Positions 1-64,000 of a DNA stretch of 64,000 nt are shown one piece after another; position 1 is the stretch's first letter; each line of letters opens with the position of its first letter. Under the pieces are notes generated by a model, which was given only the letters and a program-made list of their open reading frames with translations, had not been told where the DNA came from and did not search any database. This DNA is from Owenia fusiformis (lineage: Eukaryota > Annelida > Polychaeta > Sabellida > Oweniidae), in the NCBI GenBank assembly GCA_903813345.2, contig CAIIXF020000010.1, positions 23,036,740-23,100,739 on the forward strand, in the 5' to 3' direction. A program made the translations under genes and the position numbers.

Positions 1-488
1 CAGTTTCTTAACAACCAATTGACATTGCCAAGAAAATAGTGATTGAGGAGTTACAATTTCAGGGGAGGGGACGAAGGGGTATTTACCATACATACATACT
101 GAAAGTTTTTGAAGTTATCAGGTCCGTTTTAAATGGCTGACAAGCAATGCACTGGGTAACAATCAATCATACATTAGTATTTACATGTTGGTGTATGGCA
201 GAATTCAAACCAATGAAATATTCAATAAATTCTTGACAAAATTTCAATATTCAATAGTTCAATATTATTTTCTTTTCGAATAACGATTAAAACTGGCTAT
301 TTAAAATTGATTCTATATTTCTTGAGGTTCTCGATTTTCATTTTGAGAAACATCATTTAAAATTCAAATCAATTCAAGAAGTGGTTTGTCTGGAAATGAG
401 CAGGCAAAAATGAGACACTCGCCCACAAATCTGATAATATATCTTAGCTTTTTTAAGTACAATAAAAAAGAGAATCATATTGATTTAC

Positions 489-3400
489 CTCCTTTAATCT
501 GGCCATTGGTACATATTGCAGACATAGATAAGGCTGTTATAGTTGTAACCACACAGGAGAGTAATACTATTAAAGCACTGAATCCCATCCCAGCCTGTCC
601 GACTACCCAGGGTAACCTTAGAAACAGCATCACACCAAATATGTTCAGCAAGCATCTTACCTAAAACATTTTAAAACACAAAAGTTAACAAACATCTTAC
701 AAAAACTTAATGTACAGGTTATTCTCTATGATGGCATCTTTCCCAACTGTTTCAATGAGGGTGCAGTACCATGGAAGAGAAGAATGTGTTATTGAGCAAA
801 GAATTATTTATGTGCAAGTATTATCTATTTGAACATATGACCACAATGACATTTGACAGTGGTAAGAATAGCTAATCAATAAAACAGGTTGTCCCTTAAA
901 ATAGTTATGCATAGATACCCATAATTTTTATGCTTATTCAATGTATAACCAGCTGTGTATAACCTATACTATTGAGAAGACGGACCGGTTCGGGGCAATA
1001 GCTGATGAAATTCTTTGTCACAAAGTTTGGCATTTTTTATAAAATCAAACGCGCGTCATTGAAACTCACAAGATGTAAATAGCATGTCATTTACATCATA
1101 CCTTGATGGGGAAAAATAGATCTTATATGTTAGAAGTACTAAATAAAAGTTATCGTGAAAATGAGACAGTCGTTCTCGAGAGAAAAGAGCATCAATGCGC
1201 ATTTAGAGAGTTTTGGTTCGTTTAAAAATCTGTAAAAAATTGGGGTACTTAAAAGCATCGGGAGGCATCATACATTTCAAATTAGACACGAGGAAGTCAA
1301 TATTGAGCAAGTTATGGCTATTTTAAATTCAAATAAAACCGTTAACCCGTACCGGTCCAGCTTTTGACCCGTACCGGTCAATTTTCGTTAGCTGCGTATA
1401 CCAAGGGTGAATTACAAAAAATAAAAAACTAGAAAAAGAATTGTTACCAAAAATAATCCTTGTATTTTGTCATTAGTTAAAATGTCATCAAAGTCATTTG
1501 TATGTTTAACATATCGCTGAATGCCAGAACATCAGAGGATGTGAGGTAAATCTTAATTTGATGTGTCTCTACCTTTACTTTTTAAAATTATTAATTGAAA
1601 AACTTACTAGAACTCCAGTGATCCAGCCAAACTTGACAGCCTCTGTTTTCTTTGCCTTGGGAGCAGCTTCAACATCTCCTGGAGTAATAACACCATTTGA
1701 TTCACTCAGTAATGGCTCATTCACTCTCTGCCTTTCTTCCTCATGCTAAAAATATAAAGAAAAAATCATAAGCATAGAGAAAATCATCCAAGACTATAAA
1801 ACAAAAATATGTAGGAAGTATAACTATAACATGCCAGTCTTACTATATTTGCATAAATTTTCATGATTATTTGTATGTTGGATATATTTGACAATACAAG
1901 TCAAGAGTGTAAGGAGAGAAGGGGGGGGGGTCCTCTTGTTCAGCAAAGTTTCATCATGAAGATATGAATCACTAAATTTGAAGTTTAAGTCAAATGTTTT
2001 GAATGATTATAAATGAATTCCCACCGAAATATATTTTTATCTCAAAAACCACTCAAAGTTTATCGAAGAACCATTGTATAACAATATACAACAATATTAT
2101 GTTGGATTGATGGATTATGTATATCAAATCATTTATAAGACTCCCATAAACTGTAACTTCAAAGCCAAAAAAGCTATTTTTGGGCTGAGATAAAAAAGCA
2201 GTAAAGTATTCTTATGTTTTATCATAAGCAGTATAAATAAATTTGATGTTTTTAGTTGAATATGGTACAAATTATGGCCTGAATTATAGTGGTTGTCAAG
2301 ATAGTCTGGGCATAAATATGGTATAAAACTATATCTAAAGTTACCTGTCACTCTTGCACCAGAAAAATGCAGTAATACTGTATATCATTCAGATAAACTC
2401 ATGGCAGATGAATTAACAAAATAGTATTGTAAATTAGCTAGCAGGGGTTTCATTAGCAGCAGGCAACAGGCGAGTTTAACCGGTTGTTTTCACAAAACCG
2501 CCTGTTGTTTTTAGGGATTTCAACTTTTCCATGTTAAATTTATAATTTTCATTAATTTTACCTGTTGTTTTCATTTATTTAGCCTGTTGTGAGAAATTCT
2601 AGAGAAACCCCTAAGCTAGACAATGACCCCAAGGCTCTTCATTGTTAAAAGGGACTGTAAAGTTCAAGTTTTACAATTTCTTGCTCTTTCTATTAAACAA
2701 TTTTTTATATCTAAAAATATATATATTCTATATATTCTATATTCTAAATATATATTTAATAACAACAAACTTTGCTTACACTTAACACTGTAATATAATA
2801 GGTATATCAGTCTGAATTTAGTATTACCATGAATAATTTTAGTTATACATTTTCTTATTGTATTGTATATATAATAGGATTTTATTAGTACTGATGCCCT
2901 TTTAGGGCCAAACGTACATCCGATATACAATTTTCAATAACAGTAAATATAGCAATAAAGTAAAGAAAATAGGATTACATTCTTCAAATGACATATAAAA
3001 TGTTACATTGATATAAGAATCCTGTCTCTACCATTCATTAGATACTGGTAGTTAAAATTTAGTATATAGAACAATACCAAGTTTTTGACTGATACCAAAT
3101 ATAAAATTAGTACCATGGGTACTGGGCTCACATGGTAACAGAAAAGATATAATAATTTTTTGCCAATAATTTGTAACAAAATTATTTCATACAACTACTC
3201 TTTACAGTGACATGGCTTTTTGCAATGCAAGACACCTGAAATTATTTGTAAAGCTAGGAAATGGGCCAAAATTGAATTTCGCGAGACAAAAATGGCGACC
3301 ATTTTGAAATCAGGCAAGCTTTTGAACCAGGAGTCATAGGGGAGTTTTTTGTATTGATGTTGAACAAAAATAACTTGAAACTGGAATCCTATCGACAGAG

Positions 3401-6400
3401 GTTTTAAGCAAATGGTCCAAAAGAGGATTTCGCGAGACAGATGGACAAATCAATGTTAACTAAAATGGCTGAAAATAAAAAAAATGGATATAATATTTTG
3501 TCGATTTTTTGTAACAAAGTTATTTCATACAACTACCTTTTACAGTGGCATGGCTTTTTACAATGCAGGACAGCTGAAATTATTTGTAAAGCTAGGAACT
3601 TGGCAAAAAGTGAATTTCGCGAAACAAGAATGGCAACCATTTTGAAAATAGGCGAGCTTTTGAACCAAGAGTCATAGGAGAGTTTTTTGTATTGATGCTG
3701 AAAAAAATTAACTTAAAATGGGAATCCTATCGACAGAGGGTTTAAGGTAAATGGTCCAAAAGTGGATTTTGCGAGACAGATCGACAAATCAATGTTAACT
3801 AAAATGGCTGAAAATAAATAAATGGATATAATTTTTCGCTGATTTTTCGTAACAAAATTATTTCATACATCTACTCTTTACATTGACATGGATTTTTACA
3901 ATGTAGGACACTTGAAATTATTTGCAAAGCTAGGAAATGGGTCAAAAGTGAATTTCGCGAGACAAAATGGCGGCCATTTTGAAAATAGGAGAGCTTTTGA
4001 ACCAGGAGTCATAAGGGAGTTTTCTGAATTGATGTTGAACAGAAATAACTTAAAACAGGAATCCTATTGACAGAGGTTTTAAAACGTGCCACAGAAAGTG
4101 GATTTCGCGAGTCAGATAGACAAATCAATGTTAACTAAAATGGCTGAAAATAAAAAAATGGATACAATTTTTCGCTGATTATTTGTAACAAAATTATTTC
4201 ATATATCTACCCTTTACATTGACATGGATTTTTACAATGTAGGACACCTGAAATTATTTGTAAAGCTAGGAAATGCGTCAAAAGTGAATTTCGCGAGACA
4301 AAAGTGACAGCCATTTTGAAAATAGCCAAACTTTTGAACCAAGAGTCATAGGAGAGTTTTTTGTATTGATGTTGAACAAAAATAACTTAAAATGGGAATC
4401 CTATCGACAGAGGGTTTAAGGTAAATGGTCCAAAAGTGAATTTTGCGAGACAGATGGACAAATCAATGTTAACTAAAATGGCTGAAAATAAATAAATGGA
4501 TATAATTTTTCGCTGATTTTTCGTAACAAAATTATTTCATACATCTACTCTTTACTTTGCAATGGATTTCTACAATGTAGGACACTTGAAATTATTTGTA
4601 AAGCTAGGAAATAGGTCAAAAGTGAATTTCACGAGACAAAAATGGCGGCCATTTTGAAAATAGGCGAGCTTTTGAACCAGGAGTCATAGGGGAGTTTTCT
4701 GAATTCATGTTGAACAGAAATAACTTAAAACAGGAATCCTATCAGAGGTTTTAAAACGTGCCACTGTTATTGACAGAAAGTGGATTTCGCGAGTCAGATA
4801 GACAAATCAATGTTAACTAAAATGGCTGAAAATAAAAAAATGGATACAATTTTTCGCTGATTTTTTGTAACAAAATTATTTCATATATCTAATCTTTACA
4901 TTGACATGGATTTTTATAATGTAGGACACCTGAAATTATTTGTAAAGCTAGGAAATGGGCCAAAAGTGAATTTCGCGAGACAAAAGTGACCGCCATTTTG
5001 AAAATAGGCGAGCTTTTGAACCAGGAGTCATATGGGGGTTTTCTGTATTGATGTTGAACAGAAATAATTTAAAACAGGAATCCTATCGACAGAGGTTAGC
5101 TAGGAAATGGGCTAAAAGTGAATTTTGCGAGACAAAAGTGACGGCCATTTTGAAAATAGGCGAGCTTTTGAACCAGGAGTCATAGGGGGGTTTTCTATAT
5201 TGATGTTGAACAGAAATAACTTAAAACGGGAATCCTATCGACAGAGGTTTTAAAACGTGCCACTATTGTTGACGGACAGACGGACAGACGGACGGACGGA
5301 CGGACGGACAGACAGACGGACAAGTGAGTGATTGCAAAAGCTCACCATGTGAGCTAATAATAATAACCAGGCATTAACATGCCAAAATGTCACCACCAAG
5401 TTAGTTATTGCAAATAGTTACAAAACTGTAACAATAGTTATAAAACCAAACTTTGGTCATCCCAACAGTCATAACAATAATCTGTTTCCATTGTAACATA
5501 TATCCATTGCCATGGTAATTCAAACTGCCAAAAATATGTTGAAATGTGTCGACAATAATAATTTTAGGTCCATGTGAGCATTACTTCTTAAATCATTGCA
5601 AATGGTTACAAAATGTTACAAGTCAACATATTTGTTGCAATGGTAACATATATACTGGCAAAAATGTGTTGGATCAAACCACAGTAAAAATTTGAAGTCA
5701 GTCCAAACAGTACTCGTTAAGTTACTAGAACTTGGAAGTTGTAAGAATTGGTCAGAGAAGCTTCTGGAGGTGAAATAAATGTAATTTAGCTTAAAGTATA
5801 ATATATTTATCATCGCAATGATCACATGGGAAGTGGGACACTTATGTTTTCAGCAATTTGTTCATTTACAAGGGGTACATGGCGTGGGTACAAGGTGGTC
5901 ATAATAGAAATCAAGATAAGTAAAAGAGACCGACATGGGAAGTAGGGGACACTTATGTTTTCAGCAATTTGTTCACTTATCAGTGGGTAAGTCAAGTGGT
6001 GTCAACAACTAAAGTAAACAATGCTCTTCAAAGGTATCAGTATTAGTCAGATTTTATGATTTCAATTCCATTTAAAAACTTCTGATTTTCTCAAGCATAA
6101 TATCAAAAATCTTGCAGTTTACAATGATACATGCTTAAGTTGGATGAAGTGATTCAACACATACTTGAATCTGGGGGTAACATGTAAGACAAACACCTAA
6201 CAACAAGAGCCAATTCAAGACAGAAAGAGTGGCTCATTCATAATTCTAGTAAATAATGATATCTACTTAAGTAGCATGTAAACATCCTATACAACCATCC
6301 TATGAGTGCAAACAAACAAATACAACAAGTGAATCTTTTATCACTTATCCTAAGGTGCCCTATTAATTGCAAGTAAAGGAAACACTGGTATTGATATCAA

Positions 6401-9400
6401 AAGCAAGAATATGAAAATTAACATCTATCCAGTATTAAAAATTAGTACCGTGGGTACTGGGCTCACATGGTGACAGAAAAAAAACGGATATAATTTTTTG
6501 CTGATTTTTTGTTACAAAATTATTTCAAGCCATCTGTCTCTCTGTCAATTAAAATGGCTGAAAAAAAAACGGATATAATTTTTTGCCAATAATTTGTAAC
6601 AAAATTATTTCATACAACTACTCTTTACAGTGACATGGCTTTTTGCAATGCAAGACACCTGAAATTATTTGTAAAGCTAGGAAATGGGCCAAAATTGAAT
6701 TTCGCGAGACAAAAATGGCGACCATTTTGAAATCAGGCAAGCTTTTGAACCAGGAGTCATAGGGGAGTTTTCTGTATTGATGTTGAACAAAAATAACTTG
6801 AAACTGGAATCCTATCGACAGAGCAGTTTTAAGCAAATGGTCCAAAAGAGGATTTCGCAAGACAGATGGACAAATCAATGTTAACTAAAATGGCTGAAAA
6901 TAAAAAAAACGGATATAATATTTTGCCGATTTTTTGTAACAAAATTATTTCATACAACTACCTTTTACAGTGACATGGCTCTTTACAATGCAGGACAGCT
7001 GAAATTATTTGTAAAGCTAGGAAATGGGCAAAAAGTGAATTTCGCAAAACAAGAATGGCAACCATTTTGAAAATAGGCGAGCTTTTGAACCAAGAGTCAT
7101 AGGAGAGTTTTTTGTATTGATGTTGAACAAAATTAACTTAAAATGGGAATCCTATCGACAGAGGGTTTAAGGTAAATGGTCCAAAAGTGGATTTTGCGAG
7201 ACAGATGGACAAATCAATGTTAACTAAAATGGCTGAAAATAAATAAATGGATATAATTTTTCATGGTTTTTCGTAACAAAATTTTTTCATACATCTACTC
7301 TTTACATTGACATGGATTTTTACAATGTAGGACACTTGAAATTATTTGTAAAGCTAGGAAATGGGTCAAAAGTGAATTTCGCGAGACAAAAATGGCGGCC
7401 ATTTTGAAAATAGGCGAGCTTTTGAACCAGGAGTCATATGGGAGTTTTCTGAATTGATGTTGAACAGAAATAACTTAAAACAGTAATCCTATCGACAGAG
7501 GTTTTTAAACGTGCCACAGAAAGTGGATTTCGCGAGTCAGATAGACAAATCAATGTTAACTAAAATGGCTGAAAATAAAAAAATGGATACAATTTTTCGA
7601 CAAAAGTGACGGCCATTTTGAAAATAGATGAGCTTTTGAACCAAGAGTCATAGGAGAGTTTTTTGTATTGACGTTGAACAAAAATAACTTAAAATGGGAA
7701 TCCTATCGACAGAGGGTTTAAGGTAAATGGTCCAAAAGTGAATTTTGCAAGACAGATGGACAAATCAATGTTAACTAAAATGGCTGAAAATAAATAAATG
7801 GATATAATTTTTCGCTGATTTTTCGTAACAAAATTATTTCATACATCTATTCTTTACTTTGAAATGGATTTCTACAATGTAGGACACTTGAAATTATTTG
7901 TAAAGCTAGGAAATGGGTCAAAAGTGAATTTAGCGAGACAAAAATGGCGGCCATTTTGAAAATAGGCGAGCTTTTGAACCAGGAGTCATAGGGGAGTTTT
8001 CTGAATTCATGTTGAACAGAAATAACTTAAAACAGGAATCCTATCGACAGAGGTTTTAAAACGTGCCACTGTTATTGACAGAAAGTGGATTTCGCGAGTC
8101 AGATAGACAAATCAATGTTAACTAAAATGGCTGAAAATAAAAAAATGGATACAATTTTTCGCTGATTTTTTGTAACAAAATTATTTCATATATCTAATCT
8201 TTACATTGACATGGATTTTTACGATGTAGGACACCTGAAATTATTTGTAAAGCTAGGAAATGGGCCAAAAGTGAATTTCGCGAGACAAAAGTGACAGCCA
8301 TTTTGAAAATAGGTGAGCTTTTGAACCAGGAGTCATAGGGGGGTTTTCTGTATTGATGTTGAACAGAAATAACTTAAAACAGGAATCCTATCGACAGAGG
8401 TTAGCTAGGAAATGGGCTAAAAGTGAATTTCGCGAGACAAAAGTGACGGCCATTTTGAAAATAGGCGAGCTTTTGAACCAGGAGTCATAGGGGGGTTTTC
8501 TGTATTGATGTTGAACAGAAATAACTTAAAACAGGAATCCTATCGACAGAGGTTTTAAAACGTGCCACTATTGTTGACGGACGGACGGACAGACGGACGG
8601 ACAGACGGACGGACAGACAGACAGACGGACAAGTGAGTGATTGCAAAAGCTCACCATGTGAGCTAATAATACAAAGGGTACACCAACCCAGTATTTGAAT
8701 TTGGATATTTAGAATATTTGGACCATTGATCTTAAGCTTGCATAAAATCATGGGCTTTCAATTAGAGTTGAAAGCCCATGATAAATTATACTTAATTGTT
8801 CAAAATAAATTTAGAGAAAGTCTTATATAGTACACATGGGTATAACTGACTAAATCAGAGTCAGAAATTACTATTTCCCACAATTCTTCTTAGACAGTTT
8901 AAACAAGAATTTGGGAAAATCAAACCAAAGTAATAAGACACACATATCATGTAATGTTTCCAAGTACACATTCTGGTTTCATAGGTCAAAGTCTTTTACT
9001 TGAAGTCTTAGAATACAGCTAAATTACTGCATTCGAAAGTGTAGTCATCAATTCAATCAAGTATTGCAAGCCTATGAAGTTTATAATTAGAACTTTCCCT
9101 TGTCATATATCTGTTAGTGAAATGCTTTATTGAGGATAATGAAAGACATGGACATATTTGCAGTGTCAGACACCCAAGCGAGTGAATCAACCATATAAAA
9201 TAGAAATTCTTTAGCCAATTTATAGATGCTCAATTTAATTCCTTTAGAACAAGCCACAAACACTTCCTGTCTCCCTTTTATGAGAAGCATGCTGATTGTA
9301 TTTTTTATTTCTTTGTATATGTTGTTTCATAGTAATACACATACAATGTTTATGTGTATTCAAATTGACAGACATGGTGCATTGACCTTGAACAGCATGA

Positions 9401-11744
9401 ACTATAAAGTCAAGCTCTCAATTCATCTTGGCTAATGAATGGATGCTGATATAAAACTGCGTAAAAAATAAAAATACCGATATAGTACATATACTTTAAT
9501 TCATATTTGTTAAATACAAAAAAACTGAGGGAACAGAAAATCATAATATCATCCTTTATTTGCAAAGAACATTCTAATACTGATTCTAAAAAAAGTATGA
9601 TTATTCAATTTAAAACAATTCATTGACTCTATAAGAACTAGAAAATTATCTAATCAAAAGGAAAGAGGAAGATGGATGAGATTATAACTGACAATATAAA
9701 TGAAACAAAAATTAATCATAAAGGTTCTTCCTTCTAAATTTCTCCAATGGTGGGGATATCCCTCTCCCTCATTTGTTATTACATGTAGTCTAAAAAGAAG
9801 AAGATTGGGAAACATGTCGACTCTGGATTTCAATGTATAAATCCAATGAGAAGCATTTACATTAGCAACTATGCTATTTTGCTAATCTGAATAAATATAG
9901 TATTATAACATGTATAAATCGTATGTCATTAAAAACTGATATATATATGTTATTTTACAGGTGACAGATATCATCAAGGGAAATTATTGCCTTTGTTTCT
10001 AAGTTTATATTCACTAACACCTGTTGGCTACCGGGATTAACCTTCTATTTTATGGGCAACAGGTTTAAATATGATTACATGTAGTACCTGCCACTATTCC
10101 ATTTATGTTTAAATGAGTTAAAAACGGTAACCGACAGGCATTAGTTGCATTTGCGAATACAAGCTTAGACAATGCATTTTTTAGCCAATGAGGTATCAGG
10201 CCAAAATCTTAGAATATCATCTTAGAATGTAACATCAATTATGGTGCACTTCAAGTTGGCTCAGCCTATCTAAAGAAAATGTGGGTCCACAAAATTAACT
10301 AGATTGCTGCCATTTTTACAAAATCCTTGTACTATATCTAGTTCTTTTTCAGTTATGCCCCTTCCCCTTCAGGATCACCCTTCTTGTTTTGTTAAACATA
10401 CCCTTCACAATCACAGATCCAGGGAGGTATGGGGAATACCCCACGCTCTCCTAGGATGGGCCCAGAAAAATTATTTGGGCCTAAAATTTTGTAGGGCCGC
10501 ATTATTGGGCCTTAGGGGCATTACTCAGCCTTTTAGGACCTTATTTTTTAATTCTAGGCCAAATTAACAAAAAAAAATAGGGGCTGTTTTAGGGGCCCAG
10601 AATTTTATCTTTTTTTGACATTTTTCTGACTTGAAATGTGGGTCCCCCCTACTTGACTTCCAGATCCGCCAACCACTGCAGTGCGAAGGCATATACCCTG
10701 TATACAAGTTGAAATAGTCAAATTTTATATTCGAATGTCACAAAACAAATAATAGTCGGGAAATTTCAGAATACATGTATAAGGACTGCAGAAGATATTT
10801 GAAAATGGTCCGAATAAATTTGTACGATTAAAAAATCTGTCTTCATACAATGACATTTATACCAGTTTACTCAGCAGAAGAAATGGATGCCATTTTGAAA
10901 TGAAATTTCGCTTAGCTCCCGGGGCTTAGCTATATTATTTAAACCTTTATAACAATCAATTAAGAGAGGGATATGAGCTGTTATTCTGCAAATCTAATGT
11001 ATGCACAAAGGTATGTTTCATATAATTATGCCGTAACAACTATGCATGTGTCACCATGATCTACAAATATTGAATACCATGGCTGCTGAAACTTTCACTC
11101 AAAGCCGGAATATACATATAGAGAAGGCTTTGGACCTGAGTAAGTCATGGGGTGTAGCGCCTATTACGCAAGATATTCACATGCAAGATATCCCCGAATG
11201 GGAGTCGTAACAACAAACACTTAGCTCATTTGCTTACCTTTTGAAGAGCATCTTGAACTACATCAGGATCATGCAGTTCTAGTAATGTTGGCCTCTGTTT
11301 CATCATATTAGCCGTTGTTGAGGCAAGATTACGATAATGATCGATACATGGAAGTGCTTCAATTGTATTTTGACCGAACGTTTTAAGGTTTGTTGTGTCA
11401 TAACCGTGTGTATCATATCCAACAGTGAATTGTGGAGAGATGGGAGAAGATGAATTTACTGTGTCTGTTGGGTCAGTAGAGGTGGAAAATACTCCATCAG
11501 CATCTGGTTTGTTTTCATTTTTCACATTTTCTTCATTCATTGAATCACCTTTATTCTTTGGTTCTCCCTCACTAACGAATACGACCTTAAATCTTGATTT
11601 TTTGTGGTCGTCTTTATTCTCAGGATTTGACTCTTGAGATTTATCCATATTTGGATCTTCCTTTTTGTCTTCACCTTGTTGGTTTGAATCTTTTTCTCCG
11701 ACTGCAGACATTTCCATGTTTTTCGTCCGCCATACAGCGACCAC
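489..11744 (-). CDS. SLC12 cation-chloride cotransporter (NKCC/NCC type), 5' part, three exons
   Basis: Partial gene that continues beyond the left edge. Exons (minus): 11238-11744 (169 codons), 1608-1745 (46 codons), 489-660 (57 codons plus one base); all join in frame with GT-AG borders. Seen: the N-terminal exon has an RFKV motif (residues 51-54) and KTFGQNT (121-127) followed by PCIDHYRN. Exon 2 ends in KFGWITGVL, and exon 3 continues [13 protein letters not shown], then LPWVVGQAG and VVTTIT, which are the first two membrane helices. Known: SLC12A1/2/3 carriers move Na, K and Cl, bind SPAK/OSR1 kinases through RFxV, and are activated by phosphorylation of Thr in the FGxNT block. The N-terminus is cytosolic. 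The RLPW wording is closer to NCC and VGQAG closer to NKCC, so I do not choose between SLC12A1, A2 and A3. Start could be 11744 or the second Met pair at 11717. Confidence 0.92.
661..1607. other. SLC12 intron 2, no gene seen
   Basis: Intron between the two membrane-proximal SLC12 exons. At about 1330-1415 it holds a segment (GTACCGG-rich, then TAGCTGC-TATACCAAGG) that recurs diverged at about 29990-30075, so it is a low-copy dispersed repeat. No open frame of note. Confidence 0.6.
2442..2613. mobile_element. Short MITE, 172 bp, probable 6-bp target duplication
   Basis: Ends form an inverted repeat (CAGGGGTTTC at the left, GAAACCCCTA at the right) and the element is flanked by AGCTAG at 2436-2441 and 2614-2619. 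Inside, the phrase CCTGTTGTTTT recurs three times. Non-coding. The superfamily is not clear because a 6-bp duplication is uncommon; the boundary could be off by a base or two. Confidence 0.6.
3126..5355. repeat. Satellite-bodied element, family A copy 1
   Basis: Left end GCTCACATGGT (3126) matches the reverse complement of the right-end hairpin (AGCTCACCATGTGAGCT, 5339-5355). The body is a tandem array of about six units of roughly 340 bp; each includes phrases like GTGAATTTCGCGAGAC, ATGGCGGCCATTTTGAAAA and AATCAATGTTAACTAAAATG. It ends in a (GACGGACG)n microsatellite at about 5270-5320. Short open frames here are chance frames in the repeat. The layout (sub-terminal inverted repeats, tandem core, microsatellite, terminal hairpin ending CTAA) resembles Helentron-associated (HINE/DINE-like) non-autonomous elements; this class is inference. 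Confidence 0.7.
5387..5780. repeat. Partial family B satellite-bodied element
   Basis: Begins with ATGTCACCACC preceded by GGCATTAACATG, the same left end as the large element at 57634. The segment about 5690-5750 (GAAGTCAGTCCAAACAGTA…GGAAGTTGTAAGAA) matches the right-hand part of that element at about 60010-60060. The tandem core is missing and no right-end hairpin was found, so this copy is truncated. It starts about 30 bp after the end of family A copy 1. Confidence 0.6.
5825..5985. repeat. Pair of about 50-bp direct repeats
   Basis: A segment starting CATGGGAAGT and containing GGACACTTATGTTTTCAGC and AATTTGTTCA occurs twice, at about 5825-5872 and 5934-5983. Between them sits a 38-bp segment (5897-5934) that is repeated exactly at 62786-62823. 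No coding content. Confidence 0.55.
6461..8664. repeat. Satellite-bodied element, family A copy 2
   Basis: Same architecture as the copy at 3126: left end GCTCACATGGTGA, tandem units of about 340 bp in the same orientation, a (GACGGACG)n run at about 8575-8630, and the right hairpin AGCTCACCATGTGAGCT followed by AATAAT. One unit near 7595 is abruptly shortened. The flanks of the two copies are unrelated beyond the element, which suggests two insertions rather than a simple segmental duplication. Confidence 0.7.
8749..8780. mobile_element. 32-bp mini-palindrome of the 7-bp TSD family
   Basis: A 32-bp near-perfect palindrome with ends CATGGGCTTTCAA and TTGAAAGCCCATG, which are the termini of the larger elements at 12124 and 35743. 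Flanked by ATAAAAT (8742-8748) and ATAAATT (8781-8787), a 7-bp duplication with one mismatch. It holds no internal sequence beyond the two termini. Confidence 0.7.
8788..10303. other. Intronic stretch, little recognisable
   Basis: AT-rich intronic DNA. The only structure seen is a weak inverted pair at about 10013-10149 (ACTAACACCTGTTGGCTACCG against its complement near the right end), perhaps a decayed 137-bp MITE. No gene. Confidence 0.5.
10414..10670 (-). repeat. GGGCCC-rich dispersed repeat, copy 1
   Basis: A roughly 257-bp segment with repeated GGGCCC/GGGCCT phrases that ends in CCAGATCCGCC. The reverse complement matches, with divergence, the segment at 55571-55780 (shared GAATTAAAAAATAAGG and TCTGGGCCCA-type phrases). 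A dispersed non-coding repeat of unknown class. Confidence 0.6.
11238..11744 (-). CDS. SLC12 exon 1: cytosolic regulatory N-terminus
   Basis: First coding exon of the cotransporter. It is hydrophilic, rich in Lys, Glu, Asp and Asn, and has no membrane segment, as expected for the cytosolic tail of this family. It carries the kinase-docking RFKV (residues 51-54 from the upstream Met) and two conserved candidate phospho-threonines in KTFGQNT (T122 and T127, equivalent by alignment to human NKCC1 T212 and T217). The donor GTAAGC follows codon 169 (LQK). The upstream Met (11744) adds MVAVWRTKN before MEMSAV; either start is possible and I see no evidence that decides it. Confidence 0.88.
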
Positions 11745-12003
11745 GTGATCAACTGGCTAGACCAATCAAAACGTGATACATAAAAAAACGAACGAATCAA
11801 TAGAGTACATCTGCACTGTGTTCGCTTTTTTCTTTCAGGAGTTTTTCCACGAGATAAAGTTGACATCTGAACCAACACTAAATACTGACGGATCCAGAAG
11901 CTAACCAACCTAACAAAGGGGGAGCGAGCACATTTTAAATCAGAAAAAAAAGATTTTTGGGCCACCATGTCCCAAAAAATGGGCTCAACTTTTGGCCCAT
12001 TTT

Positions 12004-12939
12004 CTGATAATTACGGTTGGCCAAGACTATAAGGCCCACTAATTGAGGCCACCCACTGTTACGCAGTATATGGCATACATTAATGGTTGCACGGTATTTG
12101 TGATACGGGTGGATATGCCATACCATGGGCTTTCAACTAGAAGGGTAGGCAACTTCCCATATTTCATACATAAACATTGCCTTTGGGTTTTCAAAATTGG
12201 AGAATGTACACATTCCAAGAAAATCTTATTTTGTTCTTTTTATTGATGATTAAAAGAAATAACTCAAAAATAAAAACATGATCTTCTACATACATCTTGA
12301 TAATTTAATAAAAATTGGAATTCATCATAATTATGACACAGAAAGTGAACATTCTCCCACAAATTATGTTTTTATTGGAATGTGTTCTTGAATAATTACC
12401 CACAATGCAATACTCAAAGAGAACATCTTGATAAATCTTATTCTTATTGGTCTCTTTTGTTTACTTTTACATGATATTGAATATATTTTATGCTTAAATC
12501 ATATTAAAAATTGATTTTTATTCAAAATAATACTAAAACATATACATTTATCTAATACTTTTTGAAATATTGCCATAAAAGGGAAGCATGGCATTGTTCA
12601 TTTTGAAGGTCTCATGTTATTATATAGAGTTGCATACCCTTCTAGTTGAAAGCCCATGGCCATACTCACCTGCGGTATATGGCATATTCCGCAGGTGAGT
12701 ATGCGATATTCCGCAGTGAATATGCGATACATTGATTTCAGTGCCCGATACTCAGTACTCACCTCCGAAATATGTCATACTCACTTGCGGAATATGCCAT
12801 ATACCGCAAGTGAGTATGGCATATTCACCCGTATCACAAATACCGCGCAACCATGAATGTATGCCATATACCACGTAACAGCGGGTGGCCTCAATTAGTG
12901 GGCCTTTTTGTCATAGTCTTGGCCAACCGTAATTATCAG
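12004..12939. mobile_element. Long-TIR MITE carrying a nested insertion
   Basis: Outer inverted repeats run about 115 bp: left begins CTGATAATTACGGTTGGCCA, right ends with its complement at 12939, and both continue through GGCCCACTAATTGAGGCCACC. A second element (12124-12658) is inserted inside. Between 12659 and 12830 the remaining core has several alternating short palindromes built on GCGGAATATGCCATA and ACTCACCTGCGG. The duplication at the outer ends is unclear, so the superfamily is not assigned. Non-coding. Confidence 0.7.
12124..12658. mobile_element. 535-bp element with 7-bp target duplication
   Basis: Ends CATGGGCTTTCAACTAGAAG and its complement, flanked on both sides by GCCATAC (12117-12123 and 12659-12665). 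Internally homologous, in opposite orientation, to the element at 35743-36308 (shared TTCATTTTGAAG, GGAAGCATGGCA and ATTCTCCCACAA-type stretches). It is inserted into the long-TIR MITE. No open frame for a transposase. Confidence 0.8.
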
Positions 12940-13159
12940 TTAAAAGAGAGACACATGCTAAATTACAATTTCACCACCCCTCATTAAAAGGGCGTTCAAA
13001 TTGAGAAATTAAATATAACGCAAAGAAGTAGGACGTCAAAATATTTTCACAGAATAGGCAGATTGCGTACAATTTTAAAAAATTGTCACAAATTCAGCAC
13101 ATAATTGGAAAGCTTATATTGCGTCCTTTTTATCCTAAAAATCAAATAAAGAACTTTGG

Positions 13160-13691
13160 CACTGGTGATCCACTCGATTACGCTGGTTACCAAAACGGTT
13201 CGTTTTGGTAACAAAATGTCGGAACGTCGAAGGTACTATTTTTCTTTTTTCCTTATTTCACGCGTTGTAGGCAGAATCCCCACGACGTTTTTTCTCACAA
13301 ACGTATATCAGTATCATATGTTTTAGAAAATGTTCATGTTTGCGAAAAAATAGCTCAGAAGACGAATCGTCAATTTAATTCCTCACTTTAGTTACATAAA
13401 CGGTTTTGGTTAAAAGTACAGATCTTAACTGTTTTTCGAAAAACCGTTTATGTAACTTAAGTGAAGAATTAAATCGACGATTCTGTTGTGTTCTGAACTA
13501 TTTGTTCGCACATATGTACATTTTCTTAAACATATGATACTGATACACGTTTGTGTTAAAAAATGTCGTTGGAATTCTGCATACAACGTGTGAAATAAGG
13601 AAAAGAGAAAAATCGTACCTTCGAAGTTCCGACATTTTGTTACCAAAACGAACCGTTTTGGTAACCAGCGTAATCGAGTGGATCACCAGTG
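13160..13691. mobile_element. Foldback MITE, Transib-like ends, copy 1
   Basis: Nearly the whole 532-bp element is one inverted repeat: arms begin CACTGGTGATCCACTCGATT and pair over more than 200 bp around a short centre near 13420-13440. Flanked by TTTGG on both sides (13155-13159 and 13692-13696). A 5-bp duplication and a CAC terminus are features of Transib elements, relatives of RAG recombinase substrates; the assignment is inference. Short open frames here are palindrome by-products. Confidence 0.7.
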
Positions 13692-14433
13692 TTTGGGGAC
13701 TGAGAAATTAAGTGTAACGCATAGAACTTTTAATATATAATAGATAACGAAACTATGTGGAACCACGGACCCAAAGTCGTGGTGGGAACTTATCAGTCGG
13801 CGTTCGTTGACTTACACTCCCTCCAAATGTTTGGCAACCCTAACCCAAATTAATTGGTTTCTAATGTCAAAATTATATTTGAACAATTTTTTCCCGTGTT
13901 CTCCTTTTGACATAACACAGGGGATTTATCTTAAAAATTACCTTGAAGCTCTCCAACTTAAATCCTATACTAAGAAAACTAAACGATAAAGGTCTAGCCT
14001 GTAAAAAATAGACATTCAATTTTTTGGAAGGAAGAGTATACTGAATTAAAATGTCCTGTGGTCGGTTTTTCACCCTCTGACCACGGACCATTTGGTCTTT
14101 TACAGTTTCATTTTCAAACCTTGCTCTGGGGCTAGCTGTCTTTTTCATACACCCCACACAAGGACACACAAATTCAACCCCGATGTTGAGATTGTGAGTG
14201 AGGAAGTTTCCAGTGAGTTGTGAGTTACTCTACTGAGCTGACAGAAGTCAGAAACTTTTGAGCCAGCTGTGTTCAGTAACCAGTGAGCCAAATGGGCAAG
14301 ACATGCGTTACAGTTTTTTTAAAAATATTTTGACGTTTCTCAATAAAAAGTTACAAAAATATTCATAGACAATTAATTGTTCGAAGGAATCACTCCAATG
14401 GGGATCTTGAGTGAGGTACATGTACTTTCTAAT

Positions 14434-14910
14434 CACGGACGTCAAGTAAGTTTCTGGGAGCATAGATTATTTAAGAGGACTGGAAACAAGGATGACCTAC
14501 CTTTTTATTACCTGAATCTCGCCTGAAATTAGCTCATCTTGGTGACTGTAACCTGTATATCTGTATCAATAGTCTCTTTGTATCGCATCTGCCTCAATTT
14601 TAAAGTTTTATTGGTATTTTTAATATGATTTCACTGTTTTTGTGAACTGGACGATTCAGCCAAGCAAATGCCAGCTGACCTGTTCAAAGTACTTTTATTA
14701 CTAATTATCGCAAATGACAATAATTTTGGAAACAATATTATACTTTAAATAGACTACTAAGCATCTAAGGTAAGTAAAACTAGATGAACAACTGAGTCAA
14801 TAGTGATAAATAGGCCAACACGAGTTGGCAGATTTGAAATAGACTGCCATCTTGTTTCCAGTCCTCTTTATAATCTCAAGCTTTCGCCAGGAACTTACTT
14901 GACGTCCGTG
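14434..14910. mobile_element. 477-bp MITE with 8-bp target duplication
   Basis: Inverted ends CACGGACGTCAAGTAAGTT and complement, followed inside by a second conserved block (AAGAGGACTGGAAACAAG). Flanked by TTTCTAAT at 14426-14433 and 14911-14918. An 8-bp duplication fits hAT or P-type transposases. Non-coding. Confidence 0.75.
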
Positions 14911-15704
14911 TTTCTAATGAGCTAAATCATACTGCCAGCTATATCTGCGAGAAAACCCACTCACACAGTACCATAGGGTCTGGTTGAGGACTAATTTATT
15001 GGGTTCATAATACGTTGTATTGCATGTGCGTCCTCATATCAGGGGACGGTTGCATTAGATGAGGATAAGGAAACTTGAAGGCAAAACCTATGTGCTCTGG
15101 CGAGAGGTGGGGAAAGAAGGCTTCAAGTGATGATGGAGACTGTTTTGTTGTTGTTTTTAGATGTGGATGCGTCCCCATGGGAAAATCCTGCGGACGCCTA
15201 TGTACTGGCATGATAAAATAAACAAAGATATAAAATATCTATTATTTTTTATAAATTATAATTTATTAGATCTATCACAAATTACAAGATACACCTGACA
15301 TAGTTTCTGACATAGAACCTAAAAAGTTCATGTATTATTTACCTTGATTATGTAAATCATAAATACAGAAAAGGTACAGGGCTCCCAACAGGAACTAGGT
15401 CATTGGCAGAAACATTTTCAATGTATCAGTTCAGTCTTGGAAAAATAACAGTTTTTATTTATTTTATCAGTTTATATGACACAGTTGTAAAAGCCAAGCT
15501 CAGATTGTAGCAACGGCCATGACTTGTCAATAAGATCTGACTGGATCTAGACTGTGGGGAGGTGTGGTGGCTTACCAGTATAAATACCTGTAAGAGCCCT
15601 ACTGTATTTATTCTACTAATTTCTTTAATAAAAGGTACATTTGACTGTTTAATATAAAAAGATTCAATGATCTAATGGTCACTTTTCAAGATTAAAACTT
15701 GTCA

Positions 15705-36965
<21,261 letters not shown>

Positions 36966-37114
36966 GCCGAAACCTTAGTTTTTATAATGCGTGAGCTGCT
37001 CGAAAATTCGACCGGTACTTCTGGCGGAAGTTATGATTCTACTAAAATACGAACGCATATAAAATTGAACGTTCGCATTCATAATAGTCTACCAGTGTGT
37101 CTGCCGTTCAGAAT

Positions 37115-37534
37115 AAGGAGAGGCATCAAAAGTTCAATGTCTGATAGGAAACTAAATAAATCTAGTTTTGAGTTGGACCCCCCTCCCCTCAAAACTAAAT
37201 ACAATGAAAGTTGATCGCGGACTTTTCACATGTTTTAGCGACTCAATTTGGACTTTCATGGGGGCAGTACTATAACTTATTTATTAAATAATTCTTAAAA
37301 CATGTGCCAACAATAATAGGCATAATATCCCATGTTGCATGCATCTTGGTGAAGAAGGCATCTGGTAAAGTCTTTATTTTTAAACCATTCCAAGGCATTT
37401 TGAGTTGAAATTGCAACTTAAAATTAAATGTTGAAATTTGTTGAATAGCAAACTGAAATGGCTTTGACCCCCTCCCCCCAAACTAGATTTACTTAGTTTT
37501 CTATCAGACATTGATCTTTTGATGCCTCCCCTAA
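37115..37534. mobile_element. Inverted-repeat element upstream of LONP1
   Basis: Arms of about 80 bp: GAGGCATCAAAAGTTCAATG…TCTAGTTTTGAG at the left and the complement (…CAAACTAGATTTACTTAG…TTTGATGCCTCCCC) at the right. It sits 150 bp from the LONP1 start codon, so it may lie in the promoter region. No clear target duplication. Confidence 0.55.
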
Positions 37535-37890
37535 GTTAACGTTACTAGAAAATCGCTCTCAATAGGAGTTTTGTGTCCTTTTTTCTTCACAGGTGTAAAA
37601 TACAGTCTCGAATTAGAATGCTGAATAGTACAGTTTCTAAGTAAAGCTGACGTAATAGATGTCACCCTCGTCATTCTTCGTTTTGCTTGGGCCAGACTGC
37701 CATATCCATCCATGTTATGAAAAAAGTGATGGTTGAATCTGTCTGAAACCCAAATGGCAAACTATGAGATGACCCTGTCAATGTAGCTATTGTGATTTAT
37801 CAAAAAAAATTTGGTTGTCAAACGCAAAAACCAAGGTTTTAAAGAATCTTAGCATTGCATCAATGGAGATTTGGCCCAAGTTTTTTCAAA

Positions 37891-39486
37891 TCGTCATGGA
37901 AATTGATTTAAATGACATAACTGTATGAATGAAATTATTGTGGAAAATTTTCACTGAATTTAAATATGCAATTAAAAAGAAAGAAAACTTAGTCGTTAGA
38001 GGTTAAAACGTTCAGCTTTGATGAAAAATATTGTTACTGTGGCTACTCGTGTTTTGGAGAGGCAAGGCAAATTACTAAAATATTTGAACATACACTAAAG
38101 TGTTCATACAGCGTATGTGTTAATACAAGCATCATTAGATCAGATATGTCAATTGTCCTAGTCAGAGAATTTTTTGTGTTAATGAAAACACAGAATGTCT
38201 TCTGCGCTAAGGGCTGATGTATTGTATTGTATTGTATTGTATTGTATTGTATTGTATTGTATTGTATTGTATTGCATAAACTACAAACATCACTTACACT
38301 TTCACCAAATATCTGAAACTTAAATTCCAAGATCAGAGAAGCGATACTCGTTTGTATGCATTTCCCGCGGGGCAAAGGAACATCAGTTTAGAAATATCTA
38401 TTCTGAATTCCATTCCCCGCCACCCAAGGGGTTCGTCATGGAAATTGATTTAAATGACATAACTGTATGAATGAAATTATTGTGGAAAATTTTCACTGAA
38501 TTTAAATATGCAATTAAAAAGAAAGAAAAATTAGTCGTTAGAGGTTAAAACGTTCAGCTTTGATGAAAAATATTGTTACTGTGGCTACTCGTGTTTTGGA
38601 GAGGCAAGGCAAATTGCTAAAATATTTGAACATACACTAAAGTGTTCATACAGCGTATGTGTTAATACAAGCATCATTAGATCAGATATGTCAATTGTCC
38701 TAGTCAGAGAATTTTTTGTGTTAATGAAAACACAGAATGTCTTCTGCGCTAAGGGCTGATGTATTGTATTGTATTGTATTGTATTGTATTGTATTGTATT
38801 GTATTGCATAAACTACAAACATCACTTACACTTTCACCAAATATCTGAAACTTAAATTCCAAGATCAGAGAAGCGATACTCGTTTGTATGCATTTCCCGC
38901 GGGGCAAAGGAACATCAGTTTAGAAATATCTATTCTGAATTCCATTCCCCGCCACCCAAGGGGTTCGTCATGGAAATTGATTTAAATGACATAACTGTAT
39001 GAATGAAATTATTGTGGAAAATTTTCACTGAATTTAAATATGCAATTAAAAAGAAAGAAAAATTAGTCGTTAGAGGTTAAAACGTTCAGCTTTGATGAAA
39101 AATATTGTTACTGTGGCTACTCGTGTTTTGGAGAGGCAAGGCAAATTGCTAAAATATTTGAACATACACTAAAGTGTTCATACAGCGTATGTGTTAATAC
39201 AAGCATCATTAGATCAGATATGTCAATTGTCCTAGTCAGAGAATTTTTTGTGTTAATGAAAACACAGAATGACTTCTGCGCTAAGGGCTGATGTATTGTA
39301 TTGTATTGTATTGTATTGTATTGTATTGCATAAACTACAAACATCACTTACACTTTCACCAAATATCTGAAACTTAAATTCCAAGATCAGAGAAGCGATA
39401 CTCGTTTGTATGCATTTCCCGCGGGGCAAAGGAACATCAGTTTAGAAATATCTATTCTGAATTCCATTCCCCGACACCCAAGGGGT
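37891..39486. repeat. Three tandem ~530-bp units with a shrinking TATTG run
   Basis: Units 37891-38432 (542 bp), 38433-38964 (532 bp) and 38965-39486 (522 bp). They differ by only a handful of substitutions, and in the number of TATTG pentamers: 11, 9 and 7. Each starts TCGTCATGGAAATTG and ends CACCCAAGGGGT. Predicted short proteins across the units are repeats of one chance frame. Near-identity implies a very recent duplication (or assembly effect). Confidence 0.9.
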
Positions 39487-39725
39487 TCATATGCGACTCG
39501 ACACTCTGCAAAGGTAGGGAACGACTGGATTCTCATCCCTATTTTCCACTGTGTAGTTTCCAGTTTAGTTACATCATGTGACGAGTATATGGGATTACAC
39601 AAGAACCATACAGGTATAGATCATTGATGGAACGGCGAATGATTCATACAATTTATCAGAGGTTAGAGGGCGCATTCCACGACCTACGTTAGACCCCAGT
39701 CCCTGAAGGGCATATCATTTACGCA

Positions 39726-39844
39726 ATCCCTTGTTAATACTATCAGTAACGTATTGTAAGGGGCAGGCCGAGATGAATTGTGCTAATCCTTGTTAATACT
39801 ATCAGTAACGTATTGTAAGGGGCAGGCCGAGATGAATTGTGCTA
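39726..39844. repeat. 59-bp perfect tandem duplication
   Basis: TCC-TTGTTAATACTATCAGTAAC…GAATTGTGCTA occurs twice with a 59-bp period. No coding content. Confidence 0.8.
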
Positions 39845-39915
39845 TTTTTTGTTGGTTCTGGAATATCATTGATCATGACGTCATTTGTATGATTTCCTCT
39901 TTTCTTTCCAAAAGC

Positions 39916-40007
39916 TAGAAATTGATACGAGGTGTAGTACCTAAGGTATGCTATCTGACAGGGCCGATAGCATATCTTGGGTATAGTACACCTCGTACCA
40001 ATTTCTA
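39916..40007. repeat. 92-bp near-perfect palindrome
   Basis: Arms TAGAAATTG-TACGAGGTGTA…GGTATGCTATC and GATAGCATATC…TACACCTCGTACCAATTTCTA with a 10-base loop (TGACAGGGCC). Probably a small MITE or hairpin; it could fold in RNA. Confidence 0.65.
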
Positions 40008-40711
40008 ACTTTCGCCGCCCCCTCCTCGTCTATATATATGTATAGTTTGCGTTATGATTGAAAATAGCTGGTCACAAATTCAGCACACCATTGTGAAGCT
40101 TATTTCGCATTCTTTAATCTCGTTTACTTTCTCGTTTAATGTTTAGTTTAATATAGTTTATTTTTGTGTCACAAGCAATAATATTAAAATACATTTAAAA
40201 CACTTTTTTTTAAAAACATTGCTTCTAGCCGATGCCGGCTTATGAGACACCAAGTTGATACATGTGTGGGTAATATTAAAATTCCCATGTGAAAATTACT
40301 AAATGCACAATAAGACAGTGATAGAGACCATAATTTTTGTATACTGAGTTCACTGTTTACTTCCACTTACTAAGAGGAGACATCTTCCCCAAGGTTGATG
40401 TTCCTGGGAGGAAATGGAAAGAGAAACCCTGCTTAATCAGTGATATAAGGGCCCTCTGGTTGGCCCAATACCCTCCTGAGGGGTCCCCCATATCACAGTG
40501 GATCTACAGATTTGCATCTTGTATATATTTTGGCAGTATCACAGTTCTAAATAGTATGTAAAAGTGCTGTAAAGTGGCAGAATCAATATCATATGGCCTT
40601 TATCCCCAGACAAGCAACTTATGTATAATTGAATATCAACAAATAGAATACAGTATGAGAAAATATACATTATAATTTGTTGTTATGGAATTATCTCAAA
40701 TAGAGGTACTG

Positions 40712-41222
40712 TTAAAGTCTTTCTAGATCAAAGTTTCTTTTACTGAACATCTTAAATAATGTACTTGCAAAAGCTCTCTGTATACAGGGCGTGTGCATAA
40801 GTCTAGTAAACAGCAGAATATGATCATTTGAACCAGTATCAATGCTAGGGGCCAGCTTATTAACAATAGCCAGAAATTTTTTCCTCAAAACATTGTAGTG
40901 AGAGCATTTGAGAGTGAAGTGTATCTCGTCCTCAATCTCATTAGAGTCACATAAAGCACATTTTCGATCCTCAAGAGGTGTATTGGTATAACGGCCAGTT
41001 TCAATGTGTAGTTTCAATGTTCCAGTTCTCAGTTTTGCAAGAATACTTCTATGATGGCGTGGCATAAACATTTCAATGTATGCTTTAGTTGATGCACCAT
41101 ATTTAAATTGGCGATATGTTCTCAGTTTATTGCCATTAGTTTCATTATTTTTATCATTCCAGATATTTCGAAGAAAAGGATCAGTAGTCTGTAGTCTGTA
41201 ATCAATTACATGTAATCCGGGC
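40712..41222 (-). pseudogene. LINE 3'-end fragment (ORF2 C-terminus)
   Basis: An open frame of about 160 residues reading …RSILAKLRTGTLKLHIETG, then a zinc-ribbon CALCDSNEIEDEIHFTLKC, ending at SKRNFDLERL. This wording is typical of the C-terminal end of non-LTR ORF2 proteins. There is no reverse transcriptase upstream, so it is a 5'-truncated remnant; it differs from the LINE at 30456. Confidence 0.7.
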
Positions 41223-41423
41223 ATGTGATGTAATGAAATTACGTGTAATGTATACAACTTTTAATAATAAATTACGAAATTAGGTGTAACGCATGGAACT
41301 TTTAACAATACTAGTAGGTGACGAAAGTTTCGAAGACTGGGACAATCATATACATTTTTTGTTATGATTTGACTGAAAAGTTAGCTACGCATCCATCTCA
41401 CCACCATTGAAAACCATTATACA

Positions 41424-41945
41424 CACTGGTGATCCACTCGATTACGCTGGTTACCGAAACGGTTCGTTTTGGTAACAAAATGTCGGAACATCGAAGGTAC
41501 GATTTTTCTTTTTTCCTTATTTCACACGTTGTAGGCAGAATTCTCACGACATTTTTAACACAAACGTGTATTAGTATCATATGTTTAGGAAAATGTACAT
41601 ATTTGCGAACAAATAGTTCAGAAGACGACAGAATCGTCGATTTAATTCCTCACTTAAGTTACATAAACGGTTTTCGAAAAACAGTTAAGATCTGCACTTT
41701 TAACCCAAACCGTTTATGTTACTTAAGTGAGAAATTAAATCGACGATTCTGCTATTTTTTCGCAAACATGTACATTTTCTAAAGCATATGATACTGATAT
41801 ACGTTTGTGAGAAAAAACGTCGTGTGGATTCTGCCTACAACGCGTGAAATAAGGAAAAAAGAAAAATCGTACCTTCGACGGTCCGACATTTTGTTACCAA
41901 AACGAACCGTTTCGGTAACCAGCGTAATCGAGCGGATCACCAGTG
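41424..41945. mobile_element. Foldback MITE, Transib-like ends, copy 2
   Basis: 522-bp near-complete palindrome homologous to 13160-13691, same CACTGGTGATCC ends, flanked by ATACA on both sides (41419-41423 and 41946-41950). Its central loop is in the opposite orientation to that of copy 1. The 5-bp duplication is perfect. Confidence 0.75.
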
Positions 41946-43165
41946 ATACATGAATTAAATCCAACTTTCAAGAATCAACAAAAGGCGCATCCTTGATTAA
42001 AGGGCATTTCACTTCATTCCACATAGCTGCTGTATAACAGCAACGTAATTTGTAATAAATTCTGCAGCACTTTGCAAGTTAAGGTAAAATTTAATTCTAA
42101 AAATTCAAAAACTTCGATCCTAAGCAAATGATAAGGAATTTTGTGAATTTGAAAACTTCAATGTTGCGGGATTTTGCGGGATATTTGAAGGGATTCGCTC
42201 GACCCGCGAATAAGCGTAATGTTGATCAAATTCGCGGGATAATCCCCGCGAAGCGCGACACTTGACAGTCCTGCTTCTATAATGTTGCCCCGCCTACCCC
42301 AAACTCGAGTTACCATAGTAACCATATTTTTCCAAAATAAGATGGATTGATGAAACTTGGAATATTGATATATGTGTTATCATTTTACGTACCCCATGAA
42401 AATGTCAAGTATGAAGTCATTAAAATCTTAGAGATTTTTTCTCAGAACTTATTGATTAACCTCCTATAAAAATATTTAAGCTTGTGAATCATAGGCCAAA
42501 GTAAAAGTACCAGCCATAAGCTCAATATATCTTCCATGGTTCAACTCTCTGAACACCCATTCAGCAAACCTTTTTAACATAGAAATGACATTAGTGTAAC
42601 ATTTATTATATCTGATCCAGTTCCTAAATGGATTTCTTCAACATAACAATATAACAGTCAAAAATATATGATATATTACTTTTAAGCAAGTTGTTTTATT
42701 GTTTGCATCATTAACATAAAATATAACTACATGTAGTAAAATTACATAATACATGTTTTTGTCAAAAGCAATCATGAAATGTAAACAATCACAAATATGT
42801 CAATATCCAACAAAAGCTGAAACTAAGGTAATTTTGACATTCTACTGCATAAATAAAATTACTCAAAAATCTAGGTTTAAGGTATTTCAGTGTTCTCCTT
42901 TTAAACCAAAACAGACAATTTTTCCATCTCAGTAGATTGTTGAAGTCTATTGTAGTTTGAAATTGTACTCATCAACTACATTAGGATAGTGTCCCAGGCT
43001 TTTCTGTATGCCACATAGTTTGTTAGTTTTCTAATTGTTCTTTAGTGTATGCCACTTCTGTGAACCTAACTCCCTGTATTGTATGTGCATCGTGCACAAA
43101 TATATTACATACTATTTGGCAGAATTAATGGTAGTCCTATAATAAATATCCTAATTTTTCCTATA

Positions 43166-46100
43166 TTATTTGGTAGATACTCTGCAACGTTTTGACCATG
43201 AAAAGTTATCTCCATAAGATTTCATTTTCAATTTGGGTTGCCTTTTCTCCTCAACTGAATATTCCCAGCCTGAAAGAGAACAGATAGAAAAGTATTCTAC
43301 AGGGTGTTTCATAGTGACCAAATAGAAACTAATTGTCGAGGCTTGTCACAATTGAGATTCAACCAAGCAATATTTAAATTTCTAAATTTCTTATGTTAGG
43401 TACATGAAGCAGTGAATTTGAATTTGTAATGCTAATATTTTCTTATATCAGATAAAAAATTATATTTTGCATAGACAGATAGTGATGAATATATAAAATA
43501 GTTTTAATTCATTTTGAACACTTACTATTTTTCTCACAAAAGGCAATAGCATCTTCCTTGGAGCTAAAATCTACATGTACGTTGGATAAAGGATCACCAC
43601 TGAAAAATAGAATGCACAAATTTTAAAAGCACTGTTAAAATGTTTCAATAAACCAATAAAATCGTCCTATATTTACAACAATAATTTTCCCTTCATAATA
43701 TAAGTCAATGTACTGTACATAAAAACATTTGCTAAATGTAAATTACAAGATTATAGATATGAGAGCTTAGGATACATACGTTGAAGTCCATCCCATTAAT
43801 GGATTCTCCCATCTCTCCCGTGTTTCAAACTCGATTCTCCATTTCCTTGTGTTATATGTGCCAGACTGCATTGCATTACGAGCTGGGGTGAAGATGCGTA
43901 CATGTCTAGTTGTGATGTGTTCCTCTGGGACACCACTTAACACAGAGATATCAACGACCTGGTATGTACAAAACAATAACTGTACAAACATTTAACACTA
44001 CTAAATATATAAACACTGGGTGGAATCAGGAAAACAACCAGTGTCTTAAATTGAATAAGAGACTTGATGCAAGCCTCTACATTGGTAAAATATGTCTAGA
44101 GTATGATGGAGTAACTAAGTACTGATAACTTAGTTTCATTTATACTTTTATTTCTTGCAATCAAAGCCTAATGTCAACTAGATAAATACTGTCAAACAAG
44201 AACATTTTATTGCCGAAAAATGTCTTAAAAATTATGTCAAGTTATAGAATTTTTTTACACCTAGTGACTCCAAACAATTCATAAATTTACCTTGCACATA
44301 AATGTTCTTACTTTGCAGCAGGGTGTAGCCAGGTGCAAGCAAGTTGATTATTCATACAACTATACTGTTACCCTGTTGGCCTTTACAGTAAGCAAAATAT
44401 GTGTACCTTTGATGGGTCAATCTCCAATAGTCCATCATGTACAGGTTTGCTGTCTACAACATCTGGGATGTTAGTCCTCTCAGCACTGAGACCTGGACGC
44501 TCTATTTTAGGGATATAAGTATCTGATTCTGAGTAGTTGCGGCTTCTGGAATTTTATATTTAAAAAGGATTAGTCAAATGTATGTTTCATTGAAAGCTGG
44601 CTAATCCTACAGGTTATCAGCAAAACAAGGACATTTAAAGTTTTCATTGAGAAATATTGCACCTTGTTTCAAGATGGCGGAAGGCTTTAGAAAGGAAATT
44701 ACCAAAATAACATTGGGTCTGGTGCTGCAGAGCCTGAATTATACACCAGGCAATAGATGAAGGTATTTTGAGAGTTGAAATAAGTTAAATAACGCGTAAA
44801 TTCTGCCTATGAACCCATACGAATTGGAATCAACCGCACAATGGTGGTGGTACGATTAATTCTCAACTCGAATAATCACTGGTCTGGGTGAAAGTTTGAA
44901 AATCTATTTTTGTTTTCAACTCTGATTTTGACTCGTGTTTGACTTCAGCTCATTTCACTAACATAATCAAGTCAAAGGCAATATTACTATTGTTCAAAAG
45001 TTTACCAATGTATTTGCCAAAAGTATTCAAATTTTGATATTTCTCACTTTCATGCTGCAGGAACCCATCTTGAAGATGGTAAATAAAATAAAATAACATA
45101 ACATAATAGCTGCAGCCTCGGTTTGGTTTTCAAAATTTTGTTGAATTTCATCACAATAAATGCCTTGAATGTTAAGTTTAAAAACTTATAATACTCTCAA
45201 ATATTTGAATTAATTTGGATCCTTACAGAACTATAGTCCAGGAACTGGACAACAGACAAGGAGTTTGTTAAAAAATTATTGAAACAAGAAAATGCAGTAA
45301 ACTTCTCATTAGGGCTGTGCCATTTGACTGAAATCGGTCCGAACCAGAGGGTTTCGGAACAAACATCGGAACCTTACCTACTACTATTGCTTTGAATCGT
45401 TAATAATTATTCCAGTGTTTCCCCAGTAATGTTTTCCATCAAACTGTGTCAAATATACATGTGTATTAGTCGCATAAATATAATAAATAGCGATGAAATC
45501 AAGTTTTGTTTTGATTTTATTTTGATTTTAGAGTACCTTGTATGACCTTCAGTTTTCACCGGAGGTAGGAATCGACGGGGCGGATCACTCACGAATAAAA
45601 ATAAATAAATTTAATTACGATCTTTACATAGTCGCCTATCAAATGACAGATATTTTACAAGTACTGTGCGTGTACATTTCATATATATTTTCATTTGCCA
45701 TCTAGATTTACATGAAAATGAAATGGCTGGCAAACCAAATCATGAGGAAAGGGGGATAAAAGATAGATAGTTTTTAAGTTAACCTTTTTTTGCACGCAAT
45801 CGATCAAAACAATTATAAATAAAATAACAATTATAAAACGAAGTGCAAATTATGCCAAGACACTGTCGTATCAACTTATGAAGCAGGTTTCGTTTCTCTT
45901 TTGTTTTTTTTTTCATTTTAATCCGAAAGGGGTTCCGAAAGTTCAGACTCCGAACCGATTACGGCACAGCCCTACTTCTCATAGAGAGCTCCAAGTCCAA
46001 AAATTGCCCTCTCCAGGCCCTGATAGATTGATAGGTTTTTCATACTGTAGATACACTTAATGTGGCCGCTACCATTTTAATTTGATGGACTGCCAATTAA

Positions 46101-48738
46101 AAATCCGCCGATTTTCACTGATTAATTTTGGAAAATCGCCAGGGAATTTGTAATTTGTCATTATTTCACTTGTGTATGTATTCCTATTTGGATGTCCGTG
46201 CTATACCAATACTTACTGTTAGTAGAACACATGAATCTGAAATGCTTATTTCCAGATCAATGATAAAACTTGAGCTCAGTCTTAACTCCGCCAAATTAAA
46301 TAGTCGCAATTTTCACAGGTTGTTTTCACAATGTTAAATTGATGATTTCCATCCATGTTGCCTGTTTTTATATCCATAACTGTTACTGGTATACACGCAA
46401 AATAGTTAATAATTGCAAACCTACTGTTTGTTAATGCAGTGCAACAATGACGGTTAATTTCTGATACGATTTGCTTTTTCGATGTTACCAGAACTGACCG
46501 ACATTTTCTTTAATTTTGTGTTGATTTATGTGTTTTTATATTATTGTATCCGTTGCATGTCATCACGGAAAAATGGTTTTGATGGATCCAGAACTTGCAA
46601 TAAAGGAAAGAATAGTAAGGAGGTTAAACCCAATAACGGCCAAGAAAATTCTTATAGTAAAGAACGCCGTTATTGAGTTTAAGGTACAGCTGGAAAATAA
46701 CATTTTGGTAAAACATTGCTTTACCTACACATGTTATTTTCTGGTACATTATAAAGTATGAAGGCATGTGTTCATTTCCTTGCTTTTTTCAGGAAAGTAT
46801 CATTACATTGTCTTCTGACTTTTAGTATATCTGGTAAGAGGTCAATGGGAACTCCAGAAAATTCTGATCTTTCATACTTTCTATTTTTCCAAATTTTCTT
46901 TCAAAGTTTCCAGACAACATAGGAGCTACCATTGACCTGTTTCCAGGTTTACTAAAATTAGACAATGTTATGTGCATGACCAATGTATGACCTTCGTATT
47001 TTTTCGAGTGAAATTCACTGGATAGTGGATAATCTTGTTAATCTGTCGCGAACTACTTTTAGCTGGATAACGGCAGCGGAGCTCACTATAAAAATGTTTT
47101 TGAGCTAGTGCCTTACGGTAATGCCGGGTTTTCGGCAGTGGCAGTAGATACTCTCAATTGCCGGCAATAAAATCCATTGCCGATAATTGTAACGCTGCTG
47201 TAACATGATGATTGGCATTGCGATTCATTGTCAAATTTACGCAAACATTGTTTGTTTAGAATGTTTTATCATGTATATTTCAATCTCCACATTTGAAGAG
47301 CTAATCTGTCAATCAACTGCACAGCACTCGTAAAAGGCGGGAGGATAAGCAAAAACCCACCCACTTCTGTCAATCATCTCCCAGGCCACGAGATTTACAA
47401 ATCACGTGACATGAGATTTCGGCGAAGTAAAAAACAAACACAGTTTGATCAATTTTGATCAAATTCACACTTTATTATCGTTTCAAAGACTCCCTAACAA
47501 TACACAATCACACACGAGATACACAATGACACAATATATCCACTGCAGTTGATGTAAGCGGGAAAGCAAGCTGAGAAATCGCCTTCGTTAAAGCGGCTCT
47601 AAGGTCTGTGGAGAGAAAAATGGAGAAATTTTACCTTTTCTGAGCTATCGGGGCGAAGTTTGGTCTAACATCTTCTTCCTTATTTCTATTTTATAAAAAT
47701 GTATGCATATGGCAATATTCATCAACCAGTAGAACTGGCAAATCGTTTAGAATCTACGATTCCATACAAGGAGTCCCACTCATAGATTTTTCAAATTTTT
47801 TCCAAGTCGACGTCGAAACACCTAGCGGGTGAAATTGAAACTAATTTTTCTGGCCGCTCGAATCGATAAAATCTCTGACAGTGTGAGTCTTTTTATGAAA
47901 CCTTTCTTCTAGAAAACACTTGACGATTATTAAAAAGCATTAAAAGTTGAAACCGAAGCGTAATTTGAAATAATAGTGAAAAAAAATTGCGCGGACGACA
48001 GAGAACAAACTTCTGGTTTAATAAAAAATGGCGGACACGAAAGGAGAAAGGAAGACAAAAAATTGGAGGATTTTCCTTTGCCATTATCGATCGATATAAG
48101 GTATGTGCACAAATTCTAGTTGCATACATGGAAAATAGATACATTTTTGAAGGCAACAACATATTCAAAGCTTTCATTTTACGATAGGCCCAGGATCATT
48201 GGATACGACTCGGCAGTCGATATTCCCACTTTAAGGATTTTCCAAATATTTTAGTTTCACTTTCAGATTTTTACCCAGGATTTTAGAAACATTATCAGTA
48301 TCAACGATTATATTTTTGTTTAGTGTCAAAACAAAAAGTATACACCCAACAAATGTAATGACATAATATCAACCTGCGCCGGATTTGTTGACAGAAAAGC
48401 ACTTTGAATTATGGGAATGAAGTACTTCCTTTGATGAAAAACCGAACCTAGTAAAAACTGACATAGACATGACATAGACATAGACAGAATCTCGCGAAGA
48501 TTGCCCCGACTCCCAACTTTGACTTTTGTTGAAAACGTCGAAATCAATTTATTTATGTTCAAATGCAAACTTAGCATATTTCAACGAATATGGAACAACT
48601 TGTGCAATATACTTTGAGTAAACATTACATAAATTATATAAAGTTGCAAGTGTTGCGGCTATTTACTCACCCAGTGAGGTAAACTGACCGAAAAACTGGA
48701 GAACTTCTCGACAAAATTCGAGTGAGATTGGAAGCCAT
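43166..48738 (-). CDS. NDUFS4: NADH dehydrogenase iron-sulfur protein 4, mitochondrial (complex I 18 kDa subunit), complete
   Basis: Accessory subunit of respiratory complex I in the inner mitochondrial membrane, needed for stable assembly of the NADH-dehydrogenase module. Five exons (minus): 48671-48738, 44407-44545, 43780-43958, 43526-43599, 43166-43269, all GT-AG and in frame, giving 187 aa (human 175). Seen: an Arg/Ser-rich presequence starting [13 protein letters not shown], then GVPEEHI at 78-84, [25 protein letters not shown] at 116-126, the …[11 protein letters not shown] block, and a C-terminus [17 protein letters not shown]. The terminal RVSTK matches the proposed PKA site of the mammalian protein. 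Nothing is missing. Intron 1 is 4.1 kb and carries a hAT-type MITE. Confidence 0.97.
44546..48670. other. NDUFS4 intron 1
   Basis: 4.1 kb intron. Apart from the hAT-type MITE it contains AT-rich sequence with no convincing exon; open frames near 46.5 kb and 48.0 kb are short and lack recognisable domains. Confidence 0.6.
45310..45974. mobile_element. 665-bp hAT-type MITE
   Basis: Inverted ends TAGGGCTGTGCC and GGCACAGCCCTA, extended inside by a second matched block (AATCGGTCCGAACC against its near-complement). Flanked by perfect 8-bp duplication CTTCTCAT (45302-45309 and 45975-45982), the hAT signature. No transposase. Confidence 0.88.
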
Positions 48739-49680
48739 CTTGAAACTGCTACGTTAGACTTCCGAACGCAGAAATTAATGCAATGTTTATGACGTTCGCA
48801 TTAATCAAATGAAATGAACAGTTTGTTATGTCAAGGTGCACATGTCAATCTGCGCGCCTACTTAGGCACATTACATTACATTATTCGAGTTAGAGTCTGG
48901 ATTTTGAAATCTAATTTTAAGACATAGGCTATGATACTGCAATGTTTTCATGTTTAATGCGTTCATTCTGTGGCGTATGCCAGTAAGAATCTTGCAAAAA
49001 TTGCAAAAAACTATGTGAAAATGAATCATAGATCCCGGCCAGATTCTTTTGTAGTAGGATTCAGTAGCTCAATAAACATTCCTTGAGCCTAGATCCAGTA
49101 CAAAAACGAAAGACTTACATTTAAATTTCATATGGTCCAATGCATTGATTATTTTTCATTTGACACCAACAACAGCTCAACGGACCACATCAAACTCGAT
49201 CAAAGCTTACAATAAATTATCAAAAAATATTTTCGATCTTTCAAGCTTTATGTATCAAATTTTTATCTATTTCTTTTTTAACGGCGCATTTCTTAAATTT
49301 GTTTTGCCAAAATCTGGAGGGGGTGTCATTATTTGAGGAGCTTTAGGAGAATCACTGGGAATATTGTTTTCTCTGGCAAGTTTTGCGGACTTCTTCTTGT
49401 AAATGAAGAGGAAGTGGCGCTTACGTTTTCTGAAAGTACAAAAAAAGCTTGGAAAGGCACGCAGTTTGGAAATATTAGGCACACGCTTGGGAAATACATG
49501 TGAAATAGGCACGCAGTTTGACAGGAAAAGGTTTAAATCTAAATTTAACCCCGGCTACGATCATCTGGACATAGTTTTCGCTATCACATAGCAGAATCAT
49601 ATAACCGAATGGACATATGAAAATATGAATCATTGTAGAGTAAATGTCCTAAAATGACGTTTGAAAACACAGACTCCAAC
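48739..49680. other. Intergenic region upstream of NDUFS4
   Basis: 0.9 kb from the NDUFS4 start codon to the LTR element. It must contain the NDUFS4 promoter. No gene and no certain motif seen. Confidence 0.5.
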
Positions 49681-50962
49681 TGTAACATTTAACGGGAATT
49701 AAACGTTAATAAAATAATGTTCACCGCTTCAGTCCATAATAGCAAACATAAAATATGTGTAGATGACACAACTTCTAAGTTTATTCCATCTTCCTAGCTA
49801 CATTTTGCATAATCTTTATTTCATCTCAAGCACTGTTATATGATAATAACATTTTCCTTCATGATTATAACGTTGTCCTAAGAAGCTTGTGTGATATTTT
49901 TAAAGCTAAAAGTTATCCTATTCAAAATCACATCTTCATGATGATTATATTGTCCTGAGAAGTTTGTATGATTTTCTTTTAAGCTAAAAGCTATTCTCTC
50001 AAAATCACATCTTTCTGATTATAACATTGTCTTAAGAGCTTGTGTGATATTCTTAAAAGCTAATAGCTATCCTGTTATTTAAAAGTCATACATCAGTATA
50101 TATACAGTTCTTGGAGTTCTTGGAATAAGGGCGGATCTCAATTTAAATAGGTTGATCTGATTGGATAGAGATTTTTGGGGACAGTTTAATTTATGGGGCA
50201 CTACCCTTGCCTCTCCTGTAAACACGTGTCTGCATTGGCAAACAAAGGAATGTGTACAGTGATCACTTTAATTGCTGCAGTGAGGGGGGGGGTGAATATA
50301 ATCTATTCCTGTGGTCAGAAATAAATGTTTCTCCAGGAACTGTCGATACACATCAGATCAAAGTTAGTTACAACATCTAATTACATTCACATGGTTAATA
50401 AACAATGCATATTCAAGCATTTAAAAATACATATTTAATTGCACTAAACTACATCCATCATAAAATATTCTTTGTCTGTGGGTGGGATGATTTCACCAAG
50501 GAGAGAATTCTCACAGATGTACATGTGCACCTTGGGACAATAGCAGTATAATTGTCATCCAATAAACAAAGGCTTTATAATTAAATATTTCGGAGTGGCA
50601 TCCGAACCGATAAAATTGATAGTGAACAAAATATGAAATGTCAGCCTCGTTTGATTTGTGGCAATTAATAAATTCGAGTGAAAGAGTAAATCTGAACAAC
50701 ATGCTACTGAGCGTGTGAATTTGATATTCAGCTCTGTTTTACAAACATTAGAATCTTTATGACAAAGGGCTATAATGGTCAGAGCATTGAATTCAGATCT
50801 GCATGCAATGATTTATGAACTGGGAATTTCAAAGAATTTTATGAAACCAACACTTGTATTTGACTTCACTAAAATAGTGAAGATTTAATTATGACCAAGT
50901 CCAAATATTTTTGATTTCCCTAAAATATGAATATAAAACAGAAATAGTGCATTTCTGTTACA
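49681..50962 (-). repeat. LTR (downstream in element sense), 1282 bp
   Basis: Long terminal repeat matching 53730-55014 essentially throughout; the visible length difference is in a G-run near 50285. Its ends are the TGT…ACA pair. Confidence 0.92.
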
Positions 50963-52365
50963 CTGCTCCCCCCTTGGTTTGATCGTCCCGATCAAAAACA
51001 TAAACTGTACAATGTTCTTAAACATAAAAAACCTACCACCATTACAACATACAAGATACAAGTGCATTTAAAGACAAATGTTCACCAGTGTCTCACCGAC
51101 CCTTAAAGTGTGCGCCTGACCCGGCTACGTATAGCACAGAGTTTATGCTGGCGGATTAGACTAGTTCATTTTTTATATGTGTGTGAAAGCTTTCTCTTAT
51201 TTGCGTTTTTTCGCCGAGGTCATATAACCGGGATAAAACAATGATTATCGTTGACTGCCCACACACAAAACATACGTTGAATGAACAGTGTTATTACAAA
51301 CAACAGGCTTTAGAATACAAAGCGTAGTGTGATAATAAGCTGTACACTACCACTGCTGCATGTACATATTACTAATTTACTAGGGCTCCCAAAGAGTGGA
51401 TAGGGAGGTTGTGTTTGTCACTTTTAAATTTTACATTTCAAAATTGTCATTTTACATGTCATAATTTGTTGGTTTCATTCGTTTAGCCAATCAAAACATT
51501 GTAAAACAATAAATTGTCTGTTACGTACAATCAATTTTGTTCAGTTTTGATTAGTTGTCAGAATAAAGTTACGTTCATCTGAATCCATGTATCAAAACAA
51601 AAATCCTATTTTCACTTCAAAATACTTCAGTGAGATGAAGGCTCGGAATTGTCACATGCAATAACTTATTGTCGTATTCGTTATTTTATCTTCTCGATAG
51701 TAGCATTTAGTCGCACATTTGATGCCAGGTCACCTTGTCGCGTACCTCTTGGGGAACCCCATATTTATGTGTGTACTCATGGAAGTAAATTCCCCGGTGT
51801 AGCCGAGAGCCACAAACTTTTCAACAGGTTCGAAATGACCAATTTCTCTCATATATACTCTAAATATTTTATTATTTAGCACCTACAAAGTATTGCTAAT
51901 AGTCATATGTAATTTCAATAAGGAAACTTATCTGGCTACATATAAATTCAATATCAACACTAGCTGTTCTCTCAACACGTCCTGGCTTACCTTGTGGTGA
52001 CAAACCCTGGATTTTCGCTATTTATAGTTTATCAACACCTGGACGCATGCGCATTTTATAGTTTATCGGGCACTTTAAGGTGGTTGGAAGGCAGGTGGAT
52101 AATGATATCCATGGTTTGATTCAAGTATCGAAATATTGGCTGCATCATTTGCCAATACTTACGTTTTGATAAGTCTATGTGAACACTTCCTACTACGCAA
52201 TCAGTTATCAATAAAGGGGTATACTCTGTACTCCATACATTATAACTTCAATGTTAGTTGAGGGTACTGTTATCTGATTATCAAAACAATATCCTACATG
52301 AAGTTTTGATATATTTTTGGGTCCATCATACTTTATATAAGCTGACCCCTGACCCTCAGGCTCAG

Positions 52366-53331
52366 CTACTGCTCGTTTCCCGACCTCCAATTCTGATTCA
52401 AATTTCTTGGTGATGAGCCCCCTATAATGGGCTTTGGACACTCTGCTATAACATGCCCATACCGGGTACAGTTAAAACATTTAATACGATGATTATGAGG
52501 TTTGGGATAATCATATGCGAAGGCTGCTAAATTACTCTGCGTTGGAATAGGATCAGATTTTGGGAGATGTCTTTCATCAGTATATGAGGCAAGATGCTCC
52601 ATTGCTTGACAAAATGTATGTTTAAGTTCTTTGAATTCTTGTACTATTTGGCCCATCTGGGTATCAATAATAGGATCTTCTTGCGCCTGCATGCTTTCTG
52701 GGCCTTTTTGATGATCATTGGTTCCATAATCTGACTCATATTCCAATCCAACGCCTACTGCTTCATCTATATCACGGGGGTTCCGATTCTTGATGTATTT
52801 CCTCATATCTGTGTCCTCAAGGGCATTATAAAATTGATTTAACGCTATATCCATACGTAGTTCATATGGCCACTTCGAGTAGGCCCTGTTCGATAACCTT
52901 TTGATATCCTGCCCCAGTTGTGATAATGTTTCATCAGGATTCTTCCTTCTGGCCTCTAGTAAATTAAGGAAGGTGTCGCCTTGGCTTGCTGGGTCAAAAC
53001 GCTGTTCCAAATGATGTACAATTGATTCAAAATCCTCACGTTCATTACCAGGCATATCAGTGAGTACAGATAATGCATCACCCTTAACAGCACAACTCAG
53101 TTCTAAGGCCATTTCATCATAGCTCCAACCATTTGCCTTGCTCACAACCATAAAGTGAGTTTTGTAGTCAAGCCAGTCTCCACTGCCATCATAGCGGTCA
53201 ACAGGCCTAACAGATTGATTTTTGAAAATTCTTCTTTTAGCGTCTGAAAGTTTATTAACAAGTTCTGCATTCTCCAGAACTAATCTAGCTATTTCAAAGT
53301 CTTTCGATTTAATAATCCGCTCCAAATCCAT
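52366..53331 (-). CDS. Gag-like protein of the LTR element
   Basis: 321-residue capsid-type polyprotein. An N-terminal coiled-coil-like stretch is followed by a retrotransposon gag domain (about 50-200: YDGSGDWLDYKTHF, …VVSKANGWSYDE, …LEARRKNPDETLSQLGQDI), then a CCHC zinc knuckle CFNCTRYGHVIAEC near the C-terminus, which binds RNA. This suits Gypsy-like elements. A short second frame overlaps its 3' end, as is common in this family. Confidence 0.85.
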   Translation of the reverse strand: MDLERIIKSKDFEIARLVLENAELVNKLSDAKRRIFKNQSVRPVDRYDGSGDWLDYKTHFMVVSKANGWSYDEMALELSCAVKGDALSVLTDMPGNEREDFESIVHHLEQRFDPASQGDTFLNLLEARRKNPDETLSQLGQDIKRLSNRAYSKWPYELRMDIALNQFYNALEDTDMRKYIKNRNPRDIDEAVGVGLEYESDYGTNDHQKGPESMQAQEDPIIDTQMGQIVQEFKELKHTFCQAMEHLASYTDERHLPKSDPIPTQSNLAAFAYDYPKPHNHRIKCFNCTRYGHVIAECPKPIIGGSSPRNLNQNWRSGNEQ

Positions 53332-53729
53332 TTGATATTTTAAGAATTTAATTTTGTCTATGTTTCTTTCAAATGTTCTTATTCATAGAAAATACTATAA
53401 TATTGTCCTCATTTGTTATTGTTCAGGTCATTCAGAGACCTAAAATGTTTATGTGAATGTAATTCATTTGAAAAGTCATTGAACTGTTGTCCATGTGGTC
53501 AACTGGTCAAATTCATTCATAAAGTTTTGCGTCAGTGGTTTTGTAAAGGTGCATAAATAGAGACTTCTCTCGTGTAGTGTATTGAAGAATCCATATAACT
53601 CACACATCATTGTCTGAAGTATCATAACAGAATATTTAATGGTCCTTTGTTTGATGCCTTTCTCACATAAAATCGTCAGGTAAGAGAATAGAAAAGTATA
53701 TTCCATTCTTTCCGGCCCGGACGCACCAA

Positions 53730-55014
53730 TGTAACATTTAACGGGAATTAAACGTTAATAAAATAATGTTCACCGCTTCAGTCCATAATAGCAAACATAA
53801 AATATGTGTAGATGACACAACTTCTAAGTTTATTCCATCTTCCTAGCTACATTTTGCATAATCTTTATTTCATCTCAAGCACTGTTATATGATAATAACA
53901 TTTTCCTTCATGATTATAACGTTGTCCTAAGAAGCTTGTGTGATATTTTTAAAGCTAAAAGTTATCCTATTCAAAATCACATCTTCATGATGATTATATT
54001 GTCCTGAGAAGTTTGTATGATTTTCTTTTAAGCTAAAAGCTATTCTCTCAAAATCACATCTTTCTGATTATAACATTGTCTTAAGAGCTTGTGTGATATT
54101 CTTAAAAGCTAATAGCTATCCTGTTATTTAAAAGTCATACATCAGTATATATACAGTTCTTGGAGTTCTTGGAATAAGGGCGGATCTCAATTTAAATAGG
54201 TTGATCTGATTGGATAGAGATTTTTGGGGACAGTTTAATTTATGGGGCACTACCCTTGCCTCTCCTGTAAACACGTGTCTGCATTGGCAAACAAAGGAAT
54301 GTGTACAGTGATCACTTTAATTGCTGCAGTGAGGGGGGGGGGGGTGAATATAATCTATTCCTGTGGTCAGAAATAAATGTTTCTCCAGGAACTGTCGATA
54401 CACATCAGATCAAAGTTAGTTACAACATCTAATTACATTCACATGGTTAATAAACAATGCATATTCAAGCATTTAAAAATACATATTTAATTGCACTAAA
54501 CTACATCCATCATAAAATATTCTTTGTCTGTGGGTGGGATGATTTCACCAAGGAGAGAATTCTCACAGATGTACATGTGCACCTTGGGACAATAGCAGTA
54601 TAATTGTCATCCAATAAACAAAGGCTTTATAATTAAATATTTCGGAGTGGCATCCGAACCGATAAAATTGATAGTGAACAAAATATGAAATGTCAGCCTC
54701 GTTTGATTTGTGGCAATTAATAAATTCGAGTGAAAGAGTAAATCTGAACAACATGCTACTGAGCGTGTGAATTTGATATTCAGCTCTGTTTTACAAACAT
54801 TAGAATCTTTATGACAAAGGGCTATAATGGTCAGAGCATTGAATTCAGATCTGCATGCAATGATTTATGAACTGGGAATTTCAAAGAATTTTATGAAACC
54901 AACACTTGTATTTGACTTCACTAAAATAGTGAAGATTTAATTATGACCAAGTCCAAATATTTTTGATTTCCCTAAAATATGAATATAAAACAGAAATAGT
55001 GCATTTCTGTTACA
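53730..55014 (-). repeat. LTR (upstream in element sense), 1285 bp
   Basis: Partner of the LTR at 49681-50962; the two read alike at every stretch I compared apart from the G-run. It would carry the element's promoter. Confidence 0.92.
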
Positions 55015-56385
55015 CAACTTGTATGATGCGATGTTGATGTGCGTAGTTTGTCAGTGTATCAAAGTGAGTGCATATTATGCAGGCAGTTTGGTTACCGCGC
55101 CGTGGCACAGCTCCATTAAAACACCGAACACCTCTCAATTTAAAATTTTGATTTTTAAAAACCTAATATGACATTGAAATCAGTATGACCCACAATTTGA
55201 ACAATGAACACTTGAGGAGATACATGCAGAAACGATTTGAGACCGAGTGTATTTAAGTTGAATAACTGCAATATTCAAGTTGCTCACATCATTTTATATT
55301 GCGCATATTTTCTAAAATATTTTATCAGATATCTAAATTCTTTTTTTCATAAAAATACGAAGAAAAAGATCAGTTCATTTGGCGATCGCTGAAATGAATT
55401 AAGAAAGATAAGGAAACGCCATTTTTAGAAGCAAGTGAAGGCCCATATGTTAGAATGCCCTGAATTCAATACAACTACGAAAAATAAACTTAGCGTGATA
55501 AATTTAAGAACACTAATTAAATTAACAAAGGCACAACCGGGATAGGACATCGTTACCGAACACATCACAGGGGCGGATCTGGGAACCAACGAGGGGGGGG
55601 GGCAAATTTCAGGTCAGAGAAAAAAATTGGGCCCCTAAAACCCAAAAGTGGACCCAAATTTTGAAATTTTGAGGCCCATTTTCTTCATAATTTGACCTGG
55701 AATTAAAAAATAAGGCCTCAAAATTTTGTTCCTGGGCCCACCCAAGGGGGGGGGGATTGGGCCCCCAGGCGATTGCGAAGTGCACGCCAAATATATAGTC
55801 ACTGCACGCGCGCGTATCCTTGCGATAACAGCAAAATACAAACGCGCCTCGACACCATGGCAATACTGTACCTAAAGTGAACATGTTTTGTATCTATTTT
55901 GTATATTTGTATTCATCTTTTCACGCTATGGAAACAACATTCAATTTAAACAGAACCAAAACGTCATAACATTGGAACAATTGGACAAACAAACTGGTTT
56001 TCATGACAACTAAGAACAACAGAAACAATGCGTTTCCTGGATACGAAATAAACGAATGTAAACAAAGGGATTTCGGAGAGATCGTGCAGCACAGTGGAGG
56101 GATTCAATCTTATTGCTTAGACTAGCAACTAATGACAATAGCAAAATAAACATCAATACTGATATATTATGGAAGAGATTTATTTTTGAAATTCCAGAGC
56201 ATGGAACGGGCTTAATCAGTTCAATTGAACAAGCTCTATTAGTCTTGTCGACTTCATTTAAATTACGCATCTGACTGATTCTATGATGCTCCAGAATGAA
56301 AGTGACTGTCTACGGTATACCTATTTAATTTCGTTCCGATGTAGGTATTGCTTGATAGAGGTTGAGCCGAGGTGTGTGGATTAAG
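55015..56385. other. Intergenic region right of the LTR element
   Basis: Contains a GGGCCC-rich dispersed repeat at 55571-55780 and no recognisable gene; the promoter of the gene starting at 56386 may lie in the right half. Confidence 0.5.
55571..55780 (+). repeat. GGGCCC-rich dispersed repeat, copy 2
   Basis: Begins GGCGGATCTGG, then a G-run, TTGGGCCCCTAAAA, GAATTAAAAAATAAGGCC and CCTGGGCCCACCC. It matches the reverse complement of 10414-10670 with divergence. Non-coding. Confidence 0.6.
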
Positions 56386-56437
56386 ATGCAACCCCAGTGT
56401 TACGTGGTATTCTTCTGCATGTTAGGATTCAGCGATG
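56386..56437 (+). CDS. Probable signal-peptide exon of the cadherin-repeat gene
   Basis: ATG MQPQCYVVFFCMLGFSD followed by donor GTGAGA. The peptide is a typical signal sequence (hydrophobic VVFFCMLGF). It leaves one extra base, which is exactly what the first cadherin exon at 62911 needs; joined, the protein would read …FSD-GAMPVITSP. This link is inference from phase and sense: 6.5 kb lies between the two exons, and other exons could intervene. Confidence 0.5.
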
Positions 56438-57239
56438 GTGAGATTTTTATACTTTTGCAATGTTTAATGCTCATTGCCTTACTGTATGTGCTGATTTTTT
56501 ATGTTTGGATTTCAATGTCATTTTCATTTCATCTAATGCGCTTCATAGTTTTTTGAAGACACAGTTAAAAGAACAAACACTTTTTGATGTTCTCAATACG
56601 TTTCTATAATACGTTACTACTGAGGTGAGGATGCCAAGTGTAGCGCGCATGCGTGTTCACCATCCATCTCTATTGTTGTGACATCTCTGCTATAGAATAG
56701 GAAAACTTCTAACAGCTTAATTGATACTTACGTTTTTGCTGTTGTAGATTGATGATTTATCAGAACATTGCAAATCTAGCTAAGCACACTAATAGCCCGA
56801 TACTGGTATACAATTAAGTTCACGATTATTGTATCTAAAGAACATTCTTGTAGTTGTGCACGGATACGATCAAATCTTAATTAATTATTCTCGCTAGAAA
56901 TATATTATATACATCTCTAGAAACCAAATCGGCAGAAAAAGAACTGCTTCTGACAAAGCTTGTTTTCTGTTTTGAGAAAAGAAAACCTTTCTTCTCTATG
57001 TACATAATATTTGTTGGGTAGATAAATAGTGTTGGTTAAACGATTCAAGTGACGTCCGGGGATAACGTCCACCATAATAATATCAAAATATGGAAAATAG
57101 TTTGAATTGATCGAACTGAATTTCAAAATTGTACTGTCTTCCTTGTGGATATATTGTAAATAAGTGGAACAGAAAAGTTATTTCAAAATTTGTTTATTGA
57201 TAATGTTCATCATTCTATGAGACATACACAGCAAACATT

Positions 57240-57600
57240 TCTCAGTGTTGAATCAAGGTTGATGGCAAATCAGGGTTAATTCAAGCCTAATATCATGTAT
57301 CCTAAATCAACCTTAAATCATGGGCTCTAGTTGAAAGCCCATGCTTAAATCAAGCTTGATTCAACATTGATATCCTCAACCTTAAATCAAGCCTGAAAAA
57401 TCAACACTGAATCAAGCTTGATATCAAGCTTAAATTGACCATGGACATCGTTAACGCTGATTTAACATTGATTCAACCTTGAATCAAATCGCTTGATTTA
57501 ACACTGCATTAACCCATTGGACAATTATGGCTTTTCAATGGTTGAGGAATCAATGCTGAATCAATATTGACTTTTTGTTGAATCAAAGAAATTTATCATG
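57240..57600. repeat. Imperfect TTGAATCAAGCTTGA-type short repeats
   Basis: About 350 bp built from many diverged copies of a 12-16-base phrase on TTGAATCAA and CTTGATT, in both orientations. A mini-palindrome (57319-57343) has inserted in it. No coding content. Confidence 0.6.
57319..57343. mobile_element. 25-bp mini-palindrome of the 7-bp TSD family
   Basis: Starts CATGGGCT and ends AGCCCATG with CTAGTTGAA between; flanked by perfect 7-bp duplication CTTAAAT (57312-57318 and 57344-57350). The smallest of the mini copies and still bounded like a transposon insertion. Confidence 0.75.
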
Positions 57601-57633
57601 ACAATAAAGGCAACAAGGCATTAACATGACAAA

Positions 57634-60169
57634 ATGTCACCACCTAGTTGCTCACAATATTATGAGTTCAAACTTAAGTCAGATTTGAATTTCTGAGAAC
57701 TTGTAAAGTCAAATTTGAACTTCTGAAAAGATGTAGATGATTTTGAAAAAAAAATTTGGTCAATTTGAAGCAAGTTGAAAACAGACCTTTTTGACCTTTT
57801 TTGACCTTGAGAAAGTCATTAAAGGTCAAATGTCAAATCTAAAGTCAGATTTGAATTTCTGAGAACATGTAGATGATTTTGAAAAAAAAATTTGTCAATT
57901 TGAAGCAAGTTGAAAAAAGACCTTTTTGACCTTTTTTGACCTTGAGAAGGTCATTGAAGGTCAAATGTCAAATCTAAAGTCAAATCTAAAGTCATATTTG
58001 AATTTCTGAGAACATGTAGATGATTTTGAAAAAAAATTTAGTCAATTTGAAGCAAGTTGAAAAAATACCTTTTTGACCTTTTTTGACATTGAGAAGGTCA
58101 TTGAAGGTCAAATGTCAAATCTAAAGTCAGATTTGAATTTCTGAGAACATGTAGATGATTTTGAAAAAAAAATCTAGTCAATTTGAAGCAAGTTGAAAAA
58201 AGACCTTTTTGACCTTTTTTGACTTTGAGAAGGTCATTGAAGGTCAAATGTCAAATCTTAAGTCAAATCTAAAGTCAGATTTGAATTTCTGAGAACACGT
58301 AGATGATTTTGAAAATTTTTTTTAGTCAATTTGAAGCAAGTTGAAAACAGACCTTTTTGACCTTTTTTGACCTTGAGAAGGTCATTAAGGGTCAAATGTC
58401 AAATCTAAAGTCAGATTTGAATTCCTGAGAACATGTAGATGATTTTGAAAAAAAATTAGTCAATTTGAAGCAAGTTGAAAAAAGACCTTTTTGACCTTTT
58501 TTGACCTTGAGAAGGTCATTGAAGGTCAAATGTCAGATCTAAAGTCATATTTGAATTTCTGAGAACATGTAGATGATTTTGAAAAAAAATTTAGTCAATT
58601 TGAAGCAAGATGAAAAAATACCTTTTTGACCTTTTTTGACATTGAGAAGGTCATTGAAGGTCAAATGTCAAATCTAAAGTCAGATTTGAATTTCTGAGAA
58701 CACGTAGATGATTTTGAAAATTTTTTTTAGTCAATTTGAAGTAAGTTGAAAACAGACCTTTTTGACCTTTTTTTTACCTTGAGAAGGTCATTGAAGGTCA
58801 AATGTCAAATCTTGAGTCAAATCTTAAGTCAGATTTGAATTTCTGAGAACACGTAGATGATTTTGAAAAAAAAATTTAGTCAATTTGAAGCAAGTTGAAA
58901 ACAGACCTTTTTGACCTTTTTTTGACCTTGAGAAGGTCATTGAAGGTCAAATGTCAAATCTAAAGTCATATTTGAATTTCTGAGAACATGTAGATGATTT
59001 TGAAAAAAAAATTTAGTCAATTTGAAGCAAGTTGAAAAAAGACCTTTTGACTTTGAGAAGGTCATTGAAGGTCAAATGTCAAATCTTAAGTCAAATCTAA
59101 AGTCAGATTTGAATTTCTGAGAACACGTAGATGATTTTGAAAATTTTTTTTAATCAATTTGAAGCAAGTTGAAAACAGACCTTTTTGACCTTTTTTTTAC
59201 CTTGAGAAGGTCATTGAAGGTCAAATGTCAAATCTTGAGTCAAATCTTAAGTCAGATTTGAATTTCTGAGAACACGTAGATGATTTTGAAAAAAAAATTT
59301 AGTCAATTTGAAGCAAGTTGAAAACAGACCTTTTTGACCTTTTTTTGACCTTGAGAAGGTCATTGAAGGTCAAATGTCAAATCTAAAGTCATATTTGAAT
59401 TTCTGAGAACATGTAGATGATTTTGAAAAAAATTTTTAGTCAATTTGAAGCAAGTTGAAAAAAGACCTTTTGACTTTGAGAAGGTCATTGAAGGTCAAAT
59501 GTCAAATCTTAAGTCAAATCTAAAGTCAGATTTGAATTTCTGAGAACACGTAGATGATTTTGAAATTTTTTTTTAATCAATTTGAAGCAAGTTGAAAACA
59601 GACCTTTTTGACCTTTTTTGACCTTGAGAAGGTCATTGAAGGTCAAATGTCAAATCTTAAGTCAAATCTTAAGTCAGATTTGAATTTCTGAGAACATGTA
59701 GATGATTTTGAAAAAAAAATTTAGTCAATTTGAAGCAAGTTGAAAACAGACCTTTTTGACCTTTTTTGACCTTGAGAAGGTCATTGAAGGTCAAATGTCA
59801 AATCTAAAGTCAGATTTGAAGGTCAAATGTCAAATCTAAAGTCAGATTTGAATTTCTGAGAACATGTAGATGATTTTGAAAAAAAAATTAGTCAATGTGA
59901 AGCAAGTTGAAAAAAGACCTTTTTGACCTTGAGAAGGTCATTGAAGGTCAAATGTCAAATCTAAAGTCAGATTTGAACTTCTGAGAACATGTAGATAATT
60001 TAGAAAAAAATTGAAGTCAGTCTAAACAGTATTTGTTAAGTTATAGGAAGTTGTAAGAAATTGTTACAGACACCGGACGCCGGACGCCAACCGCCGGACG
60101 CCAACCACCAACCGCCGTCGCAAAAAAACGGAGACCATAACAATATGTCACCACTTTTGGTGGTGACAT
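57634..60169. repeat. Satellite-bodied element, family B, full length
   Basis: Bounded by perfect 11-bp inverted repeats ATGTCACCACC and GGTGGTGACAT; the right end is also a hairpin (60145-60169). The body is about 17 tandem units of ~135 bp that share GGTCAAATGTCAAATCTAAA, TTTCTGAGAACATGTAGATG and GACCTTTTTGACC. Near 58640-59560 a three-unit higher-order repeat of about 430 bp is visible. A GC-rich run of CCGGACGCC and CCAACCGCC precedes the right end. No coding content. Confidence 0.8.
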
Positions 60170-60678
60170 AAAAACTTTACTTTCTGGATGGTGCAAAATT
60201 CTGAAAATTAAAATCATTATTAAATTGTATTTTAAAGTTTAGATTTAATTGAATGAATTGTTATATCTTATCATGGGCTCTGATAGATCTTATAAAAAAG
60301 ATGGGGATCAAACAGGATGAAACCTTCGTCACCTAGGACAGATGTAAGATGTACGATTTTATCATATGCCATCAAACCGCTTGAACTTTACGATTGATTA
60401 CATCATATTTACTACTACTCAATAAGTTTGTGAATATGTTGTCGTTTATTGACAAATGTTGTTGTAAATAAATATTAGAATTAAGAAAAGAAATTGTGGA
60501 AAATACCATACAAACGATTTGAAGCATCTTATTAAAAACAGCATACACGTATCCTTACATGTGTCTAGTTAGATTAGCTTATTCCATTATATCCATTTCT
60601 CATTATATGAACTATTATTACCGAAGCAAAATATTACTGATCAAAATAAAGAAATCTAAACACATTACTTAGTACATT

Positions 60679-60889
60679 CAGGCCCGTAGCCAGGATTTGC
60701 CAAGGGGGGGTTCAATTTTCAAAAATTTCCAGGGGGGGTTCACATTTGACAATTCAGGCTCAAATTAGGCTAAAATCACTTGAGAAGTGCTCAAAATGGT
60801 CAAAAACTGCATGATTTTGAAAGAATTTTTTGCCAGGGGGGGGGGGGGTCGCCCGAACCCTGCGAACCCCCCCCCTGGCTACGGGCCTG
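60679..60889. mobile_element. 211-bp MITE with CAGGCCCGTAGCCAGG ends
   Basis: Perfect 16-bp inverted ends, flanked by ACATT at 60674-60678 and 60890-60894, with G-runs inside each end. Five-base duplication; superfamily not assigned. It lies 20 bp from the FUT8-like stop codon and so probably in its 3' UTR. Confidence 0.7.
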
Positions 60890-60910
60890 ACATTACTAAT
60901 AAGCTTTACA

Positions 60911-62443
60911 TTACTCAGTAAAAAAGTATTTAGAATCTAATGAGACCATATTGTCGAACGCGATTTCGAATTCATCATCTTTGAACGTTTTCAATTCGAA
61001 TGTCAGTCGACTAATCTGGGATGAAAATGTACCAACTACGAAATCACATTCTGACAAGATATACAAGTCTCTAACGTTATGTTTGAGTTCGTCGCCCGTT
61101 ATTGGGCTAATTCCCGTCTCCTCTAAATAAACATAATGTGTATTAGTGATAAATTGATAGTTCTGATAAGTGTCCCTTGCTTCACTTCTAATATCAGGGT
61201 CGTCCGTTACTAGGTACACTCGCCGACGTATGAAAATGCCATCGGGGTCCATCGCATCATAGTATCGATCTACATGGTCCATGTAGGCTTTCAGACTGTG
61301 GTTATCAACATCGACTCGCTTAATATCTAATCCCACTACAGGGTGGTTGATCCCCATACCAAACTCAAAGCTTTTTGCTTCTTTCTCCATATTGTCATTC
61401 AATTGAAAAAGAAATCCAACCAACGTTGAAATCCAAAATAATAATGCTTCATCAGCAGAAATATGTACAGACAGAAGTATAGCTACGTCATCAGGTATCC
61501 CCGAGGTGATGTACCTGGGAGGGTCTATTAACCAATCAAGAGGGGGTAAACTAATCACATGACTAGATTGACACAGAGTGAGATTCATCCATTTATCTTG
61601 TGGATGTAGTGCCTCCATTGCACACTCAGGCGTACTGATGTCATACTCATCGGCACTGACACTGGTACACGTGGTACTCACAGGTCTAAAAACGTCTTCC
61701 CATCCTTTGATGGAGTAATCCATGTCAGTAGCATCAATGACCACAGTCCTGTTTGTGGTGTACCCGACGATAAAACAATAAACAAGGTGATGAAATTGGC
61801 ATGCAAACTCACAAGGCTTCGCCAAATGACATAGAAGTTTATTTTGCTTATTGCAATCACTTGGGTTCTGAGTCTGTGTCAAATGGTCGAGAATGTGATT
61901 CTTTACATCTTCTAAGGTTTTTGGACTCGCGATTTTGGTATGTTTGTACACTGACTGAGTTGTTACTTTATTCCTAAGTTCTTTTATCGTCTTAAATGAT
62001 CGATGATTGTCAAATGTTTGTATTGCCTCTATATTTCCTGAAAAAGATTAAATGTAAATTGCAAAATATTAATGAACATTATTCAATGTGACAACGTTAA
62101 ATAACTTTTATTTGATGGCATTCTCAAAAATATAATATATAATTAATTTAAAAATATTATAATATTACATATCACCTTTTTCGATTTGTCTCTTTATTTT
62201 GGCTACGTTTAGCAAATCCTTGTTGAGGTCATGTAAAGCATTTTCCATGGTCAACGTGTCTTCATTTGAAACCTTCTCCAATTTATCGACCATCTTGAAG
62301 ATTTCATCGATAGCTGTCTGTTTACCGTCATCATGCCTGTAATTTAAAGTAACCGTTATGACAACAACGATAAAATAAGTCGTAAAGAAGCAAATGATAA
62401 ACAATGAAAATCTATTCATTTTAAGCTCGTAGTAAATGTGCAA
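60911..62443 (-). CDS. FUT8-like GT23 glycosyltransferase, two exons, no SH3 domain
   Basis: Exons (minus): 62176-62443 (signal-anchor exon, 89 codons plus one base) and 60911-62037 (376 codons with stop), in frame, 464 aa. Seen: a cytosolic tail and membrane helix at about 12-32 (FSLFIICFFTTYFIVVVITV), a stem, then the GT23 domain with the FUT8 cysteine pattern (SDCNKQNKLLCHLAKPCEFACQ split as in human), GWEDVFRPVS, HPVVGLDIKRVD at 321-332, VTDDPDI at 366-372 and GTFSSQISR at 425-433. Known: FUT8 adds core alpha-1,6-fucose to N-glycans from GDP-fucose in the Golgi. Odd: human Arg365-Arg366 in VHVRRTDK is replaced by Lys-Arg, the following Lys by Val, and the protein stops where the human SH3 domain begins. 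So activity and acceptor may differ; it could be a paralogue rather than FUT8 itself. Start at 62443 or Met at 62419. Confidence 0.87.
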
Positions 62444-62910
62444 CGGTTTGAGTGTCCATAATTTATGAGGTAGGGCATGTAGTCGATGTCACCCGGAATG
62501 TAAGGTCTGCACATTTACGTTTAGCCTCTAGCACAAAAGATACTGTCAAAGGCCTCATGTCAAGTCTGTGAAACATCACTTACTTCAGTCAGTGCTTGCT
62601 TCATCACTATTTGAAAGTCTAAAACACGTGCTTAGTTTTATATACTTGTATGAGGCGAAGGTATACAAAAAATTGTTTATCTGAAAAGAAAGACTCCAAG
62701 AAGTAAATTTCCAATTCATACACAAATGCATAGCCTTGCCCAAGTCGGTATTTTTTTACTTATCTGATCTTGAATTATTACCGGCGGTCATAATAGAAAT
62801 CAAGATAAGTAAAAGAGACCGACTTGGGGCAATGCTAACAAATGCAGACAAACTCATAATCTGAATCAATACCATAACATCTCTCTATATATTATTTATC
62901 ATTCTTAAAG
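62444..62910. other. Stretch between the FUT8-like start and cadherin exon
   Basis: It contains the promoter-proximal region of the FUT8-like gene and a 107-bp foldback. No coding segment recognised. Confidence 0.5.
62731..62837. mobile_element. 107-bp foldback element with TA-like ends
   Basis: Left TAGCCTTGCCCAAGTCGG pairs with right CCGACTTGGGGCAATGCTA, with a second paired block ACTTATC…TTGAATTATTACCG around the centre. The right arm contains 38 bp (62786-62823) identical to 5897-5934. Non-coding. Confidence 0.65.
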
Positions 62911-63851
62911 GTGCAATGCCAGTGATCACCTCCCCCAATCCTGACGGGAGCACGACCGTAGACATAGACGAGACGACAACCGGTGGAGTAACAATTTTGA
63001 TCCTATCAGCTGCAGACACGGACCTCCATCGAATCACACCCTCGCTGAAATTGTCACCCGCCAATGGAAAGTTTGAACTGGTCGGATCTACCATCAAAAC
63101 TGTTGCTGGAGCGAGCTTTGATTTTGATTCTGTTACACCTGATACGACTTATACCATAACTATAGAGTAAGCTGCAGCTATGGGTATACAAAACTCGGCA
63201 AAAATCGTTTTTACTGCTATTTCTCTTCAAATTTTGCCCTTTGCGATTTCTTATTTGTAATATTTCTCCTTACCAACATTCTTTATACGAAGAGAAATGT
63301 AGCCGTCTTCCCTTTATGCTCCCAATGGCCACATTTCAATCGTCATTATATTTGTGTCTCGTCCCTTGATCTGCTCAGTTGCTATTTGGACGGAACATAA
63401 CATATACATTCGTGTTGGTGTAAGTAGTTTGTTTAATATAAAATAATAATAACAATATGAATTAGCAAGTTGGGTCAGAGACATATAAAACATATATATG
63501 TCTCTGGTTGGGTATTCAAATCTCTCCTACATTTCTAAAAAATCAAGAAAAGTATTTTGATCTTTTAAAAACTGTCTAAAATTGATACTTATCAACACCC
63601 AAATCTAAAGGGAAATGTAAAATGACGTACCCACTCTCAAACATTATGTTCTAGGTTCACTGATGGAACAGACACAGCCAGAGCAAGTTTTACAGTCAAT
63701 ATAAATGACGTGAACGATGAGACGCCAGTGTTAAGTGGAACATTCACTGGAGATGTGGACGAGGGCCTCCCCCTTGGTTCGCCTATCAATGGACTCAGTA
63801 TAACAGCAACGGATTCTGATTCAGCCGATGTTCTCTCTTATTCTCTGACAG
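62911..63851 (+). CDS. Cadherin-repeat protein, two exons, runs off the right edge
   Basis: Exons 62911-63166 and 63655-63851 with GT-AG borders; phases 1, 2 and 1. The sequence reads PVITSPNPDGSTTVDIDE, then LSAADTD, GKFELV and TYTITIE, and continues EFTDGTDTARASFTVNINDVNDETPVLSG, then VDEGLPLGSPI and TATDSDSADVLSY. Those are the calcium-binding motifs of cadherin (EC) repeats: a glutamate in VDE, DxD in ADTD and TDSD, and the DxND linker (DVNDE) between repeats 1 and 2. The protein is therefore extracellular. How many repeats, and whether a membrane segment follows, is beyond the window. Confidence 0.85.
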
Positions 63852-64000
63852 GTATAACCAACCAACAACAAAAACACCATAAAACCATGAGCATATATTT
63901 GAAGCTCCATGATACAACTACTGTACCTCATATTTTCCGCTATTCTCCACACAAAAGTGAATGTAGTCTAGATAGTGTAAGCATAATTTCCCTCGCCAAA
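63852..64000. other. Start of the next intron, to window edge
   Basis: Follows donor GTATAACC. Nothing recognised before the window ends. Confidence 0.5.

Follow-up and report, generated by a model that had tools for sequence, protein, structure and literature searches.

A probable excision scar of a P-element-like transposon in Owenia fusiformis and the genome-wide class to which it belongs

A 25-bp insert at position 57319 of a 64-kb stretch of Owenia fusiformis DNA (the window) is most likely the scar of an excised transposon that resembled the fruit-fly P element and whose broken ends were rejoined by the cell. We are strongly confident that the insert is an excision scar, whatever enzyme produced it, and we consider it highly probable, if slightly less so, that it is the footprint of a MITE mobilised in trans by a transposase of the P-superfamily type. 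According to the mechanism that we propose, a transposase supplied in trans would cut one strand at the border of the element and, at each end, the other strand some 17-18 nt further in. Once the element had left, tails with its terminal 17-18 nt would remain beside the 7-bp target duplication (TSD) on each side; by analogy with Drosophila, these tails are presumably 3' overhangs. End joining would trim, overlap and sometimes fill both tails, to finally yield a product made of TSD, at most 18 nt of one end, at most 18 nt of the other end, and TSD. At 57319, 8 nt would be left from one end and 17-18 nt from the other.

The insert and related features in the window

The insert reads CATGGGCT...AGCCCATG (full sequence CATGGGCTCTAGTTGAAAGCCCATG), and CTTAAAT directly adjoins it on both sides (Table 1). 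The sequence-only reading had described a 25-bp insert bounded by a perfect CTTAAAT duplication, and both its coordinates and its letters were confirmed. It had also traced the ends of the insert to the 535-bp and 566-bp elements at 12124 and 35743, and we found the same ends there. The 8-mer CATGGGCT occurs eight times in the window, compared with a mean of 1.11 in 100 shuffles. The insert is embedded in an array of repeats that are short and degenerate, and CTTAAAT begins there at 57312, 57344, 57381 and 57429. Because the 7-mer recurs in this array, the TSD of this locus, taken by itself, counts for less than it first appears to. The array also contains a natural empty site: the joined flanks of the insert match a neighbouring repeat copy at 20 of 21 bases without gaps.

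Insert-free paralogs were found for two further scars. The 30-bp scar L055 sits in a dispersed repeat, and four places in the window match its joined flanks (a single TSD copy retained) at 90.6-93.4%, again gapless. The joined flanks of L059 match L015 at 87.7%, also without gaps. At L055, L059 and 57319 the scar therefore amounts to the target, a duplication of 7 bp of it, and the joined ends. The paralogs of L055 fall in window positions 13201-13644 and 41465-41898, which are two copies of an element of about 440 bp with inverted repeated arms. As an empty site of the 12124 element, 12939-12671 was rejected as too gapped, with a match of 83.6% but 9 gap openings.

The window (34% G+C, in an assembly of 498,259,871 bases) contains two other tiny palindromes with two ends, the scars at 8749 and 29666. 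The site at 60272-60286 is probably a one-sided scar whose second end was wholly lost, and its assignment is provisional; its end type was not seen in any intact element. It is the CATGGGCT start that marks it as a scar: in the 7-bp duplication scan, the offset control gave 7 duplications at 296 CATG sites, so such a duplication next to CATG alone carries no significance. The MITEs seen with these ends are non-coding. The 535-bp MITE has at least 40 copies at 96-100% identity, the 12124 copy included; since these 40 were the ones scored among 679 first-look candidates, we do not claim that scars are more numerous than surviving elements. Elsewhere in the window, 50233-50550 and 54282-54600, which lie about 4 kb from each other, appear to be directly duplicated (shared words at 50233/54282 and 50522/54574). 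A frame at 19498-21732 runs without interruption for 744 aa and has LRR and TIR domains, as in the Toll-like receptor type; the matches to an LRR-TIR protein and to FUT8 suggest animal DNA.

Table 1. Scars (as interpreted here), MITEs and insert-free sites in the window
Feature	Position	Strand	Details
Left 7-bp target duplication	57312..57318	.	CTTAAAT, sequence read
25-bp excision footprint (most likely)	57319..57343	+	8 nt of one end + 17-18 nt of the other
Right 7-bp target duplication	57344..57350	.	CTTAAAT, sequence read
Neighbouring repeat copy	57376..57396	+	Matches insert-free site, 20/21 bases
38-bp excision footprint	29666..29703	+	TSD GTTTATT, perfect (29659-29665 / 29704-29710)
32-bp excision footprint	8749..8780	+	TSD ATAAAAT/ATAAATT, 6/7
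One-sided footprint (probable)	60272..60286	+	CATGGGCTCTGATAG, 15 nt of one end; ATCTTAT on both sides
535-bp non-coding MITE	12124..12658	+	31-bp TIRs 97% alike; TSD GCCATAC, perfect
566-bp related MITE	35743..36308	+	Left end CATGGGCATTCAATAGA, right end CATGGGCTTTCAATAGA; TSD ATCAAAT, perfect
Insert-free paralog of L055	41465-41531
Insert-free paralog of L055	13584-13644
Insert-free paralog of L055	13201-13261
Insert-free paralog of L055	41835-41898

Abundance of such sites in the genome

In the sequence-only reading, a genome search for CATGGGC...GCCCATG with matching 7-bp flanks was suggested as the check, and flanking 7-mers at chance level were to count against the insertion. We searched the 498-Mb genome with CATGGGC-N(0-30)-GCCCATG and obtained 2315 matches per strand, which are 2315 palindromic places. 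The same loose pattern written backwards gave 725, so part of the 2315 places must be other repeats. As a sample we took the first 50 consecutive, unselected places, all within the first 9.1 Mb of contig C1. The 7-bp flank was duplicated exactly at 38/50 places, and with at most one mismatch at 43/50. In contrast, mispaired left and right flanks gave 3 exact and 24 one-mismatch agreements among 2450 pairings, and the flanks thus agree well above chance level. Duplications of 8 to 11 bp were found at 0/50 sampled places. At 7 of the 50 the TSDs had two or more mismatches, and the figure of 2315 thus includes non-members; L006 and L017, both among these seven, resemble other repeats as judged by eye. 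The scars keep both TSDs, with variable end remnants between them, as is characteristic of excision footprints.

We further anchored the search with two TSD letters (AC...AC). With 7-bp spacing and elements of 16-44 bp, this gave 477 forward and 477 reverse hits, 954 altogether, where one element can count on both strands (7/93 among the AC-anchored matches listed). When the spacing was shifted to 8 bp, 9 + 11 = 20 hits remained, and elements of 45-74 bp at 7-bp spacing gave 12 + 4 = 16. The backwards-pattern controls were 0 for all three counts. Elsewhere they were 0 for the 25-bp pattern and for a pattern with at least 20 nt of the ACTAG-type end, and 0 and 1 in another end-pattern search. 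By these genome-wide tests, the scar class lies far beyond chance. Scaled from 43/50 to the 2315 places, the number of scars whose TSD can be recognised appears to be about 2000, provided that C1 is representative. Excisions are undercounted by the two-ended pattern, because scars that lack even one of the seven terminal bases on either side escape it; the one-sided scar at 60272-60286 points the same way.

Likeness to P elements and the candidate enzyme

Drosophila P transposase makes a 17-nt stagger, 8-bp TSDs and 17-nt 3' overhangs at the donor (PMC7776569, PMC10983969, PMC2895639). Products of P{wa} excision consist of TSD, a partial 17-nt tail, microhomology or an insert, the other partial tail, and TSD (PMC2895639, Table 1). 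The Owenia scars share with these D. melanogaster junctions the order TSD, tail remnant, tail remnant, TSD, with blunt, microhomology and inserted joins (PMC2895639). Their ends begin with CATG, as do those of the P element (PMC2895639), and the 31-bp TIRs of the latter (PMC7776569) have a counterpart here in 31 bp at 97%. Drosophila P differs in its 8-bp TSD and 17-nt tails, compared with 7 bp and 17-18 nt in Owenia, and its junctions came from laboratory flies, whereas roughly two thousand scars stand in one assembly here.

A parallel for the target is Galileo, a P-superfamily element of Drosophila with 7-bp TSDs of consensus GTATTAC (PMC4168063). Over 54 of our sites the target motif is TnnGTnnnACnnA, with T at 80%, T at 78%, A at 87%, A at 74%, and G and C at 44% each. 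Common to both are the 7-bp TSD, the palindromic GT...AC target and the many non-autonomous copies; however, Galileo TIRs are long, and its target flank is AANGT rather than the TnnGT found here (PMC4168063). In the main text of the Galileo paper the word "footprint" is absent (PMC4168063). Two traits of the P superfamily are present in Owenia: a TSD of 7-8 bp with a palindromic GT...AC target, and a long stagger that places a cut about 17 nt within the element, the latter read from scars rather than from biochemistry. P-type elements also occur outside insects, as in zebrafish Pdre2/THAP9, whose 13-bp TIR CATACCTGTCAAC has CAT...TCAAC as in CATGGGCTTTCAAC (PMC10983969). Pdre2 differs in its 8-bp TSD and distant subterminal repeats, and no scar family is described in the parts of that paper drawn on here (PMC10983969).

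The genome contains P-type Pfam matches (PF21787, 13; PF21788, 11; PF21789, 4). The open frame of L031 contains each of these three domains, and it matches 6p5a, a solved P transposase, with E 2.3e-15; a scan of two L031 frames revealed no THAP domain. PF12017 (Tnp_P_element) had no match in the genome or in 14 control genomes; because the controls were blank too, this says nothing about absence. Around each of the 13 transposase (PF21787) loci we read 10 kb, and a CATGGGC-type TIR pair with a TSD was present at 0/13. The bare CATGGGC 7-mer is present in L038, L039 and L040, where 31-bp TIR matches reach scores of 18-20 at best, no more than 2 away from the single shuffle made for each. Since none of the 13 loci has a TIR of this family with a TSD, we infer the mobilising enzyme from the Drosophila-like scar layout, the Galileo-like TSD and target, and the P-type transposases in the genome, which together suggest a P-type enzyme acting in trans. 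Four P-type transposase loci (L032, L033, L034 and L035) are about 99% alike inside a larger shared sequence, pointing to recent duplication or mobility. L040:3420-9123 may be a P-type element of its own, 5.7 kb long, in which a transposase fragment is enclosed by CACTTACCT ends and an 8-bp TSD, CTATTCAT.

The same footprints could have been left by a transposase of another superfamily that combines a long staggered cut with 7-bp TSDs, and such an enzyme would fit with the lack of an autonomous partner at the 13 transposase loci and of THAP in the L031 frames scanned. We hold the P-type reading slightly less firmly than the scar reading, because no THAP was seen and this other enzyme would share the remaining evidence. 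However, a 17-nt stagger sets P apart from other characterised cut-and-paste elements (PMC7776569), and a 7-bp TSD with a GT...AC target is what Galileo shows (PMC4168063), so we regard an enzyme from another superfamily as improbable.

Anatomy of the joins and what they may record

In order to parse the joins, we used 50 scars, namely 47 of the 50 sampled places (those with at most two TSD mismatches; L006, L014 and L017 were left out) and the three window scars. L003 and L004, with 2 and 0 TSD mismatches respectively, stand outside every count of 50. The reference ends were four window ends, five fetched copies (L079-L083) and two ends from another pattern listing. Each scar consists of two element ends of at most 17-19 nt each, joined with varied trimming, overlap or filler. 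The end types are ACTAG (that of the 535-bp element), ATTAG (known from scars only), ATAGA, GAGA, ACAGA and CTCTACC/CTCTATC, and several related MITE families therefore seem to have been excised.

The joins are diverse. Among the 43 sampled scars with at most one TSD mismatch, 41 sequences and 42 TSDs are distinct. This bears on the two options raised in the sequence-only reading, that the insert is the footprint of an excised larger copy, or that inserts this small can move on their own, a pair of bare termini being sufficient for recognition and insertion. Most tiny elements do have proper 7-bp TSDs, and some 25-bp sequences do recur at unrelated sites: CATGGGCTCTAGTTGAAAGCCCATG, on either strand, was counted by eye at no fewer than seven of the 50 places listed among the 78 of the 25-bp class. 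A mobile micro-family, however, would consist of many copies with few sequences, and the 41 distinct scars leave no dominant clone. A join can recur among Drosophila excision junctions too, where 14 isolates share one join (PMC2895639), and the probable one-sided scar at 60272-60286 has a single end. We give mobility of bare termini very little credence, and the footprint option is the one favoured by exact TSDs, diverse joins, a length ceiling and insert-free paralogs at three sites.

The AC-anchored matches listed (100 in number) comprise 93 distinct elements of 20-41 bp with a mode of 30, and 84 of these 93 are 36 bp or shorter. The upper bound on length is thus about 2 x 18 nt, to which some filler is occasionally added. 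Among the 100 sides of the parsed joins, the match to an intact end was 17 nt long in 11, 18 in 7 and 19 in 4 (22 in total), and 0/100 matched 20 nt or more. Five short elements in the whole genome keep at least 20 nt of the ACTAG-type end. These do not contradict the limit, because a simulation with a true 18-nt limit and the same end mix yields apparent matches of at least 20 nt in 2.6% of joins by coincidence. It is hardly credible that the scars are instead internal-deletion derivatives of interrupted gap repair (copying from the sister, then end joining), since, although interrupted synthesis after P excision is described (PMC2895639, PMC4168063), copying would extend the remnants beyond nt 18 and produce a continuous range of lengths, and we found 16 hits at 45-74 bp against 954 and five elements that keep at least 20 nt of the ACTAG-type end.

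Within the footprint reading, the joins also bear on the position of the cut. At the ACTAG-type end, 11/15 sides (palindromic L048 counted once) continue past nt 17 with the A that the element itself has there, which gives a binomial P of 1e-4 against 25%; the true P is weaker, because the genome is A+T-rich and the A may come from the other end in several joins. A cut at 18 nt rather than 17 nt is the likelier for this end. Two ATAGA-type sides stop at 17 nt. Four GAGA-type sides read 17 nt, and in 3/4 of them an A then follows where both reference ends have G, so the donor end may differ and the 17-nt reading is uncertain. As for repair, the overlap at 20 filler-free joins was not above simulation (mean 1.25 vs 0.99, P = 0.16), and it was by eye alone that fillers in L012, L064 and L072 were judged to look templated; polymerase-theta end joining is therefore put forward as no more than a plausible route.

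In summary, it is rather probable that Owenia holds a natural library of about 2000 P-type excision scars, which resolves to the single base a cut at 17-18 nt and 7-bp spacing (17 and 8 in Drosophila P). Such footprints were already known from P excisions in laboratory flies; here they abound in a genome assembly, and the cut position can be read from scars alone. Our literature search found experimental P footprints and no genome-wide P-type footprint set in another animal, which does not prove that none has been published. The scars offer a sequence-only route to the stagger of an uncharacterised transposase, as well as a large natural collection of end-joining products, and they caution annotators that a tiny palindrome flanked by TSDs is not necessarily a mobile element. 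If this reading is true, the range of trimmed, overlapping and filled joins would preserve a lasting record of germline double-strand-break repair in this organism.
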